The notes beneath the pieces are model-generated. The model saw only the letters and a program-made list of their open reading frames with translations. It did not search any database and was not told the origin of the DNA. Made by a program: the position numbers and the translations under genes. Of a DNA stretch of 64,000 nt, positions 1 through 64,000 are shown piece by piece. The stretch's first letter is position 1; each line of letters starts with the position of its first letter. This stretch comes from Nostoc sp. HK-01 (GTDB taxonomy: Bacteria; Cyanobacteriota; Cyanobacteriia; Cyanobacteriales; Nostocaceae): NCBI GenBank assembly GCA_003990705.1, contig AP018318.1:3227501-3291500 (forward strand), written 5' to 3'.

Positions 1-1541
1 GTCTTCCCAGTGGAGATATTCATTTAAAAGCATCAGAAGCGATCGCAATTATTGGCACAACACCCAATGCTAAAATTCGCAGTTGGATTCGCTCGGAAGC
101 CTTGGGGAAGGGAGCCAGCGCCAATATCAGTATCTTCACTCCTCGTTTGACGCTTCAAGAAGGTTCAGGAATAAATACTGTAACTTTTGGATCTGCTAAC
201 AGTGGCGACATTCACATAAAAGCGACAGATATGCAAGTATCGGGCTTTTCTAGCCTGAATCCCACTGGTGTCACTTCCATTGCCACTGGCACTTATGGAA
301 AAGGAACAGCTGGTAATCTTTTAGTGGAGGGGAATAATTTACTAGTTTCTGAGGGAGCTTCTTTATCTTCGGTGACATTTGGTCGAGGCTCCAGCGGTCA
401 GGTGATAATTCGTAATCAAAATACCACAGTCATGGGCGAAAGCCCTTCTGGGCTTTATAGCAATATTAGTCTAACTAGCTTTGCAACTGGAAATACTCAA
501 GATTTGATATTAGATACTGGCAAGTTACAAATATTGAATGGTGGAGCAATTGGTTCATCTGCATTCTTTCAAGGTAATGGGGGAAATGTACAAATCAAAG
601 CCAGGGAAGCGATCGCCATTAGTGGTAGCAGTAGTAACAATAACAGTAATATTAACTCTTCTGCTGTGCGTTTAAGTCCTCAGTTACGCCAAATATTTAG
701 CTTACCAGATATACTGACGGCAAATGCTGGTAATGTCAGTATTAATACACCCAAGCTGACACTCAGCGATAGTGGGACAGTCAGTGTTACTAGTCAAGGT
801 ACTGGTAACGCGGGCAATCTTCAGATCACCGCAGATCAGATCCAATTAAAAAATCAAGCCTTAATTCAGGCACAGACAGAATCTGGTCAGGGTGGTGATA
901 TCAACTTGCAAGTAGGAAGTTTGCTGCTGATGCGCGATCGCAGTAAAATTACAGCCACAGCAGGCGGTCAGGGTAATGGCGGTAATATCAATATCAACGC
1001 ACCTATCATTGTGGGTTTAGAAGATAGTGACATTATTGCGAATGCAGTACAAGGAAAGGGTGGAAATATTCAAATCATCACTCAGGGGATTATCGGTTTA
1101 GAATATCGTCCGCAACTGACACCAGAAAATGATATTACTGCTAGTTCCCAATTTGGGGTGAATGGTACAGTCGAAGTGAATAATGTTGGTGTTGACCCTA
1201 ATTCTGGTTTAGTGGAATTGCCAGCAAATGTCAGTGATCCATCTCAACAAATTGCTAGTGGATGTGCAAATACCAACGGTAGTAGTTTTGTCGCTACAGG
1301 AAGAGGTGGCATACCGCAAAATCCGACACAGGATATTAGGAGCGATCGCACTTGGTCAGACATACGTGATATCTCTGCATTCCACACCACAAAGCAATTG
1401 CCAGCCCAAACACTTTCTTCCTCAAAAATTCTTGTCCAAGCAACATCCTGGAGACGCAACGCCCAAGGCAAAATCGAATTAATTGCTCCTCAAGTAGCCA
1501 ATGTTCAAACATCTCTCACTTGTGCTGCACAAATAAAATAA
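1..1541 (+). CDS. Two-partner-secretion haemagglutinin-like exoprotein, C-terminal part (5' truncated by window)
   Basis: The reading frame is open from base 3, so the gene starts outside the window; the TTG at 102 is not a real start. About 513 residues are visible. They consist of repeated Gly/Asn/Ser/Thr-rich strands of the form G-N-A-G-N-(V/L)-x-I, each roughly 20 residues apart, which is the pattern of a right-handed beta-helix as in filamentous haemagglutinin. The last 130 residues are a non-repetitive tail with two cysteines (about residues 387 and 474 counted from base 102), typical of large cyanobacterial FHA or S-family exoproteins. Such proteins are secreted through a TpsB/FhaC-type outer-membrane pore and act in adhesion or surface structure. 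No TpsB gene is visible, so it may lie upstream. A decayed copy of this tail lies at 4262-4550. Family assignment is firm; the exact role is unknown. Confidence 0.82.
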   Translation, partial: LPSGDIHLKASEAIAIIGTTPNAKIRSWIRSEALGKGASANISIFTPRLTLQEGSGINTVTFGSANSGDIHIKATDMQVSGFSSLNPTGVTSIATGTYGKGTAGNLLVEGNNLLVSEGASLSSVTFGRGSSGQVIIRNQNTTVMGESPSGLYSNISLTSFATGNTQDLILDTGKLQILNGGAIGSSAFFQGNGGNVQIKAREAIAISGSSSNNNSNINSSAVRLSPQLRQIFSLPDILTANAGNVSINTPKLTLSDSGTVSVTSQGTGNAGNLQITADQIQLKNQALIQAQTESGQGGDINLQVGSLLLMRDRSKITATAGGQGNGGNININAPIIVGLEDSDIIANAVQGKGGNIQIITQGIIGLEYRPQLTPENDITASSQFGVNGTVEVNNVGVDPNSGLVELPANVSDPSQQIASGCANTNGSSFVATGRGGIPQNPTQDIRSDRTWSDIRDISAFHTTKQLPAQTLSSSKILVQATSWRRNAQGKIELIAPQVANVQTSLTCAAQIK

Positions 1542-1810
1542 TAGCTACTCTACAAAGATGCTTCGCGTTAACAAAAGCAGTGTTTTGTGCTGACTATCTA
1601 GTGCAAGCAATACTCTCAATATATCAGGATAAAGTATTTTAAGTAATGTTAGGGATGTATTTTGTAGTTAAAAGACCCTATAACGGGTAATAATCCCAAC
1701 TATTTAGATAGGAAATCTTGATTAATATATTATTTCATAGATTTGAAACCAGACTATCTACTCACTTTGGTATTAATAATTATTGCTAACATAATATACC
1801 CAAAATATCA

Positions 1811-4183
1811 ATGAAATTATCTTTACTTAGTTTATTGCCGAGTATTAGCCTAATTTGTTGTTTGACTGCAACATCTCATGTCAAAGCCAACACTGTCAAT
1901 AACCAGCAATTTCAACAAATGGCTGGTCAAGAATTAGCTTTTAAGAAACAAGTTTTATCTAATTTAGGCTCAGTTGGTCGCGTACAACAAGCATATTTTT
2001 TAGAAAATGGAGTTTTCGCAACTCAAATTCAACAGTTAGGATTAGATGAAAATTTTGAAAATAGTATTCCCGGTTATGGATGGCAGATATTTACTGATAA
2101 AAAAGCTAAGAAATTTGTCATAACTGTATTAGCACCGCAGCAAAATAGCTCTCGAACTTATATTAATTTTGTTGCTTTAACCACAACGGATACAAATGAC
2201 AAAATCACAATATCTACTCTGTGCGAAAGTGAGCAAAATAAGTTAGTTATTCCTAAACTACCAACTAAAATTTTAAAGAATCAAGGTATTGAATGTCCAT
2301 CCGGCTTTAGAAACTTGGAATTGAGTGAGAATGAAAATAAAATCTCCGAGCAGTTAGAAAATGAAAAACAGCAGAGAGTATTGGTTAGTATTATAAACTC
2401 TCTACAACAGAAATATTATGAGCGCAATCAAGTGTTTACAGATGATATAGAGAAGCTTTTTGGATTTCCTCTAAGTAAAGTCGAATCATTTTCTGAGTTA
2501 AAATTAAAATTATTACCAATCAAAAATATCCAAAATGGAATTATTGTTATAGCTCCGTTTCCTAGTCAAAAACAAAAAAGTTATATTGGAATAGTTAAAC
2601 CTAATAAATCTAGCACTATACAGCGCAAGTCAATCGTTTGTGAAATTTCCGAACAGGAAACTATAGATTTAGAAAATTTAAATAATCTAAATAACAATGA
2701 TTTACTCATTTGTCCTCAAGATTCTCTCCAGATAAGTCTTATTCCAGAGGAAACTACATTTATAAATCAAGAAATTGAAAACCTGACAAAGTATCAGGCT
2801 GAAATTCTAGAAATTGATCAACCTCAAAAGACACAGGTTTTACAAATTGCAGATAAACTAGCGAAAGAAGGTAAATATTTGCAATCCCTACAAAAGTATT
2901 ATTTAGCATTAGGAGTTTTAGGAATTACTGAATATGATATTTTCGCAGTACTTAGTGCAGAACGTGGGTTTAATCCAATTGTAGATACATTTTTTCAGAA
3001 AATTAATCCTGTGCTAGAAGCCGCAAAACCTTCGTTATTAGAACAAAGACAGGAAATCAATTCGGAAATGTATAGTTTCTTTGACAAGTTTTCCGCCGTC
3101 AAGAACAGCACAGCACAAAAAATTCAGGAATTAGCAGCTTTACAGTTAGGCTTCAATGTTTTAACTATGCCTAACCAAGATTTAAAAATACCTGACAATA
3201 AAAATGAGGCATTCTCGGAAGTTGCGGAATTATTACAAGAGCAGTTCAATGATAAATCACCGCAATTTAATAATAAATTACCCAACAATTTACGCAGTTA
3301 TGTGAATAAAAATAAAACTGCGATCACCAGCATTCGTAACTTACTATTGAGTGAGGAAATACCTCGCTGGGGATTAGATTATAAATCGATTAAGGAGGGA
3401 GATTTTAATGCTCCTAGTCCGAGCTATTTAAGTATTGTCAATTTACATCGTTTGTTGGTAATTGACATTTTAGATAAGCAGCAGCAAGGGAAGACTCAAG
3501 AGATGCTGAAATCGTTAGAGGCATCTTGGAGACTCAGTACATCATTCCAGGATGAACCATCTTTAATTGGTCAACTTGTGAATATAATTATCAGGCGATC
3601 GCAAATCCGGGTGATGGAGAAAATCGATAATTTACCTGTAGTCTGGCAAAAGCGATTACTGGAAAAAGACTATACAAAAGCTATGATCCAGGCATTGAAT
3701 ACTGAAGCTTTTTTTCAACTACAAGGCTTAGATAAAATTATCCCGTTAGATAAAGATACACCGTTATCTCAGCTATATCGTAATTGGTATGGAGTGAATA
3801 CATATAAACTGAATCAAGAATTTTATGCTGAAATAGAACGAAAAAAAGATAATCTTTGTTCAGTGGACTTACAAGCTTTAGAAAAACGGTATTTTTTAGC
3901 TAATAGCTCCGTGAAACCAAGTTATGTCAATGAGCTTTTAAAAGCACATCATCTGATGTTGGAGTCAGAAATGTTGCAAAAAGTCTTACAGATAAAAGCA
4001 GCTATTCACCACGATAAAGCCTTACCAAATTCCCTCTCTCAAATGTCATCAAATGTTTGTTTGGGTAATCAATGGGTCTATAAATCTTCATCTAATGGTA
4101 AATGGTTGATTTATCTTAATCAACAACCCATTTGGCAATCTCAAATTCAGCGATCGCCACTAACTTACACAGGAAAACTTTAA
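1811..4183 (+). CDS. Exported protein with two pilin-G/H-like modules
   Basis: 790 residues. The N-terminus (MKLSLLSLLPSISLICCL...) is a Sec signal peptide, probably cleaved near residue 26 (HVKA). Residues about 30-160 resemble the globular part of cyanobacterial type IV pilin-like G/H proteins: a helix with Q-Q-A-Y-x-x-x-x-G-x-F, then G-Y-x-W-x-I, then a strand ending at a cysteine and an E-C-P motif. A second, weaker copy of the module spans about 190-300 (K-Y-Y-E-R-N-Q-V-F, ending I-C-P). The helical N-terminal stem and prepilin peptidase site of true pilins are absent. The remaining 480 residues are alpha-helical, unrecognised, and have no membrane segment. It lies between the exoprotein and its relic, which fits a surface or periplasmic role. 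AT-rich, with no obvious Shine-Dalgarno site. The domain call is by eye; function is unknown. Confidence 0.6.
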   Translation: MKLSLLSLLPSISLICCLTATSHVKANTVNNQQFQQMAGQELAFKKQVLSNLGSVGRVQQAYFLENGVFATQIQQLGLDENFENSIPGYGWQIFTDKKAKKFVITVLAPQQNSSRTYINFVALTTTDTNDKITISTLCESEQNKLVIPKLPTKILKNQGIECPSGFRNLELSENENKISEQLENEKQQRVLVSIINSLQQKYYERNQVFTDDIEKLFGFPLSKVESFSELKLKLLPIKNIQNGIIVIAPFPSQKQKSYIGIVKPNKSSTIQRKSIVCEISEQETIDLENLNNLNNNDLLICPQDSLQISLIPEETTFINQEIENLTKYQAEILEIDQPQKTQVLQIADKLAKEGKYLQSLQKYYLALGVLGITEYDIFAVLSAERGFNPIVDTFFQKINPVLEAAKPSLLEQRQEINSEMYSFFDKFSAVKNSTAQKIQELAALQLGFNVLTMPNQDLKIPDNKNEAFSEVAELLQEQFNDKSPQFNNKLPNNLRSYVNKNKTAITSIRNLLLSEEIPRWGLDYKSIKEGDFNAPSPSYLSIVNLHRLLVIDILDKQQQGKTQEMLKSLEASWRLSTSFQDEPSLIGQLVNIIIRRSQIRVMEKIDNLPVVWQKRLLEKDYTKAMIQALNTEAFFQLQGLDKIIPLDKDTPLSQLYRNWYGVNTYKLNQEFYAEIERKKDNLCSVDLQALEKRYFLANSSVKPSYVNELLKAHHLMLESEMLQKVLQIKAAIHHDKALPNSLSQMSSNVCLGNQWVYKSSSNGKWLIYLNQQPIWQSQIQRSPLTYTGKL

Positions 4184-4261
4184 AATCCCTTACCCTCCCA
4201 GTTAACTCCCAAATCATTTCCTAGTCAGTTGAGTTAGAAACCAAAGCATTTTGGGAATACT

Positions 4262-4550
4262 AAAATATGGGTATAAAAGGCGACTAATTTATGAGTTTAA
4301 TTGAATTGCCAGCCAATGTTACTGATTCATCGCAGCCGATAGCTAGTGGTTGTTCTAATACAAAGGGTAGTAGTTTTGTCGCCACAGGACGCGGTGGTAT
4401 ACCGCAAAATCTCAGTGAAGATGTGAGGAGTTACGCGATTATCACACTTGAGTCTAATTCGCGTGACAGGACATCTCTGCATTTTTGCAAATCAGCAATG
4501 TGAATACTCAAGCACCCCCATCTCCCTGTAATGCTGATTTGTCGATTTAA
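4262..4550 (+). pseudogene. Relic of an FHA-like exoprotein C-terminus
   Basis: An open frame from 4291 reads S-L-I-E-L-P-A-N-V-T-D-S-S-Q-P-I-A-S-G-C..., which matches the tail of the exoprotein ending at 1541 (V-E-L-P-A-N-V-S-D-P-S-Q-Q-I-A-S-G-C) and continues through S-S-F-V-A-T-G-R-G-G-I-P-Q-N. Similarity then moves to another frame, where 4500-4550 (N-T-Q-A-P-P-S-P-C-N-A-D-L-S-I-stop) matches the last residues of the full protein. Upstream, similarity fades at about 4262, with a TAA in frame. This is a truncated, frameshifted leftover of a duplicated exoprotein gene and not a functional small gene. Confidence 0.75.
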
Positions 4551-4618
4551 TGTACTCCAGAAATTTCTAAGGCTGCAAATTTTCCTCTACCAACTTTGAA
4601 CCCATTAGTCACTAACGT

Positions 4619-7186
4619 ATGAATCTCCAAATTAAAAAACGTCGTTGGCTATATATCAGTCTGAGTCTTTTGAGTTTGTGTTTGGCAGTTACTATTACAC
4701 CTGCTCAAGCATCTATACAAGCACCAACAAATTCTCCTTCTAGCCTCAATCTCAATATATCCGCTACGGAATCTACAAATTGGCTAGAACAAGGACGACA
4801 GCTTTACCATTCAGGCAACTTTACAGAAGCGGTGAACGCGTGGCAGAAGGCAGTACAAAATTACCATAGCCAAGGCGATCGCCGGAACGAAGCTTTAAGT
4901 TTAAGTTACCTGTCGTTGGCACAACAAGAACTCAACCAATGGGAAGTCGCCCAACAATCTATCGAACAAAGTGTAAAAATTTTGCAAACTTCTCAACCCT
5001 CTATAGATGCGATTATCTGGGCGCAAATACTGAATACTCAAGCAAATTTACAACTACGTACTGGCAAAGCGGAAACTGCCCTAGATATTTGGCGACAAGC
5101 TCAAAAATATTATGAGCAAGCAGGGGATAAAATGGGCAGCTTAGGCAGTCAAATCAACCAAGCACAAGCCTTACAAAGTTTGGGATTTTACCGTCGTTCA
5201 AAACAGCAATTGGAGGCGTTAGGGCAGAAGTTAGCCGCAATGCCAGATTCCGAAATCAAAGTTAGTGGGTTGCGATCGCTGGGTTTAGCTTTACACGCCA
5301 TTGGCGATCGCAACAGTCAGCCAGTATTAGAACAAAGTTTAGCCACAGCCCAGCAAATTGCCGCTAAAACTCAATTAAGTTCTATTCTTGCCAGTCTGGG
5401 GAAAGTTGCTTCTGATTCGCAAGACCCAGAAGCCGCCCTAAATTACTTTGAAGATGCCGAAACCACAGCTACAAATCCTAATGAAGCTTTACAAGCGCGT
5501 TTAGCTCGATTCAAATTATTAGTAGATTACGGCAAACTGGAATATGCAATTCCCCTGACACCACAATTACGACAACAGTTGTCAGAACTGCCGCCCAGTC
5601 ATAGTTCCCTGGGTGCAGCAATTAATTTTGTTGCCACATTGAATCGCTTAAAAAACCCAGAGCAAGTTTTACCTAGTCAAGATTTGGCACAACTGATGGC
5701 GAACACTGTTCAGTCTGCCCAAAAAATTCAGGATAGTAGCGCCCAATCCTATGCGCTGTATGAGTGGGCGCAACTCTACAGTCGCCAAAAACAGTGGTCT
5801 CAGGCACAGGAACTAGCCGAGAAATCTCTGAAGATTGCCCGTGAAATTCAAGCGGATGATTTGATTGCTCAATCAGCCTGGCAGGTTGGCAAGTTATATA
5901 AACAACAAGGCAACCACCCCCAAGCAATTACAGCTTATACCGAAGCAGTGAAGTCATTAAAGGCATTGCGTGGGGATATGGCTGCTGTCAACCCCGATGT
6001 CCAATTTTCCTTCCGGGAAAGTGTTGAGCCTGTCTATCGGGAACTAGTGAGTTTACTGCTAGATGACCAACCTAGCCAGACAGCATTAACTCAAGCACGC
6101 GAATTGATTGAATCACTACAAGTTGCTGAACTGGATAACTTTTTCCGGGAAGCTTGTTTGGATAAAGCCCAGCAAATTGACAAAGTTGACCCGACGGCAA
6201 CAGTCGTTTATCCGATTATTTTAAGCGATCGCCTAGGCGTAATTTTCTCTCAAGCCGGAAAACCACTACGTTACTACGCCACTGCCAAATCTCAAGCAGA
6301 AATTGATCAAACTCTAGAGAAGTTCCTGGTTGCTCTCAACCCAGTTTCCGACTCAACCGTTCGGGAGCAATTATCCCGACAAATTTATGATTGGTTGATT
6401 CGTCCAGCAGAAGCAGATCAAGCCTTCAAAGACACTAAAACATTGGTATTTGTCTTAGATGGGCGATTGCGGAACATTCCTATGGCAGCCTTATACGACG
6501 GTAAGCAATATCTGATTGAAAAGTATGCTGTGGCGCTCTCACCAGGATTGCAACTGATGGCGGCTCGGTCATTCCAACAAAACCACATTGATGCGATTGT
6601 CGGTGGGATTAGTGAATCTCGTGCTGGTTTTAGTGCTTTACCAGCAGTGGAATCAGAAGTGAAGCAAATCGCCCAAAAAGTGCCATCTTCAGCCTTACTC
6701 AACCAGCAATTCACCAGTCAAGCCCTCGCCGATCAGATCAAATCTAATAAGGCTAATGTTGTCCATCTAGCAACCCACGGACAATTTAGTTCTCGTCTCG
6801 AAGATACTTTCTTACTTACGTGGGATGGACAAGTGAATGTGAAAGAATTGTCCGAACTCCTGAAAAATCGTAGTGGAAACTCATCAAAGGCGATCGAATT
6901 ATTAGTACTAAGTGCCTGTGATACTGCTAGTGGAGATGATCGTGCTGCTCTGGGATTAGCAGGTTTAGCGGTGAAATCCGGCGCTCGTTCCACTATTGCC
7001 ACACTTTGGCCAGTTAAAGATAAAGCCGCCCAAATGCTCATGACTCGTTTCTATGACCAACTACGGCAGCCCAAAATCACAAAAGCTGAAGCACTACGAC
7101 AGGCACAAATTAACCTAATTCGCCAAACTGATTTCCGCGATCCGTTTTTTTGGTCTGCCTTTGTTTTGGTAGGGAACTGGTCTTGA
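4619..7186 (+). CDS. Exported TPR-CHAT domain protein (caspase-fold peptidase)
   Basis: 855 residues. The signal peptide is clear (hydrophobic core L-S-L-L-S-L-C-L-A-V, site near A-Q-A at about residue 31). Residues about 55-460 are a series of tetratricopeptide repeats (for example W-L-E-Q-G-R-Q-L-Y-H-S-G-N-F-T-E-A). The CHAT domain fills about 530-855. Both catalytic positions are intact: His720 in H-L-A-T-H-G-Q-F and Cys767 in L-S-A-C-D-T-A. CHAT proteins are clan CD peptidases related to caspases and separase, and the TPR part normally senses or binds a partner. Cyanobacterial exported TPR-CHAT genes often occur with FHA-type exoproteins, DUF928 and CHASE2 genes, as here, which suggests a role in processing or handling surface proteins. 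Substrate unknown. Confidence 0.9.
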   Translation: MNLQIKKRRWLYISLSLLSLCLAVTITPAQASIQAPTNSPSSLNLNISATESTNWLEQGRQLYHSGNFTEAVNAWQKAVQNYHSQGDRRNEALSLSYLSLAQQELNQWEVAQQSIEQSVKILQTSQPSIDAIIWAQILNTQANLQLRTGKAETALDIWRQAQKYYEQAGDKMGSLGSQINQAQALQSLGFYRRSKQQLEALGQKLAAMPDSEIKVSGLRSLGLALHAIGDRNSQPVLEQSLATAQQIAAKTQLSSILASLGKVASDSQDPEAALNYFEDAETTATNPNEALQARLARFKLLVDYGKLEYAIPLTPQLRQQLSELPPSHSSLGAAINFVATLNRLKNPEQVLPSQDLAQLMANTVQSAQKIQDSSAQSYALYEWAQLYSRQKQWSQAQELAEKSLKIAREIQADDLIAQSAWQVGKLYKQQGNHPQAITAYTEAVKSLKALRGDMAAVNPDVQFSFRESVEPVYRELVSLLLDDQPSQTALTQARELIESLQVAELDNFFREACLDKAQQIDKVDPTATVVYPIILSDRLGVIFSQAGKPLRYYATAKSQAEIDQTLEKFLVALNPVSDSTVREQLSRQIYDWLIRPAEADQAFKDTKTLVFVLDGRLRNIPMAALYDGKQYLIEKYAVALSPGLQLMAARSFQQNHIDAIVGGISESRAGFSALPAVESEVKQIAQKVPSSALLNQQFTSQALADQIKSNKANVVHLATHGQFSSRLEDTFLLTWDGQVNVKELSELLKNRSGNSSKAIELLVLSACDTASGDDRAALGLAGLAVKSGARSTIATLWPVKDKAAQMLMTRFYDQLRQPKITKAEALRQAQINLIRQTDFRDPFFWSAFVLVGNWS

Positions 7187-7376
7187 TTACGTAATATTAC
7201 TGTGAAATTTCGGATGAAACAAAACACTTATTTTATGGATTTTTCATCCAAATTCGGATATAAATGCTAGTAACCTTCCCTAATTTAACTAGTGTTTAGA
7301 AGCTTTTCAGGAGTTATCTGTACAGTGGTTATCAATGTATTTTCTATCACTGCTTAATGAGATGAGGTCAAACATA

Positions 7377-8294
7377 ATGAAACATCGACATCTAACTACA
7401 TTGAGCATCATTGCTCTGATTGTTAGCAGTACATGTGCTAGTGCATCTGCCATAACATTTACTCCGCCGGTTAAAAATTCTGCACCCAAACAAGCAACTG
7501 GAGGTGCTTCTCGCGGCAGTATCTTTACCCCAAATAAAAGTAATAGTGCGCCTAGACAAGCAACCGGAGGCGCATCCCGTGGCAATCTCTTTACTCCCAA
7601 AAAAGATAACAGCGCGCCTCAACAGGCATCTGGGGGGGCTTCTCGTGGCAATCTTTTTACCCCTAAAAAAGATAACAGCGCGCCTCAACAGGCATCTGGA
7701 GGCGCTTCCCGTCTTGGTACTTACTACTTGAATCCTTCGACTGTAGCAGCAACTGGGCCGGCAGCGCTCATCGCCCTTCTACCAGAAAGCTTCTATGGCA
7801 CAACGATTTCCGGACACCCTACAATTTTGGTCTACCTTCCTCCTTCTAATGCAGAAGAAGCCGTGTTTAGCCTCAAAAATGAAACTGGTAATACACAGTA
7901 TCAAATGACCATTCCGGTTGCGGGGAAAGCTGGAGTAATAGCAGTCAAATTACCAGCGGATGCACCTGCTTTAGAGGTGGGGAAAAACTATCAATGGTTC
8001 TTGGCGCTGAAAGTGGATGGAACACTTAGCCCAAGTACACCTTACGTTGATGGTTGGATTGAGCGTATCCAGCCTACTGCTGAACTGGCAACAGCAATGC
8101 AGCAGGAAGATGCTCTGAAGCGAGCAACTGCTTTAGGTAAAAATGGTGTGTGGTATGACTGTGTAGCCACAATGGCTGGGCTGCATACTACCCAACCTAA
8201 AAATGTCACCGTGATTAAGCAATGGCAAGAACTTCTGTCCTCCGTTAGCTTAAAGGATATTGCAACAGTTACCTTAGTAGCATCTACTAATTAG
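7377..8294 (+). CDS. Exported DUF928 protein with N-terminal tandem repeats
   Basis: 305 residues from the ATG at 7377. That start is preferred over the upstream in-frame ATG at 7335 because GAGGT lies 8 bases upstream and because it begins directly with a signal peptide (M-K-H-R-H-L-T-T-L-S-I-I..., site near A-S-A-I). After the signal come nearly four copies of a 22-residue repeat (N-S-A-P-x-Q-A-x-G-G-A-S-R-G-N-L-F-T-P-K-K-D). The C-terminal 190 residues carry the DUF928 pattern: L-I-A-L-L-P, then P-T-I-L-V-Y-L-P, then N-Y-Q-W-F-L-A-L, then V-D-G-W-I-E-R-I. DUF928 proteins are secreted cyanobacterial proteins of unknown function that are usually found with CHAT and CHASE2 genes, as here. The repeat looks like a flexible, Ser/Gly/Pro-rich linker. 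Confidence 0.88.
   Translation: MKHRHLTTLSIIALIVSSTCASASAITFTPPVKNSAPKQATGGASRGSIFTPNKSNSAPRQATGGASRGNLFTPKKDNSAPQQASGGASRGNLFTPKKDNSAPQQASGGASRLGTYYLNPSTVAATGPAALIALLPESFYGTTISGHPTILVYLPPSNAEEAVFSLKNETGNTQYQMTIPVAGKAGVIAVKLPADAPALEVGKNYQWFLALKVDGTLSPSTPYVDGWIERIQPTAELATAMQQEDALKRATALGKNGVWYDCVATMAGLHTTQPKNVTVIKQWQELLSSVSLKDIATVTLVASTN
7476..7712 (+). repeat. 66-bp in-frame tandem repeat, about 3.6 copies
   Basis: Units at 7476-7541, 7542-7607 and 7608-7673, and a partial unit at 7674-7712. Units 3 and 4 are almost identical at the DNA level, whereas unit 1 has diverged, which points to recent expansion by slippage or recombination. The 66-base length keeps the frame (22 residues), so copy number can vary without breaking the gene. 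Confidence 0.9.
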
Positions 8295-8418
8295 GGACTA
8301 GGGACTGGGGACTAATAACTAAGAAGACCCCAATCCCCATTACCTAATCTCAGACAAGTATTTTAGTGGAGTCATGGCTGACAAATGCGAATCAATGTTA
8401 TAAGCCTCTGGCGAAATT

Positions 8419-11247
8419 ATGTGGCGTAAATTCCAAGGTTTCATCCAACGCTCTCGCAGTGTTTTAATTATTACTCCCAGTGTCGCTCTCACAGTTATTG
8501 TTGGGCAGTCATTGGGACTTTTTAATTTGCCGGAGTGGAAACTTCGTGATGAATGGATGCGACAGCGTTCGTGCGAAGCACACGCCCTAATTGGGTGTTC
8601 GCAAAATATCATCGCTGACGAAATTGTTATTGTGACAATTGATGAACGCGATATCCAATCAGTTGGTAAATGGCCCATTCCAGATTTATCACTAGCACAA
8701 TTACTAGAAAAGATCCGAGCGCAACAACCCCGCGCCATAGGCTTGGATATCTATCGAGATTTACCCGAAGGTAAAGGACATGAACAACTTGTCCACATCT
8801 TTCGTAACACTCCCAATTTAATTGGCGTAGAGAAAATTACTGGGGAGCGTGTTAATCCGCCACCTGAATTGCAAAAACTGGATCAAGTAGGATTAGCAGA
8901 TTTGGTGTTAGATGGCGATCGCCATGTACGTCGTGCCTTACTTACCTCGACTGATGCCAAACAAGAGGGAAAAGTTAAAGCGGGACTGGCAACTCTTGTC
9001 GCCCTCAAGTACCTGGAAGTTGACAAAATCTCCTTAGAATCCGTTGACGAAAAGCAACAGAAGTTTCGCTTGAATAAGCAAATCTATCTACCACTCCAAA
9101 ATCAAGAGGCAGGTTATTCTGATGCTGATGTTGGTGGCTATCAAATTTTGCTCAACTGGTATGGTTCAGAAGCGGCATTTCGCACAGTAGCTATGCGAGA
9201 TGTGTTAGCAGGCAAAATTCCGGCAAAGATGATGCGCGATCGCATGGTATTTATTGGGTCAACGGCTGCTAGTACCAATGACTTTTTTAGCACACCTTTC
9301 AGTTCCTCTTTGATTTCTGCCCAAAAACCTACACCAGGTGTGGTTATTCATGCCAATATTGCCCATCAAATAGTCCAAGGTGCAAAAACCGGCAAAGCCA
9401 ACCTCCACGGTATTTCTGGAATTACAGCGTCATTTTGGATTATTGTGTGGTCTTTGATTGGTTCTGGTGGTAGTTGGTTTTTAGCGAGTGTGCGTACCCA
9501 GCGCCAGATTCCAGGAGGGAAAATTCTTTGGGCAACTGTAGGTATCAGTGGTGCTTTGATGGGTGGTGGTTATGGGATGTTTCTGCACGGTATTCTAATT
9601 CCAGTAACTCCAGGGTTAGCAGCATTCATTAGTAGCGTCATTGCCACTACTAATGCCTATAAACAACAGAAGTTAGAAGAAGCGAATCGACAACTAGAAA
9701 TTGCCAACTCTCAACTCCTAGATTATTCCAAAACTCTCGAATTCAAAGTTGAAGAGCGAACTCATGAACTACTGGAGGCTAAACAGGCTGCTGATGCTGC
9801 TAACGAGGCCAAGAGCGAGTTTCTCGCCAATATGAGTCATGAGTTACGTACTCCGTTAAATGGCATTCTGGGTTTTGCCCAAGTATTAGAACTATCGCCA
9901 AACTTGACTGAGAAAAATCGAGAGGGAGTCAGTATTATTTATCAATGCGGGTCGCACCTACTGACGCTGATCAATGACATTCTAGATCTCTCGAAAATTG
10001 AAGCTCGTAAATTAGAATTAGTCACAACTAATGTACATTTACCCACTTTTTTACATAGTGTAACTGAGATTTGCAGTATTCGAGCCGAACAAAAAGGAAT
10101 TGGATTTAATATCTTAATGGACAATTCCCTAGCAGTTGTCATTCAAGTAGATGAAAAGCGGCTAAGGCAAGTTTTGATCAACTTACTGGGCAACGCTATC
10201 AAATTTACAGACACTGGTAGCGTCACATTTAAAGTAGATGTGATTGAGCAAGAGTCTTCTCAAGTGACCAATGAGACTAAAGAAGTAAGTTATCAGAAGA
10301 TTCGCTTCCAGATTGAAGATACAGGTATTGGGATGTCACCAGACCAATTAGAGAAAATCTTTTTGGCCTTTGAGCAAGTAGGTGAAGCTGGACGGAAATC
10401 TGAAGGTACAGGTTTGGGATTAGCCATCAGTCAAAGAATTGCCACATTAATGGGTAGCCAAATTCAAGTACAGAGTAGCTTGGGAGAAGGTAGTCTATTT
10501 TGGTTGGATTTAACACTACCAGTACCAGTGTCTCATGACTGGAATACGGGAACTATTGCCGCCAGTGATCAGAAAATCATGGGGATTCGGGGTCGTACGC
10601 CCAAAATTTTGATTGTCGATGATGATCGCAACCACCTTTCTCTGTTGAGTAGTCTGCTACAAAAAATTGGCTGTCGAACTTTAGAAGCAACCGACGGCAA
10701 ACAAGGGCTACAAGTAGCAACTGAGTATCAGCCAGATATGATTGTGCTTGATTTAGCGATGCCAAACATGGATGGTTTTGAGCTAATGGTGCAATTACAA
10801 GAAAATCCCCACACTCGTTTGATTCCGATTATTGTTTCTAGTGCTAGAGTGTTCGAGGAAAATCAGCAACGAAGTTTAGAGGCTGGCGCAACAGCATTCT
10901 TACCCAAACCTTTGCAAGTTGATGAACTATTAAATGCAGTGAGATCGCTTCTCAATGTGGACTGGATCTATGCCCCATCTCCATCTCAGCAGTTACCGGC
11001 CAAGAATGAGCCAATAGAGCAGAATAGTGAGTTGACTTTGCCATCTCAGGAGATTTTGCAACAACTATATCATCTAGCAATGATGGGGGATATTCCCGCG
11101 ATCGAGGCAATGATCACAGAGTTAATTAAACAAGATAGTCAGTTCACTCCTTTTGCGACTACCTTGGGTAAACTTACTGCCAATTTCCAAACCACAAAAA
11201 TCCGTAAGTTCCTGAAAAAATTTGTCACCACGGAGTCACATCAATGA
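8419..11247 (+). CDS. CHASE2-domain hybrid sensor histidine kinase
   Basis: 942 residues. An N-terminal transmembrane helix (about 15-35) is followed by an extracytoplasmic CHASE2 sensor (about 45-310, with V-T-I-D-E-R-D-I and the A-I-G-L-D-I-Y block) and three membrane helices (about 330-410). After a coiled coil come a HisKA domain (phospho-acceptor His474 in M-S-H-E-L-R-T-P), a HATPase (N-A-I-K-F, D-T-G-I-G-M, G-T-G-L-G-L) and a receiver domain (Asp778 in V-L-D-L-A-M-P). A C-terminal helical part of about 85 residues follows. CHASE2 ligands are unknown. Residues about 50-62 ([13 protein letters not shown]) are encoded by a short palindromic segment that looks like a dispersed repeat inserted in frame. 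The stop overlaps the next kinase gene, so the two are co-translated. Confidence 0.92.
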
Positions 11248-12545
11248 TCACTGAAGCTCTTTTGAAACCAATGCACATATTATTGGTGGACGATAATCCC
11301 AATAATTTGAAGGTGCTATCTGAAGCGATTAAGGGATGTGGTTGGAAAGCACTGATGGCGACGGATGGCGAGTCAGCGATTGAACAAACAGAATACGCTC
11401 ATCCCGATTTAATTCTCCTTGATGTGATGATGCCAGGTCTTGATGGATTTGAAACTTGTCGCAGGCTGAAAGCTAATGATATCACTCAGAGTATTCCTGT
11501 CATTTTTATGACTGCCTTGTCTGATGCTACAGACAAAGTGAAAGGACTGGAAATTGGCGCAGTTGACTACATTACCAAACCTTTTCAACAAGAAGAAGTC
11601 ATTGCTCGACTCAAGTTACATCTAAAAATATCCCATCTGACGCGCACATTGGAACAGCGGGTGCAAGAACGTACCGCGGAATTAACCCATTCTATACAAC
11701 AGTTACAACAAACCCAATTGCAATTAATCCAGAGTGAGAAAATGTCTACTCTGGGACAGCTTGTTGCGGGTATAGGTCATGAAATTAATAACCCAATTGG
11801 TTTTATTAGTGGCAACTGCACTTATATTGAGCAATATGTAAATGATCTTTTTCGTTTGGTGAATCTGCAACAGCACAAGTTATCAGAGCCTGATCCCGAA
11901 CTAGAAGAACTGATGGAAGAAATTGACTTAGAGTATCTAGTTGAGGATTTACCAAAACTTCTCTTATCAATGCACCAGGGAATTGATCGTCTCAAAGACA
12001 TCAGCCTATCTTTGAGAACTTTTGCTCGTGCCGATATTTCATCTAAGATCAAGTTTCAAATTCATGAAGGACTGGATAGTACGATTATGCTATTAAAACA
12101 TCGCCTTAAAGACCAAGGCGATCGCCCTAAAATCGAAGTTGTTACAAAATACAGTGAGTTACCCCCAATTACTTGCTATCCCGGACAACTGAATCAAGTG
12201 TTTATGAATATTATTGCTAATGCTATTGATGCCTTTGATGACCTGCATCAAAACGCCTCAAAACAGAAGATAGCCCCTTGTCAATACACGATCACGATTA
12301 CTACATCGGTTGATGAGCAGCAACAAACAGTGACAATTTGTATCGAAGATAATGCTTTAGGTATGCCGCCGGAAGTGCAAGCTAGAATTTTTGAGCCATC
12401 TTTTACAACTAAACCTGTGGGTAAGGGAACTGGTCTAGGATTAGCGATTAGCTACCAAATCATTGTCGATAAACATAATGGACACATCCGCTGTTCGTCA
12501 ATTTCTGGTCAGGGAACGAAGTTTGTGATTACTCTACCAATTTAG
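11244..12545 (+). CDS. Receiver-histidine kinase (response regulator/kinase hybrid)
   Basis: 433 residues; the ATG overlaps the preceding stop (ATGA). An N-terminal receiver domain (I-L-L-V-D-D-N, phospho-acceptor Asp60 in L-L-D-V-M-M-P, conserved Lys in I-T-K-P-F) is joined by a coiled coil to a kinase of the N-N-P-I-G type (His179 in G-H-E-I-N-N-P) with a HATPase domain ([23 protein letters not shown]). There are no membrane segments, so it is cytoplasmic. With the CHASE2 kinase it probably forms a phosphorelay: the membrane sensor phosphorylates this receiver, which controls the attached kinase. No output regulator with a DNA-binding domain is nearby. In D-N-A-L-G-M the G1 box has Ala-Leu where most kinases have Gly-x-Gly. 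Confidence 0.92.
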
Positions 12546-12631
12546 CTTTGCACTCTTGGCTAGGAATCAAAGCAACTATTGCTATCATATTTTTTTAGAC
12601 TATTTAGTAGCCATTAAATCAACCCAAGCCA

Positions 12632-12796
12632 CTAGCTTTTCGTGGTACTATTCAGGTCTGAATCCAGTTTTTTGAGTTGGTAATTAATCTCGACAATCTG
12701 CCTTAGTTCATCATCAAAATTGGTGTAGACAATGCGCTGTTCTTGAGGTTCAATAAATTTCCCTAAATCCCATAGTTGACGATGTGTTTGCGTGGG
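12632..12796 (-). pseudogene. Unrecognised gene remnant (3' end only)
   Basis: The minus strand has a 55-codon open stretch with clear coding character (H-R-Q-L-W-D-L-G-K-F-I-E-P-Q-E-Q-R, then Y-T-N-F-D-D-E-L-R-Q-I) ending in TAG at 12632. A TGA just upstream closes the frame and there is no plausible start. It looks like the last 50 residues of a larger protein whose body has been lost. I cannot name the family. It is followed at 12816 by a short inverted repeat of mobile-element type, which may mark the deletion point. Confidence 0.4.
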
Positions 12797-12815
12797 TCAA
12801 CTCTGAATATTGATC

Positions 12816-12874
12816 AGGACTTACGCAGAGGTTACGGATAAATGAGAGTTTGAGAGGTGTTTTGCGTAAGTTCT
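12816..12874. repeat. Short inverted-repeat element (MITE remnant?)
   Basis: AGGACTTACGCA at 12816-12827 and TGCGTAAGTTCT at 12863-12874 are inverted copies (11 of 12 matching) flanking 35 bases. Ends of this type (ACTTACGCA) are common on insertion sequences and small non-autonomous elements of Nostocales. No transposase is present. Confidence 0.5.
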
Positions 12875-12983
12875 ATTGATGCTAAATGACTCAACTTGGA
12901 TGTGTGCAATCAAGTTCAGTTGCGCTTTCATGAGATATTGAATAAGTATCAAGCTCAATGAAATGTAAATAAATTTAGGTTAA

Positions 12984-13055
12984 AGCCAGCAGCTGGATTT
13001 GAACCTGCGACCTTCCGATTACAAGTCGGATGCACTACCACTGTGCTATGCTGGC
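12984..13055 (-). tRNA. tRNA-Thr (anticodon TGT)
   Basis: On the minus strand a 72-nt cloverleaf can be folded: acceptor stem GCCAGCA/TGCTGGC, D-stem GCAC/GTGC, anticodon stem TCCGA/TCGGA with loop CTTGTAA (anticodon TGT), 5-nt variable loop, T-loop TTCAAAT and discriminator U. CCA is not encoded. The T-stem GCAGG/CCAGC has an A-A mismatch at its middle pair, which is unusual. Either the gene tolerates it or this is a slightly decayed copy. Confidence 0.9.
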
Positions 13056-13193
13056 ATTATTAAGCTCACCGATTTCTGATTATAGCATAAGCAAAATATT
13101 TGTCTAGAGGAAGCTGCGAAAAAAATTAGATTGGATCTTCGAGACTGGAAGGTTAGTCCCTAAACCTAAATAATTGCATCTTGCAACAGCAGT

Positions 13194-13289
13194 TTTATTT
13201 CAATTAAAGTCAGATAGGCAATTGTGAAAATGCGCTTCTTATCTGATTTTTGCGTTGCGGATATTGCCCACCCTACAGTTATTGAGAAT
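13194..13289. repeat. Non-coding segment shared with 42324-42419
   Basis: This stretch (starting TTTATTTCAATTAAAGTCAG, ending TTATTGAGAAT) aligns along its whole length with 42324-42419, with scattered substitutions and small gaps. Neither copy has a convincing reading frame. The rest of the gap from 13056 to 13612 has no gene. Confidence 0.55.
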
Positions 13290-13444
13290 CGAGACAAAAA
13301 AATCCTTGAGTTGCCGATAAAGTTGATAAATTAATATTCATAGCAAAAGCTAACTAAAAATCCTGGGCTGGACGCAAAAAGATTGAATACAGTGGCAAAC
13401 TGTATTTTTTTTGACACGGCTAGGTAAAGAAACAGCAATGGATG

Positions 13445-13581
13445 AAGGAGGCAAGAGGCAGAAGGCAGGAGGCAGCAGGTTTTGTGCAGAAGGGGATTCT
13501 GAACCCTCCTGAACAATAGCTACTGAACTTTCGTTCAGTGGAGGTCTTAAACCCTGCCTCCTGCCTCCTAACTCCTGCCTT
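13445..13581. repeat. GGAGGCAGAAGGCAG-type repeat, inverted across the argF leader
   Basis: A purine-rich run of AGGAGGCA/GAAGGCA units at 13445-13479 is mirrored by its complement at 13553-13581. Between them lies a small perfect hairpin (CTGAAC/GTTCAG at 13522-13538). Repeats of this kind are common STRR-like intergenic sequences of filamentous cyanobacteria. Here they would fold into a long hairpin immediately upstream of argF and could affect its transcription or translation. Confidence 0.6.
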
Positions 13582-13612
13582 CAAAGATAATTGTTCTTTA
13601 CAAATCAAAAAT

Positions 13613-14533
13613 ATGGCAGTGTTAATCGGACGAGATGTATTAAGTCTGGCGGACTTCAGTCCAACGGAACTTCAAGAAATTCTGGAATTGGCTGGTAAGC
13701 TTAAATCTCAACAGCTAAAGTTGCGGTGTAATAAGGTGTTGGGTTTGCTGTTTTCTAAAGCTTCCACTCGCACGCGTGTGAGTTTTACTGTGGCGATGTA
13801 TCAACTAGGTGGACAGGTAATCGATTTGCATCCTAATGTTACCCAAGTGAGTCGCGGTGAACCAATTCAAGATACAGCACGGGTACTAGATCGATATTTA
13901 GATATTTTGGCTATTCGGACTTTTGCCCAGCAGGATTTAGAAATTTTCGCTAATTATGCCAAAATTCCCGTAATTAATGCGCTGACTGATGCGGAACATC
14001 CTTGTCAGATATTGGCTGATTTATTGACGATTCAAGAATGTTTTGGGAAGTTGGCTGGTTTAACTTTAACTTATGTGGGTGATGGAAATAATGTGGCGAA
14101 TTCTTTGATGCTGGGTTGCGCTTTGACGGGGATGAATGTCAGGGTTGCTACTCCCCAAGGATTTGAACCAGATGCCAAAATTGTAGAACAAGCAAGGGCG
14201 ATCGCGGGTGGTAAAACTGAAGTTATGCTGACTTATGACCCGGAATTAGCCTCTAAGGATGCTTCTGTACTTTACACTGATGTTTGGGCAAGTATGGGTC
14301 AAGAACAAGAAGCTGATGACCGAATGCCAATTTTTCAACCTTATCAAATTTCGGAACAACTGCTGAGTTTGGCTGATCAAGATGCAATTGTTTTACATTG
14401 TTTACCAGCCCATCGCGGCGAGGAAATTACTGAAGAAGTAATTGAAGGTTCACAGTCACGAGTTTGGGATCAGGCCGAAAATCGTCTCCACGCACAAAAA
14501 GCTTTGCTGGCTAGTATTTTGGGGGCGGAATGA
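13613..14533 (+). CDS. argF: Ornithine carbamoyltransferase
   Basis: 306 residues from the ATG at 13613, the usual length. The frame stays open upstream to 13538, but that part is repeat DNA. The enzyme makes citrulline from ornithine and carbamoyl phosphate in arginine synthesis. Diagnostic sites are intact: the carbamoyl-phosphate loop S-T-R-T-R (51-55), H-P-C-Q (129-132) and the ornithine-binding H-C-L-P-A-H-R-G (262-269). Cytoplasmic, acting as a trimer in the family. It is followed by a T-rich hairpin terminator and then lexA, the order also known from Anabaena sp. PCC 7120. Confidence 0.96.
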   Translation: MAVLIGRDVLSLADFSPTELQEILELAGKLKSQQLKLRCNKVLGLLFSKASTRTRVSFTVAMYQLGGQVIDLHPNVTQVSRGEPIQDTARVLDRYLDILAIRTFAQQDLEIFANYAKIPVINALTDAEHPCQILADLLTIQECFGKLAGLTLTYVGDGNNVANSLMLGCALTGMNVRVATPQGFEPDAKIVEQARAIAGGKTEVMLTYDPELASKDASVLYTDVWASMGQEQEADDRMPIFQPYQISEQLLSLADQDAIVLHCLPAHRGEEITEEVIEGSQSRVWDQAENRLHAQKALLASILGAE

Positions 14534-14554
14534 ACAGGAAAGCCTAAAAAGATC

Positions 14555-14602
14555 AAAGGCAAAAGAACCAAAATTTTTCTTTCTTTTGCCTTTTATTTTT
14601 TT
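14555..14602 (+). terminator. Terminator after argF
   Basis: AAAGGCAAAAGAA (14555-14567) pairs with TTCTTTTGCCTTT (14581-14593), followed by TATTTTTTTAT. The arms consist of the AAAGGCAAAAG repeat, which recurs after lexA and after the phytochrome response regulator. Confidence 0.6.
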
Positions 14603-14631
14603 ATTTAACCTTGTTATCTGGATTTTTTTGT

Positions 14632-14645
14632 AGTACTAATGTTCT
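14632..14645 (+). promoter_or_regulatory. LexA box (SOS operator) upstream of lexA
   Basis: AGTACTAATGTTCT fits the published cyanobacterial LexA consensus RGTACNNNDGTWCB at every position. It lies 32 bases upstream of the chosen lexA start, so lexA is probably autoregulated. A visual scan on the plus strand found no second match in the window. Confidence 0.8.
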
Positions 14646-14677
14646 AGGGACATTTGTATTTACTTGCAACAATTATT

Positions 14678-15283
14678 ATGGAAAGACTAACAGAAGCGCA
14701 ACAAGAATTATATGAATGGTTGGCAGAATATATCCGAACGCACCAACATTCTCCTTCAATTCGACAAATGATGCAAGGGATGAATTTGAAGTCGCCAGCA
14801 CCTATTCAAAGTCGCTTAGAACATTTAAGAAATAAAGGCTACATTGAATGGACTGAAGGTAAAGCCCGCACAATCCGGGTTTTGCATCCAGTCAAACAAG
14901 GTGTACCCATTTTAGGCAATATTGCGGCTGGTGGTTTAATTGAGCCTTACACGGAGGCTGTAGATTATTTAGATTTTGGCAACTTTGCTTTACCGCCACA
15001 AACCTATGCTTTGCGGGTGACAGGCGACAGTATGATAGAAGATTTAATTGCTGATGGCGATGTGGTATTTTTACGACCAGTCATAGAACCAGATCAGTTA
15101 AAAAATGGCACAATTGTTGCAGCAAGGGTGGATGGTTACGGTAATACATTAAAACGTTTTTACCGCAATGGCGATCGCGTCACTCTCCAACCTGCTAACC
15201 AAAAGTATAGCCCCATTGAAGTTTTAGCTATGCAGGTACAGGTTCAAGGTTCTCTTGTTGGCGTTTGGCGTGGATATAACTGA
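14678..15283 (+). CDS. lexA: LexA repressor
   Basis: 201 residues from the ATG at 14678 (M-E-R-L-T-E-A-Q-Q-E), the canonical LexA beginning. The in-frame ATG at 14654 would add eight residues and sit closer to the operator. Residues 1-68 form the winged helix-turn-helix DNA-binding domain. The C-terminal half is the S24 self-cleaving peptidase: cleavage site Ala84-Gly85, nucleophile Ser118 in T-G-D-S-M, and general base Lys159 in T-L-K-R. All three are present, so RecA-stimulated autocleavage should work, although in some cyanobacteria LexA also governs redox and carbon genes. Its own operator is at 14632-14645. Confidence 0.96.
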   Translation: MERLTEAQQELYEWLAEYIRTHQHSPSIRQMMQGMNLKSPAPIQSRLEHLRNKGYIEWTEGKARTIRVLHPVKQGVPILGNIAAGGLIEPYTEAVDYLDFGNFALPPQTYALRVTGDSMIEDLIADGDVVFLRPVIEPDQLKNGTIVAARVDGYGNTLKRFYRNGDRVTLQPANQKYSPIEVLAMQVQVQGSLVGVWRGYN

Positions 15284-15289
15284 AGGTAA

Positions 15290-15342
15290 AAGTCAAAAGT
15301 CAAAAGGCAAAAGAAAAAATTTTTACTTTTAACTTTTGACTT
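15290..15342 (+). terminator. Hairpin after lexA
   Basis: The AAGTCAAAAG-type arm at 15290-15306 pairs with 15326-15342 (one mismatch) around a loop containing AAAAAATTTTT. It is built of the same A-rich heptamer repeats as the argF terminator and probably ends lexA transcription. Confidence 0.5.
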
Positions 15343-15381
15343 TGTATTAGGGTTCATCACCAACTTTGTTTTTGATTTTTT

Positions 15382-16857
15382 ATGTACCTAACGCAAAATT
15401 CGGTGCAGCAAATACCTGCTTTTCGGCTAAGAATACCTTTTGCTAGGGAAGATAAGGGTAAGTACCATCACCAAGCACTACCAGGATGTCCGAGGATACC
15501 GCCATCTCTGCAATTGCGCCAGTATCAGCATCAAGCTGTCACTAATTGGTTTGCTAACAACGGTAGAGGTACGCTAAAAATGGCAACTGGTAGTGGTAAA
15601 ACTATCACTGCACTGGCGATCACTTGTGAATTGTACCAGCAAATTAACTTACAAGTGCTGTTGGTGGTGTGTCCCTATCGCCATCTTGTTACTCAATGGG
15701 CGCGAGAATGCGAAAAGTTTAATTTACAACCGATATTAGCCTTTGAGAATGTCCGCAGTTGGCAAAGTCAACTTTCTACTCAACTTTACAATTTGCGTTC
15801 TGGTTCTCAAGGCTTTATCACCATCATTACTACTAACTCCACATTAATTGGTGAAGGTTTCCAATCGCAACTCAAGTATTTACCGCCGAAAACGTTAATT
15901 ATTGGTGATGAAGCCCATAATTTAGGCGCACCAAAATTAGAAGAAAGCTTACCTCGACGGGTTGGGTTGCGATTAGCTTTATCTGCTACGCCTGAAAGAT
16001 ATTTTGATGATAGCGGTACGCAATCTTTATTTGATTATTTCGGCCCGGTACTGCAACCAGAGTTTACATTGCGGGATGCGATCGCTCAAGGAGCTTTGGT
16101 ACATTATTTGTATTATCCAATTTTGGTGGAATTAACGGAAACAGAAAGTATTGCCTATTTAAAGTTAACTAAAAAAATCGGACGTTCTCTACTATATCGA
16201 GAACGCAAAATAGGTAATAACCCAAACTTTGAAGACAATGAAGATTTAAAACCTTTATTAATGCAACGGGCGAGATTAATTGGTGCAGCAGCCAATAAAT
16301 TATCCGCCTTACGGCAATTAATGGCAACACGCCGCGAAACCACTCATACACTGTTTTATTGTAGTGATGGTTCATTAGAAACAGGACGTTCATCTCTGCA
16401 ACAACTCAAAGCCGTTGTGAAAATTCTGGGAGGAGATTTAGGGTATAAAGTTAGTACCTACACAGCCCAAACACAATTAGAAGAAAGAGAAGTTTTACGC
16501 CGTCAATTTGAAAGTGGAGAATTACAAGGGTTAGTCGCCATTCGCTGTTTAGATGAGGGCGTTGATATTCCGGCAATTAAAACAGCGGTGATTTTATCGA
16601 GTTCTGGAAATCCGCGCCAATTTATTCAGCGTCGAGGCAGAGTTTTACGCCCCCATCCTAGTAAGGAACGGGCGACTATTTACGATATGATTGTGCTGCC
16701 ACCAAATTTGGATAGGGAAACCATAGAAGTTGAACGCAATCTATTAAGAAAAGAACTGCGCCGCTTTGTGGAATTTGCCGATTTAGCCGATAATGCTGGG
16801 GAAGCAAGAATGAAATTGTTAGATTTACAAAAACGCTATGGATTGTTAGATGTTTAG
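15382..16857 (+). CDS. SF2 DEAD/DEAH-type helicase (restriction/repair-like)
   Basis: 491 residues. Superfamily 2 motifs are visible in order: Q-Y-Q-H-Q-A-V (Q-like), motif I M-A-T-G-S-G-K-T (about 70-77), motif II G-D-E-A-H-N (about 175), motif III L-S-A-T-P, and motif VI Q-F-I-Q-R-R-G-R-V-L-R in the second RecA lobe. It resembles the ResIII/XPB-like helicases found as stand-alone or DISARM/Dnd/type III restriction partners, not replicative helicases. There is no nuclease domain. The two genes downstream encode a 57-aa protein and a DndD-like ATPase on the same strand, so the three may act together on modified or damaged DNA. Separated from lexA by a hairpin, with no LexA box of its own seen. 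Confidence 0.85.
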   Translation: MYLTQNSVQQIPAFRLRIPFAREDKGKYHHQALPGCPRIPPSLQLRQYQHQAVTNWFANNGRGTLKMATGSGKTITALAITCELYQQINLQVLLVVCPYRHLVTQWARECEKFNLQPILAFENVRSWQSQLSTQLYNLRSGSQGFITIITTNSTLIGEGFQSQLKYLPPKTLIIGDEAHNLGAPKLEESLPRRVGLRLALSATPERYFDDSGTQSLFDYFGPVLQPEFTLRDAIAQGALVHYLYYPILVELTETESIAYLKLTKKIGRSLLYRERKIGNNPNFEDNEDLKPLLMQRARLIGAAANKLSALRQLMATRRETTHTLFYCSDGSLETGRSSLQQLKAVVKILGGDLGYKVSTYTAQTQLEEREVLRRQFESGELQGLVAIRCLDEGVDIPAIKTAVILSSSGNPRQFIQRRGRVLRPHPSKERATIYDMIVLPPNLDRETIEVERNLLRKELRRFVEFADLADNAGEARMKLLDLQKRYGLLDV

Positions 16858-17218
16858 ATACTAATCTGCGTCTGCGTAGCTTGTGGCAAGTCGCTTACGC
16901 GTCTACATCTGCGGTTAATTTTGTAAAATTTTGTTTGCTATCTGTAAATGTCTCAATTTATCATGGGATAGTTAATATTGATAATAATAGGATAAAAGCA
17001 AAATTTTTAAAGCGGCATAAACTCTATTATAATCAATATTTAACCTAAAATCAGTATATCAGTATATTCCCCAAACTCAACCCCAATTTTGTCAAAAAAT
17101 TTTAAAATTTCTCCGCTCATAATTCCCCCAAATTAAAGATGCGAATAAGAGTCGCATTGCGGATGTAAAATTGCAGAGACAGACAGCTAAAATAAAGCAT
17201 AACTCATACGAAACAGAG
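16858..17218. other. Intergenic gap before the 57-aa/DndD-like operon
   Basis: No gene. At 16866-16915 there is a dispersed GCGTCTGCGTAGC/GCTTACGCGTC-type repeat. The remainder is AT-rich and includes a doubled ATCAGTAT (17051-17066). A promoter for the downstream pair must lie here, but I cannot place it. Confidence 0.5.
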
Positions 17219-17392
17219 ATGTTGCCAGAGCAAAATATCGATGATGTGCAAGAGCCAATTACTAGCGCCTCGCCGGAAGTGCGGCAAATTATTGAGCGAA
17301 TCTGGAATCTAGAAAAAAGCAGGCTGGATAAAAAAAGTAATAGCCCCATCAACGATGATATTTTGGCAATTGTCAAGGAAGCCGTACAATGA
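17219..17392 (+). CDS. Small protein in DndD-like operon
   Basis: 57 residues from the ATG at 17219. The frame is open from a TTG at 17171, but the ATG has a purine-rich upstream stretch (AAACAGAG) and gives a protein typical of this position. It is acidic at the N-terminus with an amphipathic helix in the middle (E-V-R-Q-I-I-E-R-I-W-N-L-E-K), and has no cysteine or membrane segment. Its stop overlaps the next start by 4 bases (ATGA), so it is translationally coupled to the ATPase and is probably its partner. Small proteins of this size are known companions of DndD-like ATPases in DNA-modification loci, but I cannot name the family. Confidence 0.72.
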   Translation: MLPEQNIDDVQEPITSASPEVRQIIERIWNLEKSRLDKKSNSPINDDILAIVKEAVQ

Positions 17393-19461
17393 AGCTCACT
17401 TCCATTAAACTGTGTAACTTCCGCTCTTTTTATGGCAGAACACCAGAGATAGTTTTGGCTGGGGGTGATATTCTCAACACCACAATTATTCATGGTAATA
17501 ATGGAGCCGGAAAAACCAGTTTGCTGAATGCTTTTACCTGGGTATTATATGAGAAGTTTAGTGCTGCTTTTGCTTCAACAGAACAGTTGGTAAATAAAAG
17601 AGCGATTGCGGAAGCCAAAACTGGGCAATCGATAGAATGTTGGGTAGAAGTAAACTGGGAGCATGAGGGTAAACGCTACAATGCTAAACGTCAGTGTCGG
17701 ATTTATAAAGACAAAACTGACTTCGACTTACTCAAAACAGAATTATTAATGCAAGTTGCTGGGGATGATGGTAGATGGTATTTTCCCCTCCAGAAACCAG
17801 AAGAAATCATCGGGCAGATTTTACCAGCAAGTTTACATCAATACTTCTTCTTTGATGGGGAACGCATTGAAGAAATAGTTCGTTCTGACAAAAAAGCGGA
17901 AATAGCTGAAGCTATCAAGATTTTCTTGGGGGTAGAGGTAATTAACCGTTCTATCAAACATCTCGGTGAAGCCAAAAAAAGTTTAGAGAATGAACTAAAA
18001 TCCATTGGTGACTCAGAAATTAAACAACTTTTAAAACAGCAAGAAAAGTTGGAACAAGAAGTTGCTCAGATTAACACTAGACAAACAGAGATTAAGCAAG
18101 AATTAGAACATCAACAAAGCCTTAAAAAAGAGACAGGTAATCGTTTACAGGAACTGAGCGCAGCTAAAGAACTGCAAGAAAGACGGCAAGAATTAGAAAA
18201 CCAAAAAACATCTCATCAAGAAAGTCTCCGCCAAACTAGAGACACACTCAAAAAAATTATTTCAGCCCGCGGGTATACAATTCTATTATCCGAGACTACA
18301 ACACAATTTCGGACAATTATCCATAATTTGAAAGCGAGCGGTGAATTAACCTCTGGAATTTCGCGGGAATTTATTAACGAATTACTCCAAAGTAACCGTT
18401 GTATTTGTGGTGCTGAATTAAACGCAGGTAGTCATAACCATACAAATGTAAGTAATTGGTTAGAAAGAGCAGGTTCTTCAGTGGTGGAAGAAACTGCAAT
18501 TCGTATGAGCGCACAAGTAGACGAAATAGACAAGCAAGCTGTAACATTTTGGGAAGAAGTAGACAGAGAACAAGCCAGAATTAATCAGTTACGTCAAAAT
18601 ATTTCGCAAATTGAAACTGAATTAGATAGCATTCATGAACGCTTACGTAAAGATGCGAACGAAGAAATTAGCAGTTTGCAAAAACGCCTAGATGAAATTG
18701 AAAGTAAAATTGATGAATTGAATCGAGAACAAGGTGCAAATCAACAGCGAATTTCCCATTTAAAAACTGAGATTGATGCTTTAAATAAACAAATAGCCAA
18801 GCAGAAACTGAATGAAGAAAAACAATTATTGGCACAAAGACGCATTAACGTCACTCAAGATGCAATTGAACGCTTAACTGAAGTTAAAAATCGGCAGGAA
18901 AAACAGTTTCGTTGGCAATTAGAAAAGCGATTACAAGAGATATTTACATTAATATCATTTGCACCATATTTACCTAAAATCAGCGATAAATATGAACTCA
19001 CCTTAGTAGAAAATACAGCCAGAGTAGAATCACTTGTTGCTGCATCTACCGGGGAAAATCAAATTCTCAGTTTGTCTTTTATTGCCAGTATTATTGATAA
19101 AGTCCGCGAATGGAGCGAAAAGCGCAAAGTTTTAACTGTACCGAATAGTAGCACGTTCCCAATAGTGATGGATTCTCCCTTTGGTAGTTTAGATGAAACT
19201 TATCGCCGCCGCATTGCTCAAACACTACCTGAGTTAGCAAATCAGTTAATCATTTTAGTCACGAAAACTCAATGGCGTGGTGAAGTAGAACAAGAAATGA
19301 CAAATAGAATTGGCAGAGAATATGTGCTGACTTATTATTCTTCTAAACCTGATTGTGAACAAGATTATATTGAGTTGGGTGACGAAAGATATGCTTTAGT
19401 GAAGCAAAGTCCAAATGAGTTTGAATATACTGAGGTGATGGTAGTTGAACGCAATTGGTAA
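17389..19461 (+). CDS. DndD-like SMC/Rad50-type ATPase
   Basis: 690 residues. N-terminal ABC-ATPase half with Walker A G-N-N-G-A-G-K-T (36-43) and F-F-D-G-E-R-I (about 154-160). A long coiled coil runs from about 190 to 510, with a hinge containing C-I-C-G at 338-341. The C-terminal half has a signature-like G-E-N-Q-I-L-S-L-S and Walker B/D-loop I-V-M-D-S-P-F-G-S-L-D (592-602). This layout and the D-S-P-F-G-x-L-D string are typical of DndD, the ATPase of DNA phosphorothioation, and its stand-alone relatives. No cysteine desulfurase, DndB, DndC or DndE gene lies in the window, so phosphorothioation is not demonstrated. With the helicase and the small protein it forms a likely defence or repair cassette. 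Confidence 0.88.
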   Translation: MKLTSIKLCNFRSFYGRTPEIVLAGGDILNTTIIHGNNGAGKTSLLNAFTWVLYEKFSAAFASTEQLVNKRAIAEAKTGQSIECWVEVNWEHEGKRYNAKRQCRIYKDKTDFDLLKTELLMQVAGDDGRWYFPLQKPEEIIGQILPASLHQYFFFDGERIEEIVRSDKKAEIAEAIKIFLGVEVINRSIKHLGEAKKSLENELKSIGDSEIKQLLKQQEKLEQEVAQINTRQTEIKQELEHQQSLKKETGNRLQELSAAKELQERRQELENQKTSHQESLRQTRDTLKKIISARGYTILLSETTTQFRTIIHNLKASGELTSGISREFINELLQSNRCICGAELNAGSHNHTNVSNWLERAGSSVVEETAIRMSAQVDEIDKQAVTFWEEVDREQARINQLRQNISQIETELDSIHERLRKDANEEISSLQKRLDEIESKIDELNREQGANQQRISHLKTEIDALNKQIAKQKLNEEKQLLAQRRINVTQDAIERLTEVKNRQEKQFRWQLEKRLQEIFTLISFAPYLPKISDKYELTLVENTARVESLVAASTGENQILSLSFIASIIDKVREWSEKRKVLTVPNSSTFPIVMDSPFGSLDETYRRRIAQTLPELANQLIILVTKTQWRGEVEQEMTNRIGREYVLTYYSSKPDCEQDYIELGDERYALVKQSPNEFEYTEVMVVERNW

Positions 19462-19806
19462 AGTGTGTTTTCGTCAACAATCTAAAATTGCCTGGGAAAT
19501 GATTAGACTTCTGGCACGAATATTGGAACACTAAAATTTTATATCTCACGCATTCGGCGTTCGCGTAGCGTCCCGTAGGGAAGACGTTCTCGCAGAGTAG
19601 ACGCAGAGGCGCAAAGAGTTATAGAAAATTTACCAGTTAGAGATGATTTATAAAGTAAACCTGAAATTGTAGGGTGTGTTACGGCTAATCTTACTGTGCA
19701 TAGTCTAAGACTTTCTGATATTAGCGGTGAGACCTGCTATAAAATGGCATACTTCAACATGATGGCAAGGTAAACTGGTGGAATTGACTGATGTGAAGCT
19801 TGTCCT
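19462..19806. other. Intergenic gap before glyS with dispersed repeat
   Basis: No gene seen. Bases 19556-19612 are a typical Nostocales interspersed repeat (GTTCGCGTAGCGTCCCGTAGGGAAGACG...CGCAGAG type) with internal palindromes. Confidence 0.6.
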
Positions 19807-21957
19807 ATGCCGGATTTTTTATTGGAAGTTGGTACAGAAGAACTACCTGCAAATTTTCTCAGTGATGCCATAGTACAATGGCGATCGCGCATTCCCCAAA
19901 CTTTGACAGCCAATAGTCTCAACAGTGACGCTGTAGAAGTTTACGGTACTCCCCGACGCTTGGCGGTGCTTATCAAAGGTCTACCACAGCAACAGCCAGA
20001 CCGAGAAGAAGAAATCAAAGGCCCTCCCGCCCAAGCTGCGTTTAAAGATAGTCAAGCAACACCCGCAGCGGTAGGCTTTGCGAAAAAGCAAGGTGTGGAA
20101 CTCGACGCGCTACAAATTCGCCCTACAGACAAAGGCGATTTTGTTTTTGTCAATAAAAAAACTCCTGGTCGTCCCGTAGCTGATATTTTGACCGAACTGG
20201 TTCCTCAATGGATTTTTAATTTAGAAGGTAAGCGGTTGATGCGCTGGGGTGACGGCGATGTGAAGTTTTCTCGCCCGGTGCGGTGGCTGGTGGCTTTGTT
20301 GAATGAGCTAATATTGCCGATAGAATTGGTTAATGGTTCCGATAAAGTTACAAGCGATCGCATTTCTCATGGTCATCGTGTATTACATCCCAAACCTATA
20401 ACTATTAATCAAGCAACTGATTACGTTGATACTCTCCGTTCTGGCTATGTAGTAGTTGATGATCATGAACGATCAACTACAATTCAAAAAGAAGTTCATG
20501 CAGCCGTTAATCATCTCAATGGTTACACAGAAATCTATCCTGACTTATTAAAAGAAGTAACTAATTTGGTAGAATGGCCTTCGCCAGTGGTTGGTAAATT
20601 CGACTCAGATTTTTTGAATTTACCCACAGAAGTAATTACGACTGTAATGGTGAGCCATCAAAGATATTTCCCTGTGTTTCAAACAGAAAATCACAAGGAA
20701 TTACTACCCAATTTTATCACAGTTTCTAATGGCGACCCAGCAAAATCAGATATCATTGCTAAAGGTAATGAACGAGTCATCCGCGCCCGATTAGCAGATG
20801 GACAGTTTTTCTATAATGCCGATATAGCTAAACCTTTAGAAAGCTTTTTACCACAGTTAGAAAAGGTAACTTTCCAAGAAGATTTAGGTTCGCTGCGTGC
20901 TAAGGTGAATCGCATTGTTAATATTGCCGAGCAAATTGCTACACAACTTGGTCTCTCAGCAACAGACAGCCAAAATATTCAACGGGCGGCTTTATTATGT
21001 AAAGCAGATTTAGTCAGTCAAATGGTGTATGAATTCCCAGAATTGCAAGGCATTATGGGACAAAAATATGCTTTAGCTAGTGGCGAACCGGAAGCGGTGG
21101 CGACGGCAATTTTTGAACATTATTTACCACGGGGAGCCGATGATATTTTACCAACAACTTTAACAGGTCGAGTTGTCGGTTTAGCTGATAGATTAGATAC
21201 CTTAGTTAGTATTTTTGGCTTGGGGTTAATTCCCACAGGTTCTTCTGACCCCTTTGCTTTGCGTCGGGCTGCTAATGCGATTGTAAATATTACTTGGGCT
21301 GCAAATTTAGGAATTAATTTAGATAATTTATTGCAGCAAACAGCAGCTAACTTTGCTCAAGAATATAGCAAAGAACCAGGGCAATTAGTTACAACCCTGC
21401 AAGACTTTTTCCTGCAAAGAATTAGGACATTACTGCAAGAAGAAAAGCAAATTGATTACGATTTGGTGAATGCTGTTTTGGGAGAAAACGACCCAGAATA
21501 TACAGAAAGAGCATTGCAAGATTTATTAGATGTCCGCGATCGCGCCTTATATCTGCAACAAATCCGCAACGATGGTACTCTAGATAAAATCTACGAAACC
21601 GTCAATCGTTCTACCCGCCTCGCAGCCCAAGGTGATTTGGATACCAAACAGCTAGAACCAGCAGCTTTAATTCGTCCCGAACTGTTCCAAAAGTCATCAG
21701 AAAAAGCGTTTTATGATGCCATTGTGGAATTAGTTCCCCAAACTCAAACCGCCCAACAGTCACGTAATTATCAACTGTTAGTTGCAGCGTTAGAAAAAAT
21801 TGCTCCTACCGTCAGCAATTTCTTTGATGGGGCGGATAGTGTGCTAGTGATGGATACAAATCCCGAAATTAAGCGCAATCGTTTAAATTTGCTGGGATTA
21901 CTGCGAAATCACGCGCGGGTGTTAGCTGACTTTGGGGCGATCGTTAAAAATTTGTAG
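19807..21957 (+). CDS. glyS: Glycyl-tRNA synthetase, beta subunit
   Basis: 716 residues, normal for the beta chain of the alpha2-beta2 enzyme. The N-terminus [10 protein letters not shown] is diagnostic; M-V-S-H-Q-R-Y-F, the H-Y-L-P-R-G block and the C-terminal DALR-like helical anticodon-binding region follow. The beta subunit binds tRNA-Gly and does the charging together with the catalytic alpha subunit (glyQ), which is not in this window, as is usual in cyanobacteria. Confidence 0.96.
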
Positions 21958-22040
21958 CATAGATCAACAAAAGGTGGTGTAAATGTTACCAATTAGCGCT
22001 AGTATAGGGAGTGCTTAACCAGGGGTCTCTGCTACAGTCT

Positions 22041-23411
22041 ATGTCCAAAGCTCATGTAATTGGATTAGGTAAGTCCGGTGTTGCTGCGGCGAGATTGTTG
22101 AAACGGGAAGGCTGGGAGGTGGAGCTAGGCGAGCGAAACACCTCTGATACCTTCCTGCAACAACAACAAGAACTTGCTGCCGAACAAATCACCGTTAAAC
22201 TAGGGTATTCCCTAGATTTAAACAGTCCTGATTTACCCCAATTAATTGTTGTTAGTCCCGGTGTACCTTGGGATATTCCCGTGTTAGTCAAAGCACGAGA
22301 ACTAGGCATTGAAACTATTGGCGAAATGGAATTGGCTTGGCGAAATTTAAAATCCCAGCCTTGGGTAGCAATCACGGGTACAAACGGCAAAACGACCACC
22401 ACAGCCTTAATTGCCGCCATTTTTCAAGCAGCCGGATTTGATGCTCCTGCCTGCGGTAACATCGGCTATGCAGCTTGTGAAGTTGCCCTATCCCCCAAAC
22501 TTCCCGATTGGGTAATTGGCGAAATTAGCAGCTATCAAATAGAATCTTCCTCATCTTTAGCACCCCACATCGGCGTATGGACAACATTTACACCCGACCA
22601 CCTCGCCCGTCACAAAACTTTAGAAAATTACTACAACATCAAAGCCAAGCTTTTGCAGCACTCCCAATTGCAAGTATTTAACGGCGATGATGCTTATTTA
22701 AATAAACTAGGTCTGAGTTATTGGCCGGATGCTTATTGGACAAGTGTTAAAGGCAAAGATTTTTTAATTGGCGACAAAGGTTTTTACATTGAAGACGGCT
22801 GGGTGATTGAGAAATTAAACACCACCTCCACACCAACCAAAATTCTTCCAGCCTCTGCATTACGTATGGTAGGAGAACACAACCTACAAAATCTCCTCAT
22901 CGCCGTAGCCGCAGCACGGTTAGCAGAAATTCAACCCGACGCAATTACCAAAGCCATTGAACACTTCCCTGGTGTTCCCCACCGCTTAGAACATATCTGC
23001 ACTTGGGAAGGTATTGACTTTATCAACGACAGCAAAGCCACCAACTATGATGCAGCTGAAGTCGGGTTAGCCTCGGTGAAGAGTCCCACAATTTTGATTG
23101 CAGGGGGAGAAGCCAAACCTGGCGATGATACAGGTTGGTTAGCCAAAATCCAAGCCAAAGCCGCAGCCGTATTACTCATTGGCGCAGCCGCACCAGCTTT
23201 TGCCCAACGCTTACAAGAAATAGGATACACCAATTACGAAATCATCGAAACAATGGCAAAAGCTGTACCTCGGTCAGCAGAATTAGCCAAACAACACCAA
23301 GCACCTGTAGTATTGTTGTCTCCCGCTTGTGCAAGTTTCGACCAGTATCCTAACTTTGAGGTGCGTGGTGACGACTTCCGCCAACTATGTTTAGCTTGGG
23401 CGGGGCATTAA
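22041..23411 (+). CDS. murD: UDP-N-acetylmuramoylalanine-D-glutamate ligase
   Basis: 456 residues from the ATG at 22041 ([13 protein letters not shown]). An in-frame GTG at 22011 would add ten residues that do not resemble the family. MurD adds D-glutamate to UDP-MurNAc-L-Ala in peptidoglycan synthesis. Seen: the N-terminal Rossmann glycine motif, the P-loop T-G-T-N-G-K-T-T-T, the H-R-L-E motif and N-D-S-K-A-T-N. Cytoplasmic. It stands alone, without a mur cluster, and is convergent with the next gene. Confidence 0.95.
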
Positions 23412-23441
23412 TAAATTATATACATCACCGCGCCCGTTTTA

Positions 23442-24476
23442 TTAGTTATTAGCAACCTGACAAATTGCCATAATATGTGATGAATATTTGTTAGTAGTGT
23501 AATGAACAAGTTCTAGTCCTGCACCTTCTAGTTCTTGGATAAGTTTAGGCATTTCATATTTATGATGTCTCCAAATTGTAATTTCTTTACCCTTGGGGAT
23601 TTCAATAGATTTATCTATTCCTTGAAAGCTGAAATCGATATTGTAATTATGCAGAAATTTGATATTAGCGACTACACTATCTGTTGCTAAGTCATACTTT
23701 CTCACCAATTGACAATCTTGAGATTTCAGCCCAATGCTATTTTTGATTGAGCGATATATTTCTTTTGCATGATACTTACAGCCGCCTCTGGCTATTCCAT
23801 CCCATTGAGAATTAGAACCAATTTCATTAGTAAATATAAGAAAATCATTTTCATCCATACTATTTCTAAAGTTCTTCAGCACCTGATTTCTATTGTGATG
23901 GTTGCCCATTGTTACACCCAAGTGCAGAATGATTTTGGGGTTTCCTGAGAAATTTGCAGGGATACAGCTATTTTCAATATCCATTTGTTGGTTGATATAA
24001 TCAATCTTGGGGAACCAAGTTGTAAAATTTTTTCTAGATACGGTCAGCAATCCTTCACTAATATCTAAGGCGATATATTTATTAATTTTATTCAATTGAT
24101 TGAGTTTAGCCACAAAATCTTTAGCCGGATATGAATTTCCTGCACCCACATCAATAACATTAACTTGTTCACATTTTTGAATATTGCTATAAATATATGC
24201 AAAATTGTTCCTTAAAAGGTCAATTTCTACACTTGATTTGCGATACCATTTAGGGCTAACAAATTTTTGATAAAACTCATGCCAAATTTTCGCTCCTTGA
24301 CCTTTATAAGCATATTTTAAAGGAATTTCCCATCTAGTTTCTAATGCGTGAATGATTTCTAAAACTTCTGCTTTTGAAAAAACAGAGTAGAACTCAGAAC
24401 TTGGCTTTGCTACGCGAATATGAGAAGTTGAATTATCTGATAAAATTGGTGAATTGCTAAGAAACTTTTTAGCCAT
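23442..24476 (-). CDS. EgtD-like SAM-dependent methyltransferase (Methyltransf_33)
   Basis: 344 residues. After a 60-residue N-terminal part comes the SAM-binding motif V-I-D-V-G-A-G-N-S-Y, then Y-I-A-L-D-I-S (acidic loop binding the ribose) and I-L-H-L-G-V-T-M-G-N, the string typical of the histidine-specific methyltransferase family that includes EgtD (histidine to hercynine). No EgtB-type sulfoxide synthase or other ergothioneine gene is adjacent, so the substrate need not be histidine. It is lower in G+C than its neighbours and transcribed against murD. Confidence 0.72.
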   Translation of the reverse strand: MAKKFLSNSPILSDNSTSHIRVAKPSSEFYSVFSKAEVLEIIHALETRWEIPLKYAYKGQGAKIWHEFYQKFVSPKWYRKSSVEIDLLRNNFAYIYSNIQKCEQVNVIDVGAGNSYPAKDFVAKLNQLNKINKYIALDISEGLLTVSRKNFTTWFPKIDYINQQMDIENSCIPANFSGNPKIILHLGVTMGNHHNRNQVLKNFRNSMDENDFLIFTNEIGSNSQWDGIARGGCKYHAKEIYRSIKNSIGLKSQDCQLVRKYDLATDSVVANIKFLHNYNIDFSFQGIDKSIEIPKGKEITIWRHHKYEMPKLIQELEGAGLELVHYTTNKYSSHIMAICQVANN

Positions 24477-24650
24477 TTAGTCCTTGTTCTGAGATGTTTT
24501 GCAGTATGAGGTAGTAAATAATTGGTCACTACCGTGGCCAGTCTTGTATTTTCCCATACATTGCTCTCAAACAAGCTGTTAAATTTTATTCTGTGGTGGT
24601 CGTCTAAGAGGTTGTTTTAAAAGTCTGCTTGTTGGTAGCAAAACACTTTA

Positions 24651-24757
24651 GATCCCCCTAAATCCCCCTTAAAAAGGGGGACTTTGATATTAGTTCCCCC
24701 CTTTTTAAGGGTACTTAGGGCAGGAGTTGGAGGTTAGGTTTGAGAGAAAGTTGCACA
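24651..24757. repeat. Dispersed palindromic repeats in the gap 24477-24839
   Basis: 24651-24720 is the widespread cyanobacterial CCCCCTTAAAAAGGGGG palindrome followed by its mirrored partner. 24721-24757 (GGAGTTGGAGGTTAGGTTTG...) recurs at 61459-61495. No gene is seen in the gap. Confidence 0.65.
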
Positions 24758-24839
24758 TACTTTACCTTAATTCCAAACACTCAAAGTGTGTAGACTACAA
24801 AGTCGGTATAACTAATGCCCACCCCTCACTATTCTTACA

Positions 24840-25613
24840 TTACCCAAATCGCCCACTTACATAATCTGCGGTCTTTTTATCCACAGGATGATGAAAAATC
24901 ACTTCTGTTTTGTTAAATTCAATCAATTCACCCAAATACATAAACGCCGTATAGTCAGAAACCCGCGCAGCCTGCTGCATACTGTGAGTGACAATTAATA
25001 TTGTTACCGTTTCTTTTAACTTGCCAATCAACTCTTCAATACTGGCAGTGGCTATGGGGTCTAATGCAGATGTCGGCTCATCAAACAATACTATCTCTGG
25101 TTCAGTAGCTAATGCACGGGCAATACATAACCTCTGCTGTTGACCACCAGAAAGATTATAGGCTAAATCATTTAACCGATCATTGACTTCATCCCACAAA
25201 GCCGCGTTGCGTAAAGCTTTTTCTACTTTGTCATCAATCACACCACGTTTCGATTCACCCCGGACACGCAAACCATAAGCAACATTTTCGTAAATTGATT
25301 TAGGAAAAGGATTGGGTCTTTGAAATACCATACTAATTCGCATTCGTACTTCAATGGGGTCTACTTTATGACTAAGGAGGTTAATTCCATCTGGTTTAAG
25401 AGTGATTTCGCCTTTGTAGCGATTTCCCGGATATAAGTCGTGCATCCGGTTAAAGCATCGTAGCAAGGTAGTTTTACCACATCCAGAAGGGCCAATTAGG
25501 GCTGTTACTTGCTTGTCTGCAATGGGCAAATGAATGTCTTTGAGGGCGTGAACTTTACCACCGTAGTAAAAATTGAGGTAATCAACAGAGGCTTTGAGAG
25601 GAGTTTCTACCAT
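24840..25613 (-). CDS. pstB: Phosphate ABC transporter ATP-binding protein
   Basis: 257 residues from the ATG at 25613 (M-V-E-T-P-L-K). The frame runs open to 25742, but that extension lies inside pstA in another frame. Walker [10 protein letters not shown] (41-49), intact Q-loop V-F-Q-R-P-N-P-F-P (Gln98), signature L-S-G-G-Q-Q-Q-R and Walker [11 protein letters not shown]. It powers high-affinity phosphate import through PstC/PstA. It overlaps the end of pstA by 7 bases and is the last gene of the pstSCAB operon; no phoU follows. Confidence 0.96.
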
Positions 25614-26530
25614 TTGATTTTTTGGCGTAAACGATAGCGGATGTAAATAGCAACAGCATTCATGGCGAGGGTAATAGCAATTAGCACGATACCTGCGGCG
25701 GCGGCGTTCACCTGGAATTCGGCTTGGGGACGAGACACCCAATCAAACATTTGGATTGGTAGTACTGTGAAGGGAGCCAGTAACCAAGCAAAGGAGACAA
25801 AAGGGAATTGTCCTGTGATGGGGGAGTCTGGTAAAAAAGCGATAAATGTGAGTGCGCCAATGGTAACGAGGGGTGCAGTTTCCCCGATCGCTCTGGCTAA
25901 GGCGACAATAATTCCAGTTAAAATTGTGCCTGTAGAATATGGCAGGACATGATCCCAAATCATTTGCCATTTGGAAGCACCAGTGGCGTAGGCGGCTTCC
26001 CTAATACTATTGGGAATGGCGCGGAGGGCTTCGCGGGTAGTGACAATGACTACTGGTAAAATTAATAATGCCAAAGTTAACCCAGCAGTAATCACACTTT
26101 GACCCAAGTTTAAGCCATAGACAAACACACCCAAAGCCAAAAGTCCGTAAATGATGGAAGGAACTCCGGCTAGGTTGGTAACGTTAATCTCAATTAAGGC
26201 AGATATCCAATTTTTACGGGCGTATTCTTCTAAGTAAATTCCTGATGCGATACCAATGGGAATTGCTGCTAATGCGGTGACTAGCATGACTAACATTGTC
26301 CCTACCCAAGCCGAGAGGATACCTGCTTGTTCGGCTTTACGACTGGGAAATGAGGTGATAAATTGCCAAGAAAGACGCGGCCATCCATCACTAAACAAGT
26401 CAAAGATTAATGCGAATAAGGTGATAATACCGACTAACATGGACAACAAGCCAATGATGCTAAAAATATTTTGCGATCGCTTGTTGCGCGTGATAATTTT
26501 GCGAATGTAGGGAATAGTTTGACTAACCAT
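25607..26530 (-). CDS. pstA: Phosphate ABC transporter permease PstA
   Basis: 307 residues from the ATG at 26530, which lies one base after the pstC stop; the longer frame to 26572 would overlap pstC by 41 bases. About six membrane helices, with the permease coupling loop ([12 protein letters not shown]). The N-terminal cytoplasmic segment is basic. It pairs with PstC in the inner membrane to form the phosphate channel. Confidence 0.95.
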
Positions 26531-26531
26531 C

Positions 26532-27446
26532 TTAATAAATTTCTCGATAGCGCTTGCTGAGGAAATAACCAATAATATTGAAGACCAAGGTCATCAGCAT
26601 CAGCGTCAGTCCCACTGCAAAGATAGTTTCATACTCCAAACTGCCGTGGGGTAAGTCGCCCAAACTCACGCCAACAATATAAGCAGTCATTGTCGCTGCT
26701 GGTTCCAGGGGGTTAAAGGTGAGATTTGGTTGTCCCCCAGCCGCAATAGCCACCACCATTGTTTCACCCACAGCACGGGAAATTCCCAAAATATATGCAG
26801 CGGAAATCCCTGAAATTGCTGATGGCAAAACTACGCGTAATGCTGTCTGCAAGCGTGTCGCGCCTGTTGCATAAGACCCCTCCCGTAAATGTGTCGGAAC
26901 AGCACGCATCGCATCTTCACTCAAGGAACTCACGTAGGGAATAATCATCATCCCGATGACTAAACCTGCACTCAGCATATTAAAACCGGATAAGTCTGGT
27001 AAAACAACTTGCAACAATGGCGTGACGAATAATAACGCAAAGTAACCGTAAACCACAGTTGGAATACCTGCAAGTAATTCCAAAACTGGCTTAACTACTT
27101 CCCGAACTATAGGAGGAGCAAATTCACTCAAGTAAATTGCAATAATTGTCCCCAAGGGAATAGCTACTAATAAGGCGACTGCTGTTGTAGTTAATGTCCC
27201 AGCCACTAAAGGCCAAATACCAAAATGCTTGTCATCAAATAAAGGTGTCCATTGAGTATCTGTCAAAAATTCCCATAACGATACTTGATGGAAGAATTTC
27301 ACCGACTCGTAAAGCAAGATACCAACGATAGCTATTGTTGTTGCTACCGAAGACAATGCTGCGAGAAACAAGATAAATTCTATGATTCGTTCCCGCAAAT
27401 TACGTAATAGCTTGGCAGAAAATCGAGTTTTTTTAGCAATAGTCAT
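26532..27446 (-). CDS. pstC: Phosphate ABC transporter permease PstC
   Basis: 304 residues with about six membrane helices. The L-L-A-G-I-P-T-V-V-Y-G-Y block and the coupling loop (R-E-G-S-Y-A-T-G-A-T) identify PstC. It follows pstS after a 94-base gap containing a hairpin (27474-27506), which probably lowers expression of the membrane genes relative to the binding protein. Confidence 0.95.
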   Translation of the reverse strand: MTIAKKTRFSAKLLRNLRERIIEFILFLAALSSVATTIAIVGILLYESVKFFHQVSLWEFLTDTQWTPLFDDKHFGIWPLVAGTLTTTAVALLVAIPLGTIIAIYLSEFAPPIVREVVKPVLELLAGIPTVVYGYFALLFVTPLLQVVLPDLSGFNMLSAGLVIGMMIIPYVSSLSEDAMRAVPTHLREGSYATGATRLQTALRVVLPSAISGISAAYILGISRAVGETMVVAIAAGGQPNLTFNPLEPAATMTAYIVGVSLGDLPHGSLEYETIFAVGLTLMLMTLVFNIIGYFLSKRYREIY

Positions 27447-27473
27447 GCTCAGAATACCAGACTCAACTTTGAT

Positions 27474-27506
27474 AGATCCCCGATTTGTTCAAGAAACCGG
27501 GGATCT
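27474..27506 (-). terminator. Hairpin between pstS and pstC
   Basis: AGATCCCCG...CGGGGATCT forms a near-perfect stem. On the minus strand it lies directly after pstS, where it may act as a partial terminator or an mRNA-stabilising structure. It belongs to the same palindrome family as 30520-30554, 35981-36013 and 52715-52747. Confidence 0.55.
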
Positions 27507-27540
27507 AATGAAAAACGATAAAATCAGGAAATAAGTTGAA

Positions 27541-28551
27541 TTACTGAGCTTCTCGACGCAGCAGTTCGTCAATTTTTAGTCCCACAGCCTCTTTACCACC
27601 AAAAACAGTGCCAAATCTCTTTTTACCAAAATGGCTTTGGGCTGTGGTATAAGCGGAAGCTGGTAGCGCTACATATCTTGTTTCTTGGGCAAATTTTGCC
27701 CCATTGCGTAAATAGAACTGCACAAACTGTTTCACTTCTGGTTTATCCACAGACTTGGAACTGACATAGATAAACAAAGGACGAGATAAAGGAGAGTAAC
27801 TACCATTTTTTACGGTAGTCGGTGATGGTAATACACCATTAACAGGTACTGCTTTTAACCTTTTTTGGTTTTCTGCATAGTAGGCGTAACCAAAATAGCC
27901 AATGGCGTTTTTATCGCGGGAAACACCTTGTACAAGCACGTTATCGTCTTCACTAGCGGTAAAGTCACCGCGACTAGATTTCGCTTTACCCACAATAGCT
28001 TCGGTAAAATAGTCAAAAGTTCCCGAATTAGCACCAGGGCCAAATAACTTTAAAGGTGCATTGGGAAAACCTTGGCGGATCTGACTCCAACTATTAACTT
28101 TACCCTGTGCGCCTGGCTCCCACATTTTTTTGAGTTCGGCTACAGACAAATTCTTCGCCCAAGTATTTTGGGGATTAACTACTACTGTGATGGCATCATA
28201 AGCTACTGGTAGTTCCATATAGCGAATACCAGCAGCTTTACAAGCTTCAATTTCTTTTTGCAAAATCGGACGGGAAGCGCCGGAAATATCTGTCTCACCC
28301 CGACAGAATTTTTTAAACCCACCACCAGTACCGGAAACACCAACTGTCACCCGAACTCTACCGCCTTGAGATTTTTGAAATTCTTCTGCTACTGCTTCTG
28401 TGATGGGGAAAACAGTACTAGAACCATCAATTGCAATAGTTTTCACGCTTTGGGATTGAACAGCAGACATGGATAAACCCAAAGTAGTTGCTATCATCGA
28501 AATCCCGGCAGCTACTGTCCAGCTATTAAGCTTCAAGCTAATTTTACTCAC
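27541..28551 (-). CDS. pstS: Phosphate-binding protein PstS
   Basis: 336 residues from the GTG at 28551, chosen because AGAGGA lies 8 bases upstream; the ATG at 28590 would add 13 basic residues and has no such site. A signal peptide follows (hydrophobic core about 12-30, cleavage near S-A-V-Q-S-Q-S). The mature part starts with [11 protein letters not shown] and contains [10 protein letters not shown] and [10 protein letters not shown], the phosphate-binding loops. It is the periplasmic receptor for PstCAB and first gene of the operon. Likely induced by phosphate starvation through SphR/PhoB. Confidence 0.95.
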
Positions 28552-28602
28552 AACAACGATCCTCTTTTGTTTGATACTTTGTGCTTCCAAAGGGCTAAAA
28601 AA

Positions 28603-28628
28603 TTGATCAGGTTAATAACTGGTCAAAA
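28603..28628 (-). promoter_or_regulatory. PHO-box-like repeat, proximal
   Basis: The minus strand reads TTTTGACC-AGT-TATTAACC-TGA-TCAATT, giving 8-base units with 3-base spacers resembling the cyanobacterial PHO-box unit (C/T)TTAACC(A/T). It is 52-77 bases before the pstS GTG. Two units are good and the third is poor. Confidence 0.35.
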
Positions 28629-28673
28629 CTTTATCTATCACTGTAAAAAAAGTGACTTACCAAGGTAATAAAA

Positions 28674-28703
28674 AAATTAATTATTGGTTATAAAGTAGTT
28701 AAG
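28674..28703 (-). promoter_or_regulatory. PHO-box-like repeat, distal
   Basis: The minus strand reads CTTAACTA-CTT-TATAACCA-ATA-ATTAATTT, three 8-base units at 11-base period as in SphR/PhoB binding sites. It is about 123 bases before pstS, a sensible place for an activator. Degenerate in the third unit. Confidence 0.4.
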
Positions 28704-29596
28704 CTTTGACGCATTTTTGATTATGATGATGCGGTTAAGCAGCACTAAATTCTTGAGTATTTTTCTAAAGATGTATTGTTAACCTGATCTCTGCTAAATC
28801 AACAATCAAGCAGAACTCAGGAGGAAAAATTAATAAATTAGAATTAGAATAGTCTCTCTATCTAGATTTGAAACTTAAATTGTGTATTTCACTTATTTAA
28901 AATATGCTGTATTTTCCAGCAATTATGTGTTAATTTAAATGCTGGAAAATTAGTTATTAAGGTATTATTTAAATTTAGCCATAACTTAGAAGTTTATTTT
29001 TAACTACTTAAGTATTAAGCAAAAAGTAAGTATAATATTTTACGTAAACAATTAAATGATTAGAACAGAACAAAATTCACTTTGTAGATATAAAGCACAT
29101 TAAAGTTGATTTTCTTTCTATCTTCTGGCGTAAGTATGTAGTATCTATATTCCAGTTTCAATTTTGTAGCGATCGCCACCAGGACACTTATAGACTCGCT
29201 TCTAAAAATAGATAATCTATTAAAAAAACAATGAAGTGCTATAACAAATTTATTCAAATTTTAAAAAGCCATTTGCTTTTTAAAGAAGAATTTATAAAGT
29301 AGGTCTAAATATCGTTTTTTGCTGGCAATATCTAAAAATAAATCTCAAAAAATCAGAAATTTAGCAATAAAAAATCGGAAAGGTGTAGGATTTAGTGGTA
29401 ACATATTTTACAGTAAATCTTCAGGAGAGTCAGGATTTTTTACCTGAATCTTATACAGATATCTAATATCAGTATATTTGCTGTATAACGAAATTGCAGA
29501 AATTAACTTCCAGTTTGATCACCAGTGTAGTAATACAAAGCCACGGATTTTCATGATTGCGTTTAGTCAACATCTATACACTTACGATTTTCTGGC
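28704..29596. other. AT-rich divergent intergenic region between pstS and the pstB paralogue
   Basis: No convincing gene; a 65-codon minus frame at 29060-29257 lacks coding character. Structures seen: a further TTAACC on the minus strand near 28733, an 11-bp perfect inverted repeat ATTTTCCAGCA/TGCTGGAAAAT at 28911-28921 and 28940-28950, and TTATACAG/CTGTATAA at 29451-29458 and 29481-29488, about 110 bases upstream of the PstB paralogue. Confidence 0.5.
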
Positions 29597-30403
29597 ATGA
29601 ATAAGCTAATTCCAGCAATCAAAGTTAAAAATCTTAGCCTTTACTACAACACCCAAAAAATCCTGGAAGGGGTATCAATGGATATTTACCAGGATAAAGT
29701 AACAGCAATTATTGGCCCTAGTGGTTGTGGTAAGTCTACTTTTATTAAAAGCCTCAATCGGATGAACGAATTAGAAGCTGACGTTCAAGTTGAGGGGAAA
29801 GTAGAATTTTACAATCAAAATATTTATGAACGTCGAGTCAATTTAAATCGATTACGTCGCCAAGTCAGCATGGTGCTGCCTAAGCCAAATCTTTTTCCTA
29901 TGAGTGTTTATGATAATGTTGCTTATGGTGTAAAAATTCTGGGATGGCGACCGAAGGTAGAATTAGATCAAATTGTCGAATCTGCTATCAAAGACGCTGA
30001 TCTTTGGGATGAAGTCAAAAATAAACTGCATAAATCTGCTTTAGAACTTTCTGGCGGACAACAACAACGACTCTGTATAGCCCGTGCTTTAGCAGTGAAA
30101 CCAAAAATTATTCTCATGGATGAACCTTGTTTTGGGCTTGATCCGATAGCGGCGACAAAGGTAGAAGGTTTAATTCAGAGTTTGCGTTTGCGATCGGAAT
30201 TAACAATGGTGATTATTAGCCATAATTTGCAGCAAGTCACGCGCATATCTGATTTCACAGCTTTTTTCAGTACCAATGAACATCGCATTGGTCAAATGGT
30301 AGAATTTGGACTGACAAAAAAAATTTTTACTAACGCCTTGGATATCCGCACCCGTGAATATGTGTTAAGCCGCCTTGGTAGTAGTAAATATGAAAATCGA
30401 TAA
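29597..30403 (+). CDS. PstB paralogue with altered Q-loop
   Basis: 268 residues, clearly PstB-like: Walker A G-P-S-G-C-G-K-S-T (40-48), L-S-G-G-Q-Q-Q-R (151-158), Walker B I-L-M-D-E-P (172-177), H-loop His209. The Q-loop, V-F-Q-x-P-N-P-F-P in true PstB, reads V-L-P-K-P-N-L-F-P, so the conserved glutamine is Pro95. The residues after Walker B are C-F-G instead of T-S-A. The Q-loop glutamine normally contacts Mg/water and links ATP hydrolysis to the permease, so coupling to PstCA may be weak or absent. It stands alone, divergent from pstSCAB and about 1 kb away. It could still bind ATP and act as a regulator or alternative subunit. Confidence 0.88.
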   Translation: MNKLIPAIKVKNLSLYYNTQKILEGVSMDIYQDKVTAIIGPSGCGKSTFIKSLNRMNELEADVQVEGKVEFYNQNIYERRVNLNRLRRQVSMVLPKPNLFPMSVYDNVAYGVKILGWRPKVELDQIVESAIKDADLWDEVKNKLHKSALELSGGQQQRLCIARALAVKPKIILMDEPCFGLDPIAATKVEGLIQSLRLRSELTMVIISHNLQQVTRISDFTAFFSTNEHRIGQMVEFGLTKKIFTNALDIRTREYVLSRLGSSKYENR

Positions 30404-30519
30404 AAAGTAGGAAGTATGAAGTATGCAATCAGGCTGAGGAAAGAGTATTTTGTGTGTACTGTTTTTTCTAAAATCTAATATGAGTCCTATATTTATTATT
30501 TATCAAAATTGGTGATGTT

Positions 30520-30554
30520 CAGATCCCCGACTTCTTTGAGAAGTCGGGGATCTG
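30520..30554. repeat. GATCCCCGACTTCTT palindrome
   Basis: CAGATCCCCGACTTCTT and its inverted copy AAGTCGGGGATCTG form a 14-17 bp stem with a very short loop, after the PstB paralogue. A terminator-like member of a dispersed family. The rest of 30404-30675 shows no gene. Confidence 0.65.
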
Positions 30555-30675
30555 AGAGAATTTATTTTCAGGAGTTTTACGGTTATCAAGTAGTTTATTG
30601 CATAGATATAACATGGGTATTTTCCTGGCTTGGATAATAACTTAATCATCTAAGCTAAATTACCTGTGGTAATTT

Positions 30676-31761
30676 ATGAGCTATACTAAAGCAACTGAGT
30701 TAAATGGCTCAGGTCGAATCACCGAAATTCAGTCATTTGAAGCCGAACAAACGCTTGTCTGTGCTGCTTCTGGTAGCAAAACTGAGGTAGCAGTTTTATT
30801 ATTAGATGCGGAAAACTTACAAATCAACACTGAAACCGAAAAATTTTTAACCACAGTTTGTACTTGTCCAATTCAAATTAAAATAGCCTTTGCCAATTGG
30901 TGTAGCATGGGCAAAATAGATGTAGAGTTGCATGGACGTGGTTACGATTTAATTCATGTCCCCGTAGGTAAGGATAATGCTGACGGAAAAATGATCGCCT
31001 TTGGTTCATCTATTCACGAAAGATACCCAAAAGCTAGGGAAGTTTTGGTTTGTTCTTCTGATAAAGTGATGACTAATTTATGCAACCATCTACGGCAACA
31101 TGGCTTAACAGTATATCAAGTAAGTCAACAAGGTGAAGATATTACAGTATTAAATAGTTATACAGGTCAGCTTGTGACACGAAGTAATAATGCTGTACCA
31201 GAAATTCCCGATATTTCTCAATTTATTCTACAAATTAAAGAGTTAGTTAAAGCAGAACAAAAACGCGCTCATAGTTACTGGATTAACTTAGCTACAATCT
31301 CCCAAAACTATAAGGATAAATATAAAGTAAGTATTACTCAGGTGGCTGCTAAACATTTGCCAGGGAAGAAAGCTAGGGAAATATTTGTCAATTACCCGGC
31401 AGAATTTGTACTTCATCAAATTGAGCCAAATGCTCCGGTATATATCACATTATTTGAAATTGATCATACTAAAGATGTAGTTACAGAAAGTGCTGCTAAT
31501 TCTCCATCAACAAGTATTAGTACTAAACTACAATTAGAACAGGTACTAAACAATATTGTTAGTAAATTAACTAGTAAATCTCCCGGAAGCCACATTAACA
31601 TTAATCTTGTAGGTGGTGAGTTTAAGCAGCAATATGGTAAATCCATTACCAAACAAATCAAAAGCTTGCAATTAAGTGGTAGTTTTATTAAATTTCTACA
31701 ATCTTGTACTTCTTTTAAACTCAAGCAAACTCCCAAAGGATGGGAGATAGCAGTTAAATAA
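30676..31761 (+). CDS. NYN/PIN-like domain protein with possible LOTUS (OST-HTH) C-terminus
   Basis: 361 residues, no signal peptide. Residues about 36-165 show the NYN (LabA/DUF88) RNase-fold pattern: L-L-L-D-A-E-N with the first Asp, a central F-A-N-W block, G-Y-D-L-I-H-V-P-V-G-K-D-N-A-D, and V-L-V-C-S-S-D. The family usually has S-S-D-S-D-F; the second Asp is missing here (S-S-D-K-V-M), so catalysis may be weakened. Residues about 195-250 (Y-W-I-N-L-A-T-I-S...H-L-P-G-K-K-A-R-E-I-F) look like a LOTUS winged helix. The end (290-361) may be a second such module. Probably RNA-directed; target unknown. Confidence 0.68.
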   Translation: MSYTKATELNGSGRITEIQSFEAEQTLVCAASGSKTEVAVLLLDAENLQINTETEKFLTTVCTCPIQIKIAFANWCSMGKIDVELHGRGYDLIHVPVGKDNADGKMIAFGSSIHERYPKAREVLVCSSDKVMTNLCNHLRQHGLTVYQVSQQGEDITVLNSYTGQLVTRSNNAVPEIPDISQFILQIKELVKAEQKRAHSYWINLATISQNYKDKYKVSITQVAAKHLPGKKAREIFVNYPAEFVLHQIEPNAPVYITLFEIDHTKDVVTESAANSPSTSISTKLQLEQVLNNIVSKLTSKSPGSHININLVGGEFKQQYGKSITKQIKSLQLSGSFIKFLQSCTSFKLKQTPKGWEIAVK

Positions 31762-31901
31762 CCTCCTATTCAAACTCTTGCTTATTCAGGTGTAATCATG
31801 TAGGATGCTTACATAATTATTGCTTAGGAAGGACTTGATAATCTAGCAAAACAGGCAGAATTTACACATAGATAAGCTCTCATGCTAGATTTTCGAGATT
31901 T

Positions 31902-32924
31902 ATGGAAATTGCTCACGTTCACTTCTATGTAGAAAATGCTCCGGCTTGGCGGGATTGGTGCGTAGATTATCTGGGATTTACCGCAGTTAATAGTGGAATA
32001 AGTTCCAATCACACTTGTACGGAAATGGTACAAAGTGGCGCTATTTGTTTTTTGCTATCTTCACCATTATTGCCCACAAGTCCGGTTGCGGTGTTTTTGC
32101 GTCAACATCCTCCTGGTGTGGCGGATATTGCTTTTGCTGTAACAGATGTAGCAGATGCGATCGCTCAAGCAGCAGCACAAGGAGCTACAATCTTAGAACC
32201 CATCCAAGAATATCTCGGTTATAAGTGCGGGAAAATTGCGGCTTGGGGTGGAATGACTCATACGTTGATGGAAAAACCAGCGGGGGGAAAACGGGAAACA
32301 CGCGATCGCCCTATGTTTACTGCCATCGATCATCTAGTATTAAATGTACCAGTTGGTGAGTTAGAGCGTGCTGTGGCTTGGTACAAAAATGTTTTAGATT
32401 TGCAACCGCAACAAGCATTTAAAATTAAAACCGATCGCTCTGGGTTATATAGTCAAGTGCTAGTTTCCCGCAATGGCAGTGTACAATTACCCATTAATGA
32501 ACCAGCTTCTAGTAATTCGCAAATTCAAGAATTTTTAACTGTGAATCGCGGTGCGGGGATTCAACACATTGCTTTGCGAACATCCAACTTGATTAGTGTG
32601 ATCGCGCAATTACGCAGCCGTGGTTTATCTTTACTGTCAGTTCCCCAAACTTACTACTCCCAGCTGAAAAAGCGGACAGAATTTCGCTTATCGCCCTTAG
32701 AATTAGAAGCGATCGCTCAACAAGAAATTTTAGTAGACTGGCAAGCTAATAGTCAAAACGCTTTATTACTGCAAATTTTTACTCAACCTATCTTTGCACA
32801 GCCGACATTTTTCTTTGAGTTTATTGAAAGGCGTTTCCAAGCACAAGGTTTTGGCGAAGGAAATTTTCGGGCTTTATTTGAAGCAATTGAAAGCGAACAA
32901 ATAAAACGCGGAACTTTGCAATAA
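31902..32924 (+). CDS. hppD: 4-hydroxyphenylpyruvate dioxygenase
   Basis: 340 residues, two vicinal-oxygen-chelate halves. The Fe(II) ligands are in place: His144 (I-D-H-L-V-L-N-V), His222 (I-Q-H-I-A-L-R-T) and Glu306 (F-F-F-E-F-I-E-R-R). It turns 4-hydroxyphenylpyruvate into homogentisate, which in cyanobacteria feeds tocopherol synthesis. Shorter than bacterial and plant enzymes, as usual for cyanobacterial HPPD. Monocistronic; a palindrome followed by T-rich DNA lies about 115 bases downstream. Confidence 0.93.
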   Translation: MEIAHVHFYVENAPAWRDWCVDYLGFTAVNSGISSNHTCTEMVQSGAICFLLSSPLLPTSPVAVFLRQHPPGVADIAFAVTDVADAIAQAAAQGATILEPIQEYLGYKCGKIAAWGGMTHTLMEKPAGGKRETRDRPMFTAIDHLVLNVPVGELERAVAWYKNVLDLQPQQAFKIKTDRSGLYSQVLVSRNGSVQLPINEPASSNSQIQEFLTVNRGAGIQHIALRTSNLISVIAQLRSRGLSLLSVPQTYYSQLKKRTEFRLSPLELEAIAQQEILVDWQANSQNALLLQIFTQPIFAQPTFFFEFIERRFQAQGFGEGNFRALFEAIESEQIKRGTLQ

Positions 32925-33038
32925 AGCAGCAATAATAAGTAATAGTAATTCACCAAAATCTTAATATTCAGCAACGGCGGAATCAGCTTCTTTAACTTCA
33001 TAGCGAATGAAAATACTGCATCTACCCTGAACCTTTGT

Positions 33039-33063
33039 AGAGATATTGCAATGCAATATCTCT
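33039..33063. repeat. Perfect palindrome in the gap 32925-33431
   Basis: AGAGATATTGCA-A-TGCAATATCTCT, a 12-bp stem with a one-base centre, followed by TTATTTTTC. It resembles a frequent cyanobacterial repeat (GAGACGTTGCATGCAACGTCTC type) and could end hppD transcripts. The gap also has a weak ACCCAG/CTGGGT hairpin at about 33120-33150 in the ppsA leader and no gene. Confidence 0.6.
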
Positions 33064-33431
33064 TTATTTTTCGTTACATTTTGCGTAATTATTTGAGAAA
33101 GTTGCTAACGGGACTTAAGCACCCAGGTTGTCTGTTGAGACTGGGTTTCAACATTTACACTCTTATACTTGATTTTTCGTTTTCATACGTAAGTGCTAAT
33201 TAATTCATGCAGTATTTGTTGATGCTTGATGAACTATTTTAAGGAATGCTGCACATACTACCCAAAACTTGGATTTATTTGTTATCGTGATCCCAAAGGA
33301 ATTATTAAGCATCCACAAGATTTGTCAGACGCTAATTAAGCGCCAAAATACCTGCTGGGTGCGAGATATCAAAGTTATTCACTAAAATTTAAAACTCATT
33401 AACTAGAGTATCTATTTGGGAGGTAACACTT

Positions 33432-35948
33432 ATGGTTACAGTATCTCATCAAACATTGTCCTCACTTTCTCAAGAGCGATCGCTCATTCTTTGGTTTGAT
33501 GAGGTAGGCATTAAAGATATACACCTAGTAGGTGGAAAAAATGCCTCCTTGGGAGAGATGATTCAACAATTAACCCCTAAAGGTGTGAATGTACCAATGG
33601 GGTTTGCAACTACCGCTTATGCTTATCGTTATTTCATCCAATCAGCGGGATTAGAAGCAAAGTTACGCCAACTTTTTGCTGATTTAAATGTTGAGGATGT
33701 GAACAATTTACGCGAACGGGGAGACAAAGCGCGATCGCTATTACTGCACACACCATTCCCTGAAGATTTACGACAGGCGATTGCTAAAGCTTACGCGAGT
33801 TTATGTGAGCAATACTTAACAGAAACTGATGTTGCAGTTCGTTCTAGCGCCACCGCCGAAGACCTCCCCGATGCGAGTTTTGCTGGACAGCAAGAAACTT
33901 ATTTAAATATTGTGGGTGTTGAAGAAGTCATCACAGCTTGTCATAAATGTTTTGCTTCTATATTTACTGACCGCGCTATTTCTTATCGTCATACTAAAGG
34001 ATTTGATCATTTTAATGTGGCTTTATCTGTTGGTGTCCAAAAAATGGTGCGTTCTGATTTAGCAACTTCGGGAGTAATGTTTTCTATTGATACCGAAACC
34101 GGGTTTAAAGATGCCGCTTTGATTACCGCCGCTTATGGTTTAGGTGAAAACGTTGTTCAAGGTGCAGTTAATCCCGATGAATATGTGGTATTTAAACCAA
34201 CATTAAAAACAGGTTTTCGCCCAATTATAGATAAGAAATTGGGTAGTAAAGAAATCAAAATGATTTATGTGCCGGCAACGGAAATAGATATAATGGCTTG
34301 TGCTGCTGATAGCGCCCATACATTAACAGTGAGAGCCGATGATGATAATTGTAAGTTAACCAAAAATGTACCCGTTAGTGAAAGCGATCGCACTAAATTT
34401 GCCCTGAATGATGAAGAAATTTTACAACTAGGAAAATGGGCTTGCGTTATCGAAGACCATTACTCCCAAGTTCACGGTAATTACACCCCAATGGATATTG
34501 AGTGGGCAAAAGATGGCATTACTAATCAACTATTTATAGTCCAAGCGCGTCCTGAAACTGTGCAGTCGCAGAAAAACACCAATGTCTTGCGGAGTTATCG
34601 CTTAGTATCGGGGAAAGAAACCCCAACACCTTTAGTTACAGGACGCGCCATAGGCGAAGCCATCAGCCAAGGTAAAGTGAGTGTCATTGTTAATGTCCAC
34701 GATATCGACAAATTCCAACCAGGAGATGTATTAGTAACCGAAAGAACCGACCCCGACTGGGAACCAATTATGAAACGTGCCAGTGCAATTATTACCAACG
34801 CTGGTGGACGTACCTGTCATGCAGCGATTATTGCACGAGAATTAGGTGTGCCGGCGATCGTTGGTTGCGGGAATGCAACGCAAATCCTCAAAAACAATCA
34901 AGAGGTTACAGTTTCTTGTGCTGAAGGCGAAGACGGTCAAGTTTATCCCGGCTTATTACCTTTTGAAGTCCAAGAAGTTCCTCTAGAAAACTTACCCCGC
35001 ACTCACACGCAAATATTAATGAATGTGGGAAATCCCCAGGAGGCTTTTAGTTTATCTGCAATTCCCAACGATGGCGTAGGTTTAGCGCGGACAGAATTTA
35101 TCATTGCAAATCAAATTCAAATTCATCCAATGGCGTTAATTCACTACGACCAATTGCAAGATGCAAAAGTCAAAGCCCAAATAACAGAAATTACCTCACT
35201 TTATGATGATAAACCACAGTATTTTGTTGATAAATTAGCCCAAGGTATAGGCAGAATTGCCGCAGCCTTTTATCCCAAACCTGTGATTGTGCGGATGTCA
35301 GATTTTAAGAGTAATGAATATGCAAATTTATTAGGTGGTAAACAATTTGAACCTCATGAAGAAAACCCCATGCTAGGTTGGCGCGGTGCAGCACGTTATT
35401 ATGATGAGGGTTATAAAGCCGCTTTTGCCTTAGAATGTCAAGCCATCAAACGCGTCCGGGATGAAATGGGTTTAACAAATGTCATCCCCATGATTCCATT
35501 TTGCCGCACTCCCGAAGAAGGAAAGTTAGTATTAGCAGAGATGGCAAAAAATGGCTTGCAACAAGGCGTGAATAACTTGCAAGTTTATGTCATGTGTGAG
35601 TTACCCAGTAACGTAATTTTGGCAGAAGAATTTGCCAATGTTTTTGATGGTTTTTCCATCGGTTCCAATGATTTAACTCAGCTAACCTTGGGTTTAGACA
35701 GAGATTCGGCTTTAGTCGCCAGATTATTTGATGAACGCAGTCCCGCCGTTAAGCAAATGGTCAAAATGGCCATCGAAGCTGCCAAAAAACGCCACCGCAA
35801 AATCGGTATTTGTGGACAAGCACCCAGCGATTACCCAGAATTTGCCCAGTTTTTAGTAGAACAGGGCATTGATTCTATCAGTTTAAATCCTGATTCTGTA
35901 TTAAAAACAATGCTGGAAATCGCAAAAGTGGAAAATCCTGAGTCTTAA
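33432..35948 (+). CDS. ppsA: Phosphoenolpyruvate synthase
   Basis: 838 residues, somewhat longer than the E. coli enzyme. ATP-grasp-like N-terminal domain (V-G-G-K-N-A-S-L-G-E-M; R-S-S-A-T-A-E-D-L-P-D-A-S-F-A-G), swivelling phosphohistidine domain with His463 in G-G-R-T-C-H-A-A-I, and C-terminal PEP/pyruvate barrel (G-S-N-D-L-T-Q-L-T-L-G, G-I-C-G-Q-A-P). It makes PEP from pyruvate and ATP. GGAGG lies 8 bases before the start. The long leader (over 400 bases) suggests regulation, but none can be read. Confidence 0.95.
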   Translation: MVTVSHQTLSSLSQERSLILWFDEVGIKDIHLVGGKNASLGEMIQQLTPKGVNVPMGFATTAYAYRYFIQSAGLEAKLRQLFADLNVEDVNNLRERGDKARSLLLHTPFPEDLRQAIAKAYASLCEQYLTETDVAVRSSATAEDLPDASFAGQQETYLNIVGVEEVITACHKCFASIFTDRAISYRHTKGFDHFNVALSVGVQKMVRSDLATSGVMFSIDTETGFKDAALITAAYGLGENVVQGAVNPDEYVVFKPTLKTGFRPIIDKKLGSKEIKMIYVPATEIDIMACAADSAHTLTVRADDDNCKLTKNVPVSESDRTKFALNDEEILQLGKWACVIEDHYSQVHGNYTPMDIEWAKDGITNQLFIVQARPETVQSQKNTNVLRSYRLVSGKETPTPLVTGRAIGEAISQGKVSVIVNVHDIDKFQPGDVLVTERTDPDWEPIMKRASAIITNAGGRTCHAAIIARELGVPAIVGCGNATQILKNNQEVTVSCAEGEDGQVYPGLLPFEVQEVPLENLPRTHTQILMNVGNPQEAFSLSAIPNDGVGLARTEFIIANQIQIHPMALIHYDQLQDAKVKAQITEITSLYDDKPQYFVDKLAQGIGRIAAAFYPKPVIVRMSDFKSNEYANLLGGKQFEPHEENPMLGWRGAARYYDEGYKAAFALECQAIKRVRDEMGLTNVIPMIPFCRTPEEGKLVLAEMAKNGLQQGVNNLQVYVMCELPSNVILAEEFANVFDGFSIGSNDLTQLTLGLDRDSALVARLFDERSPAVKQMVKMAIEAAKKRHRKIGICGQAPSDYPEFAQFLVEQGIDSISLNPDSVLKTMLEIAKVENPES

Positions 35949-35980
35949 GTAAAGCGATAAATTTCAAATTCTAGAGACTC

Positions 35981-36013
35981 AGAACCCCGACTTCTTAAAG
36001 AAGTCGGGGTTCT
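35981..36013. repeat. GAACCCCGACTTCTT palindrome after ppsA
   Basis: AGAACCCCGACTTCTT and AAGAAGTCGGGGTTCT form a 16-bp perfect stem around one base. Same family as 30520-30554; it probably ends ppsA transcription. Confidence 0.7.
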
Positions 36014-36020
36014 TCTTGTT

Positions 36021-36128
36021 CACGAGGATGTTTTTACCGATATTCTTGAAAAAGAGCCACTTAATGCTGGCGTACCGAAAAATCAGATTGTGTTGGGGTT
36101 CCGGTCTGAAGAACTGCGGCAAGATTGA
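36021..36128 (+). pseudogene. Relic of an XisI-type gene
   Basis: An open stretch ending in TGA encodes T-D-I-L-E-K-E-P-L-N-A-G-V-P-K-N-Q-I-V-L, then G-F-R-S-E-E-L-R-Q. This matches the C-terminus of XisI-family proteins (A-G-V-P-K-x-x-I-V-L-G-F-x-x-x-x-x-R-Q). Nothing of the N-terminal part remains, and the fragment begins directly beside the palindrome. XisI proteins take part in excision of developmentally regulated elements in heterocystous species, and copies and relics are common. Confidence 0.55.
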
Positions 36129-36232
36129 GAATTTGCGATCGCCTAAAATTCACTATCATTAGGGTGGGCAATGCTCACCCTAAAAAATTTTTCCAAAGAA
36201 AGCAGAACAAAGGGGAAAATAACAAAAGACTA

Positions 36233-36253
36233 TTGACCATTGACTAATGACTA
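36233..36253 (+). repeat. Heptamer repeat supplying the PMT-gene start codon
   Basis: TTGACCA, TTGACTA and ATGACTA in direct succession; the third heptamer contains the ATG at 36247 and the second codon. Same heptamer family as 57337-57364. Confidence 0.75.
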
Positions 36254-37698
36254 AAAATTGGTTCCGCATTGGGTTAGTGAGTATCTTTTTACTCTCACTC
36301 GCTTTGAGATTTTGGGGACTAGATAGGTTTAACACCTTAGTCTTTGATGAAATTTACTACGCTAAATTTGGGAATAACTATCTCACCCATGTTTCTTTTT
36401 TCGATGGTCATCCACCGTTAGGAAAACTGATAATTGCCCTAGGTATCTGGCTAGGTAGTCATGTACCATTTTGGCATGAAAGCGTGAATGGACTCACAGG
36501 TTCGCTGCGATCGCCTTGGGATTATCGTTGGATTAATGCTTTTTTAGGCTCGTTTATCCCTTTACTAATTGCTGGGATTGCTTATCAATTAAGTTCTCGG
36601 CGCAGTTTTGCCTTAATTGCTGGCTTATTCACCGCTGTTGATGGCATATTTATCGTTGAATCTCGCTATGCGCTAATCAATATATATATAGTTTTATTTG
36701 GTTTGTTGGGGCATTGGTTATTTCTTTTAGCCTTAAATAACCAGAGACAAAAACGGAAATTATGTTTAATAATTGCGGGTATCGCCTTTGGTTGTTCTAT
36801 TGCGACTAAATGGAATGGTTTATTTTTTCTAGCTGGTGTTTATGTTTTGTGGATATTTGCTTGGATATGGCAAATATTCGTCACAAAAATCAATCATAAT
36901 GATGCAGAAATTAATCAAGAATCTTCATCCCCGCTGCAAAAGTTAACACAATTATATGTTTGGCAAGTTGTCTTATTTTTAGGAGTTCTCCCACTTACCG
37001 TTTATAGCCTGATTTGGATTCCCCATTTACAACTAGATACCAAATATGGATTTATCGCCGTCCACAAGCAAATCTTAGCTTTTCATGAACGGCTGGGTGG
37101 GAATAATGCTGAAGTACATCCCTACTGTGCTGCTTGGTATAAATGGCCGTTGTTAACTCGACCAATGGCATATTATTACCAAACAGCCCAAAAAGCGACT
37201 GATCCATTACCTGGTTTGGGGCCTGAATTACCTGCTGGTGCCGGGAAAATTATTTATGATGTTCATGCAATGGGTAACCCTTTTTTGTGGTGGTTTGGTG
37301 TGACTGCCATAATATTTTTAATAGGGATGCTCATTGCTTCAATGGTAATGTTTTGGCAGCAGCAAAAAAGGTTTACCTTACCAAAAAATCTCACTGTTGA
37401 TACATGGATTGCCTTATATTTAGTGGTAAATTATGCCACTAACTTAGTCCCGTGGATGGGTGTATCGAGGTGCGCTTTTATTTACCACTACATGACTGCT
37501 GTGGTATTTGCATTTTTAGCGATCGCTTGGTTTGTCGATCAATGTCTGCGTAGCTATTATCGGCCATTACAGGCGATCGGTGTCACCATTTCTTTGATGA
37601 TTTTGGTGGCTTTTGTGTATTGGTTGCCCATTTATTTAGGTTTACCTATCACATCCGCAGATTATAAACTACGGATGTGGTTTAACTCTTGGATTTAA
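36247..37698 (+). CDS. PMT-family glycosyltransferase (protein O-mannosyltransferase-like)
   Basis: 483 residues with about ten membrane helices. The first luminal/periplasmic loop has the acidic F-D-E-I-Y-Y motif followed by D-G-H-P-P-L-G-K, typical of GT39 dolichyl/polyprenyl-phosphate-mannose-dependent transferases. The C-terminal half has the four-helix PMT_4TMC arrangement. These inner-membrane enzymes move a sugar from a polyprenyl carrier to secreted proteins. The acceptor here is unknown; the exported proteins at 1-8 kb are only candidates. Confidence 0.82.
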   Translation: MTKNWFRIGLVSIFLLSLALRFWGLDRFNTLVFDEIYYAKFGNNYLTHVSFFDGHPPLGKLIIALGIWLGSHVPFWHESVNGLTGSLRSPWDYRWINAFLGSFIPLLIAGIAYQLSSRRSFALIAGLFTAVDGIFIVESRYALINIYIVLFGLLGHWLFLLALNNQRQKRKLCLIIAGIAFGCSIATKWNGLFFLAGVYVLWIFAWIWQIFVTKINHNDAEINQESSSPLQKLTQLYVWQVVLFLGVLPLTVYSLIWIPHLQLDTKYGFIAVHKQILAFHERLGGNNAEVHPYCAAWYKWPLLTRPMAYYYQTAQKATDPLPGLGPELPAGAGKIIYDVHAMGNPFLWWFGVTAIIFLIGMLIASMVMFWQQQKRFTLPKNLTVDTWIALYLVVNYATNLVPWMGVSRCAFIYHYMTAVVFAFLAIAWFVDQCLRSYYRPLQAIGVTISLMILVAFVYWLPIYLGLPITSADYKLRMWFNSWI

Positions 37699-38095
37699 AG
37701 CAATTTAGCCTTAAAATGACTGTCATAATCTAAGCTTTTTATCCTTAATATTGCTACATATATACAGTGTAAACAATCATATATTTTTTACATTTCTTAT
37801 CTGTATTTATAGAGTCTGCCTGCTAGACTGAAAACGCAAGCAGGATAGATAAAAGATATACAACGCAACTGAGGTATTAAAAGTTAAGCATCGCCAAAAA
37901 CAGAATTGATGAAGAAATTTCTCATAATCCATCATTCTGCGTTTTTAACAGTGAAAATTGATTAACTAGTTAATTTCTAGAATAAAAATTATACAAGCTT
38001 ACATCTAGAAAGTGTCATAAAGCTATAAAGTCAATAGGTGTAGAACCTCTATAGACTCTATTTTTGATGCTCTCTAGGTATAGAGGAGAATCCTA
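37699..38095. other. Gap upstream of the phytochrome gene
   Basis: No gene. An imperfect long inverted repeat (about 37892-37946, AAAAACAGAATTGATG against CATCATTCTGCGTTTTT) could be a hairpin. AGGAGAA lies 7 bases before the phytochrome ATG. Confidence 0.45.
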
Positions 38096-40393
38096 ATGGA
38101 ATTAAACTTACAACTTCCGAGCATCAATGTTACTAGCTTAAAAGAAGCTCCGATTCATACATCTCGGCAAATTCAGCCGCACGGAGTATTGCTAGTTTTG
38201 TCAGAACCAGAATTAGAAATATTACAAATTAGTAATAATACTTGGACTGTTTTCGGGATAGAACCCGAACAGATGTTGCAAAAAAAACTAGAAGATTTAC
38301 TCGACTCGTTTCAACTCGAAAGAATTAAAGCAGGGTTAGCAGAAGATAATCTGGAATTTATCAACCCAACAAAACTTTGGTTCAGAAAAAAAGGTGATGA
38401 ATACGTTGTTTTCGACGCAGTTTTTCACCGCAATTCAGAAGGGAATTTAATCTTAGAACTAGAACCGACATTTTCTCAAGAAAATATCCCATTTTTAAGC
38501 TTTTACCATCTAGCAAAAGCTTCTATTAACCAGTTAGAAAAAACCTCAACACTGCGGGACTTTTGTCAGATAATTGTCCAAGAAGTACGGAAGGTAACTG
38601 GTTTTGATCGGGTAATGCTATACAAATTTGATCATGATGGACATGGTTCAGTTATTGCCGAAGAAAAGCTAGAAATCTTAGAACCATATTTAGGCTTACA
38701 TTATCCTGAGTCAGATATTCCCAAACCCGCCAGAAAATTATTTGCCTCTAATTCTATTAGAATTATCCCAGATGCTCAGGCAGCACCAGTTCAACTGATT
38801 CCGGCAATCAATCCAGTTAGTCAGCGTTCATCAGATTTAACTAACTCAATTCTCCGCAGTCCGGCTGCTTGTCATCTTGAGTACTTGCACAATATGGGTG
38901 TGGGCGCTTCTTTAACTATCTCTTTAATTAAAGACAACAAACTTTGGGGATTGATTGCTTGTCATCACCAAACACCTAAATTTGTTTCTTACGAATTGCG
39001 GAAAGCCTGCGAATTTTTAGGCAGAGTGATATTTGCAGAAATTTCCGCCAGAGAAGAAACAGAAGATTACGACTATCGCATGAATTTGACACATATTCAA
39101 TCATTGTTGGTTGAATATATGTCCCAAGAAGAAAACTTTATTGATGGTTTAGTCAAACATCAGCCGAATCTTTTAGATTTAACGAGCGCCCAAGGTGCGG
39201 CTGTTTGTTTTGGCGATCGCTGTACATTAATAGGTGAGACTCCCGCAGAAGAAGACCTGAATTTTTTGGTGCAGTGGTTAAAGAATAACGTCGATGAAGA
39301 AGTTTTCTATACAAATTCTTTGCCACAGGTTTATCCAGATGCGGAAAGATTTAAAAATGTTGCTAGTGGTTTGTTAGCGATTCCAATTTCTAAGCGCAAT
39401 TATGTTTTGTGGTTCCGACCAGAAGTAATTCAAACTGTAAATTGGGGTGGTGATCCTAATAGAGCGTTTGAAGTTAGCCAGACAGATGGAGATGTGCGTC
39501 TGTGTCCGCGCAAATCTTTTGAACTATGGAAAGAAACAGTCCGCCTGACATCTTTACCTTGGCAATACGTCGAAATTAAAGCTGCGCTGGAATTGCGAAA
39601 AGCGATTGTCAATATTGTATTGCGCCAAGCCGATGAATTGGCTCAATTAGCGCAGGATTTAGAACGTTCTAACGCTGAATTGAAAAAGTTTGCCTACGTC
39701 GCTTCTCATGACTTGCAAGAACCACTCAATCAAGTGGCGAATTATGTGCAGTTATTGGAGATGCGTTACAACGAAGAACTAGACGAAGATGCCAAAGAGT
39801 TTATTAACTTTGCCGTTCAGGGAGTCAGCTTGATGCAGACATTAATAGATGATGTCCTAGCATACTCCAAAGTAGATACACAGGCGATCGCATTTCAACT
39901 AACTGAAGTCGAAACAGCCTTAGAACGCGCCCTCGGTAACTTACGACAGCGCATTGCCGAAACCAACACTATAATTACCCATGACCCCTTACCCACAGTC
40001 ATGGCTGGTAGTACCCAGCTAATGCAGCTATTTCAGAACTTGATAGCTAACGCCATCAAATTCCGCAGTGACCAACCCCCGCAAATTCATGTAGGAGCCG
40101 AGAGATTAGAAGATGAATGGTTGTTCTGGGTGCGCGATAATGGTATCGGCATTGACCCCAGATTTAGCGATCGCATTTTTGTCATCTTTCAACGCCTACA
40201 TACACGAGACGAGTATGCTGGTACAGGCATGGGTCTAGCTATCTGTAAAAAGATTGCCGAATGCCATCGTGGTCGGATCTGGGTAGAATCACAACTTGGA
40301 GAGGGAGCCACCTTCTACTTTACAATTCCAGTTGGAGGGCGCGAGCGTGAGCGTAGAAATGGAAGAAAAGCTCAAAACAATCTTTTTGGTTGA
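38096..40393 (+). CDS. Cph1-type phytochrome histidine kinase
   Basis: 765 residues: PAS (about 20-130), GAF (about 145-310), PHY (about 330-510), HisKA and HATPase. The chromophore cysteine is Cys259 in A-A-C-H-L-E-Y-L, the same position as in Synechocystis Cph1. D-I-P-K-P-A-R and L-R-S-P are the usual bilin-pocket segments. The kinase histidine is His538 (S-H-D-L-Q-E-P), also as in Cph1. It should therefore bind phycocyanobilin and act as a red/far-red photoreversible kinase. Its last bases overlap the response regulator gene, a typical cph1-rcp1 operon. Equivalent to the cphA/aphA genes of other Nostocales. Confidence 0.95.
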
Positions 40394-40793
40394 AGATAAT
40401 AAAGCCGATGTGCGCTTAATCCAAGAAGCATTGAAAAATAGCTCAGTGCCGCACCAAGTAGTGACGGTGAGAGATGGCGTAGATGCTATGGCATTCCTAC
40501 GCCAAGAAGGAGAGTATGCCGATGCTCCCCGTCCTGACCTGATTCTGCTAGATTTGAACTTACCTAGAAAAGATGGTCGGGAAGTATTGGCAGAAATCAA
40601 AAACGACCCCCTACTCAAACGTATCCCCGTAGTTGTGCTGACAACCTCAAAAAATGAGGATGATATCTTTCACAGCTACGACCTCCATGTAAACTGCTAC
40701 ATCACCAAATCTCGTAACCTCAGCCAACTATTCCAAATCGTCAAAGGCATCGAAGACTTTTGGCTATCTACCGTTACCTTACCGTCAGAGTAA
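40347..40793 (+). CDS. rcpA: Phytochrome response regulator (Rcp1-like)
   Basis: 148 residues from the GTG at 40347, chosen because GGAGGG lies 7 bases upstream; the ATG at 40359 is the alternative. Single receiver domain: F-L-V-E-D-N, phospho-acceptor Asp69 in L-L-D-L-N-L-P, L-T-T-S, and the Rcp-specific C-terminal strings [11 protein letters not shown] and G-I-E-D-F-W-L. It has no output domain, like Rcp1, and accepts the phosphate from the phytochrome. It overlaps the kinase gene by 47 bases. Confidence 0.93.
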
Positions 40794-40796
40794 GTT

Positions 40797-40895
40797 AAAA
40801 GGCAAAAGTAAAAAGTAAAAAAGAAGAAATCAGAATTAAAATTCAAGATTTCCTTTATCTTTCTTTTACCTTTTGCCTTTTACCTTTTGCCTTTT
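40797..40895 (+). terminator. Long A-rich/T-rich inverted repeat after rcpA
   Basis: AAAAGGCAAAAGTAAAAAG at 40797 onward is mirrored by TTTTACCTTTTGCCTTTT units at 40864-40895. The arms are heptamer repeats of the same type as after argF and lexA. It ends just before the hybrid kinase start and could separate it from the phytochrome operon. Confidence 0.5.
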
Positions 40896-40923
40896 CACTT
40901 CCCAGGATCGAAACCAGAAAACT

Positions 40924-42084
40924 ATGGCTGGAAGCTTAGTAAAAATCTTGTTAATTGAAGACAATCTGGCAGAAGCTAGGTTATTGCAAGAGTTTTTGCA
41001 GCAAGCCGATGCGAAAGAATTTGTGCTAGTTCATGTCAAGCGATTGCAAGAAGGACTCAATCAACTCAGAACCAACAATTACGACATCATTTTATTAGAC
41101 CTCACTCTACCCGACAGTCAAGGATTATCATCTCTGCCAGTGCTGATTAGTTGTGCGCCGAGCTTGCCAATTGTCGTACTCACCAATACTAACGACGAAG
41201 AACTGGCAGTGGAAGCAGTTAGAGAAGGAGCGCAAGATTATTTAGTCAAGCGTCAAGTCAATGCTAATGGCTTGGTTCGCTCTATATGTTATGCGATCGA
41301 GCGTAAACAGCTATTAGAAACATTACGTCAAGTTAATCAGACATTACAAGTGCGGGTTGACGAGCGCACCGCCGAACTAGTGAAAGCGAATGAAATCAAC
41401 CAGTTCCGATCAGAATTTGTTTCGATGCTTTCTCATGATATTCGTCAACCGCTAAATACCATTCTCTTAGCCGCTGGATTACTCCAAAATAACGAAGATA
41501 AATTAACTCAAGAGAAAAAGCGGAATCATTTACAGATGATTCGTACAGCTATCAAGAATATGGCACAAATGTTAGATGAAGTGTCGTTAATTGGTAGGGC
41601 TGATTCCGGCAAATTTCAATGTGACCTTGAGCCATTAGATTTAGAAATATTTTGCCGTCAACTAGTAGAAGAAGCACAATTATCTCTTAAAGATAAGAAT
41701 TTAACTCTAGTTTTTGCAAGTTATGGAGGAGTTGGTGAAGCCGTCTTGGATGAAACATTACTGCGCCACATTTTAGGTAATTTACTAGGCAATGCGATTA
41801 AATATTCATTACCTAATGGAAAAATTCAATTTGAATTAATTGGCCAAGAAAATTCCGTGATGTTTCGCTTTCAAGATTGGGGGATTGGCATTCCTAAACA
41901 AGACCAAAAGCGGATGTTTCAGCCTTTTCAACGTGCAGAAAATGTCGGCAGAATTCCTGGTACTGGCTTAGGCTTGGCAATTGTCAAAAAGTGTGTAGAT
42001 GCACATGGTGGCGAGATTATGGTGAATAGCGAAGTTGGCGTTGGTACTACATTTATCGTTACGTTACCTTTAATCAAGCTTTAA
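40924..42084 (+). CDS. Receiver-histidine kinase next to the phytochrome operon
   Basis: 386 residues from the ATG at 40924; the frame is open to 40873 through repeat DNA. N-terminal receiver (L-L-I-E-D-N, Asp59 in L-L-D-L-T-L-P, L-V-K-R in place of the usual K-P), a coiled coil, HisKA (His171 in S-H-D-I-R-Q-P) and HATPase (N-A-I-K-Y, D-W-G-I-G-I, G-T-G-L-G-L). Cytoplasmic. Its position suggests that it takes part in the same light-signalling chain as the phytochrome. Confidence 0.9.
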   Translation: MAGSLVKILLIEDNLAEARLLQEFLQQADAKEFVLVHVKRLQEGLNQLRTNNYDIILLDLTLPDSQGLSSLPVLISCAPSLPIVVLTNTNDEELAVEAVREGAQDYLVKRQVNANGLVRSICYAIERKQLLETLRQVNQTLQVRVDERTAELVKANEINQFRSEFVSMLSHDIRQPLNTILLAAGLLQNNEDKLTQEKKRNHLQMIRTAIKNMAQMLDEVSLIGRADSGKFQCDLEPLDLEIFCRQLVEEAQLSLKDKNLTLVFASYGGVGEAVLDETLLRHILGNLLGNAIKYSLPNGKIQFELIGQENSVMFRFQDWGIGIPKQDQKRMFQPFQRAENVGRIPGTGLGLAIVKKCVDAHGGEIMVNSEVGVGTTFIVTLPLIKL

Positions 42085-42232
42085 ACTCTGAAAGGCTGTT
42101 TGCAATCGCATCACTCACTGACTTGTTGAATACTTGTTAGGCAGAGCTTGGCTAAGGAACTTAAATACAGTGGCTTTGGTAAACCAACATTATCAAGACT
42201 TGGTTGGGTTGCGCTACTGCTCTACCAACCTA

Positions 42233-42257
42233 AATTTCTGCTTTCAGCAGAAATTTC
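42233..42257 (+). terminator. Hairpin after the receiver-kinase
   Basis: AAATTTCTGCT-TTC-AGCAGAAATTT, an 11-bp perfect stem with a 3-base loop, 150 bases after the stop. No T-run follows, so termination is possible but not certain. Confidence 0.45.
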
Positions 42258-42323
42258 TAGTTAAATATTGATGAGAAAAAAGAGACATAATTAATTCTAT
42301 TCTGCGACATCTGGTGTCAGATA

Positions 42324-42419
42324 CTTTATTGCAATTCAAGTCAGATGGGCGATGTGCAGATTTTATCTAACCCCTATTTTTACGGTGTGGACATTGCTCA
42401 ACTTACAATAATTGAGAAT
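42324..42419. repeat. Second copy of the non-coding segment at 13194-13289
   Basis: Begins CTTTATTGCAATTCAAGTCAG and ends ATAATTGAGAAT, collinear with the copy upstream of argF. It lies about 190 bases before the peptide-precursor gene and could contain its promoter. The rest of 42085-42611 has no convincing gene. Confidence 0.55.
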
Positions 42420-42611
42420 GCTACAAGACACATCCAATTTAAAAAATACCTCATCATTTCGATTTAAACCCACAGAAAGTGCGCTATTTTTGTCCCGATT
42501 CATACTTGCTATTCTCTTGCATTCAAAAATCAAAGAAAGCATGATGTTAATGGGAAGAGACAAATCACAGTTTGCTTCTCAAAAACAACTTGAATCTAGA
42601 GGTTTATTATC

Positions 42612-42776
42612 ATGGCTGAAATTAAAATTACTCAACTAAACTCTGAAAAAACTGCTGATGAAATCATTGACTTAAAGGCTAAATCTGCCAAAGATTCACT
42701 CGAATTTACAGCTTTCACAACTGTACGTGGTGGAGTTGCTTTTGCAGTTGCTAAATGGTCTTCTTTCTTAGCTTAA
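42612..42776 (+). CDS. Putative double-glycine leader peptide (RiPP/bacteriocin-like precursor)
   Basis: 54 codons, ATG preceded by TAGAGG 9 bases upstream. The leader (1-41, beginning M-A-E-I-K-I-T-Q-L-N, Lys/Glu/Asp-rich and helical) ends in V-R-G-G. Counting back from the GG, the hydrophobic positions -4 (Val), -7 (Phe) and -12 (Leu) fit the pattern recognised by C39 peptidases. The predicted core is the last 13 residues, V-A-F-A-V-A-K-W-S-S-F-L-A, with no Cys, so no lanthionine or disulfide is possible. A C39-ABC exporter is encoded 3.6 kb downstream on the same strand. Two strong hairpins follow directly, as is usual for precursor genes that need high expression. The precursor role is inferred; the frame and motif are seen. 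Confidence 0.6.
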   Translation: MAEIKITQLNSEKTADEIIDLKAKSAKDSLEFTAFTTVRGGVAFAVAKWSSFLA

Positions 42777-42786
42777 GATAGTTTTT

Positions 42787-42840
42787 TTAAAATAGTTCTG
42801 AAATACACAATATTTATTGCTGCTTTCAGAACTATTTTAA
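42787..42840 (+). terminator. 17-bp hairpin after the precursor gene
   Basis: TTAAAATAGTTCTGAAA (42787-42803) is perfectly complementary to TTTCAGAACTATTTTAA (42824-42840) with a 20-base loop. It starts 10 bases after the precursor stop, next to a run of seven T, so it could act as a terminator for the opposite strand too, or as an attenuator and mRNA stabiliser. Confidence 0.65.
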
Positions 42841-42850
42841 AATGAATTTC

Positions 42851-42890
42851 CACAGTGACATAGTTAATTATATAAACTAACGTCACTGTG
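42851..42890 (+). terminator. Second hairpin in the precursor-TPR gap
   Basis: CACAGTGAC (42851-42859) and GTCACTGTG (42882-42890), perfect 9-bp arms followed by ATTTATCT. With the previous hairpin it makes a tandem barrier between precursor and downstream genes. Confidence 0.55.
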
Positions 42891-42980
42891 ATTTATCTCA
42901 TATCTAGCTAATTCTCATCATCGCTTTATTTAGTTAGGACTGTATTAACTGCTTAGGGATAAAAATCAGGAGATAATTTT

Positions 42981-44309
42981 ATGGCAACTCTTAATAGTTC
43001 ACCAATAGCTTGGTTAAATAGACAATATTTTGATCTTGGCCCTTTAAATGGTGGCAAACCACATCATTATGGGATTGAATTTAGTTATAATAGTTTAATA
43101 AATAACAAGACACTTCCCTATACTGTACAAGTAAATATTTCTCCTTTTTTTAGAGAATCTCTGGTAAAAGAAACTGGGATGTTTCAATACCATATTGATC
43201 ATCCACTACAACTAGCAAAAGAATTACGTACCGAGCGTTGGGAAAAATTTTGTGAGTATTTAGCAAATTATCAAGAATTGCCAAATCTCACTAAACTACG
43301 TGTGATGAATTTGTTGAGAAGCTTGTGCTTTCATCGGGTAGTGAAAGAGTATATCCCAGAGATATCTAGTGCAGAAATTGCCAGTGATGTAGAACTGGCT
43401 ACTCTCGCATGGTGTAGAGCGCTTTCGAGCTTGATTACTCACTTTGACGATCGCACCTTTGATTATATCCAAGAAATTGAAGCGATCGCCACTCATGCGC
43501 CATCAGGAAGTAAGGTAAAAATCAATGCTGGTTTACAAATGGTAGTTGAGTATGCCAAAACATTTGGAGATTTAGCCGCAGCTGAGTTTTGGCGTGAAGT
43601 AGTTACCAAGGACATTCAAGAATTAAAACCTTCACTCAACGATTTTGAATTTAATTTGTTGATGAGTATGTACTATCGTTCTGTTTCTTTTGTGCCATTT
43701 TTACGCAGAGATAAACAGAAGGTAGTTGAAGAAATGGATTTATGCGAATCTCACGCCAGAAGTTTGAATCCTGAAAATGAATTGCAACAAATTGTAGCGC
43801 GGGAAAATCTCAGTCTGTGTATGGAAAGCCGTTCTAAAGAGTCTATCTGGCTCAAAGATCTCGATCTTGCAGAAGAACGAGTACGCCTAATAGTTCAACT
43901 AGAGCCTTTAGAGCCTAGATATCACTTGGAGTTGGCAGAGGTGTTGAGCAAGCAAGGTAAACTGGAAGAAGCTGCCAAAGTTTATCGTTCAGCTACAAGG
44001 TTAGGCCCTCCAGGTACTCCAGTGGCTTGGTTTATGGCTGGTCAATGTCACGAAAAAATTGGTGAATTAGAATTAGCTAGTGATTGTTATCTGGCTTCTC
44101 TGCAAATCGAGCCAGAGGCTATCTCAGTTGTCAAACACCTATCTAATATAGCTCCTCGCTTGGGAAATCCCGGACTCGTAAATTGGAGTAATTTACGTTT
44201 AGCTGAACTCGAAGAACAGCAACAAAAATTACAGCCTAAAGCTGCACCTAAATTCCAAAGTGAATCCCTATCTGCATTAAAGCGATCAGCAGATAAAGTA
44301 TTAGTTTAA
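42981..44309 (+). CDS. TPR protein of the peptide locus, unknown function
   Basis: 442 residues; AGGAGA lies 8 bases before the start. No signal peptide or membrane segment. The N-terminal 250 residues are not recognised (notable: D-L-G-P-L-N-G-G-K-P-H-H-Y-G-I-E near residue 17 and several W/F-rich helices). The C-terminal 150 residues contain tetratricopeptide-like repeats (Y-H-L-E-L-A-E-V-L-S-K-Q-G-K-L-E-E-A and A-W-F-M-A-G-Q-C-H-E-K-I-G-E-L-E). Its position directly after the precursor suggests precursor binding, modification or chaperoning, but no catalytic motif is visible. Confidence 0.6.
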   Translation: MATLNSSPIAWLNRQYFDLGPLNGGKPHHYGIEFSYNSLINNKTLPYTVQVNISPFFRESLVKETGMFQYHIDHPLQLAKELRTERWEKFCEYLANYQELPNLTKLRVMNLLRSLCFHRVVKEYIPEISSAEIASDVELATLAWCRALSSLITHFDDRTFDYIQEIEAIATHAPSGSKVKINAGLQMVVEYAKTFGDLAAAEFWREVVTKDIQELKPSLNDFEFNLLMSMYYRSVSFVPFLRRDKQKVVEEMDLCESHARSLNPENELQQIVARENLSLCMESRSKESIWLKDLDLAEERVRLIVQLEPLEPRYHLELAEVLSKQGKLEEAAKVYRSATRLGPPGTPVAWFMAGQCHEKIGELELASDCYLASLQIEPEAISVVKHLSNIAPRLGNPGLVNWSNLRLAELEEQQQKLQPKAAPKFQSESLSALKRSADKVLV

Positions 44310-44450
44310 TATAACAATTAAGGTATAGCAATCCTAAATGATTTGTCAATAAATCTACTTTTTATTCCCTATCGAGATGAGTAGTTTATCAATCAAATAG
44401 GATTTCTATATCTCATTTTTTGTGTTCCACATCATTAATAATTACTGAAA

Positions 44451-45221
44451 ATGACAAACCCGATTGTAATTACCAACCAAGATATTCTGCATCAACTGAA
44501 ACTATCTTGTAAGCTGCCAGAAATCATTGAACAAATCACTGCCGATCATATTGTTAAAGCTGCTGCTGTGGAAAATGGGATTAAGGTAGAAACAGAAGAG
44601 TTGCAACAAGCAGCAGATAAAATCCGGTTAGCTAATAATCTTGATAGTGCGGCACAAACATGGCAATGGCTGGAAACAAACCATTTATCCCTCGATGATT
44701 TTGAACAAATTACACATAGCAGTCTCATTTTTGGCAAGTTAGCAGCACATCTCTTTGAAAATAAAGTTGAAGAATACTTTTTTGCACATCAACTAGACTA
44801 CGCTGGTGTAATCATGTATGAAGTTATTTTAGAAGATGAAGATTTAGCATTAGAACTTTTTTACGCTATTAAAGAAGGTGAAATTAGCTTTTATGAAGTT
44901 GCTCACCAATACATCGAAAATATAGAATTACGTCGCGCTTGCGGATATCGTGGGTTAGTGCGTCGCCGAGATTTATTACCAGAACTATCTGCGGCTATTT
45001 TTACTGTTCAGCCATCCCAACTTCTCAAACCAATTTTTACATCAAGAGGAATTCACTTGATTTTGGTGGAGGAAATTATTCAGCCGGAGTTAGATGCTCA
45101 ACTGCGCCAACAAATTGTGGCATATTTATTTGCGGAATGGCTGAAACAGCAAACTCAACAAGTTACACATCAGCTTCAGTTTGACTCAAATCAACAAATT
45201 AACTCTTTATACTCAGTTTAA
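44451..45221 (+). CDS. SurA/parvulin-type peptidyl-prolyl isomerase
   Basis: 256 residues without a signal peptide. An N-terminal helical chaperone part (about 1-115, SurA-N-like) is followed by a rotamase segment (about 120-215: F-Y-E-V-A-H-Q-Y, then R-A-C-G-Y-R-G, L-P-E-L-S-A-A-I-F, and S-R-G-I-H-L-I-L-V-E) typical of PpiC/parvulin. Cyanobacterial copies of this cytosolic type are often encoded beside C39-ABC/HlyD export genes, as here, suggesting they keep the exported peptide or exporter competent. The next gene is separated by a strong terminator. Confidence 0.82.
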   Translation: MTNPIVITNQDILHQLKLSCKLPEIIEQITADHIVKAAAVENGIKVETEELQQAADKIRLANNLDSAAQTWQWLETNHLSLDDFEQITHSSLIFGKLAAHLFENKVEEYFFAHQLDYAGVIMYEVILEDEDLALELFYAIKEGEISFYEVAHQYIENIELRRACGYRGLVRRRDLLPELSAAIFTVQPSQLLKPIFTSRGIHLILVEEIIQPELDAQLRQQIVAYLFAEWLKQQTQQVTHQLQFDSNQQINSLYSV

Positions 45222-45443
45222 AATTACTTATTATTAGTCACTATATAATCAAAAATATTAATTTCTGAACAAACTGCTTTAATTGATTATAAATAGTATA
45301 TGTATGTTATAAAGCATATATATTTTGATGAAAATCTTGTGATAAATACCATAGAGATATAAATTTGTAAATAATTAAGGGACAAAACTTAGCTTTGCAA
45401 ACTAAATATTCAAGCTGTTAAACTTGGGAATTAATTTCACAGA

Positions 45444-45487
45444 TTTTCGGGACATAAATGTTTTAGTTTATGTCCCGAAAACTTTTT
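45444..45487 (+). terminator. Strong terminator after the isomerase gene
   Basis: TTTTCGGGACATAAA (45444-45458) and TTTATGTCCCGAAAA (45467-45481), 15 bp perfect, loop 8, followed by CTTTTTAT. It splits the locus into a precursor-TPR-isomerase unit and an HTH-exporter-adaptor unit. The rest of 45222-45722 has no gene. Confidence 0.85.
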
Positions 45488-45722
45488 ATCTAATAAGCGA
45501 TCGCCTCATCGCCTAGACAACAGATATCACCTAGACTTCATCATTCAATGAGAATTGAAACGAAAAAAATATTTATTTGTTTTTACGGAAATTAATTTTT
45601 TGTATATGTATTTATAGCCCGGTGCAATTTAACCTGTACCGCTGATTGTCATTTACCTGATGTCTAATCTGTATTGGGTAAATAACAACAGACATATCAA
45701 TTTATAGTGCATTTTTACCGTT

Positions 45723-46352
45723 ATGTCGTACCAACAAGCACAACATGACATCCCAAGGGCGCAAGCACCTACAGGTAAGTATTTAACAAAGTTTCAGCGC
45801 AAACTGCTGCAAGAAAATTTGCAAAAAGATTTATCTGATTCCTATCGTCAGCGAATTGAAATTATGTTGTTGGCGGATGAAGGAAAGTCACAAACAGAAA
45901 TTTGTCAGATTTTGGGCTGTTGTGCTGCTACAGCACGCCATTGGATACACATTGCGCGAATGGGAATGGCGCATCAATGGCAAGATTTCCCAATTGGTCG
46001 CCCAAAAGCGGTGAATGAGCAATATTTAGAGCGATTGAAAGAACTTGTCAGTAATAGCCCCCGTGACTATGGCTATTCTTTTCGGCGATGGACAGCAAAT
46101 TGGCTACAAAAACATTTAGCAAAAGAATTAGGTGTGGAAATTAGCGATCGCCATATTAAACGACTCCTGAAACAAATGGGGTTGTCTACATTACCAAAAT
46201 CCCAAAATGCTGAAGTAAGCAATACTCAGCCAACGAATGAGTCCAAAATTTTGATTAAAGATTTGCGATCGGCAAGATTAACCGATGATAGCGATTTCTT
46301 GTCGATGAAATTTACAAAATTAGGCAGAAATGTAGATACTTATGGCGCATAA
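45723..46352 (+). CDS. HTH protein derived from an IS630-type transposase N-terminus
   Basis: 209 residues. Residues about 25-85 are a homeodomain-like HTH (R-I-E-I-M-L-L-A-D-E-G-K-S-Q-T-E-I-C-Q-I), and about 100-160 a winged helix of the kind found in IS630/Tc1-type transposases (R-R-W-T-A-N-W-L-Q-K-H-L, then S-D-R-H-I-K-R-L-L-K-Q). The DDE catalytic domain is absent, and the C-terminal 45 residues are unlike any transposase. It overlaps the exporter start by 11 bases, so it is translationally coupled. It may be a domesticated DNA-binding regulator of the locus. Confidence 0.72.
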   Translation: MSYQQAQHDIPRAQAPTGKYLTKFQRKLLQENLQKDLSDSYRQRIEIMLLADEGKSQTEICQILGCCAATARHWIHIARMGMAHQWQDFPIGRPKAVNEQYLERLKELVSNSPRDYGYSFRRWTANWLQKHLAKELGVEISDRHIKRLLKQMGLSTLPKSQNAEVSNTQPTNESKILIKDLRSARLTDDSDFLSMKFTKLGRNVDTYGA

Positions 46353-49059
46353 TCTATCTGTTCAGTTGGTCACTCTAGAACAACTCAACGCAAGTTTGGG
46401 CTGTTCCCTCTCGCTAGAAGAATTTCAGTCCTGTCTGCAACAAGCAAAATCCCTTAATCCTAAAGTTGGTAAATTCTGGCAAGGCATAAATGTTGAATCT
46501 GGCATCTATATTGTCGTGACAGGCAAAGTCAGATTACTAGATGAAGCCGATGAATTAATTGCCACGTTAGAAGCAGGAACTTCCTTTGGAGAATTTACTT
46601 TATTTCCAGAAGCTAACTTTAAACCATATTCAGCCAGGGCTTCAGTTAATTTACAACTGTGCTTTATTCCCAGTGATGTATTACATTCATTAATGGCCAA
46701 ATATCCCGAAATTCGCGGTCATCTTTGGACTAAAGCCTTATCCCGTTCGCCACAACAGACAGACTCAGATGATTTTCCCCTCACAACATCACATCATCAA
46801 ATAGACATTGTTGCGCCACCTGTCGAACTTGCAGACAACAAAAAGATTAGCAAAGCTTACTTCCCCAACCCTACCCAGCGAGTCGGCCATTTATGGCAAA
46901 AAGTCACTCGGCGCTATCCATTTTTTGCTCAACAAAGTGCTTCTGACTGTGGTGCAGCTTGTTTAGTGATGGTGTCTCGCTATTGGGGTAAACGCTTTAG
47001 TGTGAATCGCTTGCGAGATATTGCTAATGTAGACCGCAACGGTGCATCTTTGCGCGGTTTAGTGATGGCAGCGGAAAGCCTCGGCTTTAATACTAGACCT
47101 GTCAAAGCTAGTTTCAACCAGTTAACCAAGCAAAAATTACCAGCGATCGCTCATTGGGAAGGCAAGCATTATATAGTTGTTTATGAAATCACCCCAAAAG
47201 ATGTGATTATTGGCGACCCCGCCATTGGTCAAAAAACCCTCAGCCACAGCGAATTTAAAAGTAACTGGACTGGTTATGCTTTGCTGTTGCAACCAACAGC
47301 CGCCCTCAAAGATGCCAAAGAAACCTCTACACCTTTTTGGCAATTCTTGAGATTAATGCAACCCCACTCGTTGGTAATACTGGAGGTGTTAATTGCTTCA
47401 GTCTTTATCCAGATATTTGGACTGATTACCCCTTTATTTACCCAGTTAATTTTAGACCGAGTGGTTGTCCAGCGATCGGAACTCACATTAACAGCCGTGG
47501 GTTTAGGATTGTTGATGTTTAACTTGTTTCGCGTCGCCATGATAGGGTTACGCCAATATCTGTTAGATCACACAGCTAACAAAATCGACTTAGTTTTAAT
47601 TGTGGGTTTTATTCGCCACACCTTCCGGCTACCTTTGAGTTTTTTCGAGTCGCGTTATGTGGGAGATATCATCTCGCGCATCCAAGAAAATCGCAAAATT
47701 CAAAGATTTCTATCCGGTGAAGCCTTATCTATCCTGTTAGATTTATTCACCGTCTTTATTTATGTAGGATTAATGCTGTGGTACAGCTGGCAAATGGCAC
47801 TACTAGTATTAGTTATAGTCCCACCTTTTGCCTTATTAGCATTGATAGCTACACCTTTTCTCCAAAGGATTTCACGAGAAATATTTAATGCTGTTGCCAA
47901 AGAGAGCAGTTACTTAATTGAAGCCCTAACTGGTGTACGAACAGTCAAAGCTACAGCAGTTGAACAAAATGTGCGCTGGCATTGGGAAGAGTTATTAAAT
48001 CAAGAAGTCAAAACCAACTTCGCCAGCCAAGTTATTAGTAACCGTCTGCAAATCATTAGTAACACAATTCAAGCTTTAGTAACTACTGCCTTGTTATGGT
48101 TTGGGGCGCATTTAGTCATCCAGAATCAGTTAACAATTGGTCAATTAGTAGCATTTAATTTGCTATTAGTCAATATTATTACCCCCTTTCAAAGATTGAC
48201 AGTTTTGTGGAATCAATTACAAGAAGTAGTAATTGCTGTAGAAAGGATTAATGATGTTTTAGATGCAGAACCGGAAGAAGATTTACAATATCAGCTAAGG
48301 CAAAACTTGCCGCAAATTCAAGGTAGTATTCGCTTTGAAAATGTGACTTTTCGCTATCACCCAGACAGTGATGTAAATATTTTAGAAAATCTCAGTTTTG
48401 CAATCAAACCAGGACAAATGGTAGCTTTAGTGGGGCGTAGTGGTTCCGGGAAAACAACCATTTCTAAGTTAGTTTTAGGATTGTATCCGCCTACTGATGG
48501 CAAAATCTGGATTGATGGTCACGATATTACCAGTATTTCCTTACGTTCTCTACGTTCTTGTGTGGGAGTAGTTGACCAAGATACCTTTTTATTTGGTGGC
48601 ACAATTCGAGAAAATATTAGTTTGGGTTATCCTGGGGCAACTTTAGCAGAATTGATAGAAGCTGCCAAGTTAGCTGGTGCTGATGAGTTTATTAAAAAGT
48701 TACCTTTGGGATATGAAACTCAAATAGGTGAAGGTGGCGGTTTGTTGTCTGGTGGACAGCGACAGCGAATTGCGATCGCTAGGGCTTTATTAGGTAATCC
48801 GCAGTTATTGATTTTAGATGAAGCTACTTCTCATTTAGATACTGAATCTGAAAGAATTATTCAACAAAATCTCACCAAAATTCTCAATGGAAGAACAACA
48901 TTAGTCATAGCCCACCGACTTTCGACTGTGCGGAATGCAGATTTGATTTTAGTTCTAGACAGAGGGTTGCTAATTGAAAGTGGAACTCATGAAGAATTAA
49001 TGAATAAAAAAGGGCATTATTTCTATCTTAATCAACAGCAATTCCAGCTTAATAATTAA
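46342..49059 (+). CDS. Peptidase C39-ABC exporter with N-terminal cNMP-binding domain
   Basis: 905 residues. A cyclic-nucleotide-binding-like beta-barrel (about 35-130: G-I-Y-I-V-V-T-G-K-V-R, G-E-F-T-L-F-P) precedes a C39 peptidase with the triad Cys203 (S-D-C-G-A-A-C), His276 (K-H-Y-I-V-V-Y) and Asp292 (G-D-P). Six membrane helices (about 335-620) and the ATPase follow: Walker A G-R-S-G-S-G-K-T (698-705), L-S-G-G-Q (802-806), L-I-L-D-E-A-T-S. Such PCAT proteins cut double-glycine leaders and export the core. HetC of Anabaena has, as far as I recall, a comparable layout. All catalytic residues are intact. Confidence 0.93.
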   Translation: MAHNLSVQLVTLEQLNASLGCSLSLEEFQSCLQQAKSLNPKVGKFWQGINVESGIYIVVTGKVRLLDEADELIATLEAGTSFGEFTLFPEANFKPYSARASVNLQLCFIPSDVLHSLMAKYPEIRGHLWTKALSRSPQQTDSDDFPLTTSHHQIDIVAPPVELADNKKISKAYFPNPTQRVGHLWQKVTRRYPFFAQQSASDCGAACLVMVSRYWGKRFSVNRLRDIANVDRNGASLRGLVMAAESLGFNTRPVKASFNQLTKQKLPAIAHWEGKHYIVVYEITPKDVIIGDPAIGQKTLSHSEFKSNWTGYALLLQPTAALKDAKETSTPFWQFLRLMQPHSLVILEVLIASVFIQIFGLITPLFTQLILDRVVVQRSELTLTAVGLGLLMFNLFRVAMIGLRQYLLDHTANKIDLVLIVGFIRHTFRLPLSFFESRYVGDIISRIQENRKIQRFLSGEALSILLDLFTVFIYVGLMLWYSWQMALLVLVIVPPFALLALIATPFLQRISREIFNAVAKESSYLIEALTGVRTVKATAVEQNVRWHWEELLNQEVKTNFASQVISNRLQIISNTIQALVTTALLWFGAHLVIQNQLTIGQLVAFNLLLVNIITPFQRLTVLWNQLQEVVIAVERINDVLDAEPEEDLQYQLRQNLPQIQGSIRFENVTFRYHPDSDVNILENLSFAIKPGQMVALVGRSGSGKTTISKLVLGLYPPTDGKIWIDGHDITSISLRSLRSCVGVVDQDTFLFGGTIRENISLGYPGATLAELIEAAKLAGADEFIKKLPLGYETQIGEGGGLLSGGQRQRIAIARALLGNPQLLILDEATSHLDTESERIIQQNLTKILNGRTTLVIAHRLSTVRNADLILVLDRGLLIESGTHEELMNKKGHYFYLNQQQFQLNN

Positions 49060-49414
49060 TTATCAATAGTCGTTTGATTGTCTTTACTCTTCATTTTTAG
49101 CCCCTAACTACTGTTTTGATAAAAAATATGACAGATACATTTAATGGTAAACGACCAAATTCATCTTTAAAAGAAAAAGATACATTTGAACAAGCAATTA
49201 TAAACAACTCTATACCAGCAAAAACTGATGATTGGTCTGATGTTACGAGAGAAACACTGGATAACTTACCCGAAGTGTGGACGAGAGGAATACTATATTT
49301 TTTAGTTGTGTTTGTCTCAATCATTTTACCTTGGACAATATTTTCTCAGATTGATGAAACAGGTACAGCTAGAGGCAGAATTGATACCAAGTTGCAGTCA
49401 GATGTAGTAGTCTA

Positions 49415-50531
49415 AAAAAAGAGATGACGAGAACAAAGGCAGAGTCTGACGGGTGCATATGGCTCAAGTAACGCAAGCAGTACCCCATCTAGATTTAGAG
49501 ACGGTAAAACAAAGAGTAAAGTTGGCGCAATCGCATTGGGAAAGGCAAAAATGGCTAGTGATATACAATGCGAGCGCAGATCCAAGAACAGCAGCCGAGA
49601 TAGCTGTACACGTAGGGGTATCAAAAGGGTTTGTCAGAAAAGTAATTCAACAATACAACCGCAAGGGAGAAGCTGGATTATCAGCGTCAGGGAAAGGCGG
49701 TAGACATAATTGCTATCTAAGCTGGGAGCAAGAAAAAGAACTGATAGATTCTTTTAAAGAAAAGGCACGCAGTGGTCAAGTGGCAACAGCAATGCAAATA
49801 AAACTTGCGTATGAAAAGAAATGTGGTTTTACTGTGCATAAAACTACAATTTATCGCCTATTAGAACGGCATCAGTGGCGCAAAATTATCCCAAGACCAA
49901 CTCATCCCAAAAAAGACCCAAATTCTGTTGATGAATTTAAAAAAACTTTCCTCAACTAGTAGAAAAAATTAATCAAACAAGAGACCCATCTGATACTAGA
50001 CCTGTAGTATTAATGGCAGGAGATGAAGGCAGGTTTGGTCGGATTGGAGAAGTTAGGGCTTGTTGGTGTCCCCAAGGTATACGCCCAACTGTGCCAAAAC
50101 AACAAGTCAGGCAGTATATTTATGCTTACGCCGCAGTTGCACCCGAATTAGGCAAAATGACTTGCTTAACTTTGCCTTATGCTAATACTAAAATGATGAA
50201 TTTATTTTTATCACAAATTTCCCAAGAATTTGCTGATTATTTTGTAATTTTACAGTTAGATAAAGCATCTTGGCATCGTTCTAATGCTTTAAATGTTCCT
50301 GAAAATATTCGTTTAATTTTTCAACCTGCTCATAGCCCAGAATTAATGCCGGTTGAACACATCTGGGAAGACATTCGAGAAAAACACTTTTATAATCAAG
50401 TCTTTCCTACTTTAGACCACGTTGAGGACGTACTATGCCAGGGTTTAATCGACCTTTGTTCTGATAGCGATCGCCTGCGTTCTTTAACTTTTTTTCCTCA
50501 TCTCAGAATACTACCTCTGAACGCAACTTAG
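49415..50531 (+). mobile_element. IS630-family insertion sequence
   Basis: About 1117 bp inserted in the hlyD-like gene. TA at 49413-49414 and 50532-50533 is the likely duplicated target: it is the only TA pair that restores the adaptor reading frame without a stop, and IS630 elements duplicate TA. I could not see convincing terminal inverted repeats at these limits, so the ends are uncertain by some bases. Confidence 0.75.
49453..50531 (+). CDS. IS630-family transposase, two frames joined by -1 frameshift
   Basis: The first frame (49453-49959, 168 residues) holds the HTH and winged-helix DNA-binding part. The second, -1 frame has its conserved part from about 49941 and contains the DDE domain: Asp in M-A-G-D-E-G-R-F, Asp in L-Q-L-D-K-A-S-W, Glu in V-E-H-I-W-E-D-I. 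A run of seven A (49939-49945) sits just before the first frame's stop and is a classic slippery site; a -1 slip there yields D-E-F-K-K-N-F-P-Q-L-V-E-K-I. All catalytic residues are present, so the element may be active. Confidence 0.82.
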
Positions 50532-51808
50532 TATGAAACTCAAGATAAAACCATTAAGCTCGATGCGGCTGTGGCGGGTACGGTAGCTGAAATTCAAGTA
50601 AAAGAAGGAGATTCAGTCAAAGCCGGACAAACTTTATTAATATTAGACTCGGAATTGGTGAAATCTGAATTGCAACAAGCCCAGGATAAATTAGAAGGGC
50701 AGTTAAATCGATTGACGCAGTTAAATTCAGCGAAAAATCAACTATTTGTCTCTTCGGCAACCCAAGAGCAACAAAATCAATCTCAACAGTTAGAGAAGCA
50801 ATCACAAATTGAGCAATTTCGCCAAAATCTGCAATTAATTACTAATAATTTTAATTTACATAAAGAGGAAGGTATAGCACAATTAAACCAAGCAAAGCAA
50901 ACTATTATACAACATGAAAAAGCGAAAAAATTAGCAGAAGTTAGCTTGGCGATCGCTCAACGAGAACTAGAGCGTTATCAAAAGGCTTTCCAAGATGGAA
51001 TTGCGGCTGAAGTTAACGTTGTAGAAAAAGAAGATGCTCTACAAGAAAGAATAAAATTCCATGAATAAACAAAAGCAGATATTCAACAAGCAAAGTTACG
51101 TTTAGCAGAACAACAAAGCAGTTATGAACGGAATATTCGCCAAGCTAATGCAGATATTCAACAAGCCCAGTTACGCCTCAAAGAGCAAGAAACAAGTTAT
51201 CAAACTTTAATTCGTTCTGGTAAATTAGCCATTTTAAGAATTGCTGAACAACAAAAAAATCTCGAAACTGAGATTACATCTTTGCAATCAGATATCGCTC
51301 AAACTAAAAGTCAAATAGAATCGCTCAAATTTCAATTGCAACAGCGAGAAATCAAAGCTACTACTAACGGTATTCTATTTCAACTACCAATACAAAAACC
51401 AGGAGCCGTTGTCCAATCTGGAACAATGGTGGCGGAGATAGCACCTGCAAATTCACCTTTTATTATTCGTGCCACAATGTCTACTACTGAAAGCGGTTCT
51501 TTACATACAGGATTACCAGTCAAGCTAAAGTTTGATGCCTATCCATTTCAAGATTATGGTGTGATATCAGGAGAGTTAATTAAGATTTCTCCGAATACTA
51601 CAGAAATAGACACCCCTAATGGCAAAGTTGCGGCTTATAACTTAGATATTGCGCTCAAACAAAACTGTTTGCCCTCTGCTGATAAATGTATACCCTTGCG
51701 CCCAGGTGATACAGCTACCGCCGAAGTCATCATCCGCCAACGGCGAATTATTGATTTTCTACTTGATCCATTTAAGCAGTTACAGCAAGGAGGGGTGAAG
51801 TTGTAAGA

Positions 51809-52447
51809 TTACCCTTGTTTCACAAACAAAGCGCGATAAATTGGTTCGCCTTTGTTTTGGGTAAATATTTCTCGTTCTGTGGGGACTGCTAATGGATTGT
51901 CTGTTAACCATTCATCTGTACCAACTCGCGCAAAGGCTGAGTTTTCGGCAAAGCGATCGCACATTTCCACAGCGACAAATTTCATATCTGATTGCAGAAA
52001 TACCACCCCACCCACTGCTAAATATTGGGCTAATTCTGCCACTAATTTTGGTTGCACTACACGGCGTTTAGCATGACGAGTTTTAAACCAGGGATCGGGA
52101 AATTGAATCGTCACCCGTTGTAACATGCCTGGAGTTAAGCCAGATAAAAGAGATTGTAAGGAGTTATTCGCATTACCATACAAATAATGCAGGTTAGTTA
52201 AACCCAAGTCAGAACGCAACTGATTCGCCTCCACTACCAATGGTTCCCGAATTTCCAAACCTAGAAAATTCCAGTTAGGTTCTACCTGCGCCATTTGCAA
52301 CACAAACCGCCCTTTAGCACAACCAATATCTAAATGCAGTGGTTGGTTTGGTTGTGCATAAATTTTTTCCCACTCAAGGGGATTGACTGGTGTGCGATAT
52401 TTTTGGGCAAGTGGGTTAACGTGTTGGCGGACTCTAACTGCTGCCAA
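51809..52447 (-). CDS. trmB: tRNA (guanine-N7-)-methyltransferase
   Basis: 212 residues. SAM motif D-I-G-C-A-K-G-R-F, F-L-G-L-E-I-R, and the TrmB signature I-Q-F-P-D-P-W-F-K-T-R-H-A-K-R-R, with T-E-R-E at the C-terminus. It makes m7G46 in the tRNA variable loop. Convergent with the adaptor pseudogene, with only two bases between the stops. Confidence 0.95.
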   Translation of the reverse strand: MAAVRVRQHVNPLAQKYRTPVNPLEWEKIYAQPNQPLHLDIGCAKGRFVLQMAQVEPNWNFLGLEIREPLVVEANQLRSDLGLTNLHYLYGNANNSLQSLLSGLTPGMLQRVTIQFPDPWFKTRHAKRRVVQPKLVAELAQYLAVGGVVFLQSDMKFVAVEMCDRFAENSAFARVGTDEWLTDNPLAVPTEREIFTQNKGEPIYRALFVKQG

Positions 52448-52714
52448 AGTGGAAACTCCTTGTAGTAACGACAGTAAACAGTGATTTGTAGAGAAAAAAT
52501 TAGGTATGTTATTATATAATAAATTTAATTTGACAGCTAAATAATTAATAAACTATTCAATTTTTAAAATATTAAACATTCTCTATTAATCAAAAAAAGA
52601 TTAAAAAACATCAAATAATCAGTCAACTTTGAGCTATTTTTACGTTTAAATTAGATTTTATTTTTCTGGTAGCTAACAAAAATATAAAAATGTTCAATTA
52701 TGCGTGAATAACTC

Positions 52715-52747
52715 AGATCCTCGACTTTTTTAAGAAGTCGGGGATCT
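52715..52747. repeat. GATCCTCGACTTTTT palindrome in the gap 52448-52862
   Basis: AGATCCTCGACTT...AAGTCGGGGATCT with one G-T pair; the fourth member of the dispersed palindrome family. Otherwise the gap is AT-rich (52500-52700 almost only A/T) with no gene. Confidence 0.6.
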
Positions 52748-52862
52748 TAGCTTCATATACAAATGTTAAGTAATGATTTCCCAGCAGAGTTGCCAAAGCA
52801 AAGGTTATACTTTGTGGAAAAGGCTTTTTTGAACCAGTATTTATAAAATTGTCTGCAAATCA

Positions 52863-53978
52863 ATGGCTCTCAATTTTCGCTTTGCTGTAGTCAGCGACTT
52901 ACACATTGCACTTCCCCATACAATCTGGGATCATCCCAGTCGGTTTCATTTGGTGGAAGTTAGTATTCCGGCTTTTGAAAGTGTCATCGAACATTTAACA
53001 CAACTTGATTTAGATTTTCTGTTGCTTCCAGGGGACTTAACTCAACACGGTGAACCAGAGAACCATCTTTGGTTACAAAAACGCTTATCTGAGTTGCCGT
53101 TTCCGGTGTATGTTGTTCCGGGTAATCATGATGTTCCGGTCTTAATGGCAGATCAGCAATCCATTGGTTTTGCTGATTTCCCTCATTATTACGGCAAGTT
53201 TGGTTATGACAATCCTGAGCAAATTTACTACACTCATCAAGTGTTACCTGGAGTGCGGTTGATTGGTCTTAATTCCAACTTTTTTAATGAAGAAGGTCAG
53301 CAATTAGGTCGTTTGGATAATCAACAACTAATTTGGTTAGAAAATGTTCTAGCAACAGCGACTGAAGAATTAGTCTTGGTGATGGTGCATCACAATGTAG
53401 TTGAGCATATACCCCAGCAGTCGCGCCATCCAATGGGCAATCGCTATATGCTGCAAAATGCGCCGCAACTGCTAGAATTGCTCCGTCAGTATCAAGTCAA
53501 GTTAGTATTTACAGGTCATCTGCACGTTCAAGATATTGCCTGCTCTGATGGTGTTTACGATATCACTACTGGTTCTTTAGTCAGTTATCCTCATCCTTAT
53601 CGAGTTTTTGAGTTTCGCCAAGATAACTACGGCAGAGAATGGTTGCAAATTTTATCTCATCGTGTAGAATCTGTACCTGATTTTCCTGACTTGCAACATT
53701 TATCAAAACAATGGATGGGCGATCGCTCTTTGCCTTTTTTAATGAAATTTCTCACTCACCCACCTTTAAACTTACCACCAGAACAAGCTCAAGAAATTGC
53801 TCCTAGTTTGCGTTACTTTTGGGCAAATATCGCTGATGGAGATGCTCTGTTTGACTACCCGCAATTTCCCCAAAAAGTTCGTCATTACATTCAAGCCTAC
53901 AGTGCGATCGCTCGTTGTGGTACTCCTCACCTCATTGATAACAACAGCACCCTACTGTTGGAAAAGATGAGGGATTAG
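52863..53978 (+). CDS. Calcineurin-like metallophosphoesterase
   Basis: 371 residues. All five family motifs are present: S-D-L-H, P-G-D-L-T, G-N-H-D-V, V-H-H-N, and G-H-L-H. The best general resemblance is to the CpdA/class III cyclic-nucleotide phosphodiesterase-like group, but the substrate cannot be told. The C-terminal 110 residues are a helical extension not needed for the fold. No signal peptide. Single gene. Confidence 0.88.
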   Translation: MALNFRFAVVSDLHIALPHTIWDHPSRFHLVEVSIPAFESVIEHLTQLDLDFLLLPGDLTQHGEPENHLWLQKRLSELPFPVYVVPGNHDVPVLMADQQSIGFADFPHYYGKFGYDNPEQIYYTHQVLPGVRLIGLNSNFFNEEGQQLGRLDNQQLIWLENVLATATEELVLVMVHHNVVEHIPQQSRHPMGNRYMLQNAPQLLELLRQYQVKLVFTGHLHVQDIACSDGVYDITTGSLVSYPHPYRVFEFRQDNYGREWLQILSHRVESVPDFPDLQHLSKQWMGDRSLPFLMKFLTHPPLNLPPEQAQEIAPSLRYFWANIADGDALFDYPQFPQKVRHYIQAYSAIARCGTPHLIDNNSTLLLEKMRD

Positions 53979-54028
53979 GGGTGTGAGAGAGCAAGGGTGT
54001 AGGGGAAGAATTTCTTACTCAGCACTCA

Positions 54029-55237
54029 TCACTCATACTGACGACAAATGCCAAACACAGAAGTGTAACCATGTAAAAAAGTATTACCGCCTACAGGGCC
54101 GATTTCGCCACCACAGAAAAAACCACCAATCGGTATATTTTGGAAGTAGCGCCTAAATAGTGAGGAATCAAAATTAGGTTTACCATAAAGTCCTTCACCT
54201 CGACCGATGCAAGAAAACATTAAAGCGGCGATCGCCGAGGATGAAGAAGCTTCTTGATTGTGATATTTCTCCAGCAGAAATTCCAAATCTTCTGCGGAAG
54301 CTTCAGCATCACGTAAATGAAATTGTAGACGTTGACCAGGGCGAACGCGATCGCCAATTGCGATCGCACCTCCGGCGGGATCTACCCCTAAAATACTGCG
54401 AATTAAAAAGTCACCTTGTTGCAAAGACAGCTTAAATTCATCCATCGCTACGCCCACAAATAAAGAATGCTGGGCTAAAGTTCGTTCTTGATCGCTCAAA
54501 CTATTAATTAAATCTCGCAACACCACCAATGGCACTTGCTCATCTAGTTCTAAGATAATATTGCGTTCAGCCTTGGTAACTTGCATCGGCTGACCAATGG
54601 GGCGACAGCCCTGAGCCACAATCGTTTCTAGTACAATATTGCCAGTCAAAGCCAAGGCGACAGTTCCTTCACGATAGAGGCGATCGTTACAAAATAGAGC
54701 CTGTCGTCCACCCATACCACCACTGGCTTGTCCCCCCACAATCACAGAACCAGGATAAGCAAAATCTAAACCTTGCAAAAGTTCGTTGATTCCTGAAGAA
54801 AAAGAACTAGACAGCAAAATAAACTGCGGTGTGGCAGATGGTTGTACACCAATTAAATTCACCCAAGCATCTGGCGAACTATCTAAATCAGGTAACTCTT
54901 CCGCCAAAATATGAGAAACTTGGAGACTTACCCCAGGCAGATGTGCCAATGTCAAGCTTAACGCCGCTTCTGCTTCTATTTCTTGGGTTTGCCCATCAGT
55001 TGTAGTACCAATTACACCACCACCGCTACAACCGATCATGACGGGTACGGAAATTTTTTCTGCCAGCAAAGGTAAAAGCCGGGAATATTCACTAGCAAAA
55101 GCAGATGAAATAAATACCAGCCCTAAATCCGCCTGTGCTGTTAACAAAGACGTAGTTTTTTGCACCACCTCCGTAACAGCGGCTTCTAGAGAAGGACGGG
55201 TGGATAGGGCATTAGCCCACTGCATTTGATCTGCCAT
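54029..55237 (-). CDS. FIST domain sensory protein
   Basis: 402 residues: FIST_N (about 25-215, with I-G-C-S-G-G-G-V-I-G and I-V-G-G-Q-A-S-G-G) and FIST_C (about 225-380, with P-I-G-G-F-F-C-G-G-E-I-G-P). FIST proteins are thought to sense small ligands, possibly amino acids, and usually act with kinases or c-di-GMP enzymes. Here it stands alone and lacks any output domain. Confidence 0.9.
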   Translation of the reverse strand: MADQMQWANALSTRPSLEAAVTEVVQKTTSLLTAQADLGLVFISSAFASEYSRLLPLLAEKISVPVMIGCSGGGVIGTTTDGQTQEIEAEAALSLTLAHLPGVSLQVSHILAEELPDLDSSPDAWVNLIGVQPSATPQFILLSSSFSSGINELLQGLDFAYPGSVIVGGQASGGMGGRQALFCNDRLYREGTVALALTGNIVLETIVAQGCRPIGQPMQVTKAERNIILELDEQVPLVVLRDLINSLSDQERTLAQHSLFVGVAMDEFKLSLQQGDFLIRSILGVDPAGGAIAIGDRVRPGQRLQFHLRDAEASAEDLEFLLEKYHNQEASSSSAIAALMFSCIGRGEGLYGKPNFDSSLFRRYFQNIPIGGFFCGGEIGPVGGNTFLHGYTSVFGICRQYE

Positions 55238-55613
55238 GAAATTTCATCTCTTCCTTTTTCGTAGTGCTTTTAGCCCAAGGTTTTGACGAGGCAAAGCTGT
55301 CTCACAGACTGCCTCACCGCACTGCTTCACCTCCTAACATAGCTGCCTTCACAGACAGATATTCATCAATTCCCATTACATGCAATAAATATAGTTGATA
55401 GATGCACTTTCGCAGTACGGACTCTAGAAAATCTTAAAAGATAGACAAAGATACAGTCTGAATATCCCAATTTGCCGTGATTATCAATCATCCAACTGCC
55501 ACATCCACTAAGTAGATCAACTTATTAGGTAGAATGATGAGTGGTAGTACAGAAAATAGCAATTTTTGAATTTTTCTATACTAGTATTAACAACACACAA
55601 CAAAACGACAGCT
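55238..55613. other. Divergent gap between FIST and cp12 genes
   Basis: No gene. It must contain both promoters. A weak TAGAAT -10-like hexamer lies at 55533-55538, about 75 bases before cp12. No Shine-Dalgarno site is seen before cp12. Confidence 0.4.
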
Positions 55614-55853
55614 ATGAGCGAAACCAAAGCAAAAGTTGACATTCAAGAACAAATTCAAGAAGAAGTAGAACAAGCTCGTGCAGTTTGTGATATTTCAGGT
55701 AGCAATTCTGCTGAGTGTGCTGCGGCTTGGGATGCAGTGGAAGAACTACAAGCTGAAGCTTCTCACCAGCGCCAAAGTAAGCCTAAAAATTCTTTAGAAC
55801 AGTACTGCGATGACAACCCAGATGCTGCTGAGTGCAGAGTTTACGATGAATAG
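55614..55853 (+). CDS. cp12: CP12 Calvin-cycle regulator
   Basis: 79 residues from the ATG at 55614 (M-S-E-T-K-A-K-V); the frame is open to 55566 but without family similarity. Both cysteine pairs are present: C-D-I-S-G-S-N-S-A-E-C and Y-C-D-D-N-P-D-A-A-E-C, with the A-A-W-D-A-V-E-E-L core. CP12 is disordered when reduced; in the dark its disulfides form and it holds GAPDH and phosphoribulokinase in an inactive complex. A thioredoxin target, which fits the possible ferredoxin-thioredoxin reductase gene at the window's end. Confidence 0.96.
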   Translation: MSETKAKVDIQEQIQEEVEQARAVCDISGSNSAECAAAWDAVEELQAEASHQRQSKPKNSLEQYCDDNPDAAECRVYDE

Positions 55854-56281
55854 ACATTGAGTGGGTAAACTTCTATTCATCCAACAGACAAGCAACCAAC
55901 ATCTGTTTACTGCGACCTTGTACTTTATCTGTTTGGGGTAAGTTTTGTAACTGAGCCTCAATATAAGTTGTCAGTTAGTACAAGCTACAAATGTAAAAGA
56001 TATGCAAGTTGCTTGTTTTTTTTACCTGTAAAGAGATGAATTTCGCCCCAAAGAAATATTCACACGCCAATAATTAAATTAATATTAATTTAGATATTTA
56101 GAAATTTGACTATCAGTCCAATATCAGGCTAACCATAACTACAGCCTCTGTCTTATGCCTCATTTTGTTGCTCAACGGAGTAATTTATTTTGCATGACTA
56201 TTTAAAGTATTTGCAGAAGTATCCGTTATATTAAATATCTGTTCTTCATGCAAACTTTTTATTTATCGTCTGGCAACAACA
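55854..56281. other. Gap after cp12
   Basis: No gene or clear terminator. AT-rich, with one T-run (56018-56025) after TTGC. Confidence 0.4.
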
Positions 56282-56875
56282 ATGGAAGACGTTTGGTTTC
56301 GCCCATATATTTGGGCTGATTATCGACTAGCAGTATTATTTACGTTGATTATTCCTCTAATTCTGCTAATTTGGGCATTTGTACAAAAGGCCGAAGGTAT
56401 ACAACGCCTGTTAATGATTTACTGGCGAGTTGCTAGTCTTTTGGCAATTACAATTTACTTGATGATAGCTGAGTATCCAGTCAGCTTTATTTCCGGGTTG
56501 ATAGCACGGATTTTGATCCCCATTTCTCTGTGGTTTTGGGTGGATCTCAATGATGAAATTGAGTATCAACCAAGTGGCCCGTTGAAGCTGATTTTTACCT
56601 CTTGGCGTTGGGCTGTGACAGTTTATAGCCTGCTGGGTGCGATCGCTTTTCTCCCGTTTATCGGTTGTGCTTTTTCCGAAACAGCCATAAAAACGCCCTA
56701 TTGTCGAGTCTGGTTTGAAGCCCCCTTACTCTTTAAAGACTATTTCCATCACAACAGCAAGCCTGGATTTCTCGGTTTTCTGGGCATCATCTTTTTAGTC
56801 ATTTATGTGCTTTACTTAAGCTACTTTGTTCTCATTAAGCTGGGTAAACAAGGACGTTCAGCTACACCTCAGTAA
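56282..56875 (+). CDS. DUF3177 membrane protein
   Basis: 197 residues, about four to five membrane helices. M-E-D-V-W-F-R-P-Y-I-W-A-D-Y-R-L-A at the start and S-K-P-G-F-L-G-F near the end are conserved in this cyanobacteria-only family. Function unknown. Twenty-seven bases separate it from the next gene, so the two are probably an operon. Confidence 0.82.
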   Translation: MEDVWFRPYIWADYRLAVLFTLIIPLILLIWAFVQKAEGIQRLLMIYWRVASLLAITIYLMIAEYPVSFISGLIARILIPISLWFWVDLNDEIEYQPSGPLKLIFTSWRWAVTVYSLLGAIAFLPFIGCAFSETAIKTPYCRVWFEAPLLFKDYFHHNSKPGFLGFLGIIFLVIYVLYLSYFVLIKLGKQGRSATPQ

Positions 56876-56902
56876 TTAAATCAAAGCCAAAGTTCCAATT
56901 TG

Positions 56903-57202
56903 ATGAATAATTCCATTGGCAAGCGCCTAGAACAGTACACCACCAAACGCCCCCAAGAAGTTTTATTGATCACGGTGGAAATAGCCGATGAACAAGACAA
57001 AATTGCGGTTTTTAAAGGTTTTTCAAGTTCTTTGATGCGCCCCACAGCTTTTGATCCTGATGTCCCAGTGCTATTAGATGCAGCCACAATTCTAAGTATC
57101 GATCGCATCGCTAGTCCCTATAATCCTGAAGCACCTCGCTACATCGAAAAAGGCATCTCTTGGGAAGCAATGCAAGCTTTATTAGTAGAAGTGGGAGTGT
57201 GA
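56903..57202 (+). CDS. Conserved small cyanobacterial protein
   Basis: 99 residues from the ATG at 56903 (a TTG lies one codon earlier). Soluble, acidic; I-T-V-E-I-A-D-E-Q-D-K-I-A-V-F-K-G-F-S-S near the start suggests a small beta fold. I recognise it as a recurrent hypothetical protein of cyanobacteria but cannot give a function. Likely co-transcribed with DUF3177. Confidence 0.7.
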   Translation: MNNSIGKRLEQYTTKRPQEVLLITVEIADEQDKIAVFKGFSSSLMRPTAFDPDVPVLLDAATILSIDRIASPYNPEAPRYIEKGISWEAMQALLVEVGV

Positions 57203-57210
57203 AGTTTAAA

Positions 57211-57238
57211 AGGGAACAGGGAACAGGGAACAGGGAAC
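57211..57238. repeat. GGGAACA heptamer, four tandem copies
   Basis: Four perfect GGGAACA units; a short tandemly repeated repetitive (STRR-like) sequence of the kind common in filamentous cyanobacteria. Confidence 0.85.
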
Positions 57239-57336
57239 AGAAATCATGAGTTTATGGTGAAGGACTTAAACCCAAAGATTTAACTGATAACTGATAACTG
57301 TTCACTCGTGAAGTATCAAGTGTGAATTTTATCTTT

Positions 57337-57364
57337 TTGACCAATGACTATTGACCAATGACCA
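57337..57364 (+). repeat. TTGACCA/ATGACTA heptamers running into the cbiD start
   Basis: TTGACCA, ATGACTA, TTGACCA, ATGACCA; the last unit holds the cbiD ATG at 57358 and its second codon. Confidence 0.8.
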
Positions 57365-58473
57365 AAGCCGGATATACTTTACCTGTCTTTGCTTGTGCTG
57401 GGGCGATGGCGGCGTTACATTGGTTACGCCAAGGTAAGCCTTTGCCAAATGTGGCGGTTGATTTAATTACACCGCCGCAAATCGCTGAAATACCAATTGA
57501 ACAAGTAGCTGGGCTATCAGAAAATATAGCGCTGGCAATTACACGGAGTGACCCTGGTGATAATCTTGACCTCACGCGCGATACACCAATTTGGGCAATG
57601 GTGGAATGGGGTGGAGAAACGGAGTCAGCAGTCACAATTAAAGGTGGGGAAGGAATTGGCAAAATTCTCAATGCAGATGACCAGCCAGCGATTTATAGTT
57701 ATGCCCAAAGGTTATTGCAAGAGAACTTGCAGCGGATGCTCACACCGAGCGAGAAAATTACAGTCACAATTATTTTACCGTTCGGGCGATCGCTCGCTGT
57801 GCGGACTTCTAATGCGGCCTTTGGTGTAGTGGAAGGACTTTCGCTGTTAGGGACAACCGGGATTTCTCAACCTTTAAGTTCACCAGATCAGTTAGCGGCT
57901 TTTCGGACAGAATTACAACAAAAAGCCAGCCGTTTTACCAGTTTAGTTTTTTGTATTGGTGAGAACGGCTTAGATTTAGCGCAAAAACTTGGGATTAATC
58001 CCGAACAATTGGTGAAAACGGCTAACTGGTTAGGGCCAATGTTAGTTGAAGCGGATGCTTTAGGCGTTAAAGAAATCTTATTGTTTGGTTATCACGGCAA
58101 GTTGCTAAAACTCGCGGGAGGGATTTTTCACACCCATCATCATTTAGCTGATGGACGGCGGGAAATTTTAGCAGCCCACTGTGCTTTGGCGGGGATGCAG
58201 TCATCAGATATACAAGTAATATTTAATAGTGCCACGGCGGAAGCAGCACTGAAATATTTAAGAGAATTAGATGTTTCTAGTGGTAGTGATTGGGTGAATT
58301 TAGTTTATGGTGCGATCGCCCAAGCCATAGATACGCGTTCTCAAGAATACATGGAAAGCCATAATAACCGAGGTACAGCAGTAGCAAAATGTGGCTCAAT
58401 TCTCTTTGACCGCGATCGCAAAATTATTGTAAAGAGTAAAACTGCTTGTTTCTTAACCGGAAAATTATGTTAA
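57358..58473 (+). CDS. cbiD: Cobalt-precorrin-5B (C1)-methyltransferase
   Basis: 371 residues. The N-terminal G-Y-T-L-P-V-F-A-C-A-G-A-M-A-A-L and later L-F-G-Y-H-G-K-L-L-K-L-A-G-G-I-F-H-T-H-H, A-D-G-R-R-E motifs are those of CbiD. It methylates C1 in the anaerobic (cobalt-early) cobalamin route, in the cytoplasm. No other cobalamin gene is adjacent, and guaA lies next, an order that recurs in cyanobacteria. Confidence 0.94.
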   Translation: MTKAGYTLPVFACAGAMAALHWLRQGKPLPNVAVDLITPPQIAEIPIEQVAGLSENIALAITRSDPGDNLDLTRDTPIWAMVEWGGETESAVTIKGGEGIGKILNADDQPAIYSYAQRLLQENLQRMLTPSEKITVTIILPFGRSLAVRTSNAAFGVVEGLSLLGTTGISQPLSSPDQLAAFRTELQQKASRFTSLVFCIGENGLDLAQKLGINPEQLVKTANWLGPMLVEADALGVKEILLFGYHGKLLKLAGGIFHTHHHLADGRREILAAHCALAGMQSSDIQVIFNSATAEAALKYLRELDVSSGSDWVNLVYGAIAQAIDTRSQEYMESHNNRGTAVAKCGSILFDRDRKIIVKSKTACFLTGKLC

Positions 58474-58780
58474 CTTATTATGAATAATCATTAATAATCT
58501 ACATAAATAGCTTTTTCAGTAACCACTCTAGGGTAAGTTATTCCTTCTAATACTATGTCAGACTGATTAGCCAAGCAAACGCTTTATAACCTGCGTTTGT
58601 AGGGGACTCCTTTACCATTTACCAGCCGCAGAAAGCAAATAGAGCCAAGTGCTGAGTATATAACCAGTTACTAGCTTTGTGCAATCAACATTGTTCTCAT
58701 CTATTTGACCAAGGCTATAGATGGTATTTTTGTCAGATTACTGTGCAACTATCTACTACTTCATTCAAACATCCCCCATC
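58474..58780. other. Gap before guaA
   Basis: No gene or clear hairpin. An in-frame ATG at 58721 would extend GuaA by 20 residues that lack similarity to the family. Confidence 0.4.
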
Positions 58781-60403
58781 ATGAATACAGCGGTGACTCT
58801 ACTAACCGAACAAGCGCCTCAACCAGTAGAAGAGTTGAGGCGGCTTGATCGTCAAATGATTGTTATTCTCGATTTTGGCTCTCAGTATTCCGAACTAATT
58901 GCCCGACGCATCCGGGAAACTCAAGTATATTCTGAAGTTCTCTCTTATCGCACTACAGCGGAACAATTACAGCAACTCAACCCCAAAGGTATCATTCTCT
59001 CTGGCGGGCCGAGTTCAGTTTATAACGAAAAAGCTCCCCATTGTGACCCAGCGATTTGGCATCTAGGCATTCCCATTCTGGGCGTATGTTATGGGATGCA
59101 GTTGATGGTCAATCAACTCGGTGGGGAAGTTGCCAAAGCCGATCGCGGTGAATACGGCAAAGCCTCATTATATATAGATGATCCCACCGATCTATTAACC
59201 AATGTGGAAGATGGCACAACCATGTGGATGAGTCACGGCGACTCCGTGGTCAAAATGCCACCGGGTTTTGAAGTCTTGGCACATACAGAAAATACCCCTT
59301 GTGCAGCCGTCGCCGACCACGAAAAGAAACTGTATGGTGTGCAGTTCCACCCCGAAGTTGTACATTCCATTGGTGGTTTAGCTCTAATTCGCAACTTTGT
59401 TTATCATATCTGCGAATGCGAACCTACCTGGACAACCGCCGCCTTTGTCGAAGAAGCAATCCGGGAAATTCGCGGTAAAGTTGGCGATAAACGCGTACTT
59501 TTGGCATTATCTGGGGGAGTTGATTCTTCTACCCTAGCCTTTTTATTGCATAAAGCGATCGGTGATCAGCTGACCTGTGTATTTATTGACCAAGGCTTCA
59601 TGCGGAAATATGAGCCAGAACGGTTAGTGAAATTATTCCAAGAACAGTTTCATATCCCTGTAGAATATGTCAATGCCCGCGATCGCTTCTTAGATACTAT
59701 CGCTGGTGTCACTGACCCCGAAGAAAAACGCCGCCGCATCGGTCACGAATTCATTAGTACATTTGAAGAAGCATCCAAGCACTTCGGCCCCTTTGATTAT
59801 TTAGCCCAAGGCACACTTTATCCAGATGTCATCGAATCTGCCGATACCAATGTTGACCCCCAAACAGGTGAACGGGTAGCAGTCAAAATTAAAAGCCATC
59901 ACAACGTTGGTGGTTTACCCAAAGATCTGCGATTTAAACTAGTTGAACCCCTGCGGAAACTATTTAAAGATGAAGTCCGCAAAGTTGGTCGTTCTATTGG
60001 TTTACCAGAAGAAATCGTCCAACGCCAACCCTTCCCCGGCCCAGGTTTAGCAATTCGCATCATCGGTGAAGTCACCGCCGAACGCCTGAACATTCTCCGC
60101 GATGCCGATTTAATTGTCCGCCAAGAAATCAATCAACGTGGATTATACAACGAAGTTTGGCAAGCCTTTGCTGTATTATTGCCAATTCGCAGCGTCGGCG
60201 TGATGGGTGACAAACGTACCTATGCTCATCCTGTAGTTTTGCGGATTATCACCAGTGAAGACGGTATGACCGCAGATTGGGCGCGTCTTCCTTATGACAT
60301 TTTGGAAGTAATTTCTAACCGAATTGTCAATGAAGTTAAAGGTGTGAATCGCGTAGTTTACGACATCACATCTAAGCCACCTGGAACCATTGAATGGGAG
60401 TAA
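58781..60403 (+). CDS. guaA: GMP synthase (glutamine-hydrolysing)
   Basis: 540 residues from the ATG at 58781. Class I glutamine amidotransferase domain with Cys103 (G-V-C-Y-G-M-Q) and H-P-E (F-H-P-E-V-V); ATP-pyrophosphatase P-loop L-S-G-G-V-D-S-S; C-terminal dimerisation domain ending [13 protein letters not shown]. Converts XMP to GMP. A good terminator follows. Confidence 0.97.
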
Positions 60404-60442
60404 TAGTTTTGACAAGTAAAGCAAAATTTAAATGAGAGATTG

Positions 60443-60466
60443 AGGTGGGTATTTCCCACCTTTTTT
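60443..60466 (+). terminator. Terminator of guaA
   Basis: AGGTGGG-TATTT-CCCACCT followed by TTTTT: a classical intrinsic terminator 40 bases after the stop. Confidence 0.9.
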
Positions 60467-60560
60467 AGTATTACGTAAAGGAGCAAAACCCACAAATTAA
60501 TTATCCAATTTGTTGACTCAAAAAACCTCTATCTCCCTTGTCCTTGGATAATATTATTTT

Positions 60561-60902
60561 TTACATAACTGGGCGTACTACACGAATTAGTTTCCCTTTT
60601 AATGATTCTTCTTTTGCCACAGACTCATTTATTCTTGTAGCAAACTGCTCCCAGTTACGATTATTGGTACAAACAATAATGCCCAAATGGTTATCATTAC
60701 GGCGATGTAAACGGATAAAATCGTCTCTATTGATAGTCAATATCGAACGTTCTTGACTGACAGCAAATGCCAGCACTTCTTCATCAGATATGCCTTGATC
60801 TGCTTTTCCCGCTTCTTGTACTGTCAAAACATCATGTCCCAAATTGCGTAATAATTCTACAACCGGAAACGGAAACTGCTCATCTGCGTAAAATCTTGCC
60901 AT
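60561..60902 (-). CDS. DUF5615 PIN-like protein (toxin of a TA pair)
   Basis: 113 residues. F-Y-A-D-E-Q-F-P at the start and I-L-T-I-N-R-D-D-F give the acidic residues of the PIN-like fold of DUF5615; L-G-H-D-V-L-T-V is also typical. Proteins of this group are predicted RNases paired with DUF433 antitoxins. It starts directly at the stop of the DUF433 gene, with no spacer. Confidence 0.85.
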   Translation of the reverse strand: MARFYADEQFPFPVVELLRNLGHDVLTVQEAGKADQGISDEEVLAFAVSQERSILTINRDDFIRLHRRNDNHLGIIVCTNNRNWEQFATRINESVAKEESLKGKLIRVVRPVM

Positions 60903-61229
60903 TTACGCTACCTGATTACGCTCAATTACCAATTCAATTTCATCAGAATGAGCTTTTGCATATACCCAAGCATTAGCTAAATTTGTAGCTGAAATGCTGG
61001 GATAACTTGTCAAAAGGTCAGCATCACTATATCCAAGACGGCGAGCTTCCACAAGTACCCAAACTGGAATACGAGTGTTGGCAATTCGCGCCTCCCCACC
61101 ACAAACTCCAGAGGTTTTCTCTATTCCTTGCCAACTGCTACCAAGACTTTGGGCAAGTAACTGTATTGCCTGCAATTTTTCACTAGGGCTAAGAGCAAGA
61201 AGTTGGTTTTCTAATTCTCTAAGTGTCAC
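60903..61229 (-). CDS. DUF433 protein (antitoxin of a TA pair)
   Basis: 108 residues from a GTG at 61229. An N-terminal helical part is followed by the DUF433 HTH-like domain: G-V-C-G-G-E-A-R-I-A-N-T-R-I-P-V-W, L-G-Y-S-D-A-D-L-L, Y-P-S-I-S. Predicted DNA-binding antitoxin that neutralises and represses the downstream DUF5615 protein. First gene of the pair. Confidence 0.85.
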   Translation of the reverse strand: MTLRELENQLLALSPSEKLQAIQLLAQSLGSSWQGIEKTSGVCGGEARIANTRIPVWVLVEARRLGYSDADLLTSYPSISATNLANAWVYAKAHSDEIELVIERNQVA

Positions 61230-61275
61230 GAATTTAAATCTTTTGGTATTTTGTCAGACTATGACGCGATGTGCG

Positions 61276-61497
61276 ATTTATTCTTGAAACCCCTCTCCAA
61301 ACCTCTCCCCGACACGGAGAGAGGCTTTGAATTTTGCTCCCCTTCCCTCGTAGGGGAGCCAGTGCGTTGCGGTGAGCAGTCCGTTGGGCGGCTTTGCCGA
61401 CTTGAAGGAACTGCGAACCCGAAGGGGGGTTCCCCCCGTTGTAGCAACTGGTGGCGTAAGGAGTTGGGGGTTAGGTTTGAGAGAAAGTTGCACACGG
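61276..61497. repeat. Composite of dispersed repeats
   Basis: CCTCTCC/GGAGAGAGG palindromes, a CCCTCGTAGGGGAGCC segment, a GGCGGCTTTGCCGACTTGAAGGAACTGCGAA-like unit (by pieces), and 61459-61495, which repeats 24721-24757. Such mosaics are typical Nostocales intergenic repeats. Short frames across it on both strands are not genes. Confidence 0.65.
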
Positions 61498-61585
61498 CGT
61501 TATATTTACAATTTTAGATTTCACATACAAATTTCAGCAGTCAAGTTTCTGATAAATGCTCTCATCCCCAGGTTTCACTTACGCT

Positions 61586-61776
61586 TTATCTAGGATTTTC
61601 TCTCCAGGATGATAAAGGTTCGCGCAGTGCTTCTTTAATTACTTCCTGGATATGGGGTACATCCAATTTGCCATGTGTTGGCCCTGCAAATATTGGATCG
61701 TACATAACAACATGGATAAGGCTAAGTGCAGGCTCCCAGTTGGCTTCTTTCAATATTTATCGAAAACCTTAAACAT
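61586..61776 (-). pseudogene. Frameshifted gene remnant, family not recognised
   Basis: The minus strand encodes M-F-K-V-F-D-K-Y and then, one frame over, K-E-A-N-W-E-P-A-L-S-L-I-H-V-V-M-Y-D-P-I, ending L-S-S-W-R-E-N-P-R at a TAA (61586-61588). Both parts look like one protein split by a short indel near 61755. The composition is clearly coding. No function can be given. It lies just after the hypothetical gene at 61855-62481 on the same strand. Confidence 0.45.
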
Positions 61777-61854
61777 GGCTGCCATTATCTGGTGTTCTGG
61801 CTCCATTTACCCATGAAAATGTGCGTGTTTGCGATCGCTTACAAGACCATTTTG

Positions 61855-62481
61855 TCACCAATGAAAATCAATATAATTTGAAAACTCGATAATGCAACGT
61901 CCACGCTTAAAAGCTACAAACAACCATTCTTCTTCATCAAGTTCATTATAGTGTAGATAACCATCACAAAAGGGGTGAACATGATCAGGTTCAAGCAAGA
62001 GTAATCGCCAGAATGCCGTTGCAATACACTGATATACTTCAGTTAATGAAGTATCTGGAATAAACCGTAGCCCAACACGTAAATCATAATCTTCACAAAT
62101 AAATGGATATGCTACCCAGTCACCATTTGTGGAAGATTGCTGACAAGCCATAAATGTTTGCTCTAGCAGCGCGTATTTGTAATCGGCAAATGGCAAACTT
62201 AACGGTGTAAAGCTAAATATGGCTGGAATTCTTGCACGTACCCACACAGCATCAGCGATGTTGCCACACTCCGTCCGGCAACATTCGATAATTCTTGGCA
62301 ATTGATTATCTACATAGTTTGATAGAGGAAACGTTGGAGTATTTTCTTCTCTACAATAAGGTCTGATTTTTATGTCGTCGTATAGTTCTCCTAGAATTGG
62401 GACAAACACAAAGTTGTTAAGTTCAGCAGGTCGTCCAAGAACTCGCCATAAATATCCATGTTTGATAGTAATAGAAACCAT
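61855..62481 (-). CDS. Hypothetical protein
   Basis: 208 residues, soluble, rich in aromatic residues and with six cysteines (R-T-E-C-G-N, E-C-C, F-M-A-C-Q, I-C-E-D, Y-Q-C-I, R-C-I). No family recognised, no signal peptide, no repeats. Coding character is good over the whole length. It could form an operon with the decayed gene downstream. Confidence 0.55.
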   Translation of the reverse strand: MVSITIKHGYLWRVLGRPAELNNFVFVPILGELYDDIKIRPYCREENTPTFPLSNYVDNQLPRIIECCRTECGNIADAVWVRARIPAIFSFTPLSLPFADYKYALLEQTFMACQQSSTNGDWVAYPFICEDYDLRVGLRFIPDTSLTEVYQCIATAFWRLLLLEPDHVHPFCDGYLHYNELDEEEWLFVAFKRGRCIIEFSNYIDFHW

Positions 62482-62612
62482 TCATCCAAAAGGTAATGCT
62501 TGCTAATTATTATGATTGGCCTGCCACTGAAATAATTTAATCTTTGGAAGCGATCGCACCATCATCTCCATAACACTGTGGACTTCCGGTGATATTGGGT
62601 TAAAAAAGAAAC

Positions 62613-63779
62613 ATGAAAATTATCAAACCCATCACCAATTGGTTAGAAAATCGTGCCAGTACCCCGACGTATAGCGGTTGGGTACTTGCGGGAATTGCCA
62701 TTTGTTTTTTTGGCGCTGCTGTGAATACGATGGCGGGCTGGCTTTACGCCATTAGCGGTGTGAGTGTGGCGCTGTTAGCAGTTGCAGCAGTTTTACCACC
62801 GCGATCGCTTGTTGGTTTAACTATCACCCGCCATTCGATTCAACCTGTCTCCGCTGGCGATGACCTGACTGTAGAATTAGAAATCCACAACCCTACAGCA
62901 CAATCTGTCAGTTTGCTACAAGTCGAGGATATTTTGCCCTTTGTTTTGGGTAAGCCAATCAAACAAGCGATTGAAATTATTTCTAGTAAAAATAGTTACC
63001 GTTGGGTTTACTACCACCCTACTCAGCGTCGAGGTATTTATCGCTGGCACAATGTTGAATTAGCCACTGGCGCACCTTTAGGTTTATTTTGGTGTCGTCG
63101 TCAGCGAGATTGTGGGGCGACGGCGATTGTTTACCCGACTGTATTACCTTTAACTACTTGCCCGTTAGTCGATGAAATGGGGCAAGAAGAAAGCAAAAAA
63201 GGCGATTCGATCAATCGACCTTTGCAGACTGCGACATCGGGATTAGTGCGATCGCTCCGTCCCTACCGCATCGGCGACCCCACCAGACTGATTCATTGGC
63301 GAACTAGCGCCCGTTATGGGGAATTAAGAGTCCGAGAGTTAGAAGTTGTTACAGGTGGACAAGAGATAGTTATTGCCTTAGATAGTGCTGGTAAATGGCA
63401 AGAAGATGATTTTGAACAAGCAGTAATTGCCGCAGCGAGTTTGTACTTTTACACACAACGTATGGGGATGCCTGTTAAACTCTGGACAGCATCGACAAGT
63501 TTAGTTAAAGGCAATACCACTGTTTTAGAAACCTTAGCAGCTACCACATTTTCAGAAGATGCTAACACCACAGAAGTGCCAAACTATCCTTTAATTTGGT
63601 TAACTCAAAATTCTCTGACACTATCTTCTTTACCCCAAGGTAGTCGCTGGATTTTGTGGCAAAATAATAATTCCTCAGATCAAACATCAGTGCTAGTTAA
63701 TCGTGATTGCCCTGGTGTTGTGGTGCAGAGCGAACAGGCCTTGCAAACTCAGCTACAAAAACCTATACAAGCATTGTAA
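62613..63779 (+). CDS. DUF58 domain protein
   Basis: 388 residues. Two membrane helices (about 20-60), an extracytoplasmic-type beta region, and the DUF58 signature (about 225-250) I-G-D-P-T-R-L-I-H-W-R-T-S-A-R, followed by a von Willebrand A-like fold (I-V-I-A-L-D-S-A). Members often pair with MoxR ATPases and transglutaminase-like proteins in membrane-linked protein maturation; none is visible here. Confidence 0.88.
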   Translation: MKIIKPITNWLENRASTPTYSGWVLAGIAICFFGAAVNTMAGWLYAISGVSVALLAVAAVLPPRSLVGLTITRHSIQPVSAGDDLTVELEIHNPTAQSVSLLQVEDILPFVLGKPIKQAIEIISSKNSYRWVYYHPTQRRGIYRWHNVELATGAPLGLFWCRRQRDCGATAIVYPTVLPLTTCPLVDEMGQEESKKGDSINRPLQTATSGLVRSLRPYRIGDPTRLIHWRTSARYGELRVRELEVVTGGQEIVIALDSAGKWQEDDFEQAVIAAASLYFYTQRMGMPVKLWTASTSLVKGNTTVLETLAATTFSEDANTTEVPNYPLIWLTQNSLTLSSLPQGSRWILWQNNNSSDQTSVLVNRDCPGVVVQSEQALQTQLQKPIQAL

Positions 63780-63944
63780 ATGAGTATTCTATGTATTCAA
63801 TATTTCAATGAATGCTGATATATTCAGGTTTTTGTCAGACATCATCATTGAATCTGTTCAGGTTGGGGAGATATCCCCAGTAACAGCACCTTGAGGCTGA
63901 GGTACAATGCAAAGAAATATTTAAATTATGAGCGGCCGATCCAC

Positions 63945-64000
63945 ATGATCACATCAGAAGTTAACGCAAATTCCAGCGATAAAAGCCTAGAGGCAATGCG
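63945..64000 (+). CDS. Start of a gene, probably ferredoxin-thioredoxin reductase catalytic chain
   Basis: Only 18 codons are visible: M-I-T-S-E-V-N-A-N-S-S-D-K-S-L-E-A-M. This N-terminus resembles the cyanobacterial ftrC product (…L-E-A-M-R-x-F). The cysteines of the 4Fe-4S cluster and redox disulfide would lie outside the window, so the identification rests on the first residues alone. Confidence 0.4.
   Translation, partial: MITSEVNANSSDKSLEAM

What the first reader, a model, noticed from the sequence alone, without database searches (positions are those of the whole stretch)
42612..42776. Unannotated 54-codon gene with double-glycine leader: candidate peptide signal or bacteriocin
The peptide ends in V-R-G-G followed by a 13-residue core (V-A-F-A-V-A-K-W-S-S-F-L-A). 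Hydrophobic residues at -4, -7 and -12 relative to the GG match C39 recognition. It is short, has its own ribosome site, is followed by strong hairpins and shares its strand with a C39-ABC exporter. The core lacks Cys and has one Lys and one Trp, unlike lanthipeptides or microcins, so it may be a linear signal peptide or a product with an unknown modification. Frame and motif are seen; function is inferred.
Basis: partly seen in the sequence, partly recalled or inferred. Interest (0 to 1): 0.8.

Follow-up and report, generated by a model that had tools for sequence, protein, structure and literature searches.

The report
Cyanobacterial secreted-peptide precursor with TPR partner
A cyanobacterium carries a real, easily overlooked tiny gene for a short, probably secreted peptide that sits beside one particular partner protein of unknown role; related bacteria keep the front half and the partner but change the peptide itself, nearly always keeping one tryptophan.

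Summary
The 54-codon frame is real and coding. Five of 11 same-genus genomes (window included) have it; the other four are 89-96% identical, and the 13-residue core is the same in four of the five. Homologues at 40-53% identity share leader and Gly-Gly. The main finding lies next door: all 24 genomes found with the downstream TPR gene (42981-44309) have a double-glycine peptide just upstream, and in 217 family genomes the 13 convincing type-1 peptides all sit beside it. Leaders are conserved and cores vary, yet 21 of 24 distinct cores hold a Trp, mostly after Lys or Cys (about 4 expected); two of three exceptions end in an interspersed repeat. C39-ABC and HlyD genes are near in 22 of 24 loci; no tailoring-enzyme gene recurs. 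Best reading: a new double-glycine precursor family whose TPR partner handles the precursor before C39 cleavage and export. What the TPR protein does is not shown. Two genomes have the peptide without it. The window's own hlyD is broken. No curated family matches; nine paper searches found no description.

The parts
42598..42602 (+). ribosome-binding site AGAGG
   Evidence: sequence; GAGG kept in the four relatives aligned
42612..42734 (+). leader, 41 codons ending in Arg-Gly-Gly
   Evidence: leader conserved in 21 aligned sequences
42735..42773 (+). 13-residue core VAFAVAKWSSFLA (stop 42774-42776)
   Evidence: identical in 4 of 5 same-genus genomes (window included), one change in the fifth
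42785..42842 (+). hairpin 1 between peptide and TPR gene (arms 42785-42803 and 42824-42842)
42851..42890 (+). hairpin 2 (arms 42851-42859 and 42882-42890)
42981..44309 (+). 442-aa TPR protein, constant genomic partner of the peptide
44451..45221 (+). PpiC/SurA-type rotamase; weak match to TIGR04500 'putative peptide maturation system protein', below its cut-off; homologue in 16 of 24 loci
45723..46352 (+). HTH protein with homeodomain-like, IS630-type N-terminal domains; homologue in 12 of 24 loci
46342..49059 (+). ABC exporter with N-terminal cyclic-nucleotide-binding domain, C39 peptidase, membrane domain and ATPase
49122..49391 (+). hlyD, N-terminal part (about 90 residues) before the insertion
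49392..50533 (+). IS630-like insertion in hlyD, bounds approximate (transposase-like frames 49453-49959 and 50013-50531)
   Evidence: the second frame named from its sequence only
50534..51806 (+). hlyD, remaining part, with an in-frame stop

Best explanation
The frame is the precursor gene of a small secreted peptide. The 41-residue leader ending in Gly-Gly directs the precursor to a C39 peptidase-ABC exporter, which cleaves after Gly-Gly and exports the 13-residue core through a HlyD-type conduit (inferred from family knowledge and gene linkage). The adjacent 442-aa TPR protein is a dedicated partner (gene pairing shown), most likely an alpha-solenoid that binds the precursor, chiefly its leader, to keep, present or tailor it before export (inferred). 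The two hairpins between the genes probably stop most transcripts or protect the short message, giving more peptide than TPR protein (inferred). Across the family the core is free to change except for one Trp, usually after Lys or Cys, which suggests that Trp is a recognition or modification point. Activity, antimicrobial or signalling, is undetermined. In the window's strain export would need an unlinked HlyD.
For: Coding. Pairing: 16 of 217 family genomes have the TPR gene and all 16 have a GG peptide upstream on the same strand, within about 0.5 kb; 8 further genomes in a sample of 388 of the order, again 8 of 8. In the family 13 of 13 convincing type-1 peptides lie by the TPR gene. Export link: in all 5 genomes with the second leader type, peptide, TPR, C39-ABC and HlyD follow in that order on one strand. 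Comparing all frames of 100 aa or more among the 24 loci, the recurring genes were TPR 24, C39-ABC 22, HlyD 22, PpiC 16, HTH 12, then histidine kinases 7 and one unnamed family 3. The TPR protein tracks the leader: one branch (93/91) separates TPR proteins of the two leader types, while the cores of four related Microcystis-like genomes differ (0-75% identity) with TPR proteins 85-94% identical. Leader identity 0.56 versus core 0.24 (shuffled 0.19) over 91 pairs of 14 precursors. Trp in 21 of 24 distinct cores.
Against: Two Microcystis-like genomes carry a type-1 peptide without the TPR gene (G473 with export genes; G323 with neither in its 12.2-kb contig), so the TPR protein is not strictly needed for the gene to persist; both cores lack Trp. 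One locus has no exporter within about 10 kb (L036), and in G137 and G128 the C39-ABC reads in two pieces. TPR homologues on two Streptomyces plasmids (29% identity) exist; in the one whose frames were listed no GG peptide lies upstream. hlyD is broken in the window and reads in two frames in G001. The structure model is poor (mean pLDDT 56). No binding, processing or activity was tested.
Confidence: 0.6

Rival explanations
1. Cell-cell signal: the exported core is taken up again and bound by the TPR protein, which acts as an intracellular receptor, as in RRNPP quorum sensing but with a double-glycine precursor.
For: Adjacent small propeptide and 442-aa TPR protein meet three of the five published RRNPP criteria, with TPR presence a fourth in part; core nearly constant within the window's genus.
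Against: TPR proteins 85-94% identical pair with mostly different cores in four Microcystis-like genomes, unlike a specific receptor; the TPR protein tracks leader type; no DNA-binding or other output domain found; no Sec-type signal by eye.
Confidence: 0.15
2. The TPR protein is itself a new kind of tailoring enzyme, or brings one, that modifies the near-constant core Trp (neighbouring Lys or Cys may take part).
For: Trp in 21 of 24 cores beside the TPR gene, after Lys in 10 and Cys in 7 of 23 Trp; 2 of 3 exceptions end in an interspersed repeat; both TPR-less cores lack Trp; apart from export, rotamase, HTH and kinase genes almost nothing recurs among the 24 loci.
Against: TPR folds are usually binding scaffolds (recalled); no catalytic family matches; only two TPR-less loci; an unlinked enzyme cannot be excluded.
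Confidence: 0.2
3. The TPR gene is the immunity gene of a bacteriocin, encoded directly downstream as is common for class II bacteriocins (recalled).
For: Position and constant pairing.
Against: Cores change more than the TPR protein does; large repeat protein, no membrane domain matched.
Confidence: 0.07
4. Not secreted: a small intracellular peptide or toxin-like product with its regulator, its Gly-Gly being incidental.
For: Exporter can be on the other strand or not found nearby; window hlyD broken.
Against: Gly-Gly invariant in 21 aligned sequences; second leader type has a classic GG leader with TPR and C39-ABC genes directly downstream; no PADLOC match for peptide or TPR protein.
Confidence: 0.05

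Closest known systems
Double-glycine precursors exported by C39 peptidase-ABC transporters (class II bacteriocins, microcins, GG pheromones)
   Same: Short precursor, leader ending in Gly-Gly, hydrophobic -4 and -7, linked C39-ABC and HlyD genes
   Different: No match to a known precursor family; constant TPR partner; Trp-centred, otherwise variable core
Cyanobacterial bacteriocin clusters of groups I and II of Wang et al. 2011 (PMC3140520, parts 1-3 of 5 read)
   Same: Long C39-ABC with an N-terminal CAP_ED domain, HlyD and SurA/PpiC-type rotamase
   Different: The word 'tetratricopeptide' does not occur in its text; its precursor lists are in supplements that could not be opened, so some of these peptides may be among its 150 'Other' precursors
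HetC of Nostoc PCC 7120 (PMC10986499, passages read)
   Same: C39-ABC exporter with N-terminal cyclic-nucleotide-binding domain
   Different: The paper reports no GG-leader gene near hetC; this system has one
RRNPP peptide-receptor pairs (PMC10075063, abstract and passages read)
   Same: Small peptide gene next to a 250-500 aa TPR protein
   Different: Double-glycine leader rather than Sec or PptAB export; no output domain found; TPR protein follows the leader type
CTB family bacteriocin NF038167 (cyan_ocin_like)
   Same: Cyanobacterial GG precursor (as the model is named)
   Different: Not among the matches of 21 type-1 peptides; one of five type-2 peptides gave 13.4 bits, cut-off 32

Membership tests
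Double-glycine / C39-exported precursor | short leader ending in GG (or GA/GS) | tested here: met
   GG invariant in 21 aligned sequences
Double-glycine / C39-exported precursor | hydrophobic residues at -4, -7 and -12 | tested here: inconclusive
   -4 and -7 hold in 20 of 21 (not G517); -12 is Leu here but Pro in the four closest relatives
Double-glycine / C39-exported precursor | linked C39-ABC exporter | tested here: met
   22 of 24 loci; L036 has none in 20 kb, the L061 contig (3.2 kb) is too short; in G137 and G128 the gene reads in pieces
Double-glycine / C39-exported precursor | cleavage after GG and export of the core | not testable with these tools
   needs biochemistry
RRNPP pair | small propeptide (10-100 aa) | tested here: met
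   54 aa
RRNPP pair | propeptide secreted by Sec (or PptAB) | not tested
   no signal-peptide predictor; charged leader without hydrophobic stretch by eye
RRNPP pair | receptor of about 250-500 aa | tested here: met
   442 aa
RRNPP pair | receptor TPRs that bind the mature peptide | tested here: inconclusive
   TPR repeats present; binding not testable
RRNPP pair | receptor and propeptide genes are direct neighbours | tested here: met
   24 of 24 TPR loci
NHLP, Nif11-type (N11P), CTB and other named precursor families | match to a curated NCBIfam or Pfam model | tested here: not met
   window peptide 0 families in NCBIfam (E up to 1) and Pfam (E up to 0.1); 21 type-1 peptides gave only three single, weak NCBIfam matches (best E 0.033)
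Lanthipeptide | LanM or LanB/C genes and Ser/Thr/Cys core | tested here: not met
   none among the seven window frames scanned; core has two Ser but no Cys or Thr

The most novel reading that the evidence does not exclude
A new class of ribosomal peptide in which a TPR protein is the sole dedicated maturation factor and acts on a fixed Trp (beside Lys or Cys) in an otherwise freely varying core, or reads that Trp as the anchor of a Gram-negative peptide-receptor system.
Probability: 0.3. Interest if true: 0.82.

Novelty: new variant of a known kind. Interest (0 to 1): 0.58.

Why it matters
It defines a small, sharply bounded two-gene module (double-glycine precursor plus one TPR protein) spread patchily over Nostoc-like, Microcystis-like and other genomes of one cyanobacterial order, for which no curated family and, in nine searches of open papers, no description was found. 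It gives a C39 exporter of the HetC-like domain type a concrete candidate substrate, and the conserved-leader, variable-core, near-constant-Trp pattern makes testable predictions about peptide tailoring or recognition by a TPR protein.

Tried and rejected
Non-coding frame: rejected. Lanthipeptide: no enzyme gene among the seven frames scanned, no Cys or Thr in this core. Transposase remnant for 45723-46352: unlikely, a homologue recurs in 12 of 24 loci, upstream of the exporter. Hairpins as a repeated mobile element: found at one place in the genome; no Rfam match at gathering score. Local hypermutation of cores: the two tandem copies in G457 differ, over about 1350 bp, only at four sites, all in the core, which looked like targeted diversification; but the core end lies in an interspersed repeat with at least 28 further copies in that genome (about 90% identical over 77-86 bp in the four compared), by eye probably a transposase-gene end, so the claim was dropped. 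The clustering of the four differences remains unexplained; no diversity-generating template was shown. TPR fold: model weak; the fold search gives generic TPR proteins with low TM-scores. Viral contigs: none of 33 pattern matches confirmed. Phylum sample (386 genomes): no TPR gene beyond genomes already found. Most of the 71 family genomes listed at E up to 1 are noise; only hits below 1e-5 were taken as homologues. The weak hits G174 and G172 were fetched too and had no TPR gene. Weak hit G037, inside an 803-aa frame, was not counted. Tree row G454_t1 had a shortened N-terminus.

Full report
What was checked. The frame at 42612-42776 reads as described: a 41-residue leader ending in Arg-Gly-Gly, then VAFAVAKWSSFLA, with AGAGG nine bases before the ATG. 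No NCBIfam or Pfam model matches it, and no close second copy exists in its genome; the only other hit is 33% identity at E = 1.52.

It is a gene. Five of 11 same-genus genomes, the window's included, carry it; the other four are 89-96% identical. Over ten pairs of these five sequences the ratio of non-synonymous to synonymous change lies between 0.10 and 0.76 (median 0.26, nine of ten at or below 0.40), from few changes each; the core is identical in four sequences and has one substitution in the fifth. A profile search of 217 family genomes found six more members in other genera at E below 1e-5; five of them, aligned, are 44-51% identical. In the later 21-sequence alignment the distant members are 40-53% identical, and Met1, Lys5, Ile6, Ala34, Phe35, Gly40 and Gly41 are invariant.

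The partner. In all six distant members the next gene encodes a homologue of the window's 442-aa TPR protein, whatever the position or strand of the exporter; two weak hits fetched with them (G174, G172) had none. Searching for its N-terminal 290 residues, outside most of the repeats, gave 16 of 217 family genomes, 14 of 388 in a sample of the order (six of these already seen) and, among 386 in a sample of the phylum, nine, none new (the samples overlap): 24 distinct genomes. All 24 have a double-glycine peptide upstream on the same strand, within about 0.5 kb. In 19 the leader is of the window's type (type 1); in five (G008, G207, G043, G297, G512) it is a classic GG leader (...ELSFEAMETISGG, type 2), and there TPR, C39-ABC and HlyD genes follow in order. 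Conversely, a profile of 21 type-1 peptides found, in the same 217 genomes, 13 convincing carriers, all TPR-positive (a fourteenth, weak hit in an 803-aa frame is not counted). In the order sample two carriers, G473 and G323, lack the TPR gene. A Fisher test on the family counts gives 2e-18 for type 1 alone, but related genomes are not independent.

What else recurs. All frames of 100 aa or more in the 24 loci (mostly 20 kb; five are shorter) were compared with each other. Families seen in at least three of 15 lineages (near-copies pooled by me) were: TPR in 24 genomes, C39-ABC 22, HlyD 22, PpiC 16, the HTH protein 12, histidine kinases 7, and one unnamed family 3. No tailoring-enzyme family recurs, so if the peptide is modified by a linked gene product, the TPR protein is the first candidate. 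An unlinked enzyme is not excluded.

Leader, core and Trp. Over 91 pairs of 14 type-1 precursors the mean identity is 0.56 for leaders and 0.24 for cores, against 0.19 for shuffled cores. Of 24 distinct cores beside TPR genes 21 contain Trp, where about 3.8 would be expected at a background of 1.4% (my assumed value); the residue before Trp is Lys in 10 and Cys in 7 of 23. The 24 include one core behind a partial leader without its own start (CCWCYYMQM, G436) and three pairs of near-copies, so the sample is smaller than it looks. Of the three cores without Trp, two are tandem copies in G457 whose core end lies in an interspersed repeat with at least 28 further copies in that genome, by eye probably the end of a transposase gene; the third is ATLHKSSLL of G043. 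The two TPR-less peptides have cores FTGMRIAPNTKSLSL and AQRFRAPELLF, without Trp; two cases are few. Counting them too, Trp is in 21 of 26.

Who recognises what. A tree of the 24 TPR proteins plus a Streptomyces homologue separates those with type-1 from those with type-2 leaders on one branch, support 93/91, recovered in 90% of bootstrap trees. Together with changing cores beside less changed TPR proteins, this points to leader recognition rather than to a receptor or immunity protein specific for the core. It is inference. The model of the window's TPR protein (four sequences, mean pLDDT 56) shows helices from about residue 85 to 416 and resembles generic TPR structures only.

Export genes. 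The cluster has a PpiC/SurA-type rotamase, an HTH protein and a C39-ABC exporter with an N-terminal cyclic-nucleotide-binding domain, the make-up of groups I/II of Wang et al. (PMC3140520, parts 1-3 of 5 read). L036 has no exporter in 20 kb, L061 is a 3.2-kb contig, and in G137 and G128 the C39-ABC reads in pieces. In the window hlyD is split by an IS630-like insertion and has an in-frame stop, while L007-L009 have long intact hlyD frames; in G001 it reads in two frames. Two other intact hlyD homologues (50% and 47% identity) exist in the genome.

Hairpins. The stretch 42774-42905 folds at -39.5 kcal/mol against -15.3 for shuffles (z -7.9). Over five sequences, window included, arms of hairpin 2 are fully and those of hairpin 1 largely kept while loops vary. 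A terminator scan and Rfam found nothing. A role in message stability or partial termination is inference.

Literature. Searches (open PubMed Central only, listings seen) showed no paper on a TPR protein paired with double-glycine peptides. Wang et al. list 150 'Other' precursors in supplements that could not be opened. RRNPP criteria come from passages of PMC10075063; HetC facts from passages of PMC10986499.

Verdict. Confirmed gene; a new double-glycine precursor family with a constant TPR partner; activity unknown.

Noticed in passing
49122-51806: hlyD of the cluster is interrupted by an IS630-like element and has an in-frame stop; intact homologues exist elsewhere in the genome and in relatives.
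   Followed up: yes
45723-46352: A protein with IS630-type N-terminal HTH domains, which looks like a transposase remnant, recurs in 12 of 24 loci upstream of the C39-ABC gene and is perhaps a regulator of the cluster.
   Followed up: partly
L082:11974-13269 and L083:11974-13269: Streptomyces linear plasmids encode a 29%-identical homologue of the TPR protein; in L082 no GG peptide was seen upstream. Near it lie HTH, BTAD and other TPR genes.
   Followed up: partly
L079:6773-9386: Three tandem precursor genes, 1229 bp apart, with different cores; two cores end in an interspersed repeat, and those two copies differ over about 1350 bp only at four core sites.
   Followed up: partly
L068, minus strand, about 2530-2815: Directly after the precursor lies a second partial leader with another core (CCWCYYMQM): possibly core turnover by partial duplication.
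   Followed up: partly
L101 and L102: Two Microcystis-like genomes keep a type-1 peptide without the TPR gene; the G473 leader is 83% identical to the window's, hinting at transfer between genera.
   Followed up: partly
L041:16982-18515: In G001, another genome of the window's genus, hlyD reads in two overlapping frames.
   Followed up: no
38096-42084: Directly upstream lie a 765-aa phytochrome-like histidine kinase, a response regulator and a receiver-kinase hybrid (named from their sequence, no family search run on them); any link to the peptide was not studied.
   Followed up: no
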